Shown: in pieces, positions 1 to 64,000 of the stretch
Position numbering within the stretch: the stretch's first letter is position 1
Layout of the letters: every line of letters starts with the position of its first letter
Origin: an uncultured Flavobacteriales bacterium
GTDB taxonomy: Bacteria > Bacteroidota > Bacteroidia > Flavobacteriales_G > Salibacteraceae
Direction of reading: 5' to 3'
Length of the DNA: 64,000 nt
Assembly: GCA_913062955.1 (NCBI GenBank)
Contig: CAJXZP010000007.1
Coordinates: forward strand, 1 to 64,000
Notes under the pieces: generated by a model
What the model was told of the DNA's origin: nothing
The model's input: the letters and a program-made list of their open reading frames with translations, nothing else
The model's database searches: none
Program-made: the position numbers and the translations under genes

Positions 1-103
1 GTATCCATTCTCATTCAAACTCTTGATTTTCACATATTCAATGCTATTCAACCGTTATTTATACGCCTCAGAAAAAGCACATGTTACCTGGTATTAAATT
101 ATA

Positions 104-139
104 AAAAAGCCTGGTATCGATGTCGATATCAGGCTTTAA
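104..139 (-). terminator. Terminator of the cytochrome c gene
   Basis: An AAAGCCTG/CAGGCTTT stem, extended inward by imperfect pairing around TATCGA/TCGATA, sits just downstream of the cytochrome c stop and is followed by a T-rich run on the minus strand. It is a typical intrinsic terminator. The bases before it (1-103) show no supportable gene. Confidence 0.75.
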
Positions 140-157
140 AACAAATATTTTTAACGT

Positions 158-646
158 TTACTCCGCGGGTTCTAACGTTCTAAAATATTCCGCAACCGCA
201 CGTGCTTCCTTTATCGTTAAATTTTGGTTGGCCATAGGAGAAGAATATTCAGCCAATAGTACCTTTGCTATGGGATCATTTTGAACCATTTCATCTGGAT
301 TCAAAATCATATTCATGACCCAAGCCGGATTTCTACGGTTATAAATACCTTGCGGAGCGGGTCCTATGTATCTTTTATGTACTTTATGACAAGCCGCACA
401 TTTTGCATCAAATATTGCTTTGCCTGCTTCTGCCATTTCGAAATCAACTTCTTCGTCAAATTCCAATTCATCAATGGGTCCAATTCCAATATTCTCCATT
501 GGATCTACTTCCTCAACTACAAGATCTTGCGTAACTGTTTCAACCGTTGTAGATGCCGAATTCGTTACGTCCTTTTTTTCTTCGCCACCACCACAAGCAG
601 TGAAAACACTTGTAAGTGCTACTAATACTAATGCTTCAAACTTCAT
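158..646 (-). CDS. Class I cytochrome c lipoprotein
   Basis: Predicted exported mono-heme cytochrome c that shuttles electrons at the periplasmic face of a membrane. The N-terminus is a lipoprotein signal (hydrophobic stretch ending in LTSVFTAC, lipidated Cys near residue 18), followed by a low-complexity acidic linker to about residue 70. The heme-binding motif CAACH lies near residue 85, and SPMANQN near residue 138 supplies the likely distal Met ligand, so one complete cytochrome c domain is present. It stands alone on its strand with its own -7 promoter box and a downstream hairpin, so it is probably a single-gene transcript. The electron partner cannot be told from the sequence; the di-heme cytochromes at 4.6-6.7 kb are possible users but are not adjacent. 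Confidence 0.85.
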   Translation of the reverse strand: MKFEALVLVALTSVFTACGGGEEKKDVTNSASTTVETVTQDLVVEEVDPMENIGIGPIDELEFDEEVDFEMAEAGKAIFDAKCAACHKVHKRYIGPAPQGIYNRRNPAWVMNMILNPDEMVQNDPIAKVLLAEYSSPMANQNLTIKEARAVAEYFRTLEPAE

Positions 647-680
647 ACTATATTTTTTAACGTTACGTATTATTTTTTTA

Positions 681-688
681 CAAAGGTA
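681..688 (-). promoter_or_regulatory. -7 promoter box (TACCTTTG) for cytochrome c
   Basis: On the minus strand this reads TACCTTTG, a perfect match to the Bacteroidota sigma-A -7 consensus TAnnTTTG. It lies about 35 bases upstream of the ATG at 646, leaving a short leader. No strong -33 element was identified. Confidence 0.6.
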
Positions 689-829
689 ATTTGGTGAACA
701 GATAAAAACATGACATTTATTATAAAAGGGACATTAAAGTCTTTTTATTAAATGTACTTATCAGGTCCCCTACAGATCATAACTGAAAATTAGCCTTCCG
801 AATTTTAATTTTTGCTGTAAATTGCCCTC

Positions 830-1657
830 ATGTTAAAAAGACACCTAATACTACTATTTTTTCTTTTTACCTCGGTATACTCCGGACTTTTGGCCATTGG
901 GAATCAGTCTTCGGGCGCACGATCATTAGCCCTCGGAAATGCCCACTCCACCCTATTTGATGTATGGAGCGCCAATAACAACCAAGCAGGTTTAGCGAGT
1001 GTGAAAGGGTTTTCTTTGGGGCTTAGTTACGAAAATAGATTTGGGCTATCAGAATTGGGTTTAAGCAACCTGAACATGGCCATTCCTGTAAAATTTGGAA
1101 CATTTGGCCTTACTGTTCAACAATTTGGGTTTAGCGATTACAATGAAAACAAATTTGGGGTAGCCTACGGAAAGCAACTTTCGTCTAAAGTAAGTTTAGG
1201 CGCTCAAGTATCTTATTATTTAGTTAGTGTTGCGGAGGCTCAAACCCAAAACAAGGATGCGATAGCCATTGAATTAGGAATGCAAATAAAAGCGACCCAG
1301 AAATTCACGATAGCCGCCCATGTGTTCAATTTAACCAATTCTAAAATCAAAGGTGACTTTCAAGAAAGACTTCCAATGATTTTAACATTGGGTATGAAAT
1401 ACGATTTTTCAAAAAAAGTATTTACGTTGGTTGACATTGAAAAAAACATTGATTTACCGGTTAATTTTAAAGCAGGAATTGAATACCATCCAGTCGATGC
1501 TTTCTACTTCAGAGGAGGATTAAACACCTATGACTTTCATTTTACGGGTGGGCTCGGAGTTGCGTTAAAAAGTTTTAAGCTAGATCTTGGTTTTAGTCAT
1601 CAAACTTATTTAGGTTATGTTTCTCAAATAGCCCTTAGCTACTCGATCAAAAAATAG
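830..1657 (+). CDS. PorV/PorQ-like outer-membrane beta-barrel protein
   Basis: Predicted outer-membrane barrel of the FadL/PorV-like superfamily used widely by Bacteroidota. A cleavable signal peptide covers about residues 1-22. Next comes the family-typical segment GARSLALGNA followed by NNNQAGLA near residue 50, which resembles the GxxxxALGxA...NPAGL signature of PorV/PorQ proteins. The rest consists of alternating amphipathic strands with aromatic girdles, ending in a strand near the C-terminus. It overlaps the next gene by one base (TAG/GTG), so the two are translationally coupled. Whether it takes part in type IX secretion or is simply a channel is not determinable; at 275 residues it is shorter than a typical PorV. 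Confidence 0.65.
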   Translation: MLKRHLILLFFLFTSVYSGLLAIGNQSSGARSLALGNAHSTLFDVWSANNNQAGLASVKGFSLGLSYENRFGLSELGLSNLNMAIPVKFGTFGLTVQQFGFSDYNENKFGVAYGKQLSSKVSLGAQVSYYLVSVAEAQTQNKDAIAIELGMQIKATQKFTIAAHVFNLTNSKIKGDFQERLPMILTLGMKYDFSKKVFTLVDIEKNIDLPVNFKAGIEYHPVDAFYFRGGLNTYDFHFTGGLGVALKSFKLDLGFSHQTYLGYVSQIALSYSIKK

Positions 1658-3735
1658 TGAAGAAGCGCTTTAAAAATATAGCCATTTTGATTTTCATGCT
1701 TTCCCCCTACATGGGATGGACACAATCCAAAGAACTAAAAAATGATGTAATTCAGCAACGAATTGAATTTATTGCCCAACAATACGAGTCTTCAAATATT
1801 GACTTTTCCAACTTAATTGAGGTACTTACATTCTATTTTGACCATCCTCTTAATTTGAATACCGCGACAGAAGAGGATCTGGAGTCCCTAAATCTCCTCA
1901 CCCCATTTCAGGTACGTAACTTAATCAATCACCGAATAAAAAAAGGAGATTTATTAACCATTTATGAATTACGCAATTTAAAGGGATTTGATCAAATCAC
2001 CCTTCAAAACATTGTTCCATTTACTATGGTTTCCTCGAGTCAGAAGCCAGATAATTTTAATTTGAAAAAATCCTTAAAATATGGCCGTTCAGAAATCATG
2101 TCGCTTTGGGGACGTGTACTCGAAGAACAAGAAGGCTATCTCCCTAGAGACAGTAGCACCAGTGAGAATGCTCGTTACATGGGTGATCCCCATCGTTTAT
2201 ATTTAAGGTACCGATTTAAATATTCCAATAAATTATCCTTTGGATTCACGGCCGACAAAGACCCTGGGGAAGAGTTTGGGAAGGGGAGTAACCCTAATGG
2301 GTTTGATTTTTATTCTGCACACCTTTTTGCCGCAAATATTGGAATCGTAAAACAACTCGCTATAGGTGATTTTCATGCCCAATTTGGTCAAGGCTTAACC
2401 TTTTGGTCGGGATTTAGTTACCGAAAAACTGCCGATGCTTTGAATGTAGTTCGATATGGGAGAAAACTATCGCCCTACGCATCCCGTAATGAAAATAATT
2501 TTTTGAGAGGTGCGGGCACGACCGTTCAGATTAAAGATTTTTTGATCACCGCATTTTATTCAAGCAAGGCCATTGATGCCAATATTGCCGAAGGAGATAC
2601 GTTAAATGCGGAGGACCGCACATTTACTTCTTTTCAACAGTCGGGATTACACAGAACCCCAGGTGAAATAGCGGATAAGAAAGCCATCAACGAGCAAATT
2701 ATGGGAGCCAATTTGGGTTGGAGTAAAAATGCCGTCAAGTTAGGAACTCGGATCATTCATTCTAAATATGGAACTACTTTTGATGGAAACCAACAATTGT
2801 ATCAAAAATTTCAATTGGATACCCATCAGTGGTATAATGCCGGTTTGGACGCAAATATCTTACTGAAAAACATTAACCTATTTGGGGAAGCTTCCATGAG
2901 TAGTAATGGAGGCTGGGCTTATATTGGGGGGGCATTAATACAATTGGACGATAGAATAAGTATCAGCATTATTAACAGAAATTTCCAACCTGATTACTTA
3001 AGTGTATACGCCAATTCGTTTGGTGAACGCTCTTCAAACAACAATGAAAAGGGAACTTATATCGGGTTAAAGGCAGATGTCGCTAACGGAGTGGTTCTAA
3101 CTGGATATGTAGACAAATATCAATTTGATTGGTTATCATTCAATGCCGATGGCCCCTTAAGTGGCCTAGATTATATGATGCGTTTGCAATGGCAAGTAAA
3201 TAGAAACTTAAGCGTATACTCTCGATTTCGCCAAGAAACTCAAACCAACAATGCCAAACTGGAAGAGAAAATTAATAGTTTAACGCAGGTAAGTCGCAGT
3301 TACTTACGATTCCACCTAACGTATAGGGTATCTGGTCAATTTAAAATTAATAGTCGGGTAGAGTTCAGTCAATCCAATTATCCAGGAGCTACAAATGGAG
3401 CCGGGTTTGTCGTTTATCAAGATTTTCAATATTCGTTTATGGATTTTAAGTCCAAATTAACGGGACGTTTGGCATTATTTGATATTGAGGATTACAATGC
3501 ACGAATTTATGCGTATGAAAACGATGTACTTTATTACTTCAGTGTTCCTGCATTTTATAACCGTGGTACTCGGGCATTTTTAGTTTATCACCTAAAGCCT
3601 GGGGGACCATTTGAATTTTGGGCGAAAATTTCCAGAACCTTTTTAAGTCATCAGACAACCTATGGCTCTGGTACCGAATTAATCCAAGCACCCCAAAAAA
3701 CGGAAATTAGATTGCAAGTTCGATTTAAGTTATAG
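1657..3735 (+). CDS. Helix-hairpin-helix outer-membrane barrel protein
   Basis: Member of a Bacteroidota family that joins an N-terminal signal peptide (residues 1-22, ending GWTQ) to a ComEA-type helix-hairpin-helix region and a long barrel-like C-terminal part. The HhH part (about 50-120) shows LNLNTATEEDLESL and a second repeat with YELRNLKGF, the usual double hairpin. The region from about 140 to 692 is rich in Tyr/Phe/Gly strands (for example FHAQFGQGLTFWSGF) and ends in RLQVRFKL, typical of a barrel's last strand. Translation starts at GTG, sharing a base with the stop of the preceding barrel gene. HhH domains elsewhere bind DNA, but here the domain would face the periplasm; its role is unknown to me. 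Confidence 0.7.
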   Translation: MKKRFKNIAILIFMLSPYMGWTQSKELKNDVIQQRIEFIAQQYESSNIDFSNLIEVLTFYFDHPLNLNTATEEDLESLNLLTPFQVRNLINHRIKKGDLLTIYELRNLKGFDQITLQNIVPFTMVSSSQKPDNFNLKKSLKYGRSEIMSLWGRVLEEQEGYLPRDSSTSENARYMGDPHRLYLRYRFKYSNKLSFGFTADKDPGEEFGKGSNPNGFDFYSAHLFAANIGIVKQLAIGDFHAQFGQGLTFWSGFSYRKTADALNVVRYGRKLSPYASRNENNFLRGAGTTVQIKDFLITAFYSSKAIDANIAEGDTLNAEDRTFTSFQQSGLHRTPGEIADKKAINEQIMGANLGWSKNAVKLGTRIIHSKYGTTFDGNQQLYQKFQLDTHQWYNAGLDANILLKNINLFGEASMSSNGGWAYIGGALIQLDDRISISIINRNFQPDYLSVYANSFGERSSNNNEKGTYIGLKADVANGVVLTGYVDKYQFDWLSFNADGPLSGLDYMMRLQWQVNRNLSVYSRFRQETQTNNAKLEEKINSLTQVSRSYLRFHLTYRVSGQFKINSRVEFSQSNYPGATNGAGFVVYQDFQYSFMDFKSKLTGRLALFDIEDYNARIYAYENDVLYYFSVPAFYNRGTRAFLVYHLKPGGPFEFWAKISRTFLSHQTTYGSGTELIQAPQKTEIRLQVRFKL

Positions 3736-3736
3736 T

Positions 3737-3744
3737 TATATTTG
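3737..3744 (+). promoter_or_regulatory. -7 promoter box (TATATTTG) for the SDR gene
   Basis: TATATTTG matches TAnnTTTG exactly, with a TTG about 22 bases upstream (3712-3714) as a possible -33 element. It lies about 47 bases before the SDR start codon and partly in the short gap after the preceding gene. Confidence 0.55.
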
Positions 3745-3790
3745 AATAGAAATTCGATGTAGAAAGTTCTACCCCAAAGCACTAAAATAT

Positions 3791-4579
3791 ATGTCAAAAC
3801 TTACCGCACTTATTACTGGAGCCTCAAGTGGTATTGGTTACGAACTCGCCAAAATTCACGCTCAAAATCATTATAACTTAGTTCTTGTTGCCCGAAGCTC
3901 AGATAAATTAGCCAATGTGAAAAAGGAATTGGAGTACCAATACCCTGTTAGCGTCCAAATACTTGCCCTTGATATATCTGTCGCAGTTAACATTCAAAAA
4001 CTAACCGATTTCACCGATTCTCAATCCATCCGAATCGACCATTTAATTAATAATGCAGGTATTGGTGTTTATGGAAAATATTGGGAGACCTCTGTAGAAG
4101 ACCACCTTAAACTTATTCAACTCAATGTAAATGCTCTGGTGGCTCTCACCCATCACTACAGTAAAAAAATGGTTGCTCATGGAAGTGGAAAAATTCTGAA
4201 TGTGGCATCTACGGCCGCTTTCATGCCGGGGCCGTTTATGTCGACTTATTTTGCTTCTAAAGCTTTTGTATTGTCTTTTGGAGAGGCCGTAGATAGTGAA
4301 CTTTCTGATACGGAAGTTTCTTTAACGACCCTTTGTCCAGGACCTACAAAAACGGGGTTTGAGGCCGCAGCGAGCGGTATGAAGGAATCTGGATTATTTA
4401 CTAAATCAAAAGTAGCGACTGCCAAAGATGTAGCTCTAGATGGTTACGATGCAATGATGAAAGGAAACCCGGTTATTGTTTCCGGACTAATAAATAAACT
4501 AAATGTCTTTTCTATTCGATTTAGTCCAAGATCATGGGTAATTGCCATTACCAAAAGCATTATGAAACCCGTTAATTAA
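3791..4579 (+). CDS. Short-chain dehydrogenase/reductase
   Basis: Cytoplasmic NAD(P)(H)-dependent oxidoreductase of the classical SDR family. The glycine-rich cofactor motif TGASSGIG is at about residues 9-16, the structural NNAG motif near residue 87, the catalytic Ser in VASTAAF near 139, and the catalytic Tyr/Lys in YFASK near 152-156. The length of 262 is normal for the subgroup that includes DltE-like and 3-ketoacyl-type reductases. LCPGPTKTGF follows the active site as usual. The substrate cannot be assigned. It has its own promoter and is convergent with the di-heme cytochrome gene; the two coding regions overlap by four bases at their 3' ends. Confidence 0.9.
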   Translation: MSKLTALITGASSGIGYELAKIHAQNHYNLVLVARSSDKLANVKKELEYQYPVSVQILALDISVAVNIQKLTDFTDSQSIRIDHLINNAGIGVYGKYWETSVEDHLKLIQLNVNALVALTHHYSKKMVAHGSGKILNVASTAAFMPGPFMSTYFASKAFVLSFGEAVDSELSDTEVSLTTLCPGPTKTGFEAAASGMKESGLFTKSKVATAKDVALDGYDAMMKGNPVIVSGLINKLNVFSIRFSPRSWVIAITKSIMKPVN

Positions 4580-5607
4580 TCCCAGCGCTTATCGTTAATA
4601 AACTCGAAATCTGACAAGGTTTTCAAAAATGCAACCAAGGCCTTTTTTTCCTCAAAGGATAATCCAAGAGGTTGGACGAGTTCACTTTTATTTACATGAT
4701 CATATCCACCTCTGTTATAATGATTTACAACCGCTATTAACGACTCCATTTTTCCATCATGCATATATGGAGCGGTAAGCCCTACATTTCGCAAGGATGG
4801 AACTTTAAATAAAGCACGATCTTGCCCTTCTCCAGTTAATCTCAGCCTTCCCGAATCCGTATAGTTCAGGTACAAACCATTGTTTTGAAAGGAGTGATCG
4901 GTAAAAAGCATCCCCCCATGACAAGAAGTACATTTTGTACGCTCCGAAAAGAATAACATCCTGCCGGAATTTTCTTCCCTATTTAATACGTTCTGGTCTC
5001 CATTTACAAACTTATCATAGGGACTCGTTCCACTAATCAAGCTTCTTTCAAAAGTAGCAATGGCACGCGTTATTACGAAAGGATCTATCTCTCGGTTATA
5101 GGCCTCTTTAGCTAATTGTGCATATTTCGCATTATGAGCCAATTTCACGGAAAGGTCCACAATATTAAAATCAAATTCGTTATGTTCATCAATAGGTACC
5201 AAAACCTGCATTTCAAGGGTTGGAACCCCTCCTTCCCTCAACAAATAGGGGAAGTAACCTACATTAGCTAAACTAGGTGAATTACGTTTCCCTGAACGAT
5301 TTTCTATTCCTGGGCTCGTACTTCTATTATCCGCAAAAGCAAATTCTGGTTTATGACATGAGGCACAACTTATCGAAGAATCTCTAGACAATACAGGGTC
5401 AAAAAATAGCATTTTTCCTAACTCCCATCTCTCCCTACTAAACTCATTATCCGTAGGAAAAAAGACCTCTGGAAACCCCATAGGGATTTCCAGAGGTGAC
5501 TTTACTTTCATAGAAGCATACTCTTTTGTACAGCCCGTTAAACCCATAACCATACTAACAATCAGCACCTGTAAACAAAAAACACACCTTATCGAAGTAA
5601 ATCTCAT
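4576..5607 (-). CDS. Di-heme cytochrome c peroxidase/MauG-family protein
   Basis: Exported di-heme protein of the CcpA/MauG superfamily, whose members either reduce peroxide or oxidise amino-acid side chains of a partner protein. The signal region ends in MGLTGC, suggesting a lipoprotein. Two heme motifs are visible, CASCH near residue 86 and CTSCH near residue 230, the latter followed by the conserved PYMHDG segment near 284. It is the last gene of an apparent operon MbnP-like > di-heme > di-heme, separated by gaps of only 3-4 bases. The MbnP neighbour favours a MauG/MbnH-type role (Trp oxidation) over simple peroxide removal, but sequence alone does not separate them. Confidence 0.88.
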   Translation of the reverse strand: MRFTSIRCVFCLQVLIVSMVMGLTGCTKEYASMKVKSPLEIPMGFPEVFFPTDNEFSRERWELGKMLFFDPVLSRDSSISCASCHKPEFAFADNRSTSPGIENRSGKRNSPSLANVGYFPYLLREGGVPTLEMQVLVPIDEHNEFDFNIVDLSVKLAHNAKYAQLAKEAYNREIDPFVITRAIATFERSLISGTSPYDKFVNGDQNVLNREENSGRMLFFSERTKCTSCHGGMLFTDHSFQNNGLYLNYTDSGRLRLTGEGQDRALFKVPSLRNVGLTAPYMHDGKMESLIAVVNHYNRGGYDHVNKSELVQPLGLSFEEKKALVAFLKTLSDFEFINDKRWD

Positions 5608-5610
5608 GTG

Positions 5611-6699
5611 TTATTGATTTGGATCTGAAAAATCAGGATTGGTTAAAAAATCATCGTCCGTCAACGTCTTCAAAAACGAAACTAAATCTGATTTATCCGT
5701 GGCATCCAATCTTAATCCTGTACGCATGGTATTTCTAAGAGTAGGGTCCAAGGTCCCTGATCCTTTAATCCCAGAATTATAGTGATCCACCACTTCTTCC
5801 AAGGTTTGAAACCTACCATCATGCATATATGGGAAGGAAACCGCTATATTCCTTAGTGTAGTTACTTTCATTTTACCAATGTCGTTCACACTACCGGTCA
5901 CCTTTTCTCTGCCATTGTCAGTAATTTCCGCATCCGTGAATAATCCATTGTTCAGGTATTTATTATTCTCAAAATTCGAAGGGGAATGACAATGGGCACA
6001 ATCTGCTCCGGAATCATCTGGAAAAAACTCATTATATTCTGTGAAAAACAACTTTCTTCCACGCTCTTCACTAAGCGAAAGGGTTAGGTCTCCTCTTAAA
6101 TATTGGTCATATTTACTGTTATGAGAAACTAAACTATTCATAAATTGCTCCAATGCCAATGAAATTTTATAGCTCGTAATTTCACTTGATCCAAATGCTC
6201 TAATAAACTGCTTTTTATAAACTAACTCAGCAGATAGTTTACTCACCACATTATCCAGAGTCTCATCCATTTCCAATTCATCTTGAATCGGTAAAATGGA
6301 TTGATCTCGTAACAAATGTGCTCTACCATCCCAAAAGAACTCATTCCCATTCCAAGCCATATTAACAATTGCCATGGCTTGTCTTTTCCCGGGTAATCCT
6401 CTAACCCCAATGGAAAGAGTATTGGTATCTGAAAAGGCATGTTTTTGTCGATGACAAGAACCGCAAGACATGGTTCCATCATTAGACATCTTGGTATCGT
6501 AAAATAACATTTTGCCCAATTTCACCCCTTGTTCTGTTAAGGGGTTATCATCGGCAATGGTAGGTGGAGGCAATTCACCATAATACATCACATACGGAGT
6601 TTCATCCAAAATGATAGGTGTTAACTCTTCGGTATCGTCCGCACAAGAGCCCATAACGAGGACGCTTCCTACTAGGAAGAATTGAAATAATCTATTCAT
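5611..6699 (-). CDS. Second di-heme MauG/CcpA-family cytochrome
   Basis: Paralogue of the following gene, with the same layout: a lipoprotein-like signal (VLVMGSC near residue 19), a first heme motif CGSCH with HAFSD close behind (residue about 80), a second heme motif CAHCH near 236 and the conserved PYMHDG near 293. Segments LGKMLFYDTKMS and VNMAWNGNEFFWDGR are typical of the bacterial di-heme peroxidase family. It lies three bases upstream of the next di-heme gene and four bases downstream of the MbnP-like gene, so all three are probably co-transcribed. Having two non-identical di-heme enzymes for one substrate candidate is unusual; one may be a peroxidase and the other the partner-modifying enzyme, or they may act in series. 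Confidence 0.9.
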   Translation of the reverse strand: MNRLFQFFLVGSVLVMGSCADDTEELTPIILDETPYVMYYGELPPPTIADDNPLTEQGVKLGKMLFYDTKMSNDGTMSCGSCHRQKHAFSDTNTLSIGVRGLPGKRQAMAIVNMAWNGNEFFWDGRAHLLRDQSILPIQDELEMDETLDNVVSKLSAELVYKKQFIRAFGSSEITSYKISLALEQFMNSLVSHNSKYDQYLRGDLTLSLSEERGRKLFFTEYNEFFPDDSGADCAHCHSPSNFENNKYLNNGLFTDAEITDNGREKVTGSVNDIGKMKVTTLRNIAVSFPYMHDGRFQTLEEVVDHYNSGIKGSGTLDPTLRNTMRTGLRLDATDKSDLVSFLKTLTDDDFLTNPDFSDPNQ

Positions 6700-6703
6700 C
6701 GCC

Positions 6704-7660
6704 CTATTTTATTACCGAAACCCTTTGCGTAGAAATCAAAAGATCATTTTTATAAATATGGATCAAGTAAATTCCTTTTTGAGCAAACTCAACCACTATT
6801 TCATTATGATTTCGAGTGAACTGACAAGAAACTTCTTTACCCAAAATATCTCGAATTTTGATTTCCATATCGTCCATTCCATCTCCCGTTACATGAACGG
6901 TTTGTGTGGAAGGATTTGGAAATACAATCACATCCATGGATGTGGCAACATTTTTAATTGAGTTTGGGTCATTTAAAGAAGCTGTAAATACATACCTACT
7001 ACAATTTACAAGAGCCTCCGCTGGAATCCCTGTTTCTCCATGATACAAAGACCCCGAAGAAATATCAATTTGATCCAACACCTTTTCGTAATCGGCATCC
7101 AAATTAATATTTAACGTATTTCCATTTTGTTCCCCTGTGGTTGCAATCGTAACGGTGTAAAGGTTTGCATCCCCTAAAGCGTGAATTTCAAAGACTAAAT
7201 TCAAATTTGGCCCCGAAAGCCCTTCCATTGCCAAGAATCTATATCCAGAAGCCCACCCCCAGTGCATGGATGGTGATTTGGGACCTAATGGATGAAAGTT
7301 GGTATAGGATGAAGGATCCAGGTGGTTATAGTCCGATTCTACGCCTACTGCAAACGAAATAGATTCTAACTCCGTAATGGGAAAAGAGCCTAAATTTTCG
7401 TTTACCTCAATCCCTCCATTCACCAATATCCATAGATCATCCATATGAGTGGAGACACCTCCATCATGCGTTAACGTAATTTCAGAGATATAATATTCTA
7501 ATCGATTAATCGTAAAACCATTTCCTAAGTCATTCGTACCGGTTTGGTTAAAGTTAAACTCTGAATTTCCCAAAAAATGAGAAATGTTTAAATAAACATC
7601 CTTTTGCGCAAACGAAAGTTGCGTCAATAGACTAAAAGCAAGAAGTAATATTGTTTTCAT
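6704..7660 (-). CDS. MbnP-like copper-binding protein with T9SS sorting domain
   Basis: Surface or secreted protein of the MbnP family (copper-binding partner of MauG/MbnH enzymes). The start at 7660 is preferred because it begins directly with a signal peptide (residues 1-19, ending SFAQ); an upstream in-frame start would add a charged 11-residue prefix. The MbnP-like domain covers about 20-235 and contains the family's MHWGW..GY segment with Trp at 134 and 136, plus EYYISEI and many His residues. The last roughly 75 residues form a type A T9SS C-terminal domain (VFPNPSTQTVHV ... KGIYLIHIY). In methanotroph MbnP a Trp is converted to kynurenine by the di-heme partner; the two di-heme genes directly downstream suggest the same here. 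That part is inference. Confidence 0.82.
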   Translation of the reverse strand: MKTILLLAFSLLTQLSFAQKDVYLNISHFLGNSEFNFNQTGTNDLGNGFTINRLEYYISEITLTHDGGVSTHMDDLWILVNGGIEVNENLGSFPITELESISFAVGVESDYNHLDPSSYTNFHPLGPKSPSMHWGWASGYRFLAMEGLSGPNLNLVFEIHALGDANLYTVTIATTGEQNGNTLNINLDADYEKVLDQIDISSGSLYHGETGIPAEALVNCSRYVFTASLNDPNSIKNVATSMDVIVFPNPSTQTVHVTGDGMDDMEIKIRDILGKEVSCQFTRNHNEIVVEFAQKGIYLIHIYKNDLLISTQRVSVIK

Positions 7661-7745
7661 TTTATATTTTTTATCCAGTAATAATTCGCCCATAATAAGA
7701 AAGGACGAAATAAATCACTTATAGTTTCCAAATCATTTTCAGGGT

Positions 7746-7770
7746 AAAATAGGGCGGATTTAGCCCTGTT
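7746..7770 (-). terminator. Weak terminator after the HYC_CC_PP gene
   Basis: A five-base AGGGC/GCCCT stem with a seven-base loop, followed by ATTTT on the minus strand, directly after the stop of the HYC_CC_PP gene. The stem is short, so termination is only probable. Confidence 0.4.
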
Positions 7771-8187
7771 TCAAATGAGTATGGATTGATACAAAATGGA
7801 AAAATCTTTAATTATTTCGGGAGGAGATTCAAAACAAAAAGACACCTTCTTTTCTGCTTCAAACACGTTTACATTTTGATTAAATAATTGGAATGGAATT
7901 TCAAGAACAAAAGGACTAACAGGAAGAACCACCGGATGTTGGTAGTTATCATCTAGCTGATGAAGTTCATGTTCATTTGAACAACAGGGTTCCGATTTTT
8001 TTTGATGCATGGGACAAGATGATTCATACTTCTTCATTCCACACGTTAAATCCTGTTGAGTTAAGGTAATGGCTGTTAAAACCACCCGACCACCGCAAAT
8101 ATGTTTAGTAACCGTAAACCCAATAGTGCTTCCCACCATCAGAAGCATCAAGAATGCACTTACTACTAAATTAAAAATTGCCTTCAC
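7771..8187 (-). CDS. HYC_CC_PP-family small membrane-associated protein
   Basis: Small Bacteroidota family named from three motifs. Here they appear as KHICGG (near residue 28), EPCCSNEH (near 67) and ESPPE (near 120). An N-terminal hydrophobic segment (residues 4-24) would export or anchor it. Additional Cys and His residues (TCGMKK, SCPMHQKK) make it a plausible metal ligand. Family members often lie beside metal (copper) uptake genes, and here it directly precedes the MbnP-like/di-heme operon on the same strand, about 110 bases away. Translation starts at GTG. The biochemical function of the family is not established. Confidence 0.75.
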   Translation of the reverse strand: MKAIFNLVVSAFLMLLMVGSTIGFTVTKHICGGRVVLTAITLTQQDLTCGMKKYESSCPMHQKKSEPCCSNEHELHQLDDNYQHPVVLPVSPFVLEIPFQLFNQNVNVFEAEKKVSFCFESPPEIIKDFSILYQSILI

Positions 8188-8228
8188 GGCCTAAAGATAC
8201 GCAAGAATAATAAAATAAAAAATCACGC

Positions 8229-9446
8229 TTAATACTTATGCCATATGCCAGTTCCAGATAGTTGTTTCCAAAAATGAGGATAAGATTTCTCAACGACATC
8301 CGGGTGGTCAATTTCTAGTATTTTAGTCATCAATACCAAAGGAGCAAACGCCATCGCCATACGATGGTCTTCATAGGTATTTATTCGGATCGTTGGTTTA
8401 ACCTTGACATCACCACCCGGCAACTCTATGAAGTCCTCCCCCACCTTGATATCTATACCCAACTTAGCCAATTCAACTTTTAGGGCTTTACCTCTATCCG
8501 TTTCCTTATTTTTTAGGGTAGATAACCCTGTGATTATGGCCTGGTGTCCCTGAGCAACACAGGCAACAACTAAAGGTTGTGCTAAATCTGGGGTTTGAAT
8601 TAAATCAAAATTTAAACGTTTGGTAGCTACCTTCCCCTCATTAAATGAAAGATGTAATCCGAGATGGTCAAAAGAACTTTCCACCCCCAATTTTTCAAAA
8701 ACCTCCCGGACCTTAGAATCTCCTTGAATACTATGTTTGGAAACCTCTTTGATTAGAATATGGGGTATTTTTCCAACTGCCACATATTCATACCAAAAAG
8801 CAATAGCCGACCAATCTTTTTCTACTTTAATAGACCTAAAATTATATTTTCCTTCAGGCACCATTATCTGGTTACCATGTATCGAAATAGGTAGCCCACA
8901 GGATTCCATTAAACTTGCGGTCATGGAGATATAGGGGAAAGAAACCATTTTGCCTTCCAACTTAATGGTTAACCCCGATTCTAAATACGGTCCAATTAGC
9001 ATTAATGCCGTAATAAATTGACTGCTAATATTCGCCTTGACATTGATTTCCCTTCCCAACAATTCCGCCCCAATTATTTTTAGTGGCGGAAATCCTTTTT
9101 TATCTATATACGTAATGTTGGCACCTAATTCTTTTAGCGCATCCACTAAAACCGAAATGGGTCGCTCACGCATTCGTGTTGAACCTGTTAATACAAACGT
9201 TCCCTGTTGAAGGGCTAAAAAGGACGTTAAAAACCGGAAGGTAGTCCCTGCATGGCCCACATCAAGAACGGGAGGCAAAGAACGAGTAAGCTCTTTTAAG
9301 ATTTGGGTGTCTTTTGCTTCGGATAAGTCTGAAATCAGACCTGAACCAGCTAAGGCCTGAATAATTAGCAAACGATTAGCGATACTTTTAGAAGTAGGCA
9401 CCTCTACCACCGCGTTTGAATATTTATCAGGAGCCGTTAACTTCAT
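8229..9446 (-). CDS. aroA: 3-phosphoshikimate 1-carboxyvinyltransferase (EPSP synthase)
   Basis: Catalyses transfer of enolpyruvate from PEP to shikimate-3-phosphate, sixth step of the shikimate pathway, in the cytoplasm. Signature elements are SKSIANR near residue 19, the PEP-binding GHAGTTFRF near 64 and TYEDHRMAMA near 362, which are the classic EPSP synthase sites. Its 405 residues are slightly shorter than the common 425-430 of other bacteria, as in many Flavobacteriia. It starts three bases after the aroB stop and is the last gene of the DUF/aroB/aroA operon. Confidence 0.95.
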   Translation of the reverse strand: MKLTAPDKYSNAVVEVPTSKSIANRLLIIQALAGSGLISDLSEAKDTQILKELTRSLPPVLDVGHAGTTFRFLTSFLALQQGTFVLTGSTRMRERPISVLVDALKELGANITYIDKKGFPPLKIIGAELLGREINVKANISSQFITALMLIGPYLESGLTIKLEGKMVSFPYISMTASLMESCGLPISIHGNQIMVPEGKYNFRSIKVEKDWSAIAFWYEYVAVGKIPHILIKEVSKHSIQGDSKVREVFEKLGVESSFDHLGLHLSFNEGKVATKRLNFDLIQTPDLAQPLVVACVAQGHQAIITGLSTLKNKETDRGKALKVELAKLGIDIKVGEDFIELPGGDVKVKPTIRINTYEDHRMAMAFAPLVLMTKILEIDHPDVVEKSYPHFWKQLSGTGIWHKY

Positions 9447-9449
9447 GGT

Positions 9450-10529
9450 TTAAAACTCCATTTCTCCATTCACCACGGATTGAACAAACTCAAACGATCG
9501 TAAAGCCAATTCCATGGAAACGGGTTGGTCATAAATGGCTTTTCCCGACTCCGTTAATAAAACAAAACGTAATTCCGTTCCGGCATTCTTTTTATCATGC
9601 TTTAAAGGCAATTCTAGGTTCTCTGCCATTAACCAAGTAACAAATTCTAAATCAAAAACTTCCTGGAGTAAATTAGAAATAGCCACCACATCAACTTTAG
9701 CCAATCCCGCTTCTATATGCGAAACATAAGCAGCACAAATCATTCCGGCTGCCACAGCCTCGCCATGTAATACCTCCGTATCGGAATCCATAAATAAGGT
9801 TTCGATAGCGTGCCCCATGGTATGTCCGAAGTTTAACACTTTTCGAATTCCCTTATCGAAAGGATCTTGTTTTACAAAGTGGTATTTGATAGCTACCGAT
9901 GCGGGTAAGATTTCGGTCACAAAGCCAACGGAAGGGGCACCTTGCTCTATCATTCGTACCCAGGTCGATTTATCTGAAATCAATGCATGTTTAATCATTT
10001 CTGCATACCCAGAAACAAATTCCCTATCCGGTAAAGTATTTAGAAAATCAGTATGAATGAACACCCCTTTAGGATCTGAAAAATATCCTAAATGGTTTTT
10101 TAATTGATTAAAATTCACCCCTACTTTACCACCGACTGATGCATCCGTCATGGCCAATAAGGAAGTTGGAACGTTAATAACATCCACACCTCTTTTATAG
10201 GTAGCGGCAACAAACCCTCCCAGATCAGAAACAACCCCTCCACCAATATTTAAAATCACATCTCCTCTAGAGATTCCTAAATCGGTGAAATTCTCCCATA
10301 GTTGATACGCTAAATCCATGGATTTACTATCCTCTCCAGGTTCGAGTTTAAATACTCGTTGCTCCACTTTCATTTCGCCTAAGTATTTATCAATAATAGG
10401 TAAACAGTGTTCTAAGGTATTATTATCGGCAATAATGTATCGTTTGGAGTGAGGGTAGTTCGCATTGACAAAACGGACCAATTTGGCCATAGAATCCTCA
10501 AAAACTACTTGATAAGAACCAGCATCCAT
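9450..10529 (-). CDS. aroB: 3-dehydroquinate synthase
   Basis: NAD- and metal-dependent enzyme converting DAHP to 3-dehydroquinate, second step of the shikimate pathway. The NAD-binding GGGVVSDLGGFVAA lies near residue 90, followed by the substrate site VPTSLLAMTDASVGGK (about 120-135); the metal-ligand region NFGHTMGHA with its His residues is near 230-240. The length of 359 is typical. It is placed between a small membrane-anchored protein (4-base gap) and aroA (3-base gap), so both shikimate enzymes are made from one transcript. Confidence 0.95.
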   Translation of the reverse strand: MDAGSYQVVFEDSMAKLVRFVNANYPHSKRYIIADNNTLEHCLPIIDKYLGEMKVEQRVFKLEPGEDSKSMDLAYQLWENFTDLGISRGDVILNIGGGVVSDLGGFVAATYKRGVDVINVPTSLLAMTDASVGGKVGVNFNQLKNHLGYFSDPKGVFIHTDFLNTLPDREFVSGYAEMIKHALISDKSTWVRMIEQGAPSVGFVTEILPASVAIKYHFVKQDPFDKGIRKVLNFGHTMGHAIETLFMDSDTEVLHGEAVAAGMICAAYVSHIEAGLAKVDVVAISNLLQEVFDLEFVTWLMAENLELPLKHDKKNAGTELRFVLLTESGKAIYDQPVSMELALRSFEFVQSVVNGEMEF

Positions 10530-10533
10530 AGTT

Positions 10534-10938
10534 TTAGCAATTACAATTAATTTCTTGCCCTTCTTTCTTTACCCAGAGGATGGAGAATTTTCTAGTTTCC
10601 GATTTAGAAAACTCAATCACCAAGATCCCCTTATCTTTCGTTTCGAAGGCCACTTGATAAGTTCGAGGCCAGGTTTTCACGTAGCTCTCTCCAAAATTTA
10701 CGTTCCCATCATTCAATAACTCATCCAATTCAATACTGGAAAAACCTAAACATCCCATTTCACACCAAAACACATCGGAAGGACTAAAGGTGGAATCCAA
10801 ACGAATTTCCTCTAAAATCCTATTATTTGGAGTCCAAGAGGTATAGTTTTTTGTGTTTCTACCGCGTAAAAAAAGCGCCCAAGCCATAACGGTTCCAAGT
10901 AATAACCCAAAACCATAAATTCTAAATCTTCTTTTCAT
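10534..10938 (-). CDS. Small membrane-anchored protein, possibly DUF4258-like
   Basis: A 134-residue protein with a single N-terminal membrane segment (about residues 6-22, IYGFGLLLGTVMAWALF) followed by WTPNNRILEEI and a soluble domain that includes LNDGNVNFGESYVK. The arrangement resembles short Flavobacteriia proteins annotated as DUF4258 next to aroB, but I am not certain of that family. The start at 10938 is preferred to one at 10986 because the promoter box at 10967-10974 would otherwise lie inside the coding region. First gene of the aroB/aroA operon; nothing in it points to a shikimate role. Confidence 0.7.
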   Translation of the reverse strand: MKRRFRIYGFGLLLGTVMAWALFLRGRNTKNYTSWTPNNRILEEIRLDSTFSPSDVFWCEMGCLGFSSIELDELLNDGNVNFGESYVKTWPRTYQVAFETKDKGILVIEFSKSETRKFSILWVKKEGQEINCNC

Positions 10939-10966
10939 ATAAAAATCCAATAATACTGATCCGCTG

Positions 10967-10974
10967 CAAATGTA
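10967..10974 (-). promoter_or_regulatory. -7 promoter box (TACATTTG) of the aroB-aroA operon
   Basis: Minus-strand TACATTTG is an exact TAnnTTTG match. It lies about 29 bases before the start codon at 10938 and so decides that start over the upstream in-frame ATG. Confidence 0.6.
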
Positions 10975-11031
10975 AATGTTAGCCAACAGTTTCGTGTACT
11001 ACATATGTGAATAGGTACGGAAGTATGGACA

Positions 11032-11069
11032 AAAAAAAAGAGTTACTCGTAAAAGCAACTCTTTTTTTT
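11032..11069 (-). terminator. Terminator of tRNA-Leu
   Basis: A perfect 13-base stem AAAAAAAAGAGTT/AACTCTTTTTTTT with a 12-base loop. It lies just past the 3' end of the tRNA and gives a long U run on the minus strand; by symmetry it could also stop plus-strand transcripts. Confidence 0.85.
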
Positions 11070-11075
11070 AGATTG

Positions 11076-11157
11076 TGCGGATGAAAGGACTCGAACCTTC
11101 ACACCTCACGGCACTAGATCCTAAGTCTAGCGTGTCTACCAATTTCACCACATCCGC
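11076..11157 (-). tRNA. tRNA-Leu (anticodon UAG)
   Basis: Minus-strand sequence folds as a class II tRNA. The acceptor stem is GCGGATG/CATCCGC with discriminator A, the D-arm contains TGGTAGAC, and the anticodon stem CTAGA/TCTAG encloses loop CTTAGGA, giving anticodon TAG. A short variable arm and the T-arm with GGTTCGAGTCC follow. The CCA end is not encoded (CAA follows the discriminator), as is common in this phylum. It is followed by its own terminator. Confidence 0.95.
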
Positions 11158-11294
11158 AATCGGGCGGCAAAGATAGTCATCTTTCTGGTTATGCAAACGA
11201 AAATTCAAAAAATTGATTTTATTTTTTGTTGATAAAAAATCGCCAGAGTGTAGGAATAACTTTGGTCATTATTGGGAACTACGCTTCTCAATTT

Positions 11295-11302
11295 TACCTT
11301 TG
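11295..11302 (+). promoter_or_regulatory. -7 promoter box (TACCTTTG) for the flavin reductase gene
   Basis: An exact TAnnTTTG match with TTG 20 bases upstream (11272-11274). It ends only 7 bases before the ATG at 11310, so the predicted mRNA would have almost no 5' leader. The box also rules out the upstream in-frame start at 11226. Confidence 0.65.
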
Positions 11303-11309
11303 CATCCAC

Positions 11310-12212
11310 ATGGGAAAATTTATCAAAATAGATCCAAAAAAGGAATCTACACCTAAGGTGTTCGGAACCATGCTTGGAGCTATTGGTCCCCGACCAATAG
11401 CTTTTGTAAGTACGGTAGATGGAAAAGGGAATTCGAATTTAAGTCCGTTCTCGCAATTTGGTGTTTTTAGTGCTAATCCGCCAATTGTGGCTTTTAGTCC
11501 CTCTAGAAGGGTACGTGATAATACTACCAAGCACACTTTAGAAAATGCGAAATTAACAGGAGAGGTCGTGATTAACGTAGTTAATCACGCTATTGTGGAG
11601 CAAATGTCATTGTCCAGTACCGAATACGGTGATGGTGTGAACGAATTCTCCAAGTCTGGATTAACGGAAGTTCCAAGTGATTTGGTCAAACCAAGTCGTG
11701 TATTGGAATCGCCAGTATCTATGGAATGTAAAATACTCGATATCATAGAACTGGGTACCGAAGGGGGTGCCGGGAACATGATTATTTGTGAAGTCATACG
11801 GTTTCATGTAAATGAAGATGTATTGGATGAAAATGGCTCCATTGATCAAACAAAAATTGATTTAGTGGCTCGTATGGGAGGCAATTGGTATTGCCGCGCA
11901 CATGGAGATGCCATTTTTGAAATCACCAAACCCTTAACTACTTTAGGAATTGGGGTAGATCAAATCCCTTTGGACATCAGAAACTCCACTATTCTTACCG
12001 GTAATGATCTGGGTAGATTAGGGAACGTAGAGCGTTTACCATCTGAATTAGATGTAAACGATCATAAATTATTTGAATTGAGCGAAGTATTTGTTGCTCA
12101 TGAAGATGATGCCGTAACTTTAGAGCTTAAGTTACATCAAATTGCAAAAGAACAAATTAATAATAATCAAATAGAACTGGCTTGGATGACGCTCCTCGCT
12201 TTTAACGACTAA
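11310..12212 (+). CDS. Flavin reductase-like (FMN-binding split barrel) protein
   Basis: FMN-binding split-barrel protein of the flavin reductase/DIM6-NTAB type, cytoplasmic. The N-terminal two-thirds (about residues 20-190) carries the family pattern: IGPRPIAFVSTVDGKG near 24, LSPFSQFGVFSANPP near 42 and FSPSRRVRDNTTKHT near 60, contacts for the flavin. A C-terminal tail of about 90 residues, outside the usual barrel, follows as in Bacteroidota homologues of about 290-300 residues. Substrate and redox partner are unknown. The gene is followed after four bases by the DUF3127 gene, so they probably share a transcript. Confidence 0.85.
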   Translation: MGKFIKIDPKKESTPKVFGTMLGAIGPRPIAFVSTVDGKGNSNLSPFSQFGVFSANPPIVAFSPSRRVRDNTTKHTLENAKLTGEVVINVVNHAIVEQMSLSSTEYGDGVNEFSKSGLTEVPSDLVKPSRVLESPVSMECKILDIIELGTEGGAGNMIICEVIRFHVNEDVLDENGSIDQTKIDLVARMGGNWYCRAHGDAIFEITKPLTTLGIGVDQIPLDIRNSTILTGNDLGRLGNVERLPSELDVNDHKLFELSEVFVAHEDDAVTLELKLHQIAKEQINNNQIELAWMTLLAFND

Positions 12213-12216
12213 TAAG

Positions 12217-12564
12217 ATGGATTTACAATTACAAGGACGTATTAAGGTAATGATGGATACCCAAACATTTGATAGTGGATTCTCAAAGAGAGAATTTGTA
12301 GTAACTACTCAAGAGCAATATCCACAAGATGTGAAATTAGAATTTATTAAAGAAAAAACGACACTTTTAGATACTTATCAAGTTGGCGAAGAAGTAAACG
12401 TTCACTTTAATGTGCGTGGAAACGAATATCAAGGAAGATACTTTGTTAATCTTCAAGCGTGGAAAATGGAGAAATCTACAGCTGCAGCACCTGCAGGGAA
12501 TGCACCACTTCCAACTCCTCCTCCAATTGCAGCAAGCAATGACGATGACGATTTACCATTCTAA
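12217..12564 (+). CDS. DUF3127 protein with SSB-like acidic tail
   Basis: Small Bacteroidota protein of the DUF3127 family, whose predicted fold is OB-like. The domain covers about residues 1-88, with KREFVV and YFVNLQAWK. A flexible Ala/Pro linker follows, and the protein ends in DDDDLPF, very like the conserved C-terminal tip of single-stranded DNA-binding protein (DDDIPF) that docks repair and replication enzymes. DNA binding is inferred from fold and tail only. It sits between the flavin reductase gene and atoE in a tight plus-strand run (gaps of 4 and 15 bases). Confidence 0.85.
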   Translation: MDLQLQGRIKVMMDTQTFDSGFSKREFVVTTQEQYPQDVKLEFIKEKTTLLDTYQVGEEVNVHFNVRGNEYQGRYFVNLQAWKMEKSTAAAPAGNAPLPTPPPIAASNDDDDLPF

Positions 12565-12579
12565 TCCAACACGAATGAA

Positions 12580-13944
12580 ATGAGCTTTACTTCTAAGTTC
12601 GTAAACATATATAAAGCACTATTGCCATCGCCATTTACGATCGCAATAGTGCTTTCTTTTTTTGCATTTGTTTTGGCTCTTTTATTCGGTATGGGAGTGG
12701 AAAATGAATTTAAACCCTATACCATTCTAACCTATTGGGAAAACGGAATCTGGAATCCCAACTTACTGGTATTTACCGTACAAATGATCCTCATGTTGGT
12801 ATTGGGCCATATACTCGCCATAAGCGCCCCTGTAAATCAGTTTATTAATTCGGTCACCCAACATTTGAACACCTCTGCCAAGGCTGCGGCCTGGATTACT
12901 TTTTTAACCATGTTGGTTGCTTTTTTCAACTGGGGACTTGGCTTAATATTCGGAGCAATAATGGCTCGGAAATTGGCCGAAGAATCGTTACGAAACAACT
13001 GGAGATTGAACTATCCCTTAATCGCAGCTGGAGGATATTCTGGGTTAATGGTATGGCATGGAGGTTTCTCGGGTTCTTCGTTAGCCAAAGTGGCTGAATC
13101 TGGACATTTGGTCTCCCTATTACCTATCAAACTCCATTCCTCCATTCCTGATGCCATCAGCTTCAGTGAAACGGTATTTTCTAGAATGAATATGACTACT
13201 TCATTCGCTTTACTAATTATTGCTCCTATGGCGATGTACTGGATGGGTAAGAAATCTAAAGCGCCACCCATTACGTTAAATACAAAATTTAGGACCCCAC
13301 AAAAACCAATTATTGTAGGTGCTGAAAAATTGGACCATTCTAAGGGTTTGGGCATAGTGGTAGGTGCTATCCTTATCCTATATGTTTTATATAAGATGTT
13401 CTGGGTGATAGGCTTTACCCATTACTTTACACCCAATAATATCAACCTATTGCTTTTAGGTATGGGATTTTTATTTCACAAAAACCTCTACAACTTTACC
13501 CAAGCTTTGGACCAAGCCATTTCTGGAGCCGCTGGAATTTTAATTCAATTTCCATTGTATTTTGGAATAATGGGAATTTTACGGGACTCCCAATTGATCG
13601 CACAATTCTCCGAATTTGTGGCCCAATCGGCTTCCCCCAATTCCCTTACCTATTTCACTTTCTTTAGTGCCGGGATTGTTAATATTCTGGTTCCAAGCGG
13701 TGGAGGTCAATGGGCAATACAAGGACCAATATTACTCCAAACTGCGACAGAAATGGGAGCCCCATTGGCCAAAAACATTCTCGCTTTTGCCTATGGCGAT
13801 CAACTTACCAATATGTTACAACCGTTTTGGGCGTTGCCATTGCTAGGAATCACAGGATTAAAAGCGAAGGATATTTTACCTTACTCTCTTTTTCTATTTC
13901 TTATTGGTCTCCCTATTTTCCTGGTCATGTTATTTCTATTTTAG
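12580..13944 (+). CDS. atoE: Short-chain fatty acid transporter
   Basis: Integral inner-membrane protein of the AtoE family (uptake of short-chain fatty acids), about 454 residues with ten or more hydrophobic segments. Recognisable family stretches are FNWGLGLIFGA near 112, GGYSGLMVWHGGFSGSS near 151 and VPSGGGQWAIQGP near 373. The substrate is inferred from family membership; no ato catabolic genes are in the window. It is read in the same direction as the two genes before it and is convergent with the glycosyltransferase gene, overlapping it by four bases at the 3' ends. Confidence 0.88.
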   Translation: MSFTSKFVNIYKALLPSPFTIAIVLSFFAFVLALLFGMGVENEFKPYTILTYWENGIWNPNLLVFTVQMILMLVLGHILAISAPVNQFINSVTQHLNTSAKAAAWITFLTMLVAFFNWGLGLIFGAIMARKLAEESLRNNWRLNYPLIAAGGYSGLMVWHGGFSGSSLAKVAESGHLVSLLPIKLHSSIPDAISFSETVFSRMNMTTSFALLIIAPMAMYWMGKKSKAPPITLNTKFRTPQKPIIVGAEKLDHSKGLGIVVGAILILYVLYKMFWVIGFTHYFTPNNINLLLLGMGFLFHKNLYNFTQALDQAISGAAGILIQFPLYFGIMGILRDSQLIAQFSEFVAQSASPNSLTYFTFFSAGIVNILVPSGGGQWAIQGPILLQTATEMGAPLAKNILAFAYGDQLTNMLQPFWALPLLGITGLKAKDILPYSLFLFLIGLPIFLVMLFLF

Positions 13945-15020
13945 GGTTTCTTTAAAAAACCAGCTACCACAGCAAATACAACCACCAAGGGATAAATAAA
14001 TCCTGAAATCAGAAAATGCACGGGATTAATGGTTGCATTCGAAAACTTAGCCATTTGTTTAACCAAAGGATAGTCCACTACTATTTTAATCAACAGGAAC
14101 CCAAAAGTGAGTCCAAAACTACCCATAGCTAAACCATACACCACAGACCCAATAACAATGCAAGAAGTAAGAAATACGATCAATCCGGTATATAGGATAT
14201 CCGCATGGGTGTATGAGCTCCCTTTTGATGCCCATCGAACTCTTTGTTCCCAGTACTTTTTAAAGCATATAACCGGAAAGGTGCTTACTATAGCCTCTTT
14301 ATCAAAAGCGTAGGTACAACTCCCTGGATATTTAGAATGAATAGCCAGCATCAAGAATTGATCATCGCCCGTTTTAAGGTGGTAATTATCCTCATAGGGA
14401 TTTAACTCCAAAAAAACTTCGCGCTTAAACATCATATTAGCTCCATTAGCCAATATAGGACTTCCCATGCATGCAGAACCCGCAGTGGCGCCTTGAAGCC
14501 CTAGGAACTCCATTTTTTGAAGACTCAAAAAGTCAGAATTCGAATGGGCAATAAATACCGGTCCTAAAACCATTTTTGTTTCTGTCTTCCTACTTCCAAC
14601 CAGTGCCGTTAACCAATGCTTGGACATCAAACAATCGGCATCTGTAACCGCAACCCACGCTTTACTTGCATGTTTTACACCGGTTTCGATGGCCTGCTTT
14701 TTACCAATTCCATTATTTTTTAATACTTGAAAACCTATAGGAATGGTGTCCAGTAAAAGAGCGTACGTATCATCGGAGGAATGATCATCTACCAGAATAA
14801 TTTCAAAATCACCATCAAAGCAAATTTCGGAAAGGGAACGAATCAAATCCACCACTTGGGTCTTTTCATTTTTCAGAGCGACCACCACGGAAACCGAGGG
14901 TGTGGTTACCGACTCCGTATGGGTTCTCCTCGCCAAAAACTTTACTCTCTTGGAGTATCGGAACATAATGAAGGCATAAGCACCAAAAACCAAAACGGAA
15001 ACTCCGATAATAAACTCCAT
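13941..15020 (-). CDS. Membrane-anchored family 2 glycosyltransferase
   Basis: Processive-type GT-A glycosyltransferase. It has an N-terminal membrane anchor (residues 2-20), then VSVVVALKNE near 47, the nucleotide-sugar site LVDDHSSDDT near 76, the metal-binding DAD near 123 and the acceptor-side WEQRVRWASKGSS near 262 (a Q/RxxRW-type motif). Several C-terminal membrane segments (about 275-355) follow. Its start codon overlaps the stop of the flippase-type gene (TAATG), so the two are coupled and probably make or move a surface glycan or glycolipid. The sugar and acceptor are unknown. Confidence 0.88.
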   Translation of the reverse strand: MEFIIGVSVLVFGAYAFIMFRYSKRVKFLARRTHTESVTTPSVSVVVALKNEKTQVVDLIRSLSEICFDGDFEIILVDDHSSDDTYALLLDTIPIGFQVLKNNGIGKKQAIETGVKHASKAWVAVTDADCLMSKHWLTALVGSRKTETKMVLGPVFIAHSNSDFLSLQKMEFLGLQGATAGSACMGSPILANGANMMFKREVFLELNPYEDNYHLKTGDDQFLMLAIHSKYPGSCTYAFDKEAIVSTFPVICFKKYWEQRVRWASKGSSYTHADILYTGLIVFLTSCIVIGSVVYGLAMGSFGLTFGFLLIKIVVDYPLVKQMAKFSNATINPVHFLISGFIYPLVVVFAVVAGFLKKP

Positions 15021-16012
15021 TACTGCGCTTTAAATAAACGTGCATTTAAAATAAAAATGACTCCCACTAGAGCGGGAATGGCCAGATTAATCAGCCAAAT
15101 GGTAAAGGAAGTGGAAACCAATCCAATTTCATTTACCGAAACCACTGAAAATACAGTAATGGCCACCACTTCACGCACCCCCAATTCGGCCAAGGTAATG
15201 GTGGGAATGGCCGTTAGCGTCAAGAAATAAACCGGAATCAGAATAAAAGCTTGTTGAACCGTTAAGCTCACTCCAAAAAACTCGAGTAATAAAAAATATT
15301 GCAACGAAAAAACACTATATCTAAGAAAGCTTAGGATCAAAACTTTCAGTAAATCCGTTTGCGAATAGTAAGAAAACACCTCAATGTATTTTTTAAAACG
15401 CTTGGATAGGTACGTAATTCTATTCAACAAAATAGTTAGAAAGGAGGTATTAATGAAAGTAAGGATTATCAAAACAAAAAACACCACATACAACTGAATC
15501 CCTATATAGATAGATAGGGATCCAATGGTATCTGGTTGAAACCTCTCCAAGTAAAAAAGAAAACAAAATGCACCAATTAACAAGGTGGTAATTAATTGCG
15601 AAAAACTACTAATCACCGTGATTAATGCCCCTTTTATTCGATCGGCTTTATTAATATATACGACACGTCCTGCATACTCCCCTATCCGATTGGGCGTAAA
15701 AACACTGAGTGTAACCCCGGACAATACCGCTTTAACCGCACGTAAAAAGGACATTTTTTCAATACGTACAATTAGGAAACGCCATTTATAGGTTTCTAAA
15801 CCCCAATTAACAAAGGTGAGAAAAACTGCCAAAGCAAACATCCATAACTTTGACCCATCCTCGAGGTGATTTTGAAAGTAAATCTTTATCTCCTCCAGAT
15901 TAGTAGTGGTAAAGATTCGGTAATAAATAAACCAAAACGTCAACACCAAAGCCAACCCCTTAAGGAGAATACCTAAATATCGGAATAGATTGTTTTTCTT
16001 TGTAGATTGCAT
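15020..16012 (-). CDS. Lysylphosphatidylglycerol synthase TM/flippase-like (UPF0104) protein
   Basis: Polytopic inner-membrane protein of about 330 residues, with the UPF0104/AglD-like domain shared with the flippase half of MprF. Typical pieces are [12 protein letters not shown] near 73 and [18 protein letters not shown] near 103 (the conserved NRxGE segment), with about eight hydrophobic helices. The start at 16012 is preferred because upstream in-frame codons run into the divergent ruvC gene. It is coupled to the downstream glycosyltransferase by a TAATG overlap. The lipid or polyprenol substrate cannot be inferred. Confidence 0.85.
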
Positions 16013-16040
16013 CAGCTCGGTACCAACAAATTTATTCAAT

Positions 16041-16598
16041 TTGGCAATAGAAAAAATAGTTTTAGGCATTGATCCAGGAACCACCATCATGGGATACGGA
16101 ATCATAAAAATAACAGGAAAAAAACCCGAAATGCTAGCAATGGGCGTCATTCACTTGGAAAAACTGCCCAGCCATGGAGCCAAACTGAGGCGAATTTTTG
16201 AAAGAACACTCGGTTTGATTGATGAATTTCATCCAGAGGAGGTGGCTTTAGAGGCTCCATTCTTCGGGAAAAACGTTCAATCCATGTTGAAATTAGGAAG
16301 AGCCCAAGGCGTTGCGATGGCGGCTGCGGTGTACCGTGACCTTCCCATTTTTGAATACGCCCCGCGAAAAATCAAACAATCCATAACAGGAACAGGAACG
16401 GCATCCAAAGAACAGGTGGCTCAAATGTTAAAGTCTATTTTGAAACTCCGTCAAGAAGATATGCCAAAGCACTTAGATGCTACGGACGGATTAGCAGCGG
16501 CATTGTGCCATTATTTTCAGGGGAACACTGTTAAAGCGGGTAAAACCTACTCGGGTTGGGATTCTTTCGTTAAAAACAATCCTGGAAAAGTTAAGTAA
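16041..16598 (+). CDS. ruvC: Holliday junction resolvase RuvC
   Basis: Crossover-junction endonuclease that cuts Holliday junctions after RuvAB branch migration. Acidic active-site residues are visible: Asp in GIDPGT (residue about 11), Glu in [10 protein letters not shown] (about 73) and Asp residues in HLDATDG (about 146-149). A non-ATG start is proposed: TTG at 16041 gives [14 protein letters not shown], matching the usual N-terminus, while extending further upstream adds residues with no family counterpart and would overlap the divergent flippase start. The gap between the two divergent starts is then only 28 bases. Confidence 0.92.
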
Positions 16599-16991
16599 TT
16601 AAAATTCAGCGCGAATTTTTGCCGCAATTTCTTGCAACTCATCGGGTGATAACTGAAGTTTTGGATTGGAAAAGTTCAAATCACCCATGCCACTTATTGG
16701 CACCAAATGAATATGGGCATGAGGCACTTCCAAACCGATCACCGCTACCCCCACTCTCTCACAGGAAATGGTCTTTTTAATGGCCTTAGACACTTTTTTA
16801 CTAAAAATCATTATATCCCCTATCGATTGGTCTTCCAAATCAAATAGATAGTCGATTTCTTGTTTCGGCACCACTAAGGTATGCCCTTTAGACAAGGGTG
16901 AAATATCTAAAAACGCATAGAATTTATCATCCTCTGCAATTTTGTAGGAAGGTATTTCTCCTTGAATAATTTTTGTAAAGATGCTCGCCAT
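16599..16991 (-). CDS. HIT-family nucleotide-binding protein
   Basis: Histidine-triad hydrolase/transferase acting on nucleoside phosphoramidates or dinucleotides. The signature HAHIHLVP lies near residue 96, and the N-terminal FTKIIQGEIPSYKI and KGHTLVVPK segments are typical of the Hint branch. At 130 residues it is normal length. It begins two bases after the greA stop, so it is co-transcribed with greA, a frequent arrangement in Flavobacteriia. Its stop abuts the ruvC stop (convergent). Confidence 0.93.
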   Translation of the reverse strand: MASIFTKIIQGEIPSYKIAEDDKFYAFLDISPLSKGHTLVVPKQEIDYLFDLEDQSIGDIMIFSKKVSKAIKKTISCERVGVAVIGLEVPHAHIHLVPISGMGDLNFSNPKLQLSPDELQEIAAKIRAEF

Positions 16992-16993
16992 AA

Positions 16994-17467
16994 TTAACGA
17001 CTAATTTCCAACACCTCTAATTTCATAATACCCGTAGGTACTTTCACCTCCGCAATATCCCCTACAACTGTACCTAATAAACCGGCACCAATCGGAGATT
17101 TTACAGAAATTTTTCCGGTAGCTAAATTCGCTTCCTGTGGGGCAACTAAAGTATAAGTCATGGTTGCACCGTTCGCCACATTTTTAAGTTTTACGGTAGA
17201 AAGTACAAGAGCTTTAGAAGTATCCATATTGGTTTCATCCAAAATTCGAGCATTACTTAACTCATTCTTCATTCTCGAAATCTTCGCTTCTAGCATTCCT
17301 TGCGACTCCTTTGCGGCATGGTATTCTGCATTTTCGGACAAATCACCCTTGTCCCGAGCATCCGCAATTTGTTTGGTAATAAATGGCCTATCCACCTTTT
17401 CCATTTGTTTTAATTCGGCTTGCGCTGCAGCCAACCCTTCTGCGCTATAATATGATAAATCTGACAT
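16994..17467 (-). CDS. greA: Transcription elongation factor GreA
   Basis: Binds in the RNA polymerase secondary channel and stimulates cleavage of backtracked RNA. The protein has the long N-terminal coiled coil (about residues 5-75) with RDKGDLSENAEYHAAKE near 40 (the conserved acidic DLSENAEY tip) and the FKBP-like C-terminal domain with ISVKSPIGAGLLG near 125. The ATG at 17467 gives the normal N-terminus MSDLSYYSAEGL; an in-frame start seven codons upstream is less likely. The hairpin at 17489-17518 would be in the 5' leader if the promoter box at 17522-17529 is used. Confidence 0.95.
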   Translation of the reverse strand: MSDLSYYSAEGLAAAQAELKQMEKVDRPFITKQIADARDKGDLSENAEYHAAKESQGMLEAKISRMKNELSNARILDETNMDTSKALVLSTVKLKNVANGATMTYTLVAPQEANLATGKISVKSPIGAGLLGTVVGDIAEVKVPTGIMKLEVLEISR

Positions 17468-17488
17468 GTAATAAACTTTTAATAACAA

Positions 17489-17518
17489 GACAGTCCCACC
17501 TTTTCAAGCGGGACTGTC
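17489..17518 (-). terminator. Hairpin: end of the PorV operon and greA leader
   Basis: A perfect nine-base GACAGTCCC/GGGACTGTC stem with a 12-base loop, followed by TTGTTATT on the minus strand. It is placed to end the TonB receptor-PorV operon, yet it also falls immediately after the greA promoter box, so it may begin the greA transcript. Confidence 0.7.
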
Positions 17519-17521
17519 TCA

Positions 17522-17529
17522 CAAATATA
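17522..17529 (-). promoter_or_regulatory. -7 promoter box (TATATTTG) for greA
   Basis: An exact TAnnTTTG match on the minus strand, in the gap between the PorV stop and the hairpin. The inferred transcription start is about 7 bases downstream, at the first bases of the hairpin. Confidence 0.55.
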
Positions 17530-17564
17530 ATATATTTTCGTATTTAAACGATCGTAAAAATTTG

Positions 17565-18644
17565 TTAAAGATTTAAACGTAAACCAATAGTATGCGATCC
17601 GGAGAAGTTTCTAGTCGCTCTAAACCCATAATCAATATCCAAGGTACCTCCTGTAGAATTAATAGGCATAGCCACGGTAACACCAGCAGTAGGACCCGTA
17701 TTGGCAAAACTAGATAAGGCAGCATCGGTAATTTTGTCTTCATACAAATAACCTACTCTGGCCATAATAAACTCTCTAAAGGCGTATTCCACCGCAAAGC
17801 TAATTTGATCTTTACCAAAAGAGTTAGACATGAAATTTACCGAAGGAGATACTCTATGCATTGCTCTTATTCCTGTAGAATCGGAGTTTTCGTATTCCGA
17901 AACAAGAATGTCATACGTTAAACCGATATTCAAAATGGAAGGCAGCTCCACCCCTTGAGTTCTTTGAGAAACGGTAAATTCTTTATCGTCCAAATTTGTT
18001 TTGGTCGAAAATCCATCCCCTGCAAATTTCATTTGTCCCCCGATATTTTTCAATGAAATTCCAAACTGAATATTTCTATTTGCTCCAGTTATGTACCGAA
18101 TCCCAAAATCAAATGCCATTGCCGAAGCTTTCGCATTTGAGATACCTTCCGTAATTACTTTGGTGGTAATACCCGCATAGATGGCATTAGAAAACTCACG
18201 AGCATACGATAAATAAAATGTACCGTAAGATGCATTGTAAGTACCCGCATCGTCTGGAAGAGCGGTGGTTGTTCTTTTAATATCTCCAAAATCCATGGTT
18301 TGAAAACCTACACCAATTACATCGTATTCCGAAATTCGTTGTCCATACCCTAAAGAACTGATCCCTATCCCAGAACCACCCAAATAGTTTGTATAGCTTA
18401 AATTCAAATCCATCTTACGCATCAAAGCAAGCCCTGAAACATTTAAAAAGGCAGACTCAATTCCAACCACACTCGCTGAATTAGCATTCCCAAACCCCGC
18501 GCCACGAGCCCATGGGTTTATTTTCAATTGTTCACCACCATTAGATCCAATTCGATCTTTATTACCAGCAAACGCAGATGGTAAGGCAATTAACATAGCC
18601 AAAGCAACTGTAACAACTTTTACGGTATTATTTCTTTTAATCAT
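17565..18644 (-). CDS. PorV/PorQ-family outer-membrane protein
   Basis: Outer-membrane barrel of the PorV family, relatives of the T9SS component that receives cargo C-terminal domains at the cell surface. A signal peptide (about residues 1-27, ending SAFAG) is followed by QLKINPWARGAGFGNA near 39 and VVGIESAFLNVSGLAL near 59, the family's nucleating pattern. Strand-rich segments continue to the C-terminal GLRLNL. It is the third gene of an operon after a very large T9SS-tagged protein and a TonB receptor, so it is likely a dedicated paralogue serving that protein rather than the housekeeping PorV. That assignment is inference. Confidence 0.8.
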   Translation of the reverse strand: MIKRNNTVKVVTVALAMLIALPSAFAGNKDRIGSNGGEQLKINPWARGAGFGNANSASVVGIESAFLNVSGLALMRKMDLNLSYTNYLGGSGIGISSLGYGQRISEYDVIGVGFQTMDFGDIKRTTTALPDDAGTYNASYGTFYLSYAREFSNAIYAGITTKVITEGISNAKASAMAFDFGIRYITGANRNIQFGISLKNIGGQMKFAGDGFSTKTNLDDKEFTVSQRTQGVELPSILNIGLTYDILVSEYENSDSTGIRAMHRVSPSVNFMSNSFGKDQISFAVEYAFREFIMARVGYLYEDKITDAALSSFANTGPTAGVTVAMPINSTGGTLDIDYGFRATRNFSGSHTIGLRLNL

Positions 18645-18680
18645 AATAACTCTATTATAAATCTATTAAATCAAATTATC

Positions 18681-21600
18681 TTAGAACGAATCCAAATCCA
18701 CTGGTCTCATTGCACCGAACCATTTCAGAACAATTTCACCTGTACCAGGAACCTCCACATGAACCAAATACATTCCACTAGCAACAGGAATTCTAGCGTG
18801 GTTCTTTAAATCCCATTCTAAATAAGTAATAGAATCATCATCTTTATCCAACTCTCTCACCAAAACCCCATTTAAGGTATAGATTTTCACTTTACATTGT
18901 TGTGGAAGGTTCGTAATTCTAACTTGGAAATCATTTTTATCCGCTTCATAGTCAGAATACGCATAATACGGATTCGGAACCACACGTATTTTGTTCAATG
19001 ATTCTTTCAACACATCTTCATTTCCAACGGTGGCCTCCATACCATCTAGCGAAAATCCGTAAGTTGGACGCCCACCATTCATGGTTGCCGTCACATTATC
19101 AAACTTATCCTCTTTGGTATCTCCAGTTGAAAAAATGGATCCTGACCCGGTACCGAAGAAGTTATCCCCACGATTCATGGTTTGATTATTATATCTTATT
19201 GGACCCTTATTCACCAAGTATTCTACCCCATCAGCAGGAGTGTCACCCACATTCAAAGTAGCACCTTGAGCATACTTTTCGTGTTTTTTATTCACTCTCA
19301 GTTGAACAACAGCTTTATTGGATAATAAGGTTTGTCCTCTCCTAACCATTGGCGCTCCAACCCACATAGCAGCTCTATACACCTGGTTAAAGTCATCGGC
19401 AGTTCCAGTAGCCAATTTATTGAACATAAACACTCCTTCATCGTAAGAAGGCATTCTGTTTTCCGGTTCATTATAAAATTCTGGTTGTGCATGCATAGCT
19501 TCTTCCACATCATTATTTCTGAATACATAGACATAATGTTTCCCTCCAAAACGAACTCTATTTGCACCGTAACCTTCATACAGTACATCCGTTGGATTCC
19601 ATAACATGTCAGTCCCATTTTCAGAACCAATGTACGAATCCTCTCCAAAAGCCATATTTAATCGTTCTCCAGTTTCCAAATCAAGTGCATAACCCGGGAA
19701 CCAACCCATTCCAGTTTCAGAAATTAAATCTCCTTCTGCGGCATTGTAACCTGCATCTACAGAAGTTAATCCATTTTTATCGACCGATAAATGACTACGA
19801 GCATCTAATTTTTTAGCGCCTCCCTGTGAAAGGGTTTCATCATCTTGCATTTCTAAAACCACCACTCTCGTCCATAAGGACTGGTCATTGGTAAAAACAA
19901 TATCCACACTATTCAGAAATGCCAATTGGTACCCTACATGGATTCCAAATGAATCATGCTTTCTAATTGGATAGCCACGGTACATTTCTTGAAAATCCGC
20001 AAGTCTAGAGTCTAGGTCACCACGAGTGGTCATAGGACCATGCAAATTCCATGTGCCTAAACGAGCAGGAGCCCAAGTACCATCCAATAATGTTTCATAG
20101 ATCTCATCATCATCCATAGGATGGCCATATCTACCAACGGTGGTACCAACTTGGACATCGTAATCCATATAGGCTTCTTCGTCCAATACCCCATTATTAC
20201 CTGAACGGATCCAATTTTGGTAATCATTCCCGTCAATATCATTCACCCCAGATAACCAAGGAGCGTTAAAATCGTCATACACCACATTGGCTCCAATATA
20301 CCCATTGGTAAATTTATCGTACCAACCGTTTTCAACATCTTTAATAGTGATGGAAATCCCTAAAGAAGGAAATAATTCTTCTTTTTGACTGGAAATTGGT
20401 GCACTTGCGAATAAGGTATCATCCCCTAAGGCACCACCTGCTAAACTCCAAGAAGCGTTTTCTAAATCTGAACCTTCTGAATCCAAATAAGATACTACAT
20501 ACTCTCCCCCTTGAATAGCTAAAGGATCAATCACTTTCACTTCAATAGGTGTATTGGTTAAACCCGGTATATCACCAACAGAATATGTTGGTTGTGCTAC
20601 CTTATAAGGAGCACCAGACATGGCTTCATCCACACTCTCTTGATCCATTATCAAAAAATGACCATTATTTCCTATACCTTCAATACGAGTAATTGGAACA
20701 AAGTCGCCAAATTGAGAATTCAGTACCTGACCTCCGTTCTGCATATCGGTTTGATGCGGAATACCAGAATACTTAATAATCGGTCCAGTTGCCGCTTTCC
20801 TTGATGGTAAATACAGTGTTTTTTGACCATCCAAAGCCGTAGGATCGGTTTGATTATACGTTTTGTAATTGTTATACGCATAGGCAATAGCAATATAATA
20901 ATACGTTTTATAATTAATCAACGTACGGTCGCCAGTAGCAAAGAAATCTTCCTGTACCGAGAACGTTTTATACACACCATCGTTAGCAGCATCCTCCACT
21001 CGCAATTCAGGAACTACTGCCTCCAAATCCAAGTCGAATCTATAATTAATAAGTCTTTCAATATCATCTTTAATATCACATTGAAACACTAACCTCGCTT
21101 TATCTTCATCATATAAATCGGCCGCAGAAATCGAATTATCCTTCAATTGATACACTTGATAACCTTGAAATCTATAACTTCTATATTCGGTAAGTAATGA
21201 GTCAAAAAGAATTGGATCTTCCGATTTTTTAATCGTATCTCCATTTTCATCTATAAACAAATCAGTTGGACCTACAATAAATGGATCTATTTCAAAATAA
21301 TCATCGTTCACATTATTCCCGGCAACATTGTCCAATTGAAAAACCAGTTGTTTATCCATTTCATTAATGCTCACCACAGGCGCATCAGGGCCATCCAATA
21401 ATTGGAAGCAGTTATCAAATAATGCTTGCGTTTTCGTATCTGCTTGTTTCATTGCACGGACCGAAGCTTGTGCTCCCCCAGAAGTGGCTTGTGCCCAAAC
21501 TACTCCAACGGTAATATTATTAAGTGCTCCAGGAGCAAGTGTAAATGGCCCTGCAGACTGTATAAATCGTCTATCATTTGGTGCGTTTCCAGCGGTAACC

Positions 21601-23003
21601 TCTGTCCAACTTGCTTGTGGATCACCTCCAGTACCCCAACCCAATGGATCGGAATCACCCGGGAACATAAAATCAGCTTCCACTAATGGTTGAACTACTC
21701 CCCCACTATTTTGATGCCCTGTTCCTCCATAATACATGCTTGAATTATCCAGCCAAATACTTCTTAAGAAATTGTAATAATCTGTGGCTTGATCTGGATC
21801 ACCAAGAACCGACCCGGGTACATTTAAGTGGTACAAAAAGGCACGCATACCTAAACGTTCGTTATCTACTTTGGTATCACCATATCCTACACCACTACCA
21901 TCATATACAATACCATCATCGGCAATTGCATCATCAAAGTTATCACATAGGCAGTTATCCTTTCCATCTTTATCTTGAAATGGACCTTGAAAGAAATCCA
22001 CTCCAATGGCGGGAGGATTTTCACCATAACCTGGACGTCCAGAATTATCGTTATCAAATTCATCCCCATTGTAACAGTAACCCAAACCTCTTTCTACATC
22101 ACACCCAACATAATCATCTTGAGCATTCCCTAAATCAGGATCCACCCAAAACCCAAAGTAAGTTTCTGTTAAAGAAAAGGAAGAACGGTTCACCAGTTCG
22201 TAGTTATAAAAGGTCATGTTATTCACCTCATCATTGGTAGCGAATGCAAAAGCTTGCGCTCTAATTTCCATACCGATGGCCTCACCACCTGTTTCCGTAT
22301 GGATATTACCTTTATCATTAAATATCCACCACAGATTCTCATCTCCATAGATACTCACCAATTCACCATCACAATTTTGAACTTCACCGGTTAATTCATA
22401 CTTAGGATAATCACCAGCTTCAGAATTGTAATACCCATCTCCATCCACATCTTCAAAAGGAGCCAAATAATCGGCTTCATCTTTTGACGGATCCCCATGT
22501 GCAGGCCATTCTTTCATCGCCAATGTAGCAGGTGCATCACCCGCTATAAATGCTTCCACATCAATTCGTTTTGTTTTATAATGTTGATCATACTCATTAC
22601 AAGTAGAAGGATCAATCTCTGCCGTAATGGTACTTAAAGGACCTGTCCAGAAATCTACACCATTCTGACGGAACCTTAATGCCGCCACCTTTAACTGTCC
22701 AGAAGCATCTCTACCACCCAGCCATAAAGAACCAGCGTATAACGAAGTTTTTCCAGAACCTTTAGGAATTTCATATTTCGGAACCCCTACCAAATCCCAC
22801 CACATGTCACCACCGGTTTGAATTAACGCACGTACATTATTAATGGATAACTCATTGGTATTTACAGGAGGTGCACAATTGGCAGCCGTCCCATCCCCCG
22901 AGCCAGAGGTATTTCTTTTAGCTCCCCCTTGATACTCTCTTGCAAAAGAGAAGGTGGAAACTAAAACCGCCATAACGGCTAATATGATAACTTTTAATCT
23001 CAT
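18681..23003 (-). CDS. Giant secreted surface protein with T9SS-like C-terminal domain
   Basis: A protein of about 1440 residues, exported by a signal peptide (about 1-22, ending TFSFA) when started at ATG 23003; an in-frame start 16 codons upstream lacks a signal. The N-terminal half contains a calcium-binding-like loop DVDGDGYYNSEAGDYP (about 184-199) and Asp-rich stretches such as CLCDNFDDAIADDG. No known enzyme domain was recognised. The C-terminal end (VVPNPYYAYSDY, KVKIYTLNGVLVREL, VASGMYLVHVEV) resembles a T9SS type A sorting domain. It lies between the TonB receptor (56-base gap) and the PorV-family gene (36-base gap). Function unknown; a surface scaffold or ligand-binding partner of the receptor is the simplest reading. 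Confidence 0.82.
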   Translation of the reverse strand: MRLKVIILAVMAVLVSTFSFAREYQGGAKRNTSGSGDGTAANCAPPVNTNELSINNVRALIQTGGDMWWDLVGVPKYEIPKGSGKTSLYAGSLWLGGRDASGQLKVAALRFRQNGVDFWTGPLSTITAEIDPSTCNEYDQHYKTKRIDVEAFIAGDAPATLAMKEWPAHGDPSKDEADYLAPFEDVDGDGYYNSEAGDYPKYELTGEVQNCDGELVSIYGDENLWWIFNDKGNIHTETGGEAIGMEIRAQAFAFATNDEVNNMTFYNYELVNRSSFSLTETYFGFWVDPDLGNAQDDYVGCDVERGLGYCYNGDEFDNDNSGRPGYGENPPAIGVDFFQGPFQDKDGKDNCLCDNFDDAIADDGIVYDGSGVGYGDTKVDNERLGMRAFLYHLNVPGSVLGDPDQATDYYNFLRSIWLDNSSMYYGGTGHQNSGGVVQPLVEADFMFPGDSDPLGWGTGGDPQASWTEVTAGNAPNDRRFIQSAGPFTLAPGALNNITVGVVWAQATSGGAQASVRAMKQADTKTQALFDNCFQLLDGPDAPVVSINEMDKQLVFQLDNVAGNNVNDDYFEIDPFIVGPTDLFIDENGDTIKKSEDPILFDSLLTEYRSYRFQGYQVYQLKDNSISAADLYDEDKARLVFQCDIKDDIERLINYRFDLDLEAVVPELRVEDAANDGVYKTFSVQEDFFATGDRTLINYKTYYYIAIAYAYNNYKTYNQTDPTALDGQKTLYLPSRKAATGPIIKYSGIPHQTDMQNGGQVLNSQFGDFVPITRIEGIGNNGHFLIMDQESVDEAMSGAPYKVAQPTYSVGDIPGLTNTPIEVKVIDPLAIQGGEYVVSYLDSEGSDLENASWSLAGGALGDDTLFASAPISSQKEELFPSLGISITIKDVENGWYDKFTNGYIGANVVYDDFNAPWLSGVNDIDGNDYQNWIRSGNNGVLDEEAYMDYDVQVGTTVGRYGHPMDDDEIYETLLDGTWAPARLGTWNLHGPMTTRGDLDSRLADFQEMYRGYPIRKHDSFGIHVGYQLAFLNSVDIVFTNDQSLWTRVVVLEMQDDETLSQGGAKKLDARSHLSVDKNGLTSVDAGYNAAEGDLISETGMGWFPGYALDLETGERLNMAFGEDSYIGSENGTDMLWNPTDVLYEGYGANRVRFGGKHYVYVFRNNDVEEAMHAQPEFYNEPENRMPSYDEGVFMFNKLATGTADDFNQVYRAAMWVGAPMVRRGQTLLSNKAVVQLRVNKKHEKYAQGATLNVGDTPADGVEYLVNKGPIRYNNQTMNRGDNFFGTGSGSIFSTGDTKEDKFDNVTATMNGGRPTYGFSLDGMEATVGNEDVLKESLNKIRVVPNPYYAYSDYEADKNDFQVRITNLPQQCKVKIYTLNGVLVRELDKDDDSITYLEWDLKNHARIPVASGMYLVHVEVPGTGEIVLKWFGAMRPVDLDSF

Positions 23004-23059
23004 AATATTTGTTTCTATAACCATAACTTTTTGACTAAATTCCTTATTCAATACCTTAA

Positions 23060-26000
23060 TTAGAAAGTAACCATTACCCCAACTCTTGTTCTTCTAGGTA
23101 AATTGTAATTTCCAGGATTATTAACTTTCATTGAATATTGTTCTCTAAATGCTTGCTCATCTAATTGTGCTTGAATGTCACTTTGGTAAGTCGCATCTTT
23201 AAGGTATGCATCATCATCAGCCACACCTGTAAACCTATAAATAGAGCGAACATTTAAGCTATTGAATACATTAAACATTTGTAAATAAACGTTCATTCTC
23301 GCAGGGTAATTCCCTTTTTTGTCCGCTTTCCCTAAATTCAAATCTTTATCAATTCTTAAATCCATTTTAAATTGCCAAGGCAATCTAGATCCGTTAACTG
23401 ACCCTTGAAGCGTTGACGCACCCACCGGAGACATAAACGCTTGCCCAGTCACATTGTTTTGTCTAGAATAAGGAGTACCTGAACCTACGTTGAAAATTAA
23501 GTTAGCACCCATTCCTTTCAACCATTGTGCATTTGAAGGACCGCCCCATTTTTTACCCATTCCAAAACGGTAATCAAAATTAGCCACCATATTGTGACGT
23601 TGATCGTAGTTTAAAGGGCTCGTATTTCTTAAACTTTGTTTTCCGGATCTTACCAAGTTAGACGCACTAAAGGCATCCGATCCCGTACCTGAAGCAAACT
23701 GTAAAGTATACGAAGCAGTCAATCTGATATTATTAGTTCTTCTTAAATCATACGATAAAATCAAACCTTTAACGGTACCAAAATCAATATTACCATAGGT
23801 CATATATGTTCTCGGGTATGCATTGGTTAAACCCACCACTTGAACCATATCTCTTAACTCTCTATAAAAGGATTCTAAAGTAATAGATGAATTACCTGAG
23901 ATCACCTGTTTAAATCCAACCGCATAATCAACGGTTTGAGAAGGTTTCAAGTTAGGGTTACTGATAGCAGAAGTGTTAGAAGCCGCATCCATGTAATAAT
24001 AATCCGTAAGATTCAATCTTGCAGTAGTAGAACTACCACCTGCAGTTGGTCTTCTGGTTAATACATCATAGTGAGCAAAAAACAAAGCTTCATCATTAAT
24101 TGGAAAAGAAAATGCGATCCTTGGCATCACATTAACCTGAGGTGTATAATCTTCAAAAGAAGCTGTAGTAATATCCGATGAACGTGTATTTTCTTTATCT
24201 ACTAATAAAGGAGCGATACCTGATGATCCAACTAAACTACTTGAACTCGCAATTTCCACACCTTCTTGATTATACCAAGTAGAACCATCACGGTAACCTA
24301 CAATTTGAGAAGGGTTTTTTATGTCATCTACATATACCACATAATCACTACCAATATTTCCAGGTACAGAATAACTACCTTCCATTTGACCTGCAATTTC
24401 AGCGGCCTCATCCTCTCCCGCTTTTACGGTAGGAAAAAGAACGTATTCATCTTTTAAAACGGACTGGTTTAAATCTAATCTATCCACACGGATACCTACA
24501 TTAAAAACCAACTCATCAAATGTATATTTATCTTGAATCCAACCCGAAACATAATTAGGACGGAATGCATCCATTGGACGAGTATAATTTCCAAACTCAT
24601 CTGTTTCATTAAAGAAATCGTTCAAAGTAGGACTTCCTGAAGTGGCATTACCATAAGCATCGTATCCATAATAAGACACTAAACTATTTCCACTATTTAA
24701 TAACTCGGAAGGACTAAAGAAATCAATATTTAATTGATCTGGAGAAATCGCAGTAAAATCAACAAAGTCATTCCCATCAGAATTTATCCCTAAGCTTTTT
24801 CTAAGGTTGTAATCAAAGAAAGATTGTTCATCTTCATTTATCTCTCCTCGGTATTCACCCGGAGCAGAATTCAAACGATCATAAGAAACAGTTAGGTTTG
24901 TTTGGTCATAACCTAATTGTGGATTATCCAAATCTAAATTCGCCAAATGCGAATTTGCTCGTTGTCTACCAATGGTCCATAAAGATCTAGGTGAAATCCC
25001 ATATCCTCTAATTACTCGTTGTTCGTATTCAAACCCTAAAGAAACGGCATGTTCCTTAATGTTGGCGGATCCCATTAAACTTACTCGGTATTGTTGACTT
25101 TTAGATTTATTGAATCCACTACTCACATTTGCATGACTTCCCCATAATCCGTATACTGAATTAGCACTACTACCGTTTAAGTAACCTCCACCATTCAAAA
25201 TATTTTCTGAGTTTCTCAAAGCAACGGTTGCAATGTTTCCACTATACATTGGATTTCCATTTTCATCATATCCTTCCCATCCTGCTAAATCATAATAGTT
25301 ACTGGTATATGCCGACATATCTGGATTGATATGACTTGGAGTAAAACCGATTAAAGTATCCTCAAAACCTACTTGAACAATATAGTCACCTGAATTAACC
25401 CATCCTTCACCATCACCTAACCATAAAGAATCATTTGAACCTTCAACTAAGGTTCTATCCTCGTACAATCTATGTTGAAATGTTTTATACTCACCTACGT
25501 AACCGTAATCCCAAAACCTCTCCCCATGAACTGGATCTCCTCTTTTGGTATTGATTTCATTGTAACCAAACTGAATACTATAATACGCATTACTAATACT
25601 CGATTTACTTTTACTATCCGCAGGTGCATTTGCAAATCGCTGAACAAACCGACCAAACACACGCCAGTCATTATTGTTCACCTGTGCATTATGTGCACTA
25701 TTGTACATGGAGTTAGAATAGCTATAAGATCTCGCATTTAAACCATTGTAACTACCCCCAAAAGTTAAATTTGAGGTAGAACCCGTATTGAAATCCAACT
25801 TACCATTAAGAACGAAATTCTCTCTACCCACATTTTGTTTGGTTGTCACCTTTTCGAAAGCATCTGCTCTCAGTAATTCCGCATTTTGAATTGTTTGGGA
25901 ATAACCAGGTAAAATAGAAACTGGAGTCGCTTTCAACTTTGCTAATTCCTCATCTTTCACTTTCCACATCCCAATAGCAGATGGTGCATTATCTACTACA

Positions 26001-26887
26001 TTCGTATAGTTACCTGAAACAAAGAAACCAACCAATGGTTTACCCGTTGAATTTCCTGCCGAATCTTTCTTCATCAATAACGGACCAGAATAAGAACCTT
26101 CAATTACATTGTAACCATAGGCATCTAAACCAATCATTTTCTCATTGATTTTAAAACCTGAAGTCAGATACTCTACTGCTCCATGATACGTTGCCGAAGG
26201 TCCTTTAGTAGTAATACTAATTACCCCCCCGGTAACATCCCCATATTGTGCCGGTAATCCACCGGATATTACGGAAATCTCACTAATAGCACTTTTGGGA
26301 AGGTTTGAAGATCCTAAAACCTTCATCCCATCAATATAGTAGTAATTCGCATCCGATCGCGCACCCCGAATATTCATGTTATTAGTACCATCATCAGAGG
26401 AATAAACCCCAGCGGTATTCTTAGCCACATCCGCAGCTGAACGTACCGCCATATTACCAAAATCTTCGGCACCTACGGTAGCTTTAACAGTCGTATTTCC
26501 TTTATCTATAAGTTTGTTCTTATATTTTACGACTTGAAACTCTTTCATTTCAATTGCCGTACTTGCCATTTTTACGTCAACAAATTTTGTTTCATCCGAA
26601 GTAACCACAATACCTGCCAATGCAATAGGCTTGAAACCAACGAAAGTGGCTTTCAAGGTATACGTACCTGGCGGAATTGGTTTAATGGAGTAAACACCAT
26701 CGAAATTGGTTTGACCACCTGCAATTTGCACATCATTTCTTTCCAAAACAATATTTACGAATGGCAAAGTCTCCCCTGTTTCTTTGTCTATAATCTTACC
26801 TTTAATCTCACCTTGTCCCGCTTGAGCTAAAGCTCCAACCGACACAACCAGTGCAAGAACGAATAATGATAGTAACCTTTTTAACAT
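23060..26887 (-). CDS. TonB-dependent receptor with carboxypeptidase-regulatory-like domain
   Basis: Outer-membrane active transporter or assembly protein of 1275 residues. In order: signal peptide (about 1-22, ending GALAQ); carboxypeptidase D regulatory-like domain (about 27-112, GEIKGKIIDKETGETLPF onward); a plug domain (about 125-235) with NIRGARSDANYYYIDGMKV and SVISGGLPAQYGDVTGGVI; and a long 22-strand-type barrel ending in RRTRVGVMVTF. It is first in the operon with the giant secreted protein and PorV-family gene. The substrate is unknown. This CarboxypepD-plug type is common for T9SS-associated and peptide or glycan systems in Bacteroidota. Confidence 0.9.
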   Translation of the reverse strand: MLKRLLSLFVLALVVSVGALAQAGQGEIKGKIIDKETGETLPFVNIVLERNDVQIAGGQTNFDGVYSIKPIPPGTYTLKATFVGFKPIALAGIVVTSDETKFVDVKMASTAIEMKEFQVVKYKNKLIDKGNTTVKATVGAEDFGNMAVRSAADVAKNTAGVYSSDDGTNNMNIRGARSDANYYYIDGMKVLGSSNLPKSAISEISVISGGLPAQYGDVTGGVISITTKGPSATYHGAVEYLTSGFKINEKMIGLDAYGYNVIEGSYSGPLLMKKDSAGNSTGKPLVGFFVSGNYTNVVDNAPSAIGMWKVKDEELAKLKATPVSILPGYSQTIQNAELLRADAFEKVTTKQNVGRENFVLNGKLDFNTGSTSNLTFGGSYNGLNARSYSYSNSMYNSAHNAQVNNNDWRVFGRFVQRFANAPADSKSKSSISNAYYSIQFGYNEINTKRGDPVHGERFWDYGYVGEYKTFQHRLYEDRTLVEGSNDSLWLGDGEGWVNSGDYIVQVGFEDTLIGFTPSHINPDMSAYTSNYYDLAGWEGYDENGNPMYSGNIATVALRNSENILNGGGYLNGSSANSVYGLWGSHANVSSGFNKSKSQQYRVSLMGSANIKEHAVSLGFEYEQRVIRGYGISPRSLWTIGRQRANSHLANLDLDNPQLGYDQTNLTVSYDRLNSAPGEYRGEINEDEQSFFDYNLRKSLGINSDGNDFVDFTAISPDQLNIDFFSPSELLNSGNSLVSYYGYDAYGNATSGSPTLNDFFNETDEFGNYTRPMDAFRPNYVSGWIQDKYTFDELVFNVGIRVDRLDLNQSVLKDEYVLFPTVKAGEDEAAEIAGQMEGSYSVPGNIGSDYVVYVDDIKNPSQIVGYRDGSTWYNQEGVEIASSSSLVGSSGIAPLLVDKENTRSSDITTASFEDYTPQVNVMPRIAFSFPINDEALFFAHYDVLTRRPTAGGSSTTARLNLTDYYYMDAASNTSAISNPNLKPSQTVDYAVGFKQVISGNSSITLESFYRELRDMVQVVGLTNAYPRTYMTYGNIDFGTVKGLILSYDLRRTNNIRLTASYTLQFASGTGSDAFSASNLVRSGKQSLRNTSPLNYDQRHNMVANFDYRFGMGKKWGGPSNAQWLKGMGANLIFNVGSGTPYSRQNNVTGQAFMSPVGASTLQGSVNGSRLPWQFKMDLRIDKDLNLGKADKKGNYPARMNVYLQMFNVFNSLNVRSIYRFTGVADDDAYLKDATYQSDIQAQLDEQAFREQYSMKVNNPGNYNLPRRTRVGVMVTF

Positions 26888-27398
26888 AGTTTAATATTTA
26901 GTAACTCAAAAATGTTTTTTCCCGAATTTAAAAAGGGCGTAAAGATATATATTCTGTACACTCACACAAATATATTTCACACTGCTGAACACCCTTTATT
27001 TCCAATACTTTGCAAGTTTTCAACCCCGATATTTCCGAACCAAAGAACCACTTTTTTTTCTACCAAAGCAGAAAACCAAAAACGTGGTACAAATGAACGT
27101 TAATCTTATTTAACATTCAACCGGTTGATAAATGTTAAATTTCGATCCCACTTTCATTACAATATAGTGTCGTAAATATGGAATAAATAGCATGAAGTGT
27201 AACACCTTCATTTTTCTCGCAAAGTCAAAGAACGGAATTCAGTTAAGTTCACGGAATTTTCTCCTTAAGGTTGGGTTTAAGTTTTTTTAAGATTTTAATA
27301 CCCGGGTAGGACTACCTGGACGACTACTAGCAAAAACATAGCTATACCAGCACATACAACCATATGCAGATGCCATATTCAAGAATAAAAAAATTGAT
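26888..27398. other. Intergenic region upstream of the TonB receptor operon
   Basis: About 510 bases with no supportable gene. It holds the receptor promoter box (26967-26974). The rest is AT-rich, with a short ATGAAG/CTTCAT inverted repeat near 27192-27211 of uncertain meaning. Confidence 0.5.
26967..26974 (-). promoter_or_regulatory. -7 promoter box (TATATTTG) of the TonB receptor operon
   Basis: An exact TAnnTTTG match, about 80 bases upstream of the receptor ATG. It leaves a leader of roughly 70 bases for the whole receptor/giant protein/PorV operon. Confidence 0.55.
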
Positions 27399-27857
27399 TT
27401 AATAATTAGGCCGTTCTAAAATGGTTTGTGAAATAATCATTTGGCGTAAATCCAATACTACCTCATTTTCATCCAACTCTTCCCTATTTCCATTTGATAA
27501 AGAATAAAGTTTGTCTTTTGAGGAAGCTTTTGCTTTTGGAGTAGGGACCGATTTCACGGATCGTTTTACTTCAACTATGGGTTCTTTCAATGGTTTTTCA
27601 GAAACTACCACTGGAGGAACAATAGCCTCGGGAACAGTTTCCATTTGTTTAGGAACCGAGTCGGCACTTTCCTTACCATATTGATCTTCAAATTGCGATA
27701 TTAAATCCTCCAATCCAAAACTCCCTGTTTCCTTCCCCTCCGGCAAAGAATTATTCGATTCCCTTTCTTTTTTAGTTTTCTTTTTCCATGCGTTGTATAC
27801 CAACGAGATCAATAAGAACACTGCCCAAATCCAAATTTTACTATCTCCTGCTTCCAT
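27399..27857 (-). CDS. Single-pass membrane protein, function unknown
   Basis: A 152-residue protein with one N-terminal membrane segment (about 8-22, IWIWAVFLLISLVYNAW), a Lys/Arg-rich stop (KKKTKKERE), then a low-complexity charged region containing EDLISQFEDQYG and Pro/Val repeats. The end, VLDLRQMIISQTILERPNY, is the most conserved-looking part. No domain recognised. The start codon directly abuts the stop of the small basic secreted protein gene, so both are co-transcribed. Confidence 0.7.
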   Translation of the reverse strand: MEAGDSKIWIWAVFLLISLVYNAWKKKTKKERESNNSLPEGKETGSFGLEDLISQFEDQYGKESADSVPKQMETVPEAIVPPVVVSEKPLKEPIVEVKRSVKSVPTPKAKASSKDKLYSLSNGNREELDENEVVLDLRQMIISQTILERPNY

Positions 27858-28157
27858 TTATTTTCTTTTAAACCAACGCACCCAAAAAGGATCTCCTTTT
27901 CTATTTCGATTCCGAGTAGATTTCTTCTGATTACTTTTCATCGATTTTTTAGTCGTTTTAGATTGTCGTTTACGGTATTCTTTCTTCGCCTTTTCATTGG
28001 CTTTCTTCGTCTGCTTTTCTTGAGCTGCAGCCTGCTTTTCTTGTTCCTTTCTAGTAGGAGGTTTAGGTGCTTTGGTTTGTGCACTTACCAAAAAAGGCAT
28101 GAAAAAGATACCCAATAAAATTAGGAGTCTTTTGTAAAACGAAAAGGTAGGTATCAT
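27858..28157 (-). CDS. Small exported highly basic protein
   Basis: A signal peptide (about 1-26, ending VSAQ) is followed by about 70 residues made almost entirely of Lys, Arg, Gln, Glu and Ala, ending in GDPFWVRWFKRK. Similar short basic secreted proteins occur across Flavobacteriales with a W-x-R-W-F-K end. No fold or role is known. The composition suggests binding to nucleic acid, polyanionic polymer or lipid headgroups, but this is inference. It is the first gene of a two-gene unit. Confidence 0.65.
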   Translation of the reverse strand: MIPTFSFYKRLLILLGIFFMPFLVSAQTKAPKPPTRKEQEKQAAAQEKQTKKANEKAKKEYRKRQSKTTKKSMKSNQKKSTRNRNRKGDPFWVRWFKRK

Positions 28158-28201
28158 GCTAAAGCAACTTTGTTATCGATATTTACGTACAAAAGTTCGA
28201 T

Positions 28202-28209
28202 TACATTTG
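28202..28209 (+). promoter_or_regulatory. -7 promoter box (TACATTTG) for the lipoprotein gene at 28272
   Basis: An exact TAnnTTTG match, giving a predicted leader of about 56 bases before the ATG at 28272, in the divergent gap with the small basic protein gene. Confidence 0.55.
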
Positions 28210-28271
28210 TAGCGAACTCACCTCACAAAGGTTGTGTATTTTTTTGAACAATAAAAGCCATTCATCCAACC

Positions 28272-28703
28272 ATGAAGCATTCTATACTTTTAAGCGCCAT
28301 TTTACTATTAACGTTGCCATTTTTTTCAAATTGCTCTAAGAACAATCCAAATACAGTTATTCCAAATGTATACGTGGATGTACAACTAAACATAAATGAA
28401 CCAAGTTCTTTTGATCTTCAACCCGTAGGAGGATGGATGTATTATAATGGAGGTTCTAACGGACTACTGGTATACAGAGCCAACTTGGATGAATTTAAAT
28501 GTTACGACCGTCAGTCTACCTATGAGGTAAATAACTGGTGTACCGTTCAGGTAGATTCAACGGGGTTCACCTTAATCGATACCTGTAGTCACTCTGAGTT
28601 TTCCATCTTTGATGGCACAGTAAGCAAGGGTCCTGCAACGATTCCACTTAAGCAATACCCAACATCCTTTGACGGTACATATATTAGGATCACCAATCAA
28701 TAA
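28272..28703 (+). CDS. Rieske-fold-like lipoprotein with degenerate cluster ligands
   Basis: A lipoprotein of 143 residues (signal ending FFSNC, Cys near 21). The C-terminal half follows the outline of Bacteroidota Rieske-like lipoproteins: KCYDRQ near 76 where the first CxH box should be, TCSHSEF near 103 for the second box, then IFDGTVSKGPATIPLKQYPT, which matches the proline-loop and DGxxxxGPAxxPL pattern. Canonical CxH and CxxH spacing is not kept (CxD and CxH), so a 2Fe-2S cluster is unlikely to be bound in the usual way. Single-gene unit, own promoter and terminator. Confidence 0.65.
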   Translation: MKHSILLSAILLLTLPFFSNCSKNNPNTVIPNVYVDVQLNINEPSSFDLQPVGGWMYYNGGSNGLLVYRANLDEFKCYDRQSTYEVNNWCTVQVDSTGFTLIDTCSHSEFSIFDGTVSKGPATIPLKQYPTSFDGTYIRITNQ

Positions 28704-28716
28704 ATTAAAACCACAT

Positions 28717-28753
28717 AAAAAAAGGTCCGATAGCTTAGCTACCGGACCTTTTT
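28717..28753. terminator. Bidirectional terminator between lipoprotein and ahcY
   Basis: A long stem AAAAAGGTCCG(A)TAGC / GCTA(C)CGGACCTTTTT with one internal mismatch and an A or T run at either end. It serves both convergent genes. Confidence 0.85.
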
Positions 28754-28770
28754 CTTATACGCTTATTTTC

Positions 28771-30075
28771 TTAATATCTGTACTCGTGACTTTTGAAAGG
28801 TCCTTCTACAGTAACGCCAATATATTCTGCTTGATCTGGACGTAACACATCCAGCTCTACCCCAATTTTAGACAAATGTAGCGCAGCCACTTTTTCATCT
28901 AAATGTTTAGGTAAAGTATACACTTCATTTTTATATTTTTCTGGAGTACACCATAATTCGATTTGTGCTAATGTTTGATTCGTAAACGAATTTGACATTA
29001 CAAATGAGGGGTGTCCGGTAGCTAATCCTAGATTTACTAATCTACCTTCCGCTAAAAGAATAATGTCTTTACCATTGATGGTATACATATCCACTTGTGG
29101 TTTGATCTCATCTTTAGAAGCTCCATGGTTATCATTCAACCAGGACACATCAATTTCATTATCAAAATGACCAATGTTAGCTACGATACATTTATCTTTC
29201 ATTGCCTCAAAGTGACGACCTTGAATAATATCTTTATTACCCGTTGTAGTAATTACAATATCCGCTTCTAAAATAGCGTTATCCATTTTCTTTACTTGAA
29301 AACCTTCCATTGCGGCTTGCAATGCACAAATGGGATCAATTTCAGTAACGATTACCCGTGCACCTGCGCCACTAAACGAAGCTGCGGTACCTTTTCCTAC
29401 ATCACCATAACCCGCAACAACAACCACCTTACCGGCTAACATAATATCGGTAGCTCTACGAATGGCATCCACTGCAGATTCACGACACCCGTATTTGTTA
29501 TCAAATTTGGATTTTGTTACTGAATCGTTCACATTGATAGCTGGCATAACCAGTGTTCCGTTCTTTTGTCTTTCGACTAAACGATGCACCCCAGTAGTCG
29601 TTTCTTCCGACAGACCTTTAATCGCTTTCGCTAATTCAGGAAAACGATCAAAAACCATATTAGTTAAATCACCTCCATCATCCAAAATCATATTTAATTG
29701 CTTTCCACCTTCAAAACCTTTTAAGGTTTGTTCGATACACCAATCAAACTCTTCATCGGTCATTCCTTTCCATGCAAAAACAGGAACTCCAGTTACGGCA
29801 ATTGCCGCAGCAGCTTGATCTTGGGTGGAGAAAATATTACAAGAACTCCAAGTTACTTCTGCTCCTAAAGCCGTTAAAGTTTCAATTAAAACTGCCGTTT
29901 GAATGGTCATATGTAAACAACCTGCAATTCGAGCTCCCTTAAGAGGTTGAGAATCTTTATATTCTTCACGTAGCGACATTAACCCAGGCATTTCTGCCTC
30001 TGCTAATATTATTTCTTTTCTACCCCAATCGGCAAGTGAAATATCCTTTACTTTGTAATTATCAGTCTGTACCAT
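28771..30075 (-). CDS. ahcY: Adenosylhomocysteinase
   Basis: NAD-dependent hydrolase splitting S-adenosylhomocysteine into adenosine and homocysteine in the methionine cycle. Substrate-site pieces are [14 protein letters not shown] near 53 and [10 protein letters not shown] near 127. The NAD-binding [13 protein letters not shown] lies near 217, and the C-terminal end KSHEYRY carries the conserved dimer-contact Lys/Tyr. The start at 30075 gives [18 protein letters not shown], the usual N-terminus; upstream in-frame codons have no family match and would run into the divergent gene. Length 434 is normal for bacteria. It has its own -7 box. Confidence 0.96.
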
Positions 30076-30102
30076 TCTACTTTTTTGTTTTAAAAACGGG
30101 TA

Positions 30103-30110
30103 CAAAGATA
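30103..30110 (-). promoter_or_regulatory. -7 promoter box (TATCTTTG) for ahcY
   Basis: An exact TAnnTTTG match on the minus strand, 28 bases before the ahcY ATG. It lies in the 43-base divergent gap shared with the phosphopantetheinyl transferase gene. Confidence 0.65.
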
Positions 30111-30118
30111 ATCGTTCA

Positions 30119-30760
30119 ATGAAGTTTATAAAAAATAATATCCTAACAAATGGTTCACGATTGCTAATAGCAAGATTAGATTTAAGTATTCTAGACCATT
30201 TATATGACATTCGACTTCGTCCAGAAGAACTGGAGAAGTACCGAAACATTAGTCACAACAAGCGCAGGTGTGAGTTTTTGAGTATTCGAAAAGCCATTCA
30301 ATTTGTGTTTGATGAAGAAGAATATATTACGTATTCAAATAATGGGAAACCAAGTCTGGCTATTTCAGGCCATCGTATTTCGATATCGCACTCCAAAGGG
30401 CTTTTAGGAATCATTATCCACCCTACTTTAGAAGTAGGTATTGACCTGCAACATGAATCCCCTAAGATTTTTAAAATCAAAAATCGGTTTATGTCACCCG
30501 AAGAACTCACTCCAGAAACAGATCAAGAATGGCCTCTTTTGGCTTATTGGTGTGCGAAAGAAGCTTTGTACAAATATTACTCAAAAGGTCATGTGGAGTT
30601 TAATAAGAATCTTTTTGTAGCCCCTTTTTCCTTGCAAGAATCTGGAATGATGCACGGAGAAGTTCGAATGCCTGACATGCACAAAAAACTACCCCTGCAC
30701 TATGAAATATTGGAAGAAACTATGATTGTGTATACCTTGGAACAAAATTCGAATGACTAA
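30119..30760 (+). CDS. 4'-phosphopantetheinyl transferase (Sfp-like)
   Basis: Transfers the phosphopantetheine arm from CoA to carrier proteins. The signature set is present: ISHSKGL near 91, VGIDLQH near 106 with the metal-binding Asp, and [11 protein letters not shown] near 143 with its Glu-Ala-Leu-Tyr-Lys. The 213-residue length fits the Sfp/AcpS-II class. It is read divergently from ahcY, and the GGGP synthase gene follows. A fatty-acid carrier protein is the default substrate, since no secondary-metabolite synthase is seen here. Confidence 0.92.
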
Positions 30761-30820
30761 TTGTGGAAATCTGAAAAAAATCCGCATTTATTGCACATGC
30801 AAAATAGTTATACTTGCACT

Positions 30821-31558
30821 ATGATTCTAAATCAAATAGAACTTAAATCTGCTAACAATCAAAAGCAATTAGCTGTGCTCATTGATCCTGACAAGGGACA
30901 ACCCGAGCATTTGGCGAAAATTGCAGCAATAGCGAATGAAGCCAAAGTAGATCTATTTTTTATTGGAGGTAGTTTGATGGTAGGTGATGAAATGGAAAAA
31001 ACCATTGAAACCATCAAAAGATTATCTGATATTCCGGTGGTTCTATTTCCTGGAAGTCCATCTCAAGTATGTAATAAAGCGGATGGAATTTTATTACTCT
31101 CCTTAATTTCGGGTAGAAATGCCGATTTATTAATTGGACAACAAATTATTGCGGCACCCGCTATTAAAAAATCGGGACTAGAGGTATTACCAACCGGGTA
31201 CATGCTAATAGATGGAGGTAGACCAACAACGGCCTCTTACATCAGTGCAACTCAACCCATTCCAGCCAACAAACCCGAAATTGCAGCTGTTACGGCTATG
31301 ACCGGTGAAATGATGGGTTTAAAGTTGATGTATGCGGATGCCGGGAGTGGTGCAGATCATCCCGTTAGTGCTAAAACCATTGCTGCCATTAAAAAAGTGA
31401 CTTCCTGTCCTTTGATTATTGGAGGCGGAATGAGGTCCGCAAAAGATGTGGCTAATGCATACCTTGCCGGGGCAGATATTGCGGTGGTTGGAAATGCATT
31501 TGAAGACCATCCAGATTTACTATTTGAAATTGCAGAAACTAGGTATATAAAAACGTAA
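30821..31558 (+). CDS. Geranylgeranylglyceryl phosphate synthase family protein
   Basis: TIM-barrel prenyltransferase that joins a polyprenyl diphosphate to sn-glycerol-1-phosphate; group II GGGP synthase is known in Bacteroidetes. Evidence: LIDPDKGQ near 20 (phosphate site), FFIGGSLMVG near 46, LFPGSPSQV near 76, YADAGSGADHPV near 172 and IIGGGMRSAKD near 205, the barrel's phosphate-binding signatures. A start at 30821 keeps the normal N-terminus; the upstream start at 30761 is unlikely because a TATACTTG near-consensus promoter box lies before 30821. It encodes 245 residues. Product fate is unknown: no sn-glycerol-1-phosphate dehydrogenase is seen in the window. Confidence 0.92.
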   Translation: MILNQIELKSANNQKQLAVLIDPDKGQPEHLAKIAAIANEAKVDLFFIGGSLMVGDEMEKTIETIKRLSDIPVVLFPGSPSQVCNKADGILLLSLISGRNADLLIGQQIIAAPAIKKSGLEVLPTGYMLIDGGRPTTASYISATQPIPANKPEIAAVTAMTGEMMGLKLMYADAGSGADHPVSAKTIAAIKKVTSCPLIIGGGMRSAKDVANAYLAGADIAVVGNAFEDHPDLLFEIAETRYIKT

Positions 31559-31764
31559 CGATTCCTAAATTTGCGCTAACTGAATACCATTTCTTTATCA
31601 AAGAAAGAATCATCGCTTTACCTTTAATTTGGACACCTCCAAAGACCATTCAATGGCCATAAAAAAAGCGTTCAAAGAAGTGGCTATTCTTAAAAACATA
31701 GTGATTACTGGATATTAATATACGAAACCCGTTTCCAAACCGTTACCCCGCAAATCTTATCACT

Positions 31765-32550
31765 ATGACGACTAAAAATTTTCTTCTATTAAGTGTTATT
31801 ACATTTGCATTATTCAGCTTTTCAAAAGACAAATCTGTAGAAAAATACACCCCACCGGGAACGGTGAAAATTGGGGCTCAATTTTTCATGGATGAAACAG
31901 AAATCACCAACATATCTTGGAAGGAATATACCTTTTGGACCGAACGCATTTATGGGAAGGGCTCCAGTCAATACGAATTCGTTAAAGCCGATTCTCACGT
32001 GTGGGAAGAACCATTTAGATCCCTTTACTTTACCCATCCCGCTTACGATGATTATCCGGTAGTTGGAGTTTCGTACGATCAAGCCCTAGCGTTTTGCCAA
32101 TGGCGATCGGAAAGAGTCATGGAACAACTCTTAATAAACCAAAAGCTCAAAAAATTAAAAAGTATCCCTAGCCAAGTTTATTTCCGTCTACCCACGAAAG
32201 CCGAATGGGAAAACGTAGCCAAAGTGGGATATTCTGAAAAGACCCAAAAGAGCTTGGATAAGAAGCACAAAAATTGCGTAAAAGCTAATTACCAGACCTC
32301 CCCTACTTCAGAGGAAGTAAAAAGCACCACGGCACCGGTGTATTCGTATTGGCCAAATAGGTATGGCGTACGTCAAATGTTTGGAAATGTATCTGAGATG
32401 ATTTTAAACGAAGGAGTAGCCAAAGGCGGAAGCTGGACTGATTTTGAAAATGACATCCACATTGACACCAATATTCCGTACACACACCCTAGTAAATCTA
32501 TAGGGTTTAGATGTGTTTGCGAAGTATCATTTGAAGAAATCGATTCGTAA
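31765..32550 (+). CDS. Formylglycine-generating-enzyme-like (SUMF1/GldJ-type) protein
   Basis: Exported protein with the FGE-sulfatase/SUMF1 fold. N-terminal hydrophobic signal (about residues 4-20). The fold is shown by MDETEITNISWKEY near 42, YPVVGVSYDQALAFCQW near 93, RLPTKAEWENVAK near 140, MFGNVSEMI near 206, KGGSW near 220 and GFRCVC near 251. The last contains the Cys that matches one catalytic Cys of FGE, while the second catalytic Cys position is not clear. Similar proteins in this phylum include GldJ/GldK-type structural relatives as well as real enzymes, so activity is uncertain. A TAAATTTG box at 31566-31573 could be its promoter, with a long leader. Confidence 0.8.
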   Translation: MTTKNFLLLSVITFALFSFSKDKSVEKYTPPGTVKIGAQFFMDETEITNISWKEYTFWTERIYGKGSSQYEFVKADSHVWEEPFRSLYFTHPAYDDYPVVGVSYDQALAFCQWRSERVMEQLLINQKLKKLKSIPSQVYFRLPTKAEWENVAKVGYSEKTQKSLDKKHKNCVKANYQTSPTSEEVKSTTAPVYSYWPNRYGVRQMFGNVSEMILNEGVAKGGSWTDFENDIHIDTNIPYTHPSKSIGFRCVCEVSFEEIDS

Positions 32551-32606
32551 AACAGGCCCATCCAATTCAAAAACATTCTGTAATATCGTAGCGCAATAAA
32601 TGGGTT

Positions 32607-33257
32607 ATGAAAAACGAAGATTCTGAAAACAGTTCTAGTACAAACAATTATCAAAAACATTGGGACACCGCCTATTCCCAAACCCCCAATGAAAAATTGG
32701 GTTGGTACGAGGATGACCACTCCCCTACCTTTCAATTATTAGATGAGACCACGATAACTAGCCATAGTAACATCCTCATTGCCGGAGCCGGAAGTACCAC
32801 TTTAGTAGACGCGCTTTTAGCGAAAGGGTTTTCGCAACTTATTGCGACAGATATAAGTGAAGTAAGCCTTCAGAAATTAGAGGACCGGGTAGGAATTGGT
32901 AAAATTGAAATCATTGTGGACGATTTATCACACCCCAATAAGCTATCTCAAATAGCATCTGTTGACATTTGGGTTGATAGGGCTGTGTTGCATTTCCTTA
33001 CCGAATCAACGGATCAAACCACCTATTTTGATTTACTAAAATCGAAACTTAAAAAGGGTGGTTATGCCTTATTTGCTGAATTTGGTTTGGGCGGAGCTAC
33101 TAAATGTTGTGGTTTACCTATCCAACAATATGAAAACGATCAATTTCAATCGCAACTTGGAAATGAGTTTGAATTAGTGAGCTCGTTTAACCATACCTAC
33201 CATAACCCAAATGGCGATTCTAGAAAATATATTTACTCTTTATTTAAACGAATATAA
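32607..33257 (+). CDS. Class I SAM-dependent methyltransferase
   Basis: Rossmann-fold methyltransferase. NYQKHWDTAY and WYEDDH near the N-terminus, then the SAM-binding LIAGAGSTTLVDALL near residue 51 and the acidic DISEVS near 76 and DLSHP near 100. VDRAVLHFLTE near 118 is the post-motif helix. It belongs to the small group annotated 'class I SAM-dependent methyltransferase' in Bacteroidota; substrate unknown. The last base of its stop is the first base of the next ATG (TAATG), so the two are coupled. Confidence 0.82.
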   Translation: MKNEDSENSSSTNNYQKHWDTAYSQTPNEKLGWYEDDHSPTFQLLDETTITSHSNILIAGAGSTTLVDALLAKGFSQLIATDISEVSLQKLEDRVGIGKIEIIVDDLSHPNKLSQIASVDIWVDRAVLHFLTESTDQTTYFDLLKSKLKKGGYALFAEFGLGGATKCCGLPIQQYENDQFQSQLGNEFELVSSFNHTYHNPNGDSRKYIYSLFKRI

Positions 33258-33718
33258 TGTACAGTAAAGAGGAGGAAAAAGCCATTAAAGGCGCATTTTG
33301 GGGAACATTAACCACTCGAATTCAAAAACACCGATCCGCAAATGGACGAAGAATTAACTGGTTCAAGTATCGAACGGGGTTAAAGGAAATATTTATCCGT
33401 ACGGAAGTAGACCAAAAAGGCTGTAAGATTTGCATTGATTTACAGTTTAAAAATCCGGGAATTAGAGAATTGTTTTACGAGCAGTTTCTAGAAACCAAAA
33501 CCGTTTTTGAAAACACGATGGTTTCACCTGTAAAATGGCAACTCAACTACGAACACGAATACGGTACCGAGATATCCAGAATAAGTGTAGAAAACAACAC
33601 CACCAATATTTACCGGCAAGAAGATTGGCCGGAAATGCATGATTTTATTGTGACTCATTTACGTAGAGTAGATGAATACTGGAATGACTTTGGCGAGCTG
33701 TTCAAGACTTTAAAATAG
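33257..33718 (+). CDS. DUF4268-family protein
   Basis: A 153-residue protein matching the DUF4268 outline: KGAFWGTL near 11, NWFKYRTGLKEIFIR near 33, VKWQLNYEHEYG near 94 and a long C-terminal helix HDFIVTHLRRVDEYW. Function unknown; DUF4268 is often found alone or next to nucleic-acid-related genes. Here it is translationally coupled to the methyltransferase gene. Confidence 0.75.
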   Translation: MYSKEEEKAIKGAFWGTLTTRIQKHRSANGRRINWFKYRTGLKEIFIRTEVDQKGCKICIDLQFKNPGIRELFYEQFLETKTVFENTMVSPVKWQLNYEHEYGTEISRISVENNTTNIYRQEDWPEMHDFIVTHLRRVDEYWNDFGELFKTLK

Positions 33719-33777
33719 ATTCTCATTTTTTTCAATATAGTGTGTGTTTTATCACATTTCTCTGAAATTCGAGTCTG

Positions 33778-33785
33778 TACATTTG
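33778..33785 (+). promoter_or_regulatory. -7 promoter box (TACATTTG) for the TauE gene
   Basis: An exact TAnnTTTG match located 17 bases before the ATG at 33802, so the leader is about 10 bases. Confidence 0.6.
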
Positions 33786-33801
33786 CACTCGAATACCTAC
33801 C

Positions 33802-34602
33802 ATGGATACACTCATCATCATCGGATTTTCAGCAGCTACACTTATAGGCATCTCCTTAGGTCTTATTGGTGGAGGGGGTAGTATCATTACTGTTCCTGTG
33901 CTGGTGTATCTTATGAATATTGATCCTGTAACGGCCACGGCTTACTCCCTTTTTGTGGTAGGAACAGCTAGTTTGGTAGGATCTGTACAGTACTTTCAAA
34001 AAGGATTAGTCGATTTAAAAACCGCATTTATTTTTGGAATCCCCGCCATTGCTATGGTATTTCTTATGCGAAAAATCATTGTCCCAGCTATCCCAGATAC
34101 CCTTTTTCAAATGGGTAATTTGATCTTCACCAAGGACATGGGTATTATGATGATGTTCGCTATCGCGATGATTGCTGCATCGGTATCGATGATTCGAGGA
34201 CCGAAAGATCCTGGGACAATAGAAAAGCCTTCAAAATTCAATTACCCACTCCTGTTATTGATTGGACTTTTAGTCGGCTCTTTTACGGGCCTTGTAGGTG
34301 CGGGTGGCGGGTTTTTAATCATACCGGCTTTGATTGTTTTGGCCAAGTTACCGATGAAACAGGCCGTGGGGACCTCTTTGCTTATTATTGCTTCCAATTC
34401 GTTAATTGGCTTTTTGGGAGATGTATCTCATCGAGCCATTGATTGGAAATTTTTACTCTTGTTTACTGCGATTGCAGTTGTTGGAATCTTTATCGGAAGT
34501 ACGCTGTCCAACAAAATTGAAGGCGCCAAACTCAAACCGGCTTTTGGTTGGTTTGTATTCATCATGGGAATATTTATTCTCGGAAAATCATTGATCAATT
34601 AA
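33802..34602 (+). CDS. TauE/SafE-family sulfite/organosulfonate exporter
   Basis: Integral inner-membrane protein of 266 residues with about eight hydrophobic helices in two repeats. The repeated TauE/SafE motif shows in ISLGLIGGGGSIITVPVLVYL near 18 and SFTGLVGAGGGFLIIPALIV near 158. Family members export sulfite, sulfonates or related anions. It is followed after 22 bases by a single-domain rhodanese, so a role in sulfane sulfur or sulfite handling is likely. A shared operon with the rhodanese is supported by spacing and by the terminator after it. Confidence 0.88.
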   Translation: MDTLIIIGFSAATLIGISLGLIGGGGSIITVPVLVYLMNIDPVTATAYSLFVVGTASLVGSVQYFQKGLVDLKTAFIFGIPAIAMVFLMRKIIVPAIPDTLFQMGNLIFTKDMGIMMMFAIAMIAASVSMIRGPKDPGTIEKPSKFNYPLLLLIGLLVGSFTGLVGAGGGFLIIPALIVLAKLPMKQAVGTSLLIIASNSLIGFLGDVSHRAIDWKFLLLFTAIAVVGIFIGSTLSNKIEGAKLKPAFGWFVFIMGIFILGKSLIN

Positions 34603-34624
34603 TTACCATTAATATAGAAAAGAC

Positions 34625-34939
34625 ATGTTTGATAATTTAAATGCAACAGAATTCCAGAAAGCGGTAGCGCTATCTCCTAAAGCGGTAGTTTTAGATGTTC
34701 GTACTCCCATGGAGTTTCAAGAAGGTCATTTAAAAAATGCCGTGTTACTCGATTTTTATTCCCCTACCATTCAAGCGGATATTGACGCTTTAGATAAAAC
34801 CAAAGAGTATTTGGTTTATTGCAAGAGTGGCGGTCGTAGTGCGAATGCGTGTAGCTATATGGCACAATCAGGCTTTGTTAAAGTAACCAACATGGATGGT
34901 GGTATTCTGGCTTGGAAAGGGGAAGTTGAAATAGGATAG
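34625..34939 (+). CDS. Single-domain rhodanese
   Basis: A cytoplasmic sulfurtransferase-like protein of 104 residues. VVLDVRTPMEFQEGHLKNAV near residue 20 is the conserved N-terminal pattern, and the active-site loop YCKSGGRSANA near 65 contains the catalytic Cys. It transfers sulfane sulfur from persulfide or thiosulfate donors. Its placement directly after the TauE gene suggests the pair handle sulfur species arising from sulfide or persulfide oxidation; an SQR-like remnant occurs at 39.0 kb. Confidence 0.92.
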   Translation: MFDNLNATEFQKAVALSPKAVVLDVRTPMEFQEGHLKNAVLLDFYSPTIQADIDALDKTKEYLVYCKSGGRSANACSYMAQSGFVKVTNMDGGILAWKGEVEIG

Positions 34940-35021
34940 TTTTAATCGGGCCTTCGAGACAGTCTTTCTTCGAAAGAATGCTCTGGCAACACTGCCAAGT
35001 TTTAGAAAAATATTTCGCTAA

Positions 35022-35055
35022 ATAAAAAGGGAGCCTTTCGGCTCCCTTTTTATTA
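35022..35055. terminator. Bidirectional terminator after rhodanese
   Basis: A perfect stem AAAAAGGGAGCC/GGCTCCCTTTTT with loop TTTC and U-runs in both directions. It ends the TauE-rhodanese transcript and also overlaps the stop of the minus-strand T9SS domain remnant. Confidence 0.9.
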
Positions 35056-35400
35056 TTTTAGGTAATTCTCATTTGGGTTTGACGATGGAGACGCAATAGC
35101 TGTGGATATCGTTTTGGTTGACCCAACGATTTGTATTTCACCTTCGTAATTAACTTCGCCACCACACCCATATAATTTCAATATATAGAAATACACCCCA
35201 TCACTTAATTTATCTTTTCCTTGATTGGTCCCATCCCAATATATACTAGAGTGAGGGATCGGATAATGCGGTGCCGGAGCCTCAAATGGACAACAAGCAT
35301 CTCCATCATGTTTTAGTTTCCATACTTTGTTACCATTCCTATTCCATAATTTGCCTGAATTTAACTTTGGAAAAAAATAAATAAACCTATTATTCCTGAC
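35053..35400 (-). pseudogene. Remnant of a gliding-motility-associated (type B) T9SS C-terminal domain
   Basis: An open minus-strand frame of about 115 codons without a start codon. Residues such as FFPKLNSGKLWNRNGNKVW, then SSIYWDGTNQGKDKLSDGVY and FYILKLYGCGG, fit the type B (gliding-associated) C-terminal domain pattern, in which WDGT and a DGVYFYIL segment are hallmarks. A stop codon directly precedes the fragment, so the rest of the protein is missing or in another frame. It is probably the 3' end of a decayed adhesin-like gene. The end coincides with the terminator at 35022-35055. Confidence 0.65.
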
Positions 35401-35404
35401 TCAA

Positions 35405-35836
35405 CTACTTAACCTCTTCAATTTCGGTAACTACAACTTGCTCAACACCTACCAAAGGAACCCCATTTAACCATTCCGTCACCATATCATCATACCGACA
35501 AGAATAGCCAACACCGATAAACTCTAAGTCGACCATAAATTTTTTTTCGTGATAATTCCCCCAAATTTTTAATGAATCTGGTAGACCTTCCACAACCTGT
35601 ACATTGAATCCAATGAACTCAATACTATCACTTACTTCATTCAAAAATAAACCTACGCAATATCCTTCTTCCCCAACAGGTATGGAGTCAATACTAACTA
35701 TAATTTGTTCTCTAACCTCCCCATACATGGTACTTGAATATTGTTCTTCCACTTTTGGACACTCGCTCTCTTTTTTACAGCCCATAAAAAAAATTGTATT
35801 GGCTACAAGAGTTATAATTAACGTGATTTCCTTCAT
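35405..35836 (-). CDS. Lipoprotein of unknown function
   Basis: A 143-residue lipoprotein. Signal peptide MKEITLIITLVANTIFFMGC gives a lipidated Cys near 20, followed by KKESECPK. The mature part is a beta-rich acidic domain (VGLFLNEVSDSIEFIGF, MVDLEFIGVGY) without a recognised family. It lies between a decayed metalloprotease gene and a T9SS domain remnant on the same strand, so it may itself be an old passenger of that decaying region, although its reading frame is intact. Confidence 0.5.
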   Translation of the reverse strand: MKEITLIITLVANTIFFMGCKKESECPKVEEQYSSTMYGEVREQIIVSIDSIPVGEEGYCVGLFLNEVSDSIEFIGFNVQVVEGLPDSLKIWGNYHEKKFMVDLEFIGVGYSCRYDDMVTEWLNGVPLVGVEQVVVTEIEEVK

Positions 35837-35845
35837 AAGAATCTA

Positions 35846-36722
35846 TTATTGTTTAACAACCTTAAATACCCTTCTTTCATTCTCTGTATTTCTAATCTCT
35901 AACAAATAAATACCCGCTGGAAATTCCGAAATATCAAAACTCACAGGAGGTAGGTTCCCACTAGACAAATCTCTTTCTCTACTCATTAAGATACCTCCAT
36001 CCAATTTCATAAGATTAATTATGTAAAAACCTGTCTCCTCTATTAATCCCAATCCAACAACGAACTTACCTGTAGAAGGGTTTGGATAGATTTCCAACGG
36101 TAAACCTACTGTTTTATTACTTTCATAATCAACACCAGAAGATTTTTTATAATCAACCTTCTCAAAATCCTGCTTGCCACATAAGTCAACAAATGCCTCA
36201 AATTCGCTTTCTAAATGTGTCTCAAAACCAGCACGAAGTTCCACAGAATGACCTGCTCTAAATACAAAATTTCGCCCCCATTGTATGACCACAATTCCAT
36301 TCGTAACTAATTCACCATCACTATAAAATGTTTTAGCCCAATTATTACCTGATACATCCGAATTACTTATTGTAATTAATTGATTTGATGTATTCAAATA
36401 CATCATTCTGTCGAAATTTTCTTGAATAACTTTGACATTATCAGCAGTAGAATAATTCCCTGAAAAATGGGTTGGGTTATTTAATGGGTATCCTGTATTT
36501 GGTCCAGACCACAATTATTTGGATAAGCCATAATTGTTCTCATGGATTCATCTGCTGCAACAAACCCATGACCGTATGCATAAGGCAATACTTTTGGGTC
36601 TATATCATGCCTAGCACCAAAAAGATGTCCAATTTCATGAACCATAGTGAATGCTGGTGCTGTAATAGAGCTTTCTTTAAACCAAACCAATTTTCAGTTA
36701 CTACGGACAAAGTCGGTTTCAT
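35846..36722 (-). pseudogene. Frameshifted, 5'-truncated secreted zinc metalloprotease
   Basis: Remains of a secreted metzincin-type protease. One frame (36481-36690) carries the zinc motif HEIGHLFGARHD and MAYPNNCG, the Met-turn region. The next frame (35846-36514) continues with WSGPNTGYPLNNPTHFSG and a type A T9SS domain (IYPNPSTGKFVV ... PAGIYLLEI). A shift between about 36490 and 36520 links the two. A third shift near 36690 separates an N-terminal remnant reading LSVVTENWFG. The propeptide and signal are missing. The parent would be an M12B/M43-like protease secreted by T9SS. Confidence 0.72.
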
Positions 36723-36808
36723 AAATATTCTAATTCAGAATTAAAACGTGAGGAGGCGAGCTTGACCAAAAATATTCCACTATTCTTTTTTCACAAAATC
36801 ATTTTCAC

Positions 36809-36843
36809 AAAAAAAAAAGGAGCTAAATAGCTCCCTTTTTTTA
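36809..36843 (-). terminator. Terminator of the M3 peptidase gene
   Basis: A GGAGCTA/TAGCTCC stem with a two-base spacer and long A/T runs either side, immediately after the M3 peptidase stop on the minus strand. Confidence 0.85.
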
Positions 36844-36845
36844 AA

Positions 36846-38873
36846 TTATTTTTCTAAACCTGCGCGATGCAATAAGGCATCTACTTTGGGTTGACGACCT
36901 CTAAATCTTTCATACAGGACCGATGGATGTTCACTTCCCCCTGCACTTAAAACATGATCGTAAAAACTTTGAGCCACTTCTTGATTAAAGATGCCTTTTT
37001 CTTTAAACAATTCAAATGCATCGGCATCTAGTACCTCTGCCCATTTGTAACTGTAATACCCGGAAGAATATCCGCCTTTAAAAATATGCGCAAACTGACA
37101 ACTGGTACTAGCCCCTTCTATTTTGGGCAATAAGGAAGTTTTATCCAATACCGATTTTTCAAAATCAAAAACAGATTCTGTCACCTCACTATTTAATGTA
37201 TGCCATCCCATATCCAAATACCCAAAGCTCATTTGGCGCATGGTATTATATCCTTCCAAGAACTGTTGCGATTTCACAATTTTTTCAATTTCTTGATCTG
37301 GAATTAACTCTTTAGAATTGTGGTGACGTGCAAAGAATTCTAACGCTTCTTTTTCGTAACACCAGTTCTCTAAGATTTGAGAAGGTAACTCCACAAAATC
37401 CCAAAAAACACTTGTTCCACTTACACTTGGATACGTACATTCCGAAGACATTCCATGTAATGCATGACCAAACTCATGAAACAAAGTGGTCACCTCGTTA
37501 AAGGTTAGTAATGTAGGTTGTAAGGCAGTTGGTTTGGAGAAATTACACACAATTGAAATATGTGGACGATAGTTCTTCCCAGCACGTTTATGCTGCCCTT
37601 TGAATGAAGTCATCCAGGCACCTTGACGTTTTCCTGTACGAGGAAAGAAATCGGCATAGAAATATGCTTTATGGTTGCCATCGCGATCTTTCACCTCATA
37701 GGTTAAAACATCCTCGTGGTAAACTTCAATATCATCTCGTAGTTCAAAATCGTATCCGTAGAGAATTCGAGCTACATTAAACACCCCATTAATCGTGTTA
37801 TTTAACTCAAAGTAAGGCTTAATTTTTTCTTCGTCTAAATTGAGTTCTTTCTTCTTTAATTTTTCGGCATAATAATTAAAATCCCAAGCTTTCAATTCTT
37901 CAATTCCATCTTCTTTTGCTAAATCAGCGACCCGCTTTACATCTGCTTCAGCAGCCGGCTTGGCCTTTTGAAGCATATCATCCATAAAGTCAGTGACTAC
38001 TGTTGCACTTTGCGCCATTCTACGTTCCAATACATAATCCGCATGCGAGTTGTACCCCAATAAATTGGCTCGTTTCAAACGTAAATGGGCAATTTCTTTA
38101 ACGATATCCTGGTTATCAAACTCATCCCCTTTACATGCTTTGGTAGCTGATGCCATGTAAAGCGTTTCACGCAAATCTCTTCTTGAAGAATATTTCATAA
38201 AGGGCAAAAAGCTGGGGTATTGTAAATTGATGACCCACTTATCTTCATCCCCAGTCTCTATAGCTGTTTGAGCGGCATAATCTATGGCACTTTGAGGTAA
38301 ACCCTCTAGGTCTGTTTCTCCATGAAGTACCATTTTATAACTATTGGTTTCGGCCAAAACATTCTCTCCAAATTGAAGCGAAGTACTGGATAACTTCTCA
38401 TCAATAGCTCTCAATTCTGTTTTCTGCGCCTCCTCTAATAAGGCACCATTTCGAGCAAAACCTAAATACGTTTTCTCTAAAACGGTGCGTTGTTCTTCCG
38501 TTAAGCTTTCAGAGTCTTTTGAATCCCATACGTTCTTTACCCGTTCAAACAAAGCCGGGTTCATGGCCACATCATTTCCGTAAGCGGTGAGCTTAGCCGA
38601 AAACTCAGGAGCCATCGCTTGAATTTCATCCGTGGTTTCTGCCGAATTCAGATTAAAAAAGATACTAGATAACTCATTTATATCCGACCCAACAAACTCC
38701 AATTTTTCAATGGTATTGTCAAAATTAGGCCTTTCGGATTGCGCTAAAATTTCTTCTAATTCTGCGTTAGCTATTTTAATGCCCTTTTCAAGCTGCACTA
38801 TAAACGTACTGATATCCAGTGAATTAAATTTAATCAATTCTTGTTCAGTGACTTTAGTTACATGTAAACTCAT
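36846..38873 (-). CDS. M3-family metallopeptidase (oligopeptidase A/Dcp-like)
   Basis: Cytoplasmic zinc peptidase of 675 residues that degrades short peptides. The catalytic helix LFHEFGHALHGM is near residue 465 with the HExxH zinc ligands, and SGTSVFWDFVELPSQILENW is the downstream Glu-containing helix (zinc ligand Glu in VELPSQ). The surrounding alpha-helical body is typical of oligopeptidase A (OpdA) and peptidyl-dipeptidase (Dcp), which are not distinguished here. No signal peptide, so it acts inside the cell. It is intact and bordered on both sides by decayed genes. Confidence 0.9.
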   Translation of the reverse strand: MSLHVTKVTEQELIKFNSLDISTFIVQLEKGIKIANAELEEILAQSERPNFDNTIEKLEFVGSDINELSSIFFNLNSAETTDEIQAMAPEFSAKLTAYGNDVAMNPALFERVKNVWDSKDSESLTEEQRTVLEKTYLGFARNGALLEEAQKTELRAIDEKLSSTSLQFGENVLAETNSYKMVLHGETDLEGLPQSAIDYAAQTAIETGDEDKWVINLQYPSFLPFMKYSSRRDLRETLYMASATKACKGDEFDNQDIVKEIAHLRLKRANLLGYNSHADYVLERRMAQSATVVTDFMDDMLQKAKPAAEADVKRVADLAKEDGIEELKAWDFNYYAEKLKKKELNLDEEKIKPYFELNNTINGVFNVARILYGYDFELRDDIEVYHEDVLTYEVKDRDGNHKAYFYADFFPRTGKRQGAWMTSFKGQHKRAGKNYRPHISIVCNFSKPTALQPTLLTFNEVTTLFHEFGHALHGMSSECTYPSVSGTSVFWDFVELPSQILENWCYEKEALEFFARHHNSKELIPDQEIEKIVKSQQFLEGYNTMRQMSFGYLDMGWHTLNSEVTESVFDFEKSVLDKTSLLPKIEGASTSCQFAHIFKGGYSSGYYSYKWAEVLDADAFELFKEKGIFNQEVAQSFYDHVLSAGGSEHPSVLYERFRGRQPKVDALLHRAGLEK

Positions 38874-38977
38874 ACAAATATCATTTTTTAGTCCTTTTGC
38901 TCCATGTAGTTTTACATCGTTGAAAAGGAAGAATACAAAGAAATCAATCTTTCACCAAAAAACTTAGTATCCTAGGA

Positions 38978-39291
38978 AATAAAAAGCACCCTAGTGTAAT
39001 TATTGGAAGAGGAACCGGAGGAATCATGGTAGCAGCCCAATTAAAACGTGCCAATAGCAGTTTAGACATTGCCATTATTGACCCGCCCACACTCCTTTTT
39101 ACCCACCAACGAATACTTTGGTAGGGGCAGGTTTAATGGAATATGAAGACACTCTAAAAGCAGAAAAAAAATTAATTCCAAGGGGAGTGACTTGGATCCA
39201 AGAAAAAGTGAATACTATTGAAACGCAAAGGTGAGTTACCCGATGTGGATTTTAAAACGCAACAGGTTTCGATTTCGGAGCCTTTTTCATG
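38978..39291 (+). pseudogene. Remnant of a sulfide:quinone oxidoreductase-like flavoprotein
   Basis: A broken coding region. One frame reads the FAD-binding N-terminus VIIGRGTGGIMVAAQLKRAN and SSLDIAIIDP; another frame continues with TLVGAGLMEYEDTLKAEKKL and PRGVTWIQEKVNTIE, each in line with SQR proteins (AxLKRAN...DIAIIxP, LVGAG, GVTWIxEKV). Stops and shifts separate them, and the C-terminal two-thirds is absent. The intact TauE/rhodanese pair about 4 kb upstream would suit such an enzyme. It is upstream of an orphan hairpin. Confidence 0.68.
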
Positions 39292-39471
39292 ATCTATTGA
39301 AATAGTTTCCATTAACCATTTTCATCAGGACCATTTTTGTATACAACTCTACCCTAACAATACCCAATACAGAATCTACCTTTCCATAATAATTTCGACT
39401 TTCGAAAACGAAAATCATCCACATTCGTATTCCTGTATTTCTAAGGTCGAACTTACCGTTTTTACGAGATT

Positions 39472-39510
39472 TGGACTGGCTACAATTATGATTGTAGCCA
39501 GTCCATTTTA
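39472..39510 (+). terminator. Orphan perfect hairpin with T-rich tail
   Basis: A perfect 15-base stem (TGGACTGGCTACAAT and its reverse complement) with loop TATG, followed by TTTTATTCTT on the plus strand. No intact gene precedes it; the nearest upstream plus-strand sequence is the SQR remnant. It probably terminated that former operon. Confidence 0.7.
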
Positions 39511-39659
39511 TTCTTCTCAATAATAATAGCCCTGGTATTTTAGGCTCTATACAAATCCATCAACCACCCGTCCAACGACCCAACTCCTTAGTAAGTATAA
39601 ATACCTGATTTGCAAACACCTACTTAATACCCTCTTGTATTTAGATATGGTTTTAGTAT

Positions 39660-39667
39660 ATATTTGA
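39660..39667 (+). promoter_or_regulatory. -7 promoter box (TATATTTG) for the 1465-residue secreted protein
   Basis: An exact TAnnTTTG match, about 105 bases before the ATG at 39772, giving a predicted leader near 98 bases. Confidence 0.5.
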
Positions 39668-39771
39668 TATTAGTAGATAATTGAAAGCGAATACTTTAAA
39701 GTAATGACTGCGCAGTCCTGAACCTCGTAATCCGTTATTTAATCATATAATAATTTTTTAAGAACTTTTTT

Positions 39772-42700
39772 ATGAATTTAAATGTAATGACTCGTGTCAT
39801 GAGCAAGGGCTTGGCTATGGGAATAATTCTCTCTAGCTCCGCAGTATTTGGGCAGAGTTTCATTGAAAAAATCAATGAAGACAATATCGATTTTTATCAA
39901 GTAAGAACAGCAACAGAAGCCTATTTCGATACCGTAGGACGCGGACAAGGAACAGGCTATAAATTATTCAAACGATGGGAACACCATGCATTCACCCGTC
40001 TTCAATCCGATGGAAAGGTACAAAACATACAAACGACCTCCGCGGCTTTAACTACTAGCCGAACATCTGGAAGAGCATTTAGCGGAAGCTGGTCAGAAAT
40101 GGGCCCCATGGCATGGACCAACACCGCAGGTTATAATCCTGGAGTGGGTCGGGTCACAGCTATCTCTGTTGAGGCGACCAGTCAAAATATCATTTATGTC
40201 GGGTCACCAGGTGGTGGATTGTGGAAATCAACCAATGCAGGGAGTTCCTGGACTCCGAAAGGGGATTTATTTGACAACATGACCATTTGGGGAGTCACTA
40301 TAGACCCGAGTAACTCCAACACGGTATACGTTGGAAATGATGCCGGAGATTTATATAAAAGCACCGATGGCGGGACTACCTTTTCCATTATTATGAATCA
40401 ATCTTCTGGAAGGGTCTTTAATATACTGGTGCATCCCACAAATTCTAACATCATGCATGTGGCCGTTCGGGGTAACGGTCTTTTCCGAACTACGGATGGC
40501 GGATCTACCTGGTCGGAAGTGATCACGGTGGATGTGGAAGATGTTATTTACAAACCGGGAAGTACCTCAACGATGTACGCTTGTGGAGGTAGATTCTATA
40601 AATCTACGGATAGCGGAGCTTCATGGACGGAAATAACCAGTGGATTCAGCTCCACTGAACGGATGAAGTTGGCGGTTAGTTCTGCCAACAGCAGCTATGT
40701 ATACGTGGTTCAAAAAATGGGTGGAAACTTTGGTTATTTGTATCGCTCTACCGACAGTGGAACTAATTTTTCTATTCGTATAGATCATACTACAGCTCCT
40801 GAATACATTGGAAACCAAGCGTCACGTGACATGGCCATTGCGGTGAGTCATACCAATGCAGAAGAAGTTCATATTGGTGGTTTTAATATGTACAAATCCA
40901 CCAATGGTGGAACTGCCTTTACCCAAGAATGTGATTGGTATTTCCCAAATACGACTGGTGGGGGTGGAAGCTACGCCTATGTGCATGCGGATATTGAAGT
41001 GATGTTTTATTTAAATGGAAACATCTACGTAGGTTCTGATGGTGGTATATTTAAAAGTAGCAATGCGGGTAGTTCATTTTCTGATCTATCTACCGGACTT
41101 GGTGTGCATCAATTTTACAGAATTAACTGTTCATTGACCGACAAGAATCGGGTGATTGGTGGTGCCCAAGATAATGGCACCAATGTGATGAGTACATCAG
41201 CACATTCATGGGTTCATATGATGGGTGCTGATGGAATGGATTGTGCGGTACATCCGACCAATTCAAACATTGTATTTGGATGTACGCAATATGGCGGCAT
41301 GGTAAAATCCACCAATGGAGGAACCACCCGTACTTCAATGGTTACTCCGCCAGAAAATGGAAGTGGCAATTGGGTGACGCCCATTGCGATTGATGCCAAC
41401 AATGGGAACCGAATTTATGCCGGATACCAGGAATTGTACCGACACGATAACTTAGCCTCCAGTGGTAGCTGGGTTACTGTTTCTTCCGGAATTACGTTTA
41501 ACGCAAAACTGAGAAACATTGAATTGGCTCCTTCAAACAGCAATGTTATTTACGTATCGACTACTTCGGGTTTATATAAATCTTCGAATATTTTAGATGC
41601 AACTCCTACTTGGACCACCTTAACAGGTATTAGTGGAACCATGAATGATATTGCGGTAGATCCGTACGATGAAGATCGTGTGGTGGTGGTTACCTCTTTT
41701 GGAAATGTGTATGAGTCTACCGATGGTGGTGCTTCTTGGACTAACATCAATACCGGTTTACCAAGTGGCGCCAAAACTTCGTGTGCCTTGGATCGTTCCG
41801 CCAACAAAGGAATCTATGTTTCTATTGATGGAGCAGTATATTTCACCAACAATACGACCTCTGGTTGGGAGCCATTTTCAACGAGTTTACCGATGGTAGA
41901 CACCGAAGAATTGGAGCTTTTTTATGGGGCGGCTGGTGAAAATCGTTTACGCATAGGAACCTATGGTCGTGGTCTGTGGGAGTCCACTTTATTTGATGAC
42001 GCAGAAGATGGCGGATCTAGTAGTGGATTAGCGTGTAGCAGTACGTTTACCACATTCCCATACACCGAAAGTTTTGAATCAGGAACGGGCATGTGGAGCC
42101 AAGGCTCCGGAGATGATGCCGAATGGACCCGGCAAACGGGAATCACGGGATCAACCGGTACTGGACCAACCAGTGCCGTTGACGGAAGCTATTACATGTA
42201 CTTTGAAGTTTCCTCTCCCAATTACCCATCAAAAACAACTTTATTGGAGTCGGATTGTTTCAATTTAAGCAGTCTACCCAATCCTGTATTGACCTTCCAG
42301 TACCATATGCTTGGTGCTACAGTAGGTTCATTGGATTTGGAAGTAACCCAAGATGACATAACGTGGACCAGTCTATGGAGCATCTCTGCTGATCAAGGAA
42401 GCGCGTGGACAGAAGCATCTATTAATTTAAGTGCCTATACCTCTGGTAAAGTGAAGTTTCGTTTTAGAGCCGTTTCAGGATCCAGTTTTACGGGTGATAT
42501 TGCGATTGATAAACTGAACATCGATAGTGATGGAATTACGTGTAGTACCACGGTTAGTTCCTATCCATACAATGAAAGTTTTGAATCTGGATTAGGAGGC
42601 TGGAATAACGTATCCGGTGACGATGCCGATTGGACCCGACATACTGGATCCACAGGATCTACCAATACAGGACCTACCGCTGCATCTGACGGGTCGTATT

Positions 42701-44169
42701 ACATGTATTTTGAAGTTTCCTCACCTAACTTCCCGACCAAAAGAACCTTTTTGGAATCCAACTGTTTTAATTTAAACAGTGTGAGTAATCCTGAGTTGAG
42801 TTTTGATTACAACATGTATGGAGCTACGGTAGGGAGCTTAGATTTGGAAGTGAGCTATAATGGGGTGACATGGACTTCGATATGGAATGCATCTGCCGAT
42901 CAAGGCACCGATTGGTTAAGCGCTTCTGTAAATATAAATGCCTACAGCTCCTCCACCGTGAAGTTCCGTTTTAATGCCCTTTCCGGATCCAGTTATACGG
43001 GTGATATTGCGATTGATAAACTGAATATATCTCAGGGAAGTGCGCTTGCTTGTGCTTCTACCATCAATTCATTCCCCTATTCTGAGGGCTTTGAATCAGG
43101 AATAGGCACATGGAACCAAGTAAGCGGTGATGATGCGGACTGGACCAACAAAACCGGCACTACTCCATCTTCTGGAACCGGCCCAACGGCTGCAGCCGAG
43201 GGTTCATATTATATGTATTATGAAGTTTCTTCACCGAACTACCCGACCAAGACGACCTATATGGAGTCGGCATGTTTTGATCTCTCTACGGTTTCCAATC
43301 CGCTGCTCACTTTCCAATATCATATGTTGGGTACAAGTATAGGCACGTTGGCTTTGGAAGCATCCACAGACGGAACGACATGGACTTCCCTATGGACTCT
43401 TTCAGGAGATCAAGGAACTGCATGGTTGTCGGCAAGTGTCAGTTTAAACGCCTATACTTCAACAACGGTTAAACTTCGATTTACAGGAACTTCGTCCACG
43501 AGTTGGGCAGGAGATTTATGTGTGGATGACCTCCTGATTGCAACAGCTCCAATTACTTCATCCTCACAAATGTGCATGAGTTTAGACATTGATTTTGATC
43601 AAAATCCGGGAGAAATTTCTTGGGAAATCAGACAAGATGGAAAAGTGATTCAGGCCAGTGGAGATTACTCCAGTTTACCCAGAGGAAGTTCGATTCAGGA
43701 AGAAATTTGTGTACCAACCGATTGTTTTGAATTCCTCATTATGGATAGTCAAGGAAATGGTTTGTGTTGTCATAACGGAATTGGGAACTATTCTTTACGC
43801 AATATGAACCAAGAAATAATTCTGGAAGGAAGTGATTTCACCTCTTCTAGAAGTTATCAAATTTGTGAAGGTGAACAAACGGAAACACTGAGCTCCAATG
43901 GTGATACGCCAATAGTAAAAGCGAATATTTCTATTTTCCCGAATCCGGCAAATTCCATCATCCACGTACAAATGCCGACCAAGGGCGAAACGATTGGATT
44001 GGATTTGTATGATTTGAGTGGAAGAAAGGTTTTATCCCAATCCTTTGATACTGCGGAAGGTTTAAACCTCTTCAAATTGAATGTGGAACATCTTGCTGCA
44101 GGAACGTATGTTCTTCAAATAACACAAGACAAAGCGCAAACAACAGAACGCATTGTATTGCAACATTAG
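39772..44169 (+). CDS. T9SS-secreted sortilin/BNR-repeat protein with three MAM-like domains
   Basis: Secreted protein of 1465 residues. Signal near residues 10-28 (GLAMGIILSSSAVFG). Residues about 90-730 form a beta-propeller region with at least eight Asp-box loops (STDGGTTF, TTDGGSTW, STDSGASW, STNGGTAF and more), like VPS10/sortilin N-domains. Three tandem MAM-like domains (about 755-922, 924-1092, 1094-1258; DNA period about 507-510) repeat FPYTESFESG, SGDDAEWTR, GSYYMYFEVSSPNYP and GDIAIDKLNI. A fourth domain, with Cys-rich ICVPTDCFEF and GLCCHNG, and a C-terminal type A sorting domain (IFPNPANSIIHVQ) follow. No catalytic site is visible; an adhesin or glycan-binding role is the best guess. 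A terminator follows. Confidence 0.85.
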   Translation: MNLNVMTRVMSKGLAMGIILSSSAVFGQSFIEKINEDNIDFYQVRTATEAYFDTVGRGQGTGYKLFKRWEHHAFTRLQSDGKVQNIQTTSAALTTSRTSGRAFSGSWSEMGPMAWTNTAGYNPGVGRVTAISVEATSQNIIYVGSPGGGLWKSTNAGSSWTPKGDLFDNMTIWGVTIDPSNSNTVYVGNDAGDLYKSTDGGTTFSIIMNQSSGRVFNILVHPTNSNIMHVAVRGNGLFRTTDGGSTWSEVITVDVEDVIYKPGSTSTMYACGGRFYKSTDSGASWTEITSGFSSTERMKLAVSSANSSYVYVVQKMGGNFGYLYRSTDSGTNFSIRIDHTTAPEYIGNQASRDMAIAVSHTNAEEVHIGGFNMYKSTNGGTAFTQECDWYFPNTTGGGGSYAYVHADIEVMFYLNGNIYVGSDGGIFKSSNAGSSFSDLSTGLGVHQFYRINCSLTDKNRVIGGAQDNGTNVMSTSAHSWVHMMGADGMDCAVHPTNSNIVFGCTQYGGMVKSTNGGTTRTSMVTPPENGSGNWVTPIAIDANNGNRIYAGYQELYRHDNLASSGSWVTVSSGITFNAKLRNIELAPSNSNVIYVSTTSGLYKSSNILDATPTWTTLTGISGTMNDIAVDPYDEDRVVVVTSFGNVYESTDGGASWTNINTGLPSGAKTSCALDRSANKGIYVSIDGAVYFTNNTTSGWEPFSTSLPMVDTEELELFYGAAGENRLRIGTYGRGLWESTLFDDAEDGGSSSGLACSSTFTTFPYTESFESGTGMWSQGSGDDAEWTRQTGITGSTGTGPTSAVDGSYYMYFEVSSPNYPSKTTLLESDCFNLSSLPNPVLTFQYHMLGATVGSLDLEVTQDDITWTSLWSISADQGSAWTEASINLSAYTSGKVKFRFRAVSGSSFTGDIAIDKLNIDSDGITCSTTVSSYPYNESFESGLGGWNNVSGDDADWTRHTGSTGSTNTGPTAASDGSYYMYFEVSSPNFPTKRTFLESNCFNLNSVSNPELSFDYNMYGATVGSLDLEVSYNGVTWTSIWNASADQGTDWLSASVNINAYSSSTVKFRFNALSGSSYTGDIAIDKLNISQGSALACASTINSFPYSEGFESGIGTWNQVSGDDADWTNKTGTTPSSGTGPTAAAEGSYYMYYEVSSPNYPTKTTYMESACFDLSTVSNPLLTFQYHMLGTSIGTLALEASTDGTTWTSLWTLSGDQGTAWLSASVSLNAYTSTTVKLRFTGTSSTSWAGDLCVDDLLIATAPITSSSQMCMSLDIDFDQNPGEISWEIRQDGKVIQASGDYSSLPRGSSIQEEICVPTDCFEFLIMDSQGNGLCCHNGIGNYSLRNMNQEIILEGSDFTSSRSYQICEGEQTETLSSNGDTPIVKANISIFPNPANSIIHVQMPTKGETIGLDLYDLSGRKVLSQSFDTAEGLNLFKLNVEHLAAGTYVLQITQDKAQTTERIVLQH
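42034..43545 (+). repeat. Three tandem ~507-510 bp MAM-like domain repeats inside a secreted protein gene
   Basis: Repeat starts near 42034, 42541 and 43051, in frame and without indels between copies apart from codon multiples. Each begins with a Cys-Ser/Ala-Ser/Thr-Thr/Ile block and contains SGDDA(D/E)W and YYMY(F/Y)EVSSPN, and ends with GD(I/L)-x-(I/V)D. Nucleotide similarity is visible by eye, for example in the GATGATGC and TCACCTAA-like segments. Confidence 0.8.
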
Positions 44170-44476
44170 GTTTCAATAACTCCATGAATGTAAAAGCCAC
44201 TTCCAAATATTTGGAAGTGGCTTTTTATTTGCACCTCCTGACGCCCCCTACAAATTCACAAATTTGTTATTTCAAAAACATCAAATTTTAGGTTCTTAGA
44301 ATAAGAGAAATTCGCCATCCCCATTATACTCTCACATCACCCAAAGTAAAACCAATAGAAAATCAATTCCCAAGCACACCTCGTCAATTCATCCTTGTCA
44401 TTCTGAAGTTCATCGGAAATCCATTTTAATCGCCTCTTTTTAGGTGGAAATTTGTCCTTCACAAAAACGAAAAAAC
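44170..44476. other. Intergenic region between two secreted-protein genes
   Basis: About 300 bases. It holds the terminator at 44192-44228 and an AT-rich stretch before the next gene in which no clear promoter box or gene was seen. Confidence 0.45.
44192..44228 (+). terminator. Terminator of the 1465-residue protein gene
   Basis: A perfect 12-base GCCACTTCCAAA/TTTGGAAGTGGC stem with a two-base spacer, preceded by A residues and followed by TTTTTATTT, just after the stop codon. Confidence 0.9.
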
Positions 44477-45403
44477 ATGATTTTAAAATGTCTCCCTCTT
44501 TTTATTGGTTTATCTTTCAGTTTAACCAGCTTTTCACAATGTTTAATACCCAATGGCACATTCGAAAACTTTGATACCATAAACGCACGTGGATTATCTG
44601 GGCCGGTTACCTACTTACTTCCGCAAGAATGGCTGGAGAGCCCAATAGCGAATATCTTTTCCAGATTTGTCACGGGAACAGGGTTCTTTAATAAGTATAC
44701 CGGAAATGATGCGAATGGAAATGCATTACTAATCACACGATCTCACCCCGGAGAATTTCTAAACCAAAATAATGGGTATATCCGTTTTGAATGTAATCAG
44801 GTACCGGATAAACTCACCGGAAGAATTAAGTTCTCCGGTTCCAGTAACCGCCATCTTGGCCAAGAGGATAATTTTACAATGGGTGTCTTTTTCTCCACCG
44901 TAATGGATACGCTCACCAAACAAGAACTTCAGACAAGTACATTTCCAGCTAGAACCCACTATTTTTCAACCGATGTCCCGATGGAAACATTTACCCATTT
45001 TGAGATTGATTTATCCGACTTTCAAACCACGGGAGATACCTATTCCTATTTTAGCATCCTGATCCAAATGGAACAAACCAACAACCTTAGTTTTCAACCA
45101 GAATACGCCACTGCGGTGTTAGACGATCTTCAATTTGAATACAGTACGGTATCTATAGAAGAGGATATAGAACCAACAAATTTGGTTCGAATTTACCCAA
45201 ACCCAGTTCAAAATGAACTTTTCATTGAAAATTACCTGGGTAAAAAAATGACCACAATAGAAATAATAGATCAAACCGGAAGAACAGTCATTCAACCCTA
45301 TACATTCCCAATAAACACGAACAGTCTATCCACTGGCGTGTATTTTTTGAGAATATCAACAGAAAGAGGTGAAATACACACCCATAAATTTATTAAGGAT
45401 TAA
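44477..45403 (+). CDS. T9SS-secreted protein, function unknown
   Basis: A secreted protein of 308 residues when begun at ATG 44477 (signal MILKCLPLFIGLSFSLTSFSQ). An upstream in-frame GTG at 44444 adds a charged prefix before the signal and is rejected. The mature N-terminal part CLIPNGTFENFD resembles the start of a carbohydrate-binding-like beta-sandwich seen in many Bacteroidota secreted proteins (NGxFExxD). The last roughly 75 residues form a type A sorting domain (IYPNPVQNELFIEN, STGVYFLRI). No enzymatic motif was recognised. It precedes the LytS/LytTR pair. Confidence 0.78.
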   Translation: MILKCLPLFIGLSFSLTSFSQCLIPNGTFENFDTINARGLSGPVTYLLPQEWLESPIANIFSRFVTGTGFFNKYTGNDANGNALLITRSHPGEFLNQNNGYIRFECNQVPDKLTGRIKFSGSSNRHLGQEDNFTMGVFFSTVMDTLTKQELQTSTFPARTHYFSTDVPMETFTHFEIDLSDFQTTGDTYSYFSILIQMEQTNNLSFQPEYATAVLDDLQFEYSTVSIEEDIEPTNLVRIYPNPVQNELFIENYLGKKMTTIEIIDQTGRTVIQPYTFPINTNSLSTGVYFLRISTERGEIHTHKFIKD

Positions 45404-45496
45404 TACCCATTATTATTTTACGGGAGCAAGATATTCCTAAGAAATTGGATTTTCTTTGCCCCGTATTTTTTTTTAAAAATAAAAAGATAAAGGACA

Positions 45497-46540
45497 TTGG
45501 AAAAGTTGACATTAAAACAGTTTTTAAGTTGGAGATTACTAGGTATCATTGGCCTCTATGCCATCGTACATCAGTTCAATGAAAAGATTGGGCACTGGTA
45601 CTATTCTTCGGTTCCTGTATCCTACAATTTGGAGTCTATTTCATTACTTTTTCTAAATTTCATCGATATTCTTATTATTGTATGCTTTGCATTTTACATT
45701 ATTAGATGGCTAAATTCCATTTTATCATGGTCTGCTAAAGATCTTTTTTTTCGGCTCATCGTTGAAATCATACTTTTCACCCTAGTTAGTACCACGTGGC
45801 TTGTTTTTTCTAACGGTATACATACTTACCTAAAAGTGGGTTATATTCTCCGGCTTCGTGACGTTATTATGGTAGGTGCCACGGGCACCATCGTCAATTT
45901 TATAATGGTGCCTATTGTGGAGTTATCCTTTATGTTACATTCTAAACACCATGCTGAAATCAGTACCAAACAACTTCAAATTAGCAATGAAAAGTTTAAG
46001 TACGAAATTCTAAAGAATCAAATCAATCCACATTTTCTATTCAATAGTTTGAGCGTACTCAATTCGCTTATCACCATTGATGCCGTAAGGGCCAAGGAAT
46101 TCACCTACAATTTTTCAAATGTACTTCGGCATGTGTTAGAGTTTAGAGATACGGATTCCATTACTTTAGAAGACGAGAAAATTTTTCTTGACCAATATAT
46201 TTTCTTACTCAAAACAAGATTTGGGTCTGCATTTAAAGTGGACCTTGACATTCCCAACGCTCTGGCTCAAAAACAAATTCTGCCAATGGTGTTGCAATTA
46301 CTCCTAGAAAACGTAATAAAACACAACGAAATTTTGGAAGCAAACCCTATGATTGTCCAGATTAAAGCTCAGGAAAGTGGCATCTCCATTTCCAACCCTA
46401 TTCAATTAAAATCCAGCATTTCTTCTTGGGGTATTGGACTTGAAAACATACGTAAAAGATATGCGAGTATGGGGCTGAGCGTTTCTGTACAAAAGGATCA
46501 GGGCACCTTCCATATTTTCATTCCATACATTCAACACTAA
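45497..46540 (+). CDS. LytS/YehU-type sensor histidine kinase
   Basis: Membrane sensor kinase of the LytS class. About 4 N-terminal transmembrane segments (residues 13-150) precede the His_kinase domain: NQINPHFLFNSLSVLNSLI near residue 174 has the phosphoacceptor His, and the ATPase part shows LLLENVIKHNE near 269 and GIGLENIRKRY near 317. Translation appears to start at TTG (45497), a weak start with no better in-frame ATG near. The stop overlaps the ATG of the response regulator (TAATG), so the pair is coupled. Signal unknown. Confidence 0.9.
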   Translation: MEKLTLKQFLSWRLLGIIGLYAIVHQFNEKIGHWYYSSVPVSYNLESISLLFLNFIDILIIVCFAFYIIRWLNSILSWSAKDLFFRLIVEIILFTLVSTTWLVFSNGIHTYLKVGYILRLRDVIMVGATGTIVNFIMVPIVELSFMLHSKHHAEISTKQLQISNEKFKYEILKNQINPHFLFNSLSVLNSLITIDAVRAKEFTYNFSNVLRHVLEFRDTDSITLEDEKIFLDQYIFLLKTRFGSAFKVDLDIPNALAQKQILPMVLQLLLENVIKHNEILEANPMIVQIKAQESGISISNPIQLKSSISSWGIGLENIRKRYASMGLSVSVQKDQGTFHIFIPYIQH

Positions 46541-47295
46541 TGAGAATTGTCATTATAGAAGATGAGAAATTATTACAAGATGAACTCATTTGTCAATTAA
46601 AAAAATTGGAACAAATGGAAATACTTCATTGTATTCCATCGGTAAGCGAAAGTGTGGCCTGGCTACCCCAAAATACGGACCGTATTGATTTAATCTTTAT
46701 GGATATTGAGCTGGCGGATGGCGTATGCTTTGAAATATTTGAAAGCCTTACGATTACCACGCCCATTATTTTTCTAACGGCCTATAGCCAATACGCGATT
46801 CAAGCTTTTAAGGTGAACAGTATAGATTACTTACTTAAGCCCATTAACCCCAAAGACCTCTCCTTTGCCATGGATAAATTCAAGGCACAGAAAAAGCGTG
46901 AAACCACCATAGATAGAAATTTACTTAAGGACCTTTACCTAGGCACTAAAGGGCAGGAATCGCAACGTATTTTGGTTCAAACAGGTGATCATTTTAGACA
47001 TATTGAAACCCAACAAATCGCCTATTTTATAGCCGAAGATAAATACACTACGGTGGTTACCATCGAGAACAAAAAGCACCTCATCAACGAGAGCCTCACT
47101 ACTTTGGAGCAAACCTTACCTACTTCCATTTTTCACCGTCCTACCCGCCAACATATTGTGAATATTAATGCCATTGTTAAGGCTTCCAAATACTTTAATA
47201 GCCGATTAAAACTACAACTTGCTCCCTCCCCAGAGAATGACATTATTATTAGCCGAAATAAAGTCAAAGATTTTTTGAATTGGATGGGAGCATAA
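46540..47295 (+). CDS. LytTR-family response regulator
   Basis: DNA-binding response regulator of 251 residues. Receiver domain about 1-115 with phospho-accepting Asp in LIFMDIELADGV near 54, conserved Thr in IFLTAYSQYA near 77, Lys in LLKPINPKDL near 99. The LytTR domain covers about 150-251 (FIAEDKYTTVV, FHRPTRQHIVNINAI). Paired with the LytS-type kinase directly upstream. It may act on the adjacent T9SS cargo genes, but no LytTR direct repeat was seen in front of them. Confidence 0.92.
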   Translation: MRIVIIEDEKLLQDELICQLKKLEQMEILHCIPSVSESVAWLPQNTDRIDLIFMDIELADGVCFEIFESLTITTPIIFLTAYSQYAIQAFKVNSIDYLLKPINPKDLSFAMDKFKAQKKRETTIDRNLLKDLYLGTKGQESQRILVQTGDHFRHIETQQIAYFIAEDKYTTVVTIENKKHLINESLTTLEQTLPTSIFHRPTRQHIVNINAIVKASKYFNSRLKLQLAPSPENDIIISRNKVKDFLNWMGA

Positions 47296-47299
47296 GCTA

Positions 47300-47488
47300 C
47301 TGTTAAATGTAGCCGACTCCGCTAAATCCGAAGTATTAAAACCATTGATAAAATTGGAATTAAGGAGTCCTTTGGTTCCATACAAAAACCGTACATTAGT
47401 AGTATTAGAACAATTTGGAGCTCCCCATCCCACTTATTTTGATATTACATGTGAAAATGCGTTTTTTGGGAATTACAAAAGGGAATAA
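47300..47488 (+). other. Possible coding remnant after the LytTR gene
   Basis: A 62-codon open frame without a start codon, ending TAA at 47486. Its translation (with LIKLELRSPLVPYKNR and FDITCENAFFGNY) looks protein-like, but no family was recognised. It could equally be chance in an AT-rich gap. Confidence 0.25.
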
Positions 47489-47562
47489 AATACCTTCCTC
47501 TATATAAACTAAATGCCATTGACCAATAGAACTAAAACCAGAAACAACTAATAAGTAGTGAG

Positions 47563-48036
47563 GTGAAACAAAACAACGACATTATAGATCATATCCTTCA
47601 ATTCTTGAACTCCATTCAAATTCAGGTAGTGGAACAAAAAGGGACGGATGATACTTTTTTACCGGGTTTACACATAAAATCAAATACCTTGTTCCTAGAT
47701 CGAGATAAACTAAAGTACCCAGGCGATCTATTACATGAAGCGGGGCATATGGCAGTGGCTGAAGAAAAAAATAGAATTCTTATTGGCACAGAAGATCAAG
47801 ATAAAAACTGGCCAACAGATGGAGAGGAGATCGCCACGCTATTATGGTCCTATGCCGCTTCCTGTCATTTAAAAATAAATCCAAAAATTGTTTTTCATGA
47901 AAATGGATACAAAGGAGATTCCAATTGGTTGGTAGCACAATACACTGGCCAGAATTACATTGGTTTGCCCTTATTGGAATGGATGGGTTTATCCAGTCCG
48001 AAAGATTTTCCAAGAATGAAAAAGTGGGTACGATAA
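47563..48036 (+). CDS. HEXXH-containing protein of unknown function
   Basis: A cytoplasmic protein of 157 residues starting at GTG. The main feature is LLHEAGHMAVA (zinc-binding HExxH near 66-70), with the domain TFLPGLHIKSNTLFLDRDKL before it and ATLLWSYAASCHLKI and VFHENGYKGDSNWLV after it, the latter possibly holding a third ligand (His near 117). Similar conserved proteins in Bacteroidota are uncharacterised; they look like minimal zincins. No signal peptide. The gene is alone in an otherwise gene-poor gap. Confidence 0.75.
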   Translation: MKQNNDIIDHILQFLNSIQIQVVEQKGTDDTFLPGLHIKSNTLFLDRDKLKYPGDLLHEAGHMAVAEEKNRILIGTEDQDKNWPTDGEEIATLLWSYAASCHLKINPKIVFHENGYKGDSNWLVAQYTGQNYIGLPLLEWMGLSSPKDFPRMKKWVR

Positions 48037-48183
48037 ACTTAAATCCAGGTGACACCCACCTACTTTCATTAAACGAATTTTGGGAAAAAGATTCTACCCA
48101 TTCTGAATTTGATCAATTCACTAAATACCTGATTGACAAAAACCAATAGACGTGCATTAATCCCACCAATTCCGAAGGATGTC

Positions 48184-48191
48184 TACCTTTG
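48184..48191 (+). promoter_or_regulatory. -7 promoter box (TACCTTTG) for the S41 peptidase gene
   Basis: An exact TAnnTTTG match about 110 bases before the ATG at 48302, so the leader would be about 100 bases. Confidence 0.5.
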
Positions 48192-48301
48192 CAATACCTT
48201 AGGAAACCATTCTTTCAGAATAGTATTGAAAGCTATTCTTATGTTAGTTTTGAGGATCAAAAACGAAACCGATAAAACGGGCAAATAAAAATTCATTCAA
48301 A

Positions 48302-49534
48302 ATGAAAACTCTCCTTTTCACAGCTATTATTCTATTTAACATTGTTAGTGTTTCCGCTCAAGAGAATCTCGTTAATCACACCGAAATCAGAGCTGACTTG
48401 AACGAAATCATTCATAACATTTCGAATAATTATGTCTACCTAAACGACAAAAATATTGATTTAAACTGCATCCAAGAATATTACAACACCCAAATACCAA
48501 GCATCCAGACGGAGGAAGAGACCGTTTTATTTTTTGAATATCTATTGGATGAATTTTATGACAACCATCTTATGGTACGTACCAATAGAAACTCTTCTTT
48601 TCGTCTATTTTCGCCTATTCATTTAACCATAGAAAACCATAAGCCACTTATCACCAATGTTTGGCAAACCCAAATACAAAATTTAACGATGGATATTATT
48701 GGTGCCGAAATAACTCATTTTAACGGGGTAGAATTCGATAAAGTCATTTCTAATTTCCCTACTCATTGTCATGACAAATCAGATCAGGCAACCCGAGAAT
48801 GGATCGCAAATAAAATAGTTGCCGGTCGATACAATGAGCCAAGAATACTATCCTTGGAATTGGCTAACGGAGAAATCGTTGCACTTGATCTTGATTCATT
48901 GCTATTAATAAAAAACGAAACATTGTTAAGCACCTCGATCATTGATGAGATTGGGGTGATCCGAATTAACAACTCCCTGGGATATGATGAATTGGTAAAT
49001 GAATTTGATCAAGCGTTGATCGAATTATCCGATACTAAAGGGTTAATTATTGATTTAAGAAACACCATTTTTGGAGGAGATTCGTATGAAGCCCGTGGAA
49101 TTATGAGTCGATTCATTAATGAACCAAGACCCTACCAAAAGCACTCCTTTACTGCAAAATCTCCAAACAATCCTGACATTGAAAGAAGTTGGGTAGAATA
49201 TGTGAGTCCACGAGGAACAACGTACAAAAAGCCGGTTGTGGTATTAGTAGGCCGTTGGACCGGGAGTATGGGAGAAGGGCTGGCCATTGGCTTTGAAGGA
49301 ATGGGACGTGCAGAAGTTGTGGGTTCTGAAATGAGAAAATTAGCAGGTGAAGTTTATGATTTTGGTTTCATTCATCAAAATTATGGTTACAAACTTTCAA
49401 CAGCCAAATTATTTCATGTAAACGGGACCCTTAGAGAAGATTACATTCCAACTTATTTTGTAAAACAAACCACCAACAAAAAAGACGAGACCCTGATAAA
49501 AGGAATGGAACTCATTCATAAAATGGACGAGTAA
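48302..49534 (+). CDS. Secreted S41-family serine peptidase
   Basis: Exported C-terminal-processing-like peptidase of 410 residues. Signal about 1-19 (ending VSVSAQ). The S41 catalytic core includes GLIIDLRNTIFGGDSYEA near 249 (the family's conserved DLRxNxGG-like segment, here DLRNTIFGGD), VVVLVGRWTGSMGEG near 313 (nucleophile Ser in GSMGEG) and AIGFEGMGRAEVVG near 327. A helical N-terminal domain precedes it. No PDZ domain is obvious. It probably acts on peptides outside the cytoplasm; no partner is adjacent. Confidence 0.82.
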   Translation: MKTLLFTAIILFNIVSVSAQENLVNHTEIRADLNEIIHNISNNYVYLNDKNIDLNCIQEYYNTQIPSIQTEEETVLFFEYLLDEFYDNHLMVRTNRNSSFRLFSPIHLTIENHKPLITNVWQTQIQNLTMDIIGAEITHFNGVEFDKVISNFPTHCHDKSDQATREWIANKIVAGRYNEPRILSLELANGEIVALDLDSLLLIKNETLLSTSIIDEIGVIRINNSLGYDELVNEFDQALIELSDTKGLIIDLRNTIFGGDSYEARGIMSRFINEPRPYQKHSFTAKSPNNPDIERSWVEYVSPRGTTYKKPVVVLVGRWTGSMGEGLAIGFEGMGRAEVVGSEMRKLAGEVYDFGFIHQNYGYKLSTAKLFHVNGTLREDYIPTYFVKQTTNKKDETLIKGMELIHKMDE

Positions 49535-49747
49535 AAACACAAAAAAGATTAATACTCTTTTCGTCTAGGGGAAAAACAATTATCAACAAACCACTCCCAT
49601 TCCAAGTATTTACATCTGGCTGCAAGCACTTAACGGGTCCCCCTGGGCTTGATCTCCACACGTCAAAACCAAATTAAAAAAAAGAAAAGAATAAAAGTGT
49701 AACATTTCTAATCTCTTGGTATCTAAAAGAAAATTAAGAGAAAAAAA

Positions 49748-50677
49748 ATGAAAAACACATTCGCACTTTTTACGCTATTATTAACTGCTTTAGTGGTTAA
49801 TTCACAAACCATGTATTCCAAAGCTTTTGGAAACCCAGAAAATCCGGTCCTGCTATTTTTACATGGTGGCCCTGGATACAACTCGGTAGGATTTGAAGCA
49901 TCCACCGCTCAAGTCCTTTCCGACAATGGCTTTTATGTTATCACCTACGATAGACGAGGAGAAGGCAGATCGGCCGAATTGCCAGCTGATTTTACCTTTG
50001 ACCAAACCTTTAACGATCTCCACGCCCTTTATGCCAAATACCACTTGAAATCGGCTACTTTGATCGGCCATAGTTTTGGTGGAATTGTGGCTACTTTGTT
50101 TGCCGAAAAATACCCGGAGAAAACAAAATCAGTTATTCTTGTAGGCGCACCCCTATCTATGCAAGCAACATTAACAACCATACTCGTATCTTCAAAAAGC
50201 ATATATGAAACAAATAACGACAGTGTTAATCTCCATTATATACAGCTGTTAGAACAAATGGATAAAAGTACTTTACCATACAGTTCTTACTGTTTTAGTC
50301 ATGCGATGCAGAATGGATTTTATTACCCCAGCCATCCTTCGTCCGAAGCACTCATTATATATTCAAAGTTCCGATCTAACCCAGAATTAGCGAAAGCCTC
50401 TTCGCTAATGAGTTATGAAGCCCCCACCGGATTTTGGACAAACGAAAATTACACCACTTTAGACCTTACAGATCACTTAATAAACGTACTGGCTGCAACT
50501 ACTCCGGTATTCGGGTTATATGGGCAAGAAGATGGGTTATTCTCGGTCAGTCAGGTATTAAACATAGAACAGCTACTGGGAAAAGAAAACATATCTTATT
50601 TCACGAACTGTTCGCACAATGTATTTATGGATCAACAAACACAATTTATCCAAGCGATCAAAACCTGGGTTCAATAA
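49748..50677 (+). CDS. Alpha/beta-hydrolase fold protein
   Basis: A 309-residue alpha/beta hydrolase, probably exported (signal about 1-19). The oxyanion region LFLHGGPGYNSVG near residue 37 and the nucleophile elbow LIGHSFGG near 105 are clear. The acid is likely the Asp in YGQEDGLFS near 261, and the catalytic His is in NCSHNVFMD near 290. HGGPG is typical of proline iminopeptidases and related esterases; the substrate is unknown. Its TAA overlaps the ATG of a downstream sigma factor, so this gene and the regulator are made together. Confidence 0.88.
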   Translation: MKNTFALFTLLLTALVVNSQTMYSKAFGNPENPVLLFLHGGPGYNSVGFEASTAQVLSDNGFYVITYDRRGEGRSAELPADFTFDQTFNDLHALYAKYHLKSATLIGHSFGGIVATLFAEKYPEKTKSVILVGAPLSMQATLTTILVSSKSIYETNNDSVNLHYIQLLEQMDKSTLPYSSYCFSHAMQNGFYYPSHPSSEALIIYSKFRSNPELAKASSLMSYEAPTGFWTNENYTTLDLTDHLINVLAATTPVFGLYGQEDGLFSVSQVLNIEQLLGKENISYFTNCSHNVFMDQQTQFIQAIKTWVQ

Positions 50678-51150
50678 TGGAGTTTGAACAAATTTACGCC
50701 ACGTATTGGCAAAAGGTATATCGGATTTCATTAGGCTATGTAAATAGCCCTGATCTAGCGAAAGATTTGGCACAAGAAACCTTTATTACTATTTGGAAAC
50801 AATTGCCCAATTTCAGGAATGAATCGACCATTGGAACCTGGATATTCCGAATCGCATCCAATACTTGTTTACGCCAAATCCAGAAAGATAAACGGATGCC
50901 TACATCGGAGTTACCGTTAGAATTGAAAGAGGAAAATACGGAAACCACCATGGAGAGTGATTTAGAATTTCTGTACCAATGTATTTCAGAATTACCTGAA
51001 ATGGAACGGATTATAATTTCACTCGAATTGGAGGATATCAACCAAAAGGAGATCTCAAAAATTGTGGGGATATCGGAAGGGAACGTGCGTGTAAAGATTC
51101 ATAGAATCAAAGAAAAACTAACTCAAAAATTCAAGAATAATGAACACTAA
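50677..51150 (+). CDS. ECF-type RNA polymerase sigma factor
   Basis: Sigma-70 family factor of 157 residues. Sigma2 region: FEQIYATYWQKVYRISLGYV and DLAQETFITIWKQL (near 28-45), with NESTIGTWIFRIASNTCL (region 2.4-like). Sigma4 region: LPEMERIIISLELED, then the helix-turn-helix QKEISKIVGISEGNVRVKIHRIKEKL (near 120-146). The start at 50677 overlaps the hydrolase stop; the longer in-frame frame upstream has no sigma-like sequence. It overlaps the next gene by 11 bases. Confidence 0.92.
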   Translation: MEFEQIYATYWQKVYRISLGYVNSPDLAKDLAQETFITIWKQLPNFRNESTIGTWIFRIASNTCLRQIQKDKRMPTSELPLELKEENTETTMESDLEFLYQCISELPEMERIIISLELEDINQKEISKIVGISEGNVRVKIHRIKEKLTQKFKNNEH

Positions 51151-51733
51151 TATAGACTTCAAACAGATCTGGAATAAGCAAGAGGCAACTGTTCCAGAAA
51201 TTAAAGAATTACTAAAAAAAGCAACTATCTATAAAAGAAAAAGTTTGATAAAGCTCCTCCTTTTGAATACCACCATGATATTAACTAGTGTATTTATTGG
51301 TTTAATTTGGTATTACTTTCAACCGGAATTAGTGAGTACAAAACTAGGAATTGTCCTCGTTATTTTAGCTATGATGATTCAACTAGCGACCTCCAACAGG
51401 ATGTTACCCAATTTGTTTAAGAGCAATGCCGAAACTACCAGTAAGCAATACCTACAACAACTCATTGAATTACAGAAAAAACAACTATTTCAACAAACCA
51501 CGGTGATGAGTATTTACTTCATTTTATTATCCATTGGATTGGCATTGTATATGTACGAATACACCTTAAGAATGACCCTTACTTGGGCATTAGTTGCTTA
51601 CGGAATCACTACCTTATGGATCGCCATAAATTGGTTTTATTTCCGACCTAAAGCAATAAAAAAACAGAATAAAAAGATGAATATTTTATTAGATAAATTC
51701 AAAGAAATGACCACGCAACTTTCGGAAGATTAA
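51140..51733 (+). CDS. Four-helix membrane protein, candidate anti-sigma factor
   Basis: A 197-residue membrane protein overlapping the sigma gene. N-terminal cytoplasmic stretch of about 30 residues (NIDFKQIWNKQEATVPEIKELLKKA), then two hydrophobic helices (about 35-57, 67-85), a charged middle, and two more (about 119-140, 145-165). The N-terminal segment resembles the start of Bacteroidota proteins that sit after ECF sigma factors. No zinc-binding anti-sigma motif (HxxxCxxC) is present, so sigma inhibition is inferred only from overlap and topology. Confidence 0.7.
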   Translation: MNTNIDFKQIWNKQEATVPEIKELLKKATIYKRKSLIKLLLLNTTMILTSVFIGLIWYYFQPELVSTKLGIVLVILAMMIQLATSNRMLPNLFKSNAETTSKQYLQQLIELQKKQLFQQTTVMSIYFILLSIGLALYMYEYTLRMTLTWALVAYGITTLWIAINWFYFRPKAIKKQNKKMNILLDKFKEMTTQLSED

Positions 51734-52071
51734 TAGGTGGTACAAAATTCGAATTTCACGATCAAAAAACGTAAATTAGTATCCTCAAAACAACCTAGAA
51801 CACTTTGGCTCTTTTATTTTGATACAAACCAATAAAGCGGATTAAATTTAGGATCAAGAAATAATATCAATTCAGATACAAATCATATAGGAGAAAAGTA
51901 GACCACTTCTCCAAGTAATAAAAAACAGTACGGAATTCAATGAACAGTGGGTTTCCTGAAAAAATCAACAAAGAATAATAAATAGAAGGATAGAACCCGT
52001 TTGGTGCATAGGTTCGTGTACTTTTCGCATCCTTTTATTTGCTTTTATTTCCATTAAACTAAAAATAAATC
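51734..52071. other. Intergenic region with no recognised feature
   Basis: About 340 AT-rich bases. No gene, clear hairpin or exact promoter box was seen; GTACTTTTC near 52020 is a one-mismatch -7 candidate for the next gene. Confidence 0.4.
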
Positions 52072-52416
52072 ATGCCTCATTTTGTAATTGATTGTTCCGA
52101 GAATATCATTCAACTAAAATCGCCAAAGGCAGTGATGCAGAAAGTATTTGACACTGCTGAATCTACTCATCTTTTTGACCAAAAAGATATAAAAGTTCGA
52201 ATGAACCCTTTTACACATTACAACAACGGAAATACATCCGATGATTTCATACATATTTTCGCTAATATAATGGAAGGCCGAACGACTTCTCAAAAAAGGG
52301 ATCTATCTGAGAAAATGGTAAGGGAGTTGAAAAAATTATTCCCTAACGTCCCCATTATTTCCATCAATATTAGAGATTTCGAAAAAGCCACCTATTGCAA
52401 TAAATCAATGGTGTAA
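52072..52416 (+). CDS. 5-carboxymethyl-2-hydroxymuconate isomerase-like (tautomerase) protein
   Basis: Small tautomerase-superfamily protein of 114 residues. The N-terminal Pro after the initiator Met (MPHFVIDCSENI) is the expected catalytic base of the CHMI/4-oxalocrotonate family. GRTTSQKRDLSEKMVRELKKLFP near 76 and ISINIRDFEKATYCNK near 96 match the CHMI outline. No aromatic-degradation genes lie nearby, so the physiological substrate may be different. Confidence 0.85.
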   Translation: MPHFVIDCSENIIQLKSPKAVMQKVFDTAESTHLFDQKDIKVRMNPFTHYNNGNTSDDFIHIFANIMEGRTTSQKRDLSEKMVRELKKLFPNVPIISINIRDFEKATYCNKSMV

Positions 52417-52450
52417 TACCCATTATAATTCCAAACAATAAACACACTCC

Positions 52451-52825
52451 ATGACAGATCAAGAAAAACTATACGAAACCTTAGGCGAATTACTTTTTTG
52501 CGTAGCTAAGGCAGATGGAATTATTCAAGACGAGGAAAAAGAGTCCCTAAAAGAACTATTAAAAAATCACCCTTGGGGATCTGAAATCCAATGGTCATTT
52601 AATTATGAAGAGTCCAAAAATGCCTCCTTGGAAGAAACTTACCAGAAGGTCATTAACTTTTGCAAACACTATGGTCCAGCTCAGGAGTATACGGAGTTTA
52701 TTGACGCCATGAATGTAATTGCGCAATCTTCGAATGGAATAGATGCCAACGAGTCCAAAGTGATTAATTCGTTTTCCAAAGATTTAATGGAACGCTTCCA
52801 TAAAGATATTGAAAAACTGAATTAA
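52451..52825 (+). CDS. TerB-like protein
   Basis: An all-helical protein of 124 residues with the TerB (tellurite-resistance B-like) pattern: YETLGELLFCVAKADGIIQDEEKESL near 8, in which an acidic residue in KADGxIxxxE is typical, and a matching second motif NVIAQSSNGIDANESKVI near 93. Family members bind metal ions at acidic helix ends. No other ter genes are present, so tellurite resistance should not be assumed. It is 34 bases after the isomerase gene. Confidence 0.78.
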   Translation: MTDQEKLYETLGELLFCVAKADGIIQDEEKESLKELLKNHPWGSEIQWSFNYEESKNASLEETYQKVINFCKHYGPAQEYTEFIDAMNVIAQSSNGIDANESKVINSFSKDLMERFHKDIEKLN

Positions 52826-52883
52826 GCTTAAAATGGATTCACCTTTGTATTATCTTCGTTAGTAATTCAATATACCATACGAG

Positions 52884-53465
52884 ATGTCCATCTATTCTTT
52901 TCCATTAACACCGTTACCCAATTTTGTTGAATTTCTAAATGTGGCTCAGGCAAATTCGCCTACGGAAATTCAAAACATACTAGATAACTGGAAGGATGAA
53001 TGGAATCAAGAAGCGGTTTTGGAAGGCGACACTTTATCCGATTATTCATTAAGAAAATCGGTTGTTGTCCCCCTAGAGTATAGTGACGAAAAACGTTGGC
53101 TTTTTGATCGTCTTACGAGTATTATTGCTCAGGCTAACACCTACTATCATTTTGATTTAAACGGATTTTACGAACCCTTGCAATTGGCTCAATATGGGGT
53201 AGGCGATTTTTTTGATTGGCATTTAGATTTTGGTACTGGAGATTCCTCCAATAGAAAACTAAGTATGAGCATTCAGCTTTCCGACCCAGATACCTATGAG
53301 GGAGGGGATTTAGAGTTTCACATCAATAACACTATTGTAAAAGCCCCAAGAACATTAGGTTCAGCGGTTATCTTTCCTTCCTTTATTCGACATCGAGTTT
53401 CTGAAATAACCCAGGGAGAAAGACGTTCTATTGTAGGTTGGGTTTCCGGACCACCCTTTAAATAA
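52884..53465 (+). CDS. 2-oxoglutarate/Fe(II)-dependent oxygenase
   Basis: Prolyl-4-hydroxylase-like double-stranded beta-helix protein of 193 residues. The Fe(II) ligands are visible: DWHLDFG near 112 (HxD) and IRHRVSEI near 172 (distal His), with the 2OG-binding Arg in RRSIVGWVSG near 182. GGDLEFH near 140 is the core strand. Substrate (protein or small molecule) unknown. It is convergent with the hybrid kinase gene, with a gap of 17 bases and no strong terminator. Confidence 0.88.
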   Translation: MSIYSFPLTPLPNFVEFLNVAQANSPTEIQNILDNWKDEWNQEAVLEGDTLSDYSLRKSVVVPLEYSDEKRWLFDRLTSIIAQANTYYHFDLNGFYEPLQLAQYGVGDFFDWHLDFGTGDSSNRKLSMSIQLSDPDTYEGGDLEFHINNTIVKAPRTLGSAVIFPSFIRHRVSEITQGERRSIVGWVSGPPFK

Positions 53466-53482
53466 GCAGGAGTTACTCCTAC

Positions 53483-56128
53483 CTAATTGTCTGACATAGC
53501 CCCAGAAAACCTTTTTCCATACCAGTTTCTGATACAATTTTCAATTTCTTTAGGCGTATAGGGTTTGGCAATATAATCGTCCATTCCTTCTTTTAAATAA
53601 CTCTCTCTTTCCGCTCCCATGGCATTGGCCGTGAGGGCCACAATGACTGGTTTTTTAGCCCCATATTTTTTCACAATCTCACGGGTCGCAGCAACCCCAT
53701 CCATAACGGGCATTTGAATATCCATAAATACCAAATCAACGGGTGTTTCCGCCATTATGTTTAGTGCTTCTTGCCCATTCTCGGCCAATACCGCATTAAA
53801 GCCCATATTCTTTAAATTCACATCCAATAGCTTTTTGTTAATGGGATTATCTTCTACAATCAGTATTTGTAAAGGACAGGTTTCTCCTAAAAAGGGATCC
53901 ACTTTAGTACTTTCCCCCATTTTTATTTCTTCGGGCGTTATTTCCGTTGGCAGAACCAACTTAATGGCAAACCAAAACGAAGACCCGCCCCCTTCGGTAC
54001 TACTCAACTCAATTCTAGATTGCATCTGTTGTACTATTCGACTAGAAACCGACAAACCGATTCCAGCACCTTCAAATCGTCTATTATTACTTGAATCTAA
54101 TTGATTAAATGCCGTGAAAATATCGTATTGTTTTTCCTGTGGAATCCCAATTCCAGAATCACTTACTTTAAACTGAACAGCAGTTTCACCATTTCTTAAT
54201 CCGAGCACCTCAACCTCCATTTTCACCCATCCCTTCGAGGTAAACTTCAAAGCATTATCCAATAGGTTAAACAATACTTGTTTTACTCTAGGTACATCCA
54301 TGACAATCATTTCGGGTAAATCTGGACTCACCGAAACGTAAAAATCCAAACCCTTTTCTTGGGCTAAAGAATGGTAAATAGCTGCAATGGAGTCTATTTC
54401 CTCTTTAATCAATGCAGGCCCTTTCTTAATTTGGAATTTGTTGGATTCCAACCTCGAAAAATCAAGAATATCATTCACCAAGACTAATAAATTCCGCCCA
54501 CTGGTTTGAATGCTATTTATATACCCTTTCTGAATCCTTTCTAAGCCTGTATCCAGTACCAAAGAGGTCAACCCCAAAATCGCATTTAAGGGGGTCCGTA
54601 CCTCATGTGAAATAGTCGCAATAAACTCAGACTTCACTCTAAGGCCTTCTCGGGCCTGACTATTTGCCTCAATTAGTTCTGCCGTTTTTGTTTCATTTTC
54701 AAAAACCTGCTGCTGTAGTTTTTTTGATTGTACATATCTCAGTTTCGATTGCCATGCAAAGGTTAAAGCCACCCCAATAGCAATCACCAATAAGAGGCAA
54801 ACTAAAGCAAAGTAATAGGAAGTCCTTACTTTGTCTTCTTCACGCATCTTATGTAATTCAATAAGATTGTCTAATGCTTTCTTATTGTTCTCTGTATTGT
54901 ACTTTATTTTTATTTCGGCCATTTGATCGGCCTTTTCGATAACCGCCATAGAATCAGAAAAGGTAATGGAACGCTCAAAATAACTGGCTGCTTGTTCAAA
55001 ATCGCCCTTCTCTACTTGAATCCTTGCGAGTAAATAATTGGCTTTTTTTAGATACCCAGGTGATAATTTCTTCTCCGAATCCAAGCCCACTTTCACAACC
55101 CTTTCGGCCCCTTCAACATCCTGAACTTCCAGATAAACAATACCCAAAGTCAAATAAAACTTAGGATTTATCACTGCTTCGTTCACCAATGAAGTATTAT
55201 TTATCACCTCCTCAAGAAGCCGTTTGGCTTGGTTCATTTCCCCAATCCCAATCAAATACTGCGCATAAGTATGACTTATAGTAACCACTTGAGAATAAGC
55301 CCTTAATTCCCTAAGTATAGTAATTGACTTTTGAAAGGCCCTCTGTGTCATGCTATCGTTACGCCCCGCCCATATTTCAGAAGAGGAATAGATAATAACG
55401 GCCTCCAAAAACTTCTCCTTCCTACGATGGGCAATTTCCAAAGCTCTATTAGAGTATTCTAATGCTTTGTCAAAATCTCCTAGGCTTTTATAGGTCACAG
55501 AAATTCCCTGCATCAGTCGACAAGTTTCCAATTCATCGGGTGCAATTTTTCGAAGAGCCAACGACTTTTGATAATATACTAAAGCCTCTTGATATTCATT
55601 TTCGATAGTACTTATTAGAGCCAGTTTTTGCAACACCTTGGCCATATGGTTGGTGTCATACAGAGTTTCTGCCAATTCTAGTGAACGCAAAAAACTAGAC
55701 CTACTTTCCATTTTCCGTTCCAAAACATGGTACCCCACTCCAAGGGAACAACCGATTTCCATCATACCCACAGAGTCATTACGGTTTTTCGCAATTTCCA
55801 GCGCTTCTATTAAATTGGTCAACGCCAATTCCTCCTTATGATTACGAGTATATACCTGTCCTAAAAGGAAATAGGATCTTTGTAGGGTAGCAGAACCCTG
55901 TTGATCCAGAGCGTACTGATGGTATAGTTGCGCATATTTTTCGGAACGTAGTAGAGACGAATTAATACTCCCGTTTACAGCCGACTCAAACGCCTCCGAT
56001 TGATGCGCAATACTTAATGTCTTATCGTAAAAAGAAAGGGTATCATAGGACGATTGAGAATGACCCGACTTAAGCAAGCAAAACACCAAAAAAAGAATAA
56101 TTTTCATCTGCTTTAACAAAATCTTCAT
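53483..56128 (-). CDS. TPR-containing hybrid sensor histidine kinase
   Basis: Signalling protein of about 881 residues. Signal peptide (ending KSGHSQ), then a periplasmic TPR array (about 50-420; units such as SVTYKSLGDFDKALEYSNRAL), one transmembrane segment near 438-466 (YYFALVCLLLVIAIGVALTFAW), a coiled linker, HisKA with FIATISHEVRTPLNAIL (His near 507), HATPase (QVLFNLLDNALKF, SDSGIGIPQ, GAGIGLSVSS) and a C-terminal receiver with MDIQMPVMDG (Asp near 804). The start at 56128 is chosen because it leads into the signal sequence. Stand-alone gene with no adjacent output regulator; the receiver may pass phosphate to an unlinked Hpt protein. Confidence 0.92.
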   Translation of the reverse strand: MKILLKQMKIILFLVFCLLKSGHSQSSYDTLSFYDKTLSIAHQSEAFESAVNGSINSSLLRSEKYAQLYHQYALDQQGSATLQRSYFLLGQVYTRNHKEELALTNLIEALEIAKNRNDSVGMMEIGCSLGVGYHVLERKMESRSSFLRSLELAETLYDTNHMAKVLQKLALISTIENEYQEALVYYQKSLALRKIAPDELETCRLMQGISVTYKSLGDFDKALEYSNRALEIAHRRKEKFLEAVIIYSSSEIWAGRNDSMTQRAFQKSITILRELRAYSQVVTISHTYAQYLIGIGEMNQAKRLLEEVINNTSLVNEAVINPKFYLTLGIVYLEVQDVEGAERVVKVGLDSEKKLSPGYLKKANYLLARIQVEKGDFEQAASYFERSITFSDSMAVIEKADQMAEIKIKYNTENNKKALDNLIELHKMREEDKVRTSYYFALVCLLLVIAIGVALTFAWQSKLRYVQSKKLQQQVFENETKTAELIEANSQAREGLRVKSEFIATISHEVRTPLNAILGLTSLVLDTGLERIQKGYINSIQTSGRNLLVLVNDILDFSRLESNKFQIKKGPALIKEEIDSIAAIYHSLAQEKGLDFYVSVSPDLPEMIVMDVPRVKQVLFNLLDNALKFTSKGWVKMEVEVLGLRNGETAVQFKVSDSGIGIPQEKQYDIFTAFNQLDSSNNRRFEGAGIGLSVSSRIVQQMQSRIELSSTEGGGSSFWFAIKLVLPTEITPEEIKMGESTKVDPFLGETCPLQILIVEDNPINKKLLDVNLKNMGFNAVLAENGQEALNIMAETPVDLVFMDIQMPVMDGVAATREIVKKYGAKKPVIVALTANAMGAERESYLKEGMDDYIAKPYTPKEIENCIRNWYGKRFSGAMSDN

Positions 56129-56694
56129 AGTACGAAAGTATGTTCTTGATTTTACGAATTGTATTATTTGGAGAGAAATAAATTTAATCAAATTCGCCTT
56201 TCATTTAACTAAAAAATCAAAGCCGCATACAGCCAAATAAATCCGTATTCAATTGGCCATTTTTCACTAACTGGAATTCAACAGTTCCGTCACAAATCCT
56301 CGCGTTTATGTACCATTATAGGCCCTGTTTTTTAGGGCGACACACCCATTTTGTTAGAGGAAACAATCTCAAATATGATCCTAAAAATAGCCATTATTTT
56401 TTTATTGACTGACCCTGCCCCGATTTTATTTAGTTAAAAATAATAGAGTCCGTATGAATTGCCTCATAGCAAGGAAGAAAACAAAATCCTTCCCTCCATA
56501 GTTTCACCCTGTATAGAACTTACGATTTCCCATGGGTTGTACGGACTCACTCCGTTTAGTACATAGGGCCTTTTCTATGGCTATGCACTTAAATACCGAT
56601 AACCACCGAAAAAACAAAAAATATATTTCAAACAAAAAGAGCGAACAGTATATGTTCGCTCTTTTTGAAAATTTAGTATATTAGGTTCTTCGGA
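56129..56694. other. Intergenic region with inverted repeats
   Basis: About 570 bases with no supportable gene. It holds a GCCCT/AGGGC hairpin near 56322-56338, a nine-base inverted repeat GAGTCCGTA (56446-56454) and TACGGACTC (56540-56548), and a terminator at 56634-56666. Confidence 0.45.
56634..56666 (-). terminator. Terminator of the DUF1842 gene
   Basis: A perfect 14-base stem AAAAAGAGCGAACA/TGTTCGCTCTTTTT with a five-base loop, just downstream of the DUF1842 stop on the minus strand. Confidence 0.9.
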
Positions 56695-57111
56695 TTACTC
56701 TCCTGTTTTGACAGCCGTTACAGGTACATCTTCTATGTTATTATTACCGTAAGTAAATCCACCTTTACCATCCCAAGCATTGTTCAGTGCCATATGAGCT
56801 TCAAATCTAGCTAAATAAGAGCCGATTGCCGGTGGCGGAAATGAAACTACATATTCCCCTTTCAAGGCTACAATTTGTGTAATATCTCCGTATCCTGTTT
56901 TACGAATAGATCCAGAAACTTGTACCGTAATACTACTTTCGGGCCCTTCAATGGCTTGGGTAATTATTACTGTTCCCGATACATGATTAGTGCTAGGGGT
57001 TACTATTAGGTTGAAATGACATATTGGCGCACCAGGCATCCCCATGTTCCCCATGGTTCCTTTGGCTAAGTAAGTTCCAATAATTACACTTTCTTGTGTT
57101 GCAGTACTCAT
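56695..57111 (-). CDS. DUF1842-like small protein
   Basis: A 138-residue protein, no signal peptide, fitting the DUF1842 outline: IIGTYLAKGTMGNMGMPGAPICHFNLIV near 9, VSGTVIITQAIEGPESSITVQVSG near 43 and YLARFEAHMALNNAWDGKGGF near 100. It appears to be a compact beta-sandwich and is Gly- and Met-rich at one end. Function unknown; I am moderately sure of the family. It is a single-gene unit with its own terminator. Confidence 0.65.
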   Translation of the reverse strand: MSTATQESVIIGTYLAKGTMGNMGMPGAPICHFNLIVTPSTNHVSGTVIITQAIEGPESSITVQVSGSIRKTGYGDITQIVALKGEYVVSFPPPAIGSYLARFEAHMALNNAWDGKGGFTYGNNNIEDVPVTAVKTGE

Positions 57112-57668
57112 AATTTTTATTTTGATTCTTTCCCTACTCTTTTAGGTTTTTCGGTTTCACCTAAATCATTTTCCCAACGATTCCAAACAAACTTACGGGA
57201 GTGACGATAATTATATCCACTCAACATTACCCCATTGAACCAAACACGAACTTGTACTTAATTTCACGTGTTTTCACGTGCTTCAACTCCATACTACCCG
57301 CAACATTTAAAAACCATTTGTCAGATGATAGATAGATAGATAGATAGATAGATGATGGGTGATGGGTGATGGACACGAAGTCGTCTTTTATGGTTATTTC
57401 AGATTACCTCATCACTCCATTAAAGAAGAACTTAACTGACACAGACAACCCGAGGATTGAAGTTACCCATTCATGTGGTTTTAAGGATGATTCTCCATTG
57501 CTCAAGTTCTTATAAAAAGACATTGGCATAAAACACTTAATTCGGACCGAAAGGATACCCATTAAATACTATTATTTTTTTCATTCACACCATCCGATTA
57601 TCGTATTATGGTAGATATTTGCAGCAACAACATTTCGAGAAATGTCACCCATTGGATAAACAACAAGT
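57112..57668. other. Long gap before chrA containing a GATA microsatellite
   Basis: About 560 bases between divergent genes. No gene is supported. It contains the tetranucleotide tract at 57324-57372, and a near-consensus -7 box (GATATTTG, near 57613-57620) about 50 bases before the ChrA ATG. Confidence 0.45.
57324..57372. repeat. Tetranucleotide microsatellite (GATA)6 with GATGGGT-type tail
   Basis: Six perfect GATA units (57327-57350) follow GAT, and the tract then passes into GATGATGGGTGATGGGTGATGG, itself a triple repeat of a seven-base unit. Such tracts change copy number by slippage and are rare in bacterial gaps. Confidence 0.85.
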
Positions 57669-58778
57669 ATGGATTTACAAAAAGTAAAAGAAGTCTTCTT
57701 CGTATTCTTAAAATTAGGTTGTATTGCCTTTGGAGGCCCTGCAGCTCATATCGCTATGATGGAGAAGGAGGTGGTAGAAAAACGAAAGTGGATGAGTCAC
57801 CAATATTTCTTAGATATGGTAGGAGCGACCAATCTGATCCCGGGCCCTAACTCCACCCAAATGACCATGCATGTAGGTCATGTAAGAGCCGGATGGGCCG
57901 GTTTAATTGCCGGAGGTGTAGGTTTTATTTTTCCGGCCGTTGTATTCACTCTTTTATTAGCCATGCTCTATGGGACCTATGGCGAAGTACCCGCTATTGC
58001 GCCATTATTTTACGGTATCAAACCTGCAGTAGTAGGTATCATTTTAAATGCCACTTATAAACTGGGTAAAAAAGCCGTTAAAACATGGCAATTAGCGGTT
58101 ATCGGAGTCATTTCTCTAGCCGCCTCTATGTTCGGAATTGATGAATTTCTAGTCATTATTGGATTAGGTGTTATGGGTGCTTTGGGGATGAACTTTGCGC
58201 ATAATCGTTCTTTAAATAGTATTCTACCTCTACTGGGAATCAAAACATTGATTTTATCGAACACTTCCATTTTCTGGGTTTTCTTTAAAATAGCCATGGT
58301 TCTATTTGGAAGCGGATATGTATTGATTGCCTATATGGATGCCGAATTAGTGGAGAAACTAGGATGGTTAACCAAACCTCAATTATTGGATGCCATTGCT
58401 ATGGGCCAATTTACTCCAGGGCCGGTGTTAACCACCGCCACCTTCGTAGGATACCAACTCAACGGAATTTCAGGAGCTCTGTACGCCAGTTTAGGAATGT
58501 TCTTACCTTCATTTTTCTTAGTAGGCTTACTCGTGAAAATCATTCCATGGTTACGTAAATCAAAAGCATTGTCTTATTTCTTGGATTCCGTAAATGTAGC
58601 TGCCGTAGGAATTATGGCAGCGGTCACCCTAAAAATTGGTTACGATGTAGGAGAAGACTGGAAAGCATGGATGTTAATGGCTCTAAGTATAATTGTAGCC
58701 TTCAAGTTTCCTAAAGTGAGTTCCATTTGGGTAATTTTAGGAGGGGCTGTTATAGGCTACGGATTAATGATGATCTAA
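57669..58778 (+). CDS. chrA: Chromate transporter family protein (ChrA)
   Basis: Inner-membrane protein of the CHR family, about 369 residues, with two homologous halves of about five helices. The first half carries LGCIAFGGPAAHIAMMEKE near 17 and NLIPGPNSTQM near 57; the second has KIAMVLFGSGYVLIAYMDAE near 204 and MGQFTPGPVLTTATFVGY near 239, the duplicated FGG and PGP signatures. The family exports chromate or related anions; the natural substrate may be sulfate-like. Single gene with terminator. Confidence 0.88.
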   Translation: MDLQKVKEVFFVFLKLGCIAFGGPAAHIAMMEKEVVEKRKWMSHQYFLDMVGATNLIPGPNSTQMTMHVGHVRAGWAGLIAGGVGFIFPAVVFTLLLAMLYGTYGEVPAIAPLFYGIKPAVVGIILNATYKLGKKAVKTWQLAVIGVISLAASMFGIDEFLVIIGLGVMGALGMNFAHNRSLNSILPLLGIKTLILSNTSIFWVFFKIAMVLFGSGYVLIAYMDAELVEKLGWLTKPQLLDAIAMGQFTPGPVLTTATFVGYQLNGISGALYASLGMFLPSFFLVGLLVKIIPWLRKSKALSYFLDSVNVAAVGIMAAVTLKIGYDVGEDWKAWMLMALSIIVAFKFPKVSSIWVILGGAVIGYGLMMI

Positions 58779-58795
58779 AATTGCTTTCAAAGCAT

Positions 58796-58834
58796 AAAAG
58801 CCCCCATTCAACCAAAATGAATGGGGGCTTTTTA
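58796..58834. terminator. Bidirectional terminator between chrA and ald
   Basis: A perfect AAAAGCCCCCATTCA/TGAATGGGGGCTTTT stem with loop ACCAAAA, with U-runs usable from either side, located between the convergent chrA and alanine dehydrogenase genes. Confidence 0.92.
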
Positions 58835-58871
58835 TTTAATTATTTCTGAACTGCTAACGTTAAAAACGAAC

Positions 58872-60095
58872 CTATCCCATGGCTGAAATCAATAAATCCA
58901 AATCCTTAAAAGGGATATTATAGGTATCACTTAAAAATTTGTTGGTTAACATCCCTTTGTAGAGATATACCCCTTTTCGGATCCCTTGATCTTGTTTAAT
59001 CAAATTATCCACACCAGCTTCTCTACCTATATTAAGCATGATGGGCATAAAAATATTATTCAATGCAATAGAAGCCGTTTGAGATACCCTGGAGGCAATA
59101 TTAGGTACACAATAATGAATCACCCCATACTTTTCGAATACCGGAAACTCATGATTAGTTACTTCTGAAGTTTCAAAACACCCACCTTGGTCAATGCTTA
59201 CATCAATAATGACCGATCCTTTTTTCATGCATTGCACCATGGCATCATTAACCATACATGGCGTTCGGCCATGAGGCGCACGAACAGCTCCAATAGCTAC
59301 ATCTGCGGTTACCAAAGCTTCACTTAACACATCGGGCTGAATCACAGAAGTAAAAAGGTTCTGTCCGATTTGATTTTGTAATCTACGCAACTTATACGTG
59401 TTTTCATCAAAAACTTTCACCGTTGCTCCTAAACCAATAGCTGCCCGAGCTGCATATTCACCGACACTACCGGCACCAATAATAACCACTTCACTAGGTT
59501 TCACACCTGGGATCCCACCAAGCATTGCACCTAATCCGTTATTCATTTTACTTAGGTATTCCGCTGCGATTAACACCGAAGTATTCCCTGCAATCTCTCC
59601 CATTGCCGTAACTAATGGGAAGCTATCGTCTGCCCCTCTGAGGTAGTCCCAAGCAATAGCCGTAATTTTTTTATCGATCAGTTTATTTAAAAAATCTTCG
59701 GGCTGGATAGATAACTGTAGCGCAGAAATCAATAAGGATTTACGTGTCATCATTTGGATTTCACCCATAGAAGGTGGTTCCACTTTCAAAACCAATTGGG
59801 CTTGAAAAACTTCTTTAGCCGATGCGACAATTCGAGCACCAGACTCACTGTAGTCATGATCTGGAAAACCAGCAGAAACACCAGCGCCCTTCTCCACCCA
59901 CACTTCATGACCGTTATGGGTTAACACCATCACTCCTGAAGGAGTTAAAGCCACACGATTTTCTTGAAATGACGTTTCTTTAGGAATCCCAATAAACAAC
60001 CGTCTATCCGCATTTTTTATCGCAAAAAGTTGTTCTTTGGGCATTCTAGATGCCTGCTGACTTAAACTCTTTAATGGATTTTCTTCTTCATTCAT
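58872..60095 (-). CDS. ald: Alanine dehydrogenase
   Basis: NAD-dependent enzyme interconverting L-alanine and pyruvate plus ammonium. It has FIGIPKETSFQENRVALTPSG near 36, EPPSMGEIQ near 107, the nucleotide-binding VVIIGAGSVGEYAARAA near 205, and AIGAVRAPHGRTPCMV near 269. About 407 residues. The ATG at 60095 overlaps the tsaE stop (TAATG); a TTG two codons upstream is rejected. Its coupling to TsaE is a feature seen in other Bacteroidota genomes. Confidence 0.9.
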   Translation of the reverse strand: MNEEENPLKSLSQQASRMPKEQLFAIKNADRRLFIGIPKETSFQENRVALTPSGVMVLTHNGHEVWVEKGAGVSAGFPDHDYSESGARIVASAKEVFQAQLVLKVEPPSMGEIQMMTRKSLLISALQLSIQPEDFLNKLIDKKITAIAWDYLRGADDSFPLVTAMGEIAGNTSVLIAAEYLSKMNNGLGAMLGGIPGVKPSEVVIIGAGSVGEYAARAAIGLGATVKVFDENTYKLRRLQNQIGQNLFTSVIQPDVLSEALVTADVAIGAVRAPHGRTPCMVNDAMVQCMKKGSVIIDVSIDQGGCFETSEVTNHEFPVFEKYGVIHYCVPNIASRVSQTASIALNNIFMPIMLNIGREAGVDNLIKQDQGIRKGVYLYKGMLTNKFLSDTYNIPFKDLDLLISAMG

Positions 60096-60514
60096 TACCA
60101 AATAATTTTAATATCTCGTTTGTCACCCAACCCATTAATATGAAACTCCACTGCGTCTTCAGGAATAAGAGAAGCAATTTTCTCTGGCCATTCTAACAAA
60201 CACACATTTCCGCTATAAAGGTAATCTTCGTATCCTAAATCAAACGCTTCCACCTCAGATTTAAGTCGGTAAAAGTCAAAATGATACACCGTTTCCTTTT
60301 GATCCGTTAAATACTCATTTACAATAGAAAAAGTAGGACTACTTGTATCATCTATTACCCCCAAGGATTTGCACAACAAATTGATGAATGTGGTTTTACC
60401 CGCACCCATATGTCCAAAAAACAAAATAACTTTATGCGTTTTCAAAATATCAACCACATCACTTATCACCTCATCCAGTTGAAATAATGACAATTGAGAA
60501 TACTGTTTTTCCAT
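60095..60514 (-). CDS. tsaE: tRNA threonylcarbamoyladenosine biosynthesis ATPase TsaE
   Basis: ATPase of the t6A37 tRNA modification complex with TsaB and TsaD. The P-loop FGHMGAGKTTFI lies near 33-44, SSPTFSIVNEY near 58 and HFDFYRL near 77 (switch-like region), with LLEWPEKI near 106. About 139 residues, normal length. The start at 60514 is used because the preceding in-frame residues are not conserved. First gene of the tsaE-ald unit. Confidence 0.93.
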   Translation of the reverse strand: MEKQYSQLSLFQLDEVISDVVDILKTHKVILFFGHMGAGKTTFINLLCKSLGVIDDTSSPTFSIVNEYLTDQKETVYHFDFYRLKSEVEAFDLGYEDYLYSGNVCLLEWPEKIASLIPEDAVEFHINGLGDKRDIKIIW

Positions 60515-60776
60515 GCGAACAAATTTCGGTAACAAAAATATTTATTTCTTCTAGGCTGCATGTGTGAAAATGAATTCAATCCGATCGAAATAACAACCTC
60601 CTAAAAACAGGTAAAATAAGAAATAGTACTCGAATAGAATAGAAACAATAAAACTGAATTTTGAGAGCTTTCCGTTTTTAATTAAAGTCAATTAAGCTTT
60701 TGGCAAGTAAAATTTTCTCTATTCCTGTGTATTTTCGTCCCAACTAAAAAAAGGTCCAATCTCAATACCAAATATT

Positions 60777-61442
60777 ATGGCAAATAAGAAAAAAATTGCT
60801 CCCTCATTACTCTCAGCCGACTTTAGCAAATTGCAAGAAGACATTACCTTAATGGAAGAAGGCGGGGCAGATTTACACCACGTAGATGTAATGGACGGTC
60901 ATTTTGTTCCAAATATCACATTTGGTCCATTTATCGTTAAAGCCATTAAAAAATGCGCCTCTATTCCGCTAGATGTACACTTAATGATTGAAAACCCCGA
61001 ATTATATATTGAAGATTTTGCAAATGCAGGGTCCGATTATATAACGGTACATGTAGAAGCCTGTCCTCATATTCATCGTACTATTCAACAAATTAAAGCT
61101 ACAGGTGCTAAGGCAGGTGTTTCGTTAAATCCAGGTACACCCCTTAGTAGTATTGAAGATATTTTGGGTGATGTAGATTTAATTTTAATTATGTCGGTCA
61201 ACCCCGGATTTGGAGGACAATCCTTTATTGAATCCTCTTTAGATAAAATAAAACGTTTACGTGCCCTACTTACTGAAAGAGGATTGGACCACGTAGAAAT
61301 TGAAATTGACGGGGGAGTGAAACTAGACAACATTGACCGTGTAGCTGAAGCAGGAGTGGATATATTTGTTTCTGGTTCAGGAATTTTTAAAGCGGCAGAC
61401 CCTAAGAAAATGATTGCCGATATGAAGGCCGTTATCGAATAA
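60777..61442 (+). CDS. rpe: Ribulose-phosphate 3-epimerase
   Basis: Pentose phosphate pathway enzyme converting ribulose-5-phosphate to xylulose-5-phosphate. PSLLSADFSKLQEDI near 9, HHVDVMDGHFVPNITFGP near 35 (catalytic Asp and metal ligands), LDVHLMIENPE near 65 (metal ligands), IMSVNPGFGGQSFI near 140 and IEIDGGVKLDNI near 177 (second catalytic Asp) form a complete TIM-barrel signature. 221 residues. Stand-alone gene; a near-consensus -7 box (TATTTTCG) precedes it. Confidence 0.96.
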   Translation: MANKKKIAPSLLSADFSKLQEDITLMEEGGADLHHVDVMDGHFVPNITFGPFIVKAIKKCASIPLDVHLMIENPELYIEDFANAGSDYITVHVEACPHIHRTIQQIKATGAKAGVSLNPGTPLSSIEDILGDVDLILIMSVNPGFGGQSFIESSLDKIKRLRALLTERGLDHVEIEIDGGVKLDNIDRVAEAGVDIFVSGSGIFKAADPKKMIADMKAVIE

Positions 61443-61449
61443 AAAAACT

Positions 61450-61483
61450 AAAAAAGCCTCATTCCCATTGGAGTGGGGCTTTA
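61450..61483. terminator. Bidirectional terminator between rpe and the RDD gene
   Basis: A 13-base stem AAAGCCTCATTCC/GGAGTGGGGCTTT (one T:G-type mismatch) with loop CATT, directly between the convergent stops of rpe and the RDD protein. Confidence 0.85.
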
Positions 61484-61485
61484 TA

Positions 61486-62205
61486 CTACCTGGTCAACAC
61501 CACATAATCTTTCAACAGCTGGGTTAAAAACTTAATTGGATCATCCGTTTTTTCGGTAATATTTAATTCTGTTTTCAACTTCAGTACCAATTCGGAAACA
61601 ACGGTTCGATACGCTTTTGTTTTAGTGGTCTGATACCGGAATATGGTATTTTTCACCAAAAGCATATGTACATCGGTTAACATTTCTACCTGAGGAAAGT
61701 GAGGCGAGTAATCCTTTTTGGTTTTCATCTCCAAAATATCTGAAAGCAATATTTTTTCTTTTTTATCAAATTTGATAATGGTGGTACCCGCTAACACATC
61801 CCCTAATCGCTGTCCATAGGGAGAAGTAATATTAAACCCCGCAGCCACGGCTCCCAAACTCATCCATATATCTAACCATCGAAATACCCAACGAATAACA
61901 TAATCTAAAATCGAAGCCGGTGAACCACTAAATTTCAATACACGTAACCCAATAGCCAATTTACCGGGTGTACTTCCTCCGGAAAATATTTCAAAAGCAA
62001 GGGTGTAAAACAAGAACATAAAAAACAACAAGTACCCCATAACATCGCCCACCCAATCCAATGAAATACATAGCATTAAAACAACGGTCATAGCTCCCCC
62101 GAGAATGAGCATATCAATAGCGAATGCACCGAGCCGATGGCTAATGGTGGCAATCTCAAAATTGACGACTACTTGTGATGCTGTTTTTGTAGAGATATTT
62201 TTCAA
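61486..62205 (-). CDS. RDD-family membrane protein
   Basis: Inner-membrane protein of 239 residues. The RDD motif appears as HRLGAFAIDMLIL near 24 (Arg and Asp of the name), followed by transmembrane segments near 30-55 and 62-80 and SGGSTPGKLAIGLRVL near 76. A soluble C-terminal tail of about 95 residues with MLLVKNTIFRYQ follows. The start codon is TTG (no good ATG upstream or near). It is divergent from the SpoIIM-type gene, a frequent neighbour in Bacteroidota, so a common envelope role is possible. Confidence 0.85.
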   Translation of the reverse strand: MKNISTKTASQVVVNFEIATISHRLGAFAIDMLILGGAMTVVLMLCISLDWVGDVMGYLLFFMFLFYTLAFEIFSGGSTPGKLAIGLRVLKFSGSPASILDYVIRWVFRWLDIWMSLGAVAAGFNITSPYGQRLGDVLAGTTIIKFDKKEKILLSDILEMKTKKDYSPHFPQVEMLTDVHMLLVKNTIFRYQTTKTKAYRTVVSELVLKLKTELNITEKTDDPIKFLTQLLKDYVVLTR

Positions 62206-62397
62206 ATACGGGTTTTTTTATAGGATGTAAAAAAACACATTTTTTACGACTTCGAATCCCAATGCGGACAGAAATTATTTCAATTCCTTCAAATCACCAA
62301 CAAAAACCATTTAATAAGGGTACAATACACTTATTTTTTTACTTTTAACAAATCGTCAAAAACTCAAAGTGACTTCCATATTTGACGCATATTTTAG

Positions 62398-64000
62398 ATG
62401 AAGGAAACCGAATTTATTAACCAAAACAAAGACAAATGGACGAATGGGGAACACCTTATTCAAAAAGGTGATTCTAATCCTGAAGTCTTGTCCAAAACAT
62501 TTGTTGAGGTTTCTGAAGATCTTTCTTTTAGTCGTACGTTCTATCCGCATAGGGGCATTAAAATTTATTTAAACCGGTTTGTTCAGGCCCTTTATTTTAA
62601 AATTGACAAGCGAAAAATTTCCAGTTCTGACATCCAACATTTTTGGACCGATCAAGTTCCATTTGCCATGTACGAATCTAGAAAAGACATGCGTTTGGCC
62701 TTGTTTATTTTCTTGACTGGGTTAATCATCGGAGTTACATCGAATATATATGACCCGGATTTTTCAAGGATAATACTGGGAGATCGCTATGTAGATCAAA
62801 CACTTGAGAACATAGCCAAAGGAGATCCCGTAGCCATTTATGCCAGCTCGGATGCTTTTGACATGTTTTTTCGAATCACCGTTAACAACCTCCTAGTGGC
62901 TTACAAAACCTTTGTAATGGGTATCGCTTTTGCGGTAGGTTCCGGATTTATTCTTTTTTATAATGCGGTAATGGTAGGCTCGTTTCAAACCTTCTTTTTT
63001 CAACATGATGTTGGAATTCAAAGTATGTTAGGGATTTGGCTCCACGGAACCCTGGAGATATCCGCAATTATCCTTGCGGGTGGAGCGGGCTTAACTTTGG
63101 GAAGAGGTCTTCTTTTCCCAGGTACTTTCACGCGGTTTGAAGCGTTCCAATTGTCGGCTCAACGAGGAGTAAAAGTCATGTTAGGAATTACGCCTATTTT
63201 TATTCTAGCCGGATTTATTGAAAGTTTCGCCACCAGATTCACCGATGCTCCCTCCATTCTGAGATTAGTCATTATACTATCTTCTCTATTGCTCATTCTT
63301 GGATATTATGTCTGGATTCCATTTCAAAAAGGAAGAAGAGGATTTCCTAAAAGCTTTTACCGGTTTACCATACCTCCTACTGACACCACTAAAATTGAAT
63401 TGAACAAAGTAAAAAGTGGAACGGAACTCATGGAGTCTAGTATCAAACTCATAGTAAACATGGGAATACGGCCAATAATGACGACAATTTTGGCAGCCGT
63501 CCTATTCACTACTTTCTTTTTGTATAGAAACTGGGATGAGGATATGTTAAGTATTATTGCGATAGACAGTGTCCTTAGTAATGTGTATCGTTACTTTACC
63601 TATTATGAGTTTTCCTTAAGTTTCTTACTTAATTGGGTGCTTTTTACGGCCACTTTTGGTATGGTATTATGGCAAGCAAAAAAAGTACTGCTCCCCCGAA
63701 AAAAATTCCTATTCAAGCAATGGGGAAAATTAGCCTTAGGAACATTTTTATGGACTTGGTTATTTATGATACCCGAACAACATTCCTGGTACATCCTATT
63801 CTTTGCCACTCCATTTTTATTTATGATGATCATTGGCTCCTTTAACTTGAGCAAACACCCCCTAACATGGCGTCAAATTGCGGCTGTTTCTCTTACCCAA
63901 TATTATAAAAGTTTAGCTTACTATTTCCAGTTAATTCTCTTTGCCCTCATTGGAATGGCTCTGGTCTATTCTCCGTTTTTATACCTGTATCTCCAAGTAA
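62398..64000 (+). CDS. Stage II sporulation protein M-like membrane protein (3' end outside window)
   Basis: Partial gene cut by the window edge; about 534 codons are present. N-terminal cytoplasmic region includes NKDKWTNGEHLIQK and LSFSRTFYPHRGIKIYLNRF. The SpoIIM-like domain starts near 90 (RKDMRLALFIFLTGLIIGV), with FVMGIAFAVGSGFILFYNAVMVG near 177 and LHGTLEISAIILAGGAGLTLGRG near 217, the best-conserved SpoIIM segments. A second membrane unit follows. Bacteroidota homologues, though not sporulating, lie in clusters with RDD, MoxR and DUF58 genes, so this one is expected to be followed by such genes. Confidence 0.85.
   Translation, partial: MKETEFINQNKDKWTNGEHLIQKGDSNPEVLSKTFVEVSEDLSFSRTFYPHRGIKIYLNRFVQALYFKIDKRKISSSDIQHFWTDQVPFAMYESRKDMRLALFIFLTGLIIGVTSNIYDPDFSRIILGDRYVDQTLENIAKGDPVAIYASSDAFDMFFRITVNNLLVAYKTFVMGIAFAVGSGFILFYNAVMVGSFQTFFFQHDVGIQSMLGIWLHGTLEISAIILAGGAGLTLGRGLLFPGTFTRFEAFQLSAQRGVKVMLGITPIFILAGFIESFATRFTDAPSILRLVIILSSLLLILGYYVWIPFQKGRRGFPKSFYRFTIPPTDTTKIELNKVKSGTELMESSIKLIVNMGIRPIMTTILAAVLFTTFFLYRNWDEDMLSIIAIDSVLSNVYRYFTYYEFSLSFLLNWVLFTATFGMVLWQAKKVLLPRKKFLFKQWGKLALGTFLWTWLFMIPEQHSWYILFFATPFLFMMIIGSFNLSKHPLTWRQIAAVSLTQYYKSLAYYFQLILFALIGMALVYSPFLYLYLQV

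Follow-up and report, generated by a model that had tools for sequence, protein, structure and literature searches.

A T9SS-tailed MbnP-family protein encoded with two di-haem enzymes of separate ancestry in Bacteroidota

The window, a stretch of 64,000 nucleotides from an uncultured Flavobacteriales bacterium, contains a four-gene operon on the minus strand (Table 1). The four genes reported in the initial annotation were all found at their positions among the window's open reading frames, and these frames, together with the family matches, confirmed the strand and the spacing of 3–4 bases: the gene coding for the MbnP-family protein is separated by 4 bases from that of the first di-haem enzyme (HA), and 3 bases lie between HA and the second enzyme (HB). 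The HYC_CC_PP assignment of the gene ahead of the MbnP gene was also borne out, by a match to NF047658 above the cut-off; this gene is a recurring neighbour, present upstream of the MbnP gene and on the same strand in 34 of the 79 relatives (loci) from GTDB genomes that formed the comparison set. The literature search found no paper that names HYC_CC_PP. The mechanically called MbnP reading frame spans 7693–6704; the relatives favour an internal ATG at 7660 (M1 in 80 of 83), a start that gives residues W134 and W136 the numbers they had in the initial annotation.

Table 1. Genes, domains and residues of the cluster (positions are those of the window)
Feature	Position	Strand	Remarks
HYC_CC_PP family protein	7771..8187	-	138 aa, signal-anchor, Cys/His-rich, first in cluster; NF047658 57.6 bits, cut-off 28, E 1.8e-15
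MbnP-family protein with T9SS sorting tail	6704..7660	-	318 aa; PF20243 E 1.6e-28, PF18962 E 1.8e-9, both above curated cut-off
MbnP domain	7055..7603	-	PF20243 placement; best match of predicted model 7L6G MbnP
MHWGW motif (M132-H133-W134-G135-W136)	7253..7267	-	Invariant in 83/83 relatives; W134 predicted kynurenine residue
His160, predicted copper ligand	7181..7183	-	82/83 relatives; aligns with HLGS His of true MbnP in 9/10 alignments
His207, possible second copper ligand	7040..7042	-	83/83 relatives
T9SS type A sorting domain	6719..6925	-	TIGR04183 33.5 bits, cut-off 23; PF18962 above cut-off
HA, di-haem lipoprotein enzyme (Cys19, C-ADDTEE)	5611..6699	-	CCP_MauG PF03150 E 4.7e-55; two CxxCH
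HA haem 1 motif CGSCH (79-83)	6451..6465	-	CxxCH 67/67
HA inter-haem Trp123 (MauG Trp93 position)	6331..6333	-	Trp 67/67
HA haem 2 motif CAHCH (234-238)	5986..6000	-	CxHCH 67/67; extra His also in MbnH CHHCH
HA axial Tyr307 (Met in peroxidases)	5779..5781	-	67/67
HB, second di-haem lipoprotein enzyme (Cys26, C-TKEYAS), Trp-less clade	4576..5607	-	CCP_MauG PF03150 E 9e-48; two CxxCH
HB haem 1 motif CASCH (81-85)	5353..5367	-	CxxCH 67/67
HB Arg124, site of Trp in MauG/MbnH/peroxidases	5236..5238	-	R 62, F 3, K 1, T 1, W 0 (n=67)
HB haem 2 motif CTSCH (226-230)	4918..4932	-	CxxCH 67/67
HB axial Tyr297	4717..4719	-	67/67

The MbnP domain scored 100.3 bits against PF20243 (cut-off 27). Searching the PDB with the domain as a single sequence gave no match, and a profile search matched the tail only, so a fold search was needed. 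The predicted model (mean pLDDT 93.6) gave 7L6G, the methanotroph MbnP, as all six best Foldseek matches (E 1.5e-7, probability 1.0), with TM scores of only 0.42–0.47. Against the NCBIfam equivalog model for MbnP, TIGR04052, the protein reached 37.6 bits, below the cut-off of 140 (true MbnPs score 153–321). W134 paired with the first Trp of the WxW motif of bona fide MbnPs (TIGR04052 members) in every alignment. Together with the fold match, this upholds the homology to MbnP claimed in the initial annotation. Of the two candidates named there, W134 and W136, it makes W134 the predicted kynurenine residue, a Trp in 83 of 83 relatives. In the MbnP of M. trichosporium, the copper ligands are reportedly a His and a Met, and the first Trp of WxW is said to be the one oxidised. 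A firm equivalence between His207 and the Met of the MbnP CMS motif was considered and rejected, as it appeared in one alignment and was absent from most others and from hhalign. Different aligners place the Met position at His207 or close to it, and His207 is therefore kept as a possible ligand.

The initial annotation had proposed a surface-attached protein exported by the type IX secretion system (T9SS). The sorting tail was present in all 66 members scanned, and the genome encodes SprA (2493 bits), both of which are consistent with the MbnP-family protein being exported by this route.

HA and HB each contain the two motifs expected to be loaded with haem, and the distal Gln, Pro and Glu residues at MauG spacing, which are kept in nearly all relatives (67 of each enzyme). 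A search of the PDB with HA returned MbnH (6e1c) as the best match (E 1e-55), and the same structure was the best fold match for the HB model (TM 0.84). However, against TIGR04039, the NCBIfam MbnH equivalog, the two enzymes scored 249.5 and 253.1 bits, below the cut-off of 362.85. In the tree, HA and HB formed separate, well-supported clades (100/99 for HB), both outside the MbnH clade of 6E1C; they are not orthologues of methanotroph MbnH. Duplication of a di-haem gene within the operon, implied by the 'duplicated di-heme enzyme' of the initial annotation, is rejected by this tree, in which the two are old, separate lineages. None of the sequence-level findings that the initial annotation named as refuting it was made outright: MbnP has the conserved Trp, and HA and HB each have the axial Tyr. 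One part of the haem environment, the inter-haem Trp, is missing from HB (0 of 67). HB has lost a Trp retained by nearly all its relatives, and a scheme with a single enzyme, as is usual, thus fails to account for the cassette.

The second-best family for both enzymes was MauG (TIGR03791), the product of which is tryptophan tryptophylquinone. This, and the invariance of both Trp residues of WxW, would fit a surface redox protein without a copper site, in which W134 (with W136) is converted into another product, such as tryptophylquinone or a cross-link. For both enzymes, however, the MbnH model outscores the MauG model, and the substrate would be an MbnP, with no amine dehydrogenase; this alternative appears quite improbable.

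The arrangement recurs widely. A tailed MbnP gene lies next to those of HA and HB in 58 of the 79 loci, in the order MbnP-HB-HA (44) or MbnP-HA-HB (14) and with a median gap of 3 bases, and this recurrence of gene order excludes a chance arrangement. The pairing of a T9SS-tailed MbnP with two MauG-like genes, seen initially in one genome and set against the single enzyme of the described MbnP/MbnH pair, is thus conserved. Of 19 genomes examined, most of them with a single enzyme gene beside that of MbnP, 18 encoded both enzymes. The full set is also found in the culturable relatives Taibaiella lutea, Acidiluteibacter ferrifornacis and Phaeocystidibacter luteus. Among 148 genomes of the phylum, ten encoded a tailed MbnP; the HB clade accompanied it in all ten (Fisher 1e-14) and HA in seven (Fisher 4e-10), the three without an HA orthologue being G101, G059 and G041.

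These distributions bear on what each enzyme does. HA alone might form kynurenine as MbnH does. HB would then leave MbnP unmodified and serve as a di-haem electron-transfer or peroxide-scavenging protein by which the system is protected or reset. None of the MauG/MbnH hallmarks is missing from HA, which has both the inter-haem Trp and a CAHCH motif resembling the CHHCH of MbnH; in MauG, charge resonance between the two haems is supported by the equivalent residue, Trp93 (PMC6405878). Yet it is HB that is found with all ten tailed MbnPs, three of them in the genomes lacking an HA orthologue, and HB has retained the distal Gln/Pro/Glu and the axial Tyr, features that characterise modifying enzymes as opposed to peroxidases, which makes a role for HA alone rather unlikely. 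Another explanation is that two ancestral MbnP/di-haem pairs merged, the first target of HA having been a tail-less MbnP and that of HB the tailed one; HA would now act on another MbnP or on none, or be kept for a second protein elsewhere. Such pairs do exist: at one locus (L169) a tail-less MbnP-HA pair is followed directly by a tailed MbnP-HB pair, in genome G041 two pairs occupy separate loci (L149 and L171), and at L170 a tail-less MbnP occurs with both enzyme types. In most loci, however, HA lies beside the tailed MbnP with no second MbnP, and it is seldom absent from genomes that encode the tailed form, which argues for a present role of HA with the tailed protein; a merger of this kind is likewise somewhat unlikely as the explanation.

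Copper or heavy-metal genes (Cus efflux, P-type ATPase, HMA, HMBD) were found near 36 of the 79 loci; among the immediate neighbours of the cluster in the window, no copper gene was seen. The Pfam label of both enzymes, di-haem cytochrome c peroxidases, would suit a system for removing peroxide at the surface in which the MbnP domain served as an anchor or docking protein. Against this stand the copper neighbours, the invariant MHWGW motif and near-invariant His160, which an anchor would not need, and the axial residue, which is Tyr and not Met in all 134 HA and HB sequences (it is Met in the peroxidases 1IQC and 1ZZH). Judged by this residue, neither enzyme would be a classical bacterial cytochrome c peroxidase, and peroxide removal is a very improbable function.

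In lipoproteins of Bacteroidota, the motif C-X-K-(D/E)2 is a signal for surface export (PMC5080379), and the acidic residue found at position +4 in 90% of the HA lipoproteins agrees with it. The strict motif occurs in 13 of 67 HA and 3 of 62 HB sequences, and C-X-K-(D/E) in 35 HA and 19 HB. The signals of the window copies are imperfect (Table 1), and HA and HB may therefore face the periplasm.

The best reading is that maturation of the MbnP-family protein depends on HA, HB or both. The observation made in the initial annotation is confirmed, and its interpretation partly supported. We favour, with a probability of about 0.58, a copper-handling cassette of Bacteroidota in which a surface-exported kynurenine-copper MbnP protein is served by HA and HB. 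The MbnP protein would be exported by the Sec pathway and, from there, reach the cell surface through the type IX system. W134 would be converted into kynurenine by MauG/MbnH-type chemistry, with H2O2 as the oxidant and holes passing from a di-haem enzyme to its bound partner, and the modified protein would bind Cu(I) through His160, probably joined by another ligand, either His207 or Met132. HA, which has the full MauG/MbnH equipment, and HB, its Trp-less relative and the constant partner of tailed MbnP, would serve it as outer-membrane lipoproteins. The most likely division of labour would have HB dock on and modify the tailed MbnP, with HA supplying or completing the oxidation or acting at a second site. 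The equivalog scores below cut-off (MbnP and MbnH), the position of both enzymes outside the MbnH clade and the lack of the inter-haem Trp in HB count against this reading, as do the imperfect export signals of HA and HB and the absence of a copper gene among the immediate neighbours in the window. A more specific version, in which HB modifies its partner without that Trp, HB and HA carry out a two-step maturation of a T9SS cargo at the surface or close to it, and the kynurenine copper site is His/His and not His/Met, is tentative and unlikely to hold as a whole.

If the favoured reading is correct, kynurenine-copper proteins would include a surface form exported through the T9SS in many lineages of Bacteroidota (10 of the 148 genomes sampled from the phylum). 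One enzyme of the cassette has the inter-haem Trp and the whole clade of the other has lost it, so that the cassette provides a natural test of whether oxidation of a partner protein requires this residue. Where haem enzymes encounter a T9SS cargo is a further question that it raises.

The closest known systems are compared here. The MbnP/MbnH pairs of methanobactin operons (TIGR04052/TIGR04039; 7L6G, 6E1C) share with the cassette the MbnP fold, WxW, a conserved His, an adjoining di-haem enzyme with an axial Tyr and a copper context. The cassette differs in having a T9SS tail, MHWGW, an extra conserved His, no CMS/Cys pair and two di-haem enzymes of two other clades, and in scoring below both equivalog cut-offs. 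Reference MbnP/MbnH loci were located through MbnH; a plasmid search with MbnP gave two Deinococcus matches only. In one Deinococcus locus (L091: MbnP, cytochrome c peroxidase, CopC and CopD), an MbnP also adjoins a di-haem enzyme among copper genes, but the enzyme is single and keeps its Trp, and the MbnP lacks a T9SS tail. MauG, which acts in methylamine dehydrogenase maturation, is likewise a di-haem enzyme with an axial Tyr and distal Gln/Pro/Glu that acts on a Trp of its partner; the partner is a different one, and MauG has the inter-haem Trp93 that HB lacks. BthA of Burkholderia resembles HB in lacking this Trp (Ser257, as against Arg), but has no MbnP partner and was distant in the fold search (TM 0.71); it is a peroxidase that reduces H2O2 to water, and it shows that bis-Fe(IV) can form even where the Trp has been lost (PMC6405878). 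A surface kynurenine-copper protein served by a di-haem enzyme is, as a principle, already known from the CorA/CorB and MopE/SACCP systems of methanotrophs. No T9SS is known in either. Likened by their descriptions, both are the same kind of system as the cassette, with a cell-surface kynurenine Cu(I) protein and a di-haem enzyme, SACCP being located on the surface with MopE (PMC3912023); they have one such enzyme, as opposed to the two encoded here.

The four minus-strand genes described in the initial annotation (HYC_CC_PP, an MbnP-family protein with a C-terminal T9SS sorting domain, or tail, and two di-haem enzymes of the CCP_MauG type, here HA and HB) were recovered with Pfam and NCBIfam at the same positions and with the same domains. 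HYC_CC_PP has an aroA-like gene upstream.

Genes of the cassette and its surroundings in the window
Gene	Position	Strand	Remarks
HYC_CC_PP	8187-7771	minus	NCBIfam/Pfam domain search
MbnP with T9SS tail	7660(7693)-6704	minus	domains confirmed by Pfam and NCBIfam
HA di-haem enzyme	6699-5611	minus	domains confirmed by Pfam and NCBIfam
HB di-haem enzyme	5607-4576	minus	domains confirmed by Pfam and NCBIfam
Short-chain dehydrogenase-like gene	3791-4579	plus	convergent with HB; ends overlap by 4 bases
Mono-haem cytochrome c (CAACH)	158-646	minus	small, lipoprotein-like; near the cluster; possible electron carrier

When GTDB contigs were searched with the window MbnP protein as the query and gene order was annotated with profiles, 79 loci were obtained, every named source of which belongs to Bacteroidota (Saprospiraceae, Chitinophagales, Cryomorphaceae, Vicingaceae, Crocinitomicaceae and others). 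The proposed association of a tailed MbnP with two MauG-like genes recurred widely: both enzymes adjoined MbnP in 44 (MbnP-HB-HA) plus 14 (MbnP-HA-HB) of these loci, the orders MbnP-HA (12) and MbnP-HB (7) also being found and some loci being cut by contig ends. The median intergenic gap was 3 bases. At three loci (L036, L037 and L075), two or three tailed MbnP genes were clustered beside one di-haem enzyme. Among 19 genomes searched whole, in most of which a single enzyme lies beside MbnP, 18 encoded both enzymes as strong matches, HB at 388 bits or more and HA at 564 bits or more. Across 148 genomes drawn evenly from the phylum, ten had a full or nearly full tailed MbnP, counting one (G101) whose tail did not turn up in the reading frame of MbnP. 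The HB clade, assigned by score alone for sequences not placed in the tree, was represented in all ten and HA in seven; no HA orthologue (at least 490 bits) was found in the 138 genomes without a tailed MbnP. The cassette is genuine, a conserved variation on the MbnP/MbnH theme (the methanotroph copper protein and its di-haem partner), and no description of it was found in the literature searched. The surprise is that its second enzyme, HB, which lacks the inter-haem Trp, is the constant partner of the T9SS cargo.

Sixty-seven HA and 67 HB sequences were aligned with MbnH (6E1C) and two peroxidases. Both sets keep the two CxxCH motifs, have Tyr as the haem 2 axial ligand (Met in the peroxidases), and contain Gln, Pro and Glu with exactly the spacing of MauG, the counterparts there being Q103, P107 and E113. 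At the inter-haem position of MauG Trp93, however, Trp occurs in 67/67 HA and 0/67 HB sequences (Arg 62, Phe 3, Lys 1, Thr 1). The di-haem partners of other MbnPs (Bacteroidota, Deinococcus, cyanobacteria, proteobacteria) keep this Trp, with two exceptions, L160 (Tyr) and L176 (Ala); the latter enzyme (L176:4202-5233), partner of a tail-less MbnP, falls outside the HB clade and represents an independent loss. Among other partners of tail-less MbnPs (L155, L156, L159, L162, L163 and L164), the distal Gln is replaced by Ser, Phe, Val or Leu, with Trp and Tyr kept. HB forms a single clade (100/99) and HA another (99/94); the two are not sisters, contrary to the 'duplicated' enzyme of the initial annotation, and methanotroph-type MbnH makes a third clade (100/99). 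The PDB structure nearest to the HB model is MbnH (TM 0.84). Since BthA, without the same inter-haem Trp, still makes bis-Fe(IV) (PMC6405878), HB need not, by analogy, be inactive.

At L169, a tail-less MbnP-HA pair is followed directly by a tailed MbnP-HB pair; genome G041 has the same two kinds of pair at separate places; and in L170:2531-5375 an HB-type and an HA-like enzyme lie beside a tail-less MbnP. The triad (tailed MbnP, HA and HB side by side) may thus have descended from two MbnP/di-haem pairs, one MbnP being lost. The L170 HB has Phe at the axial-ligand position, where all others align Tyr. The window's genome encodes a second, tail-less MbnP (MYWTW) on contig C4 (L183:5153-7400, about 55.2-57.4 kb), 3' of which lies a decayed, HB-like di-haem gene with stops (HSDGG..LELQ; C-terminal FLKSLTDE), both haem motifs missing. 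A third (MYWSW, no tail; contig C35, L182:103-1868) overlaps by 4 bases the gene of a di-haem enzyme that keeps the inter-haem Trp, an ordinary MbnP/MbnH-like pair, followed by a T9SS-tailed protein.

The MbnP tail, and the SprA encoded in the window's genome, point to type IX export of MbnP. The lipoprotein Cys is conserved in 67/67 HA and 62/67 HB sequences and is followed, in HA in particular, by Lys and acidic residues, the HB pattern being less clear; 90% of HA have an acidic residue at +4, against 23% of 22 other lipoproteins taken as a small control. Because this pattern is close to the Capnocytophaga surface-export signal C-X-K-(D/E)2 (PMC5080379), HA as a family is likely to be surface-placed, and HB may be. 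Alternatively, MbnP might be modified in the periplasm ahead of export, instead of at surface-placed enzymes.

In 34 loci, HYC_CC_PP is encoded upstream of MbnP in the same orientation. Heavy-metal genes occur within 6 kb in 36 of the 79 loci (a raw count); they encode CusA/B/C-type efflux, P-type ATPase, HMA and HMBD proteins, the CusA/C cluster being named from sequence. CopC and CopD are present at the D. radiodurans MbnP locus. The natural reading is that the cassette serves copper handling, be it uptake or protection.

MHWGW (residues 132-136 of the window protein), His207 and the PxP of the tail are invariant in 83 MbnP sequences, while His160 is found in 82 and His28 in 80. Both the T9SS tail and TIGR04052, the MbnP equivalog family, were matched by 66/66 members scanned, the TIGR04052 score of the window protein lying under the family cut-off, and tailed MbnPs form one clade (100/94). 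We infer the chemistry of the MbnP/HA/HB cassette from homology. Of the two candidates named earlier, Trp134 and Trp136, it is W134, the predicted kynurenine residue, that aligned with the first Trp of the true MbnP WxW in every aligner setting. His160 aligned with the invariant His of true MbnP in nine of ten settings; the alignment was unstable in the region of His207 and the copper-ligand Met. In M. trichosporium MbnP, reportedly, copper is bound by His and Met and the first Trp is turned to kynurenine. In CorA and MopE, Cu(I) is surrounded by two His and kynurenine (PMC3912023); if His207 stands in for the MbnP Met, the predicted copper site would resemble theirs.
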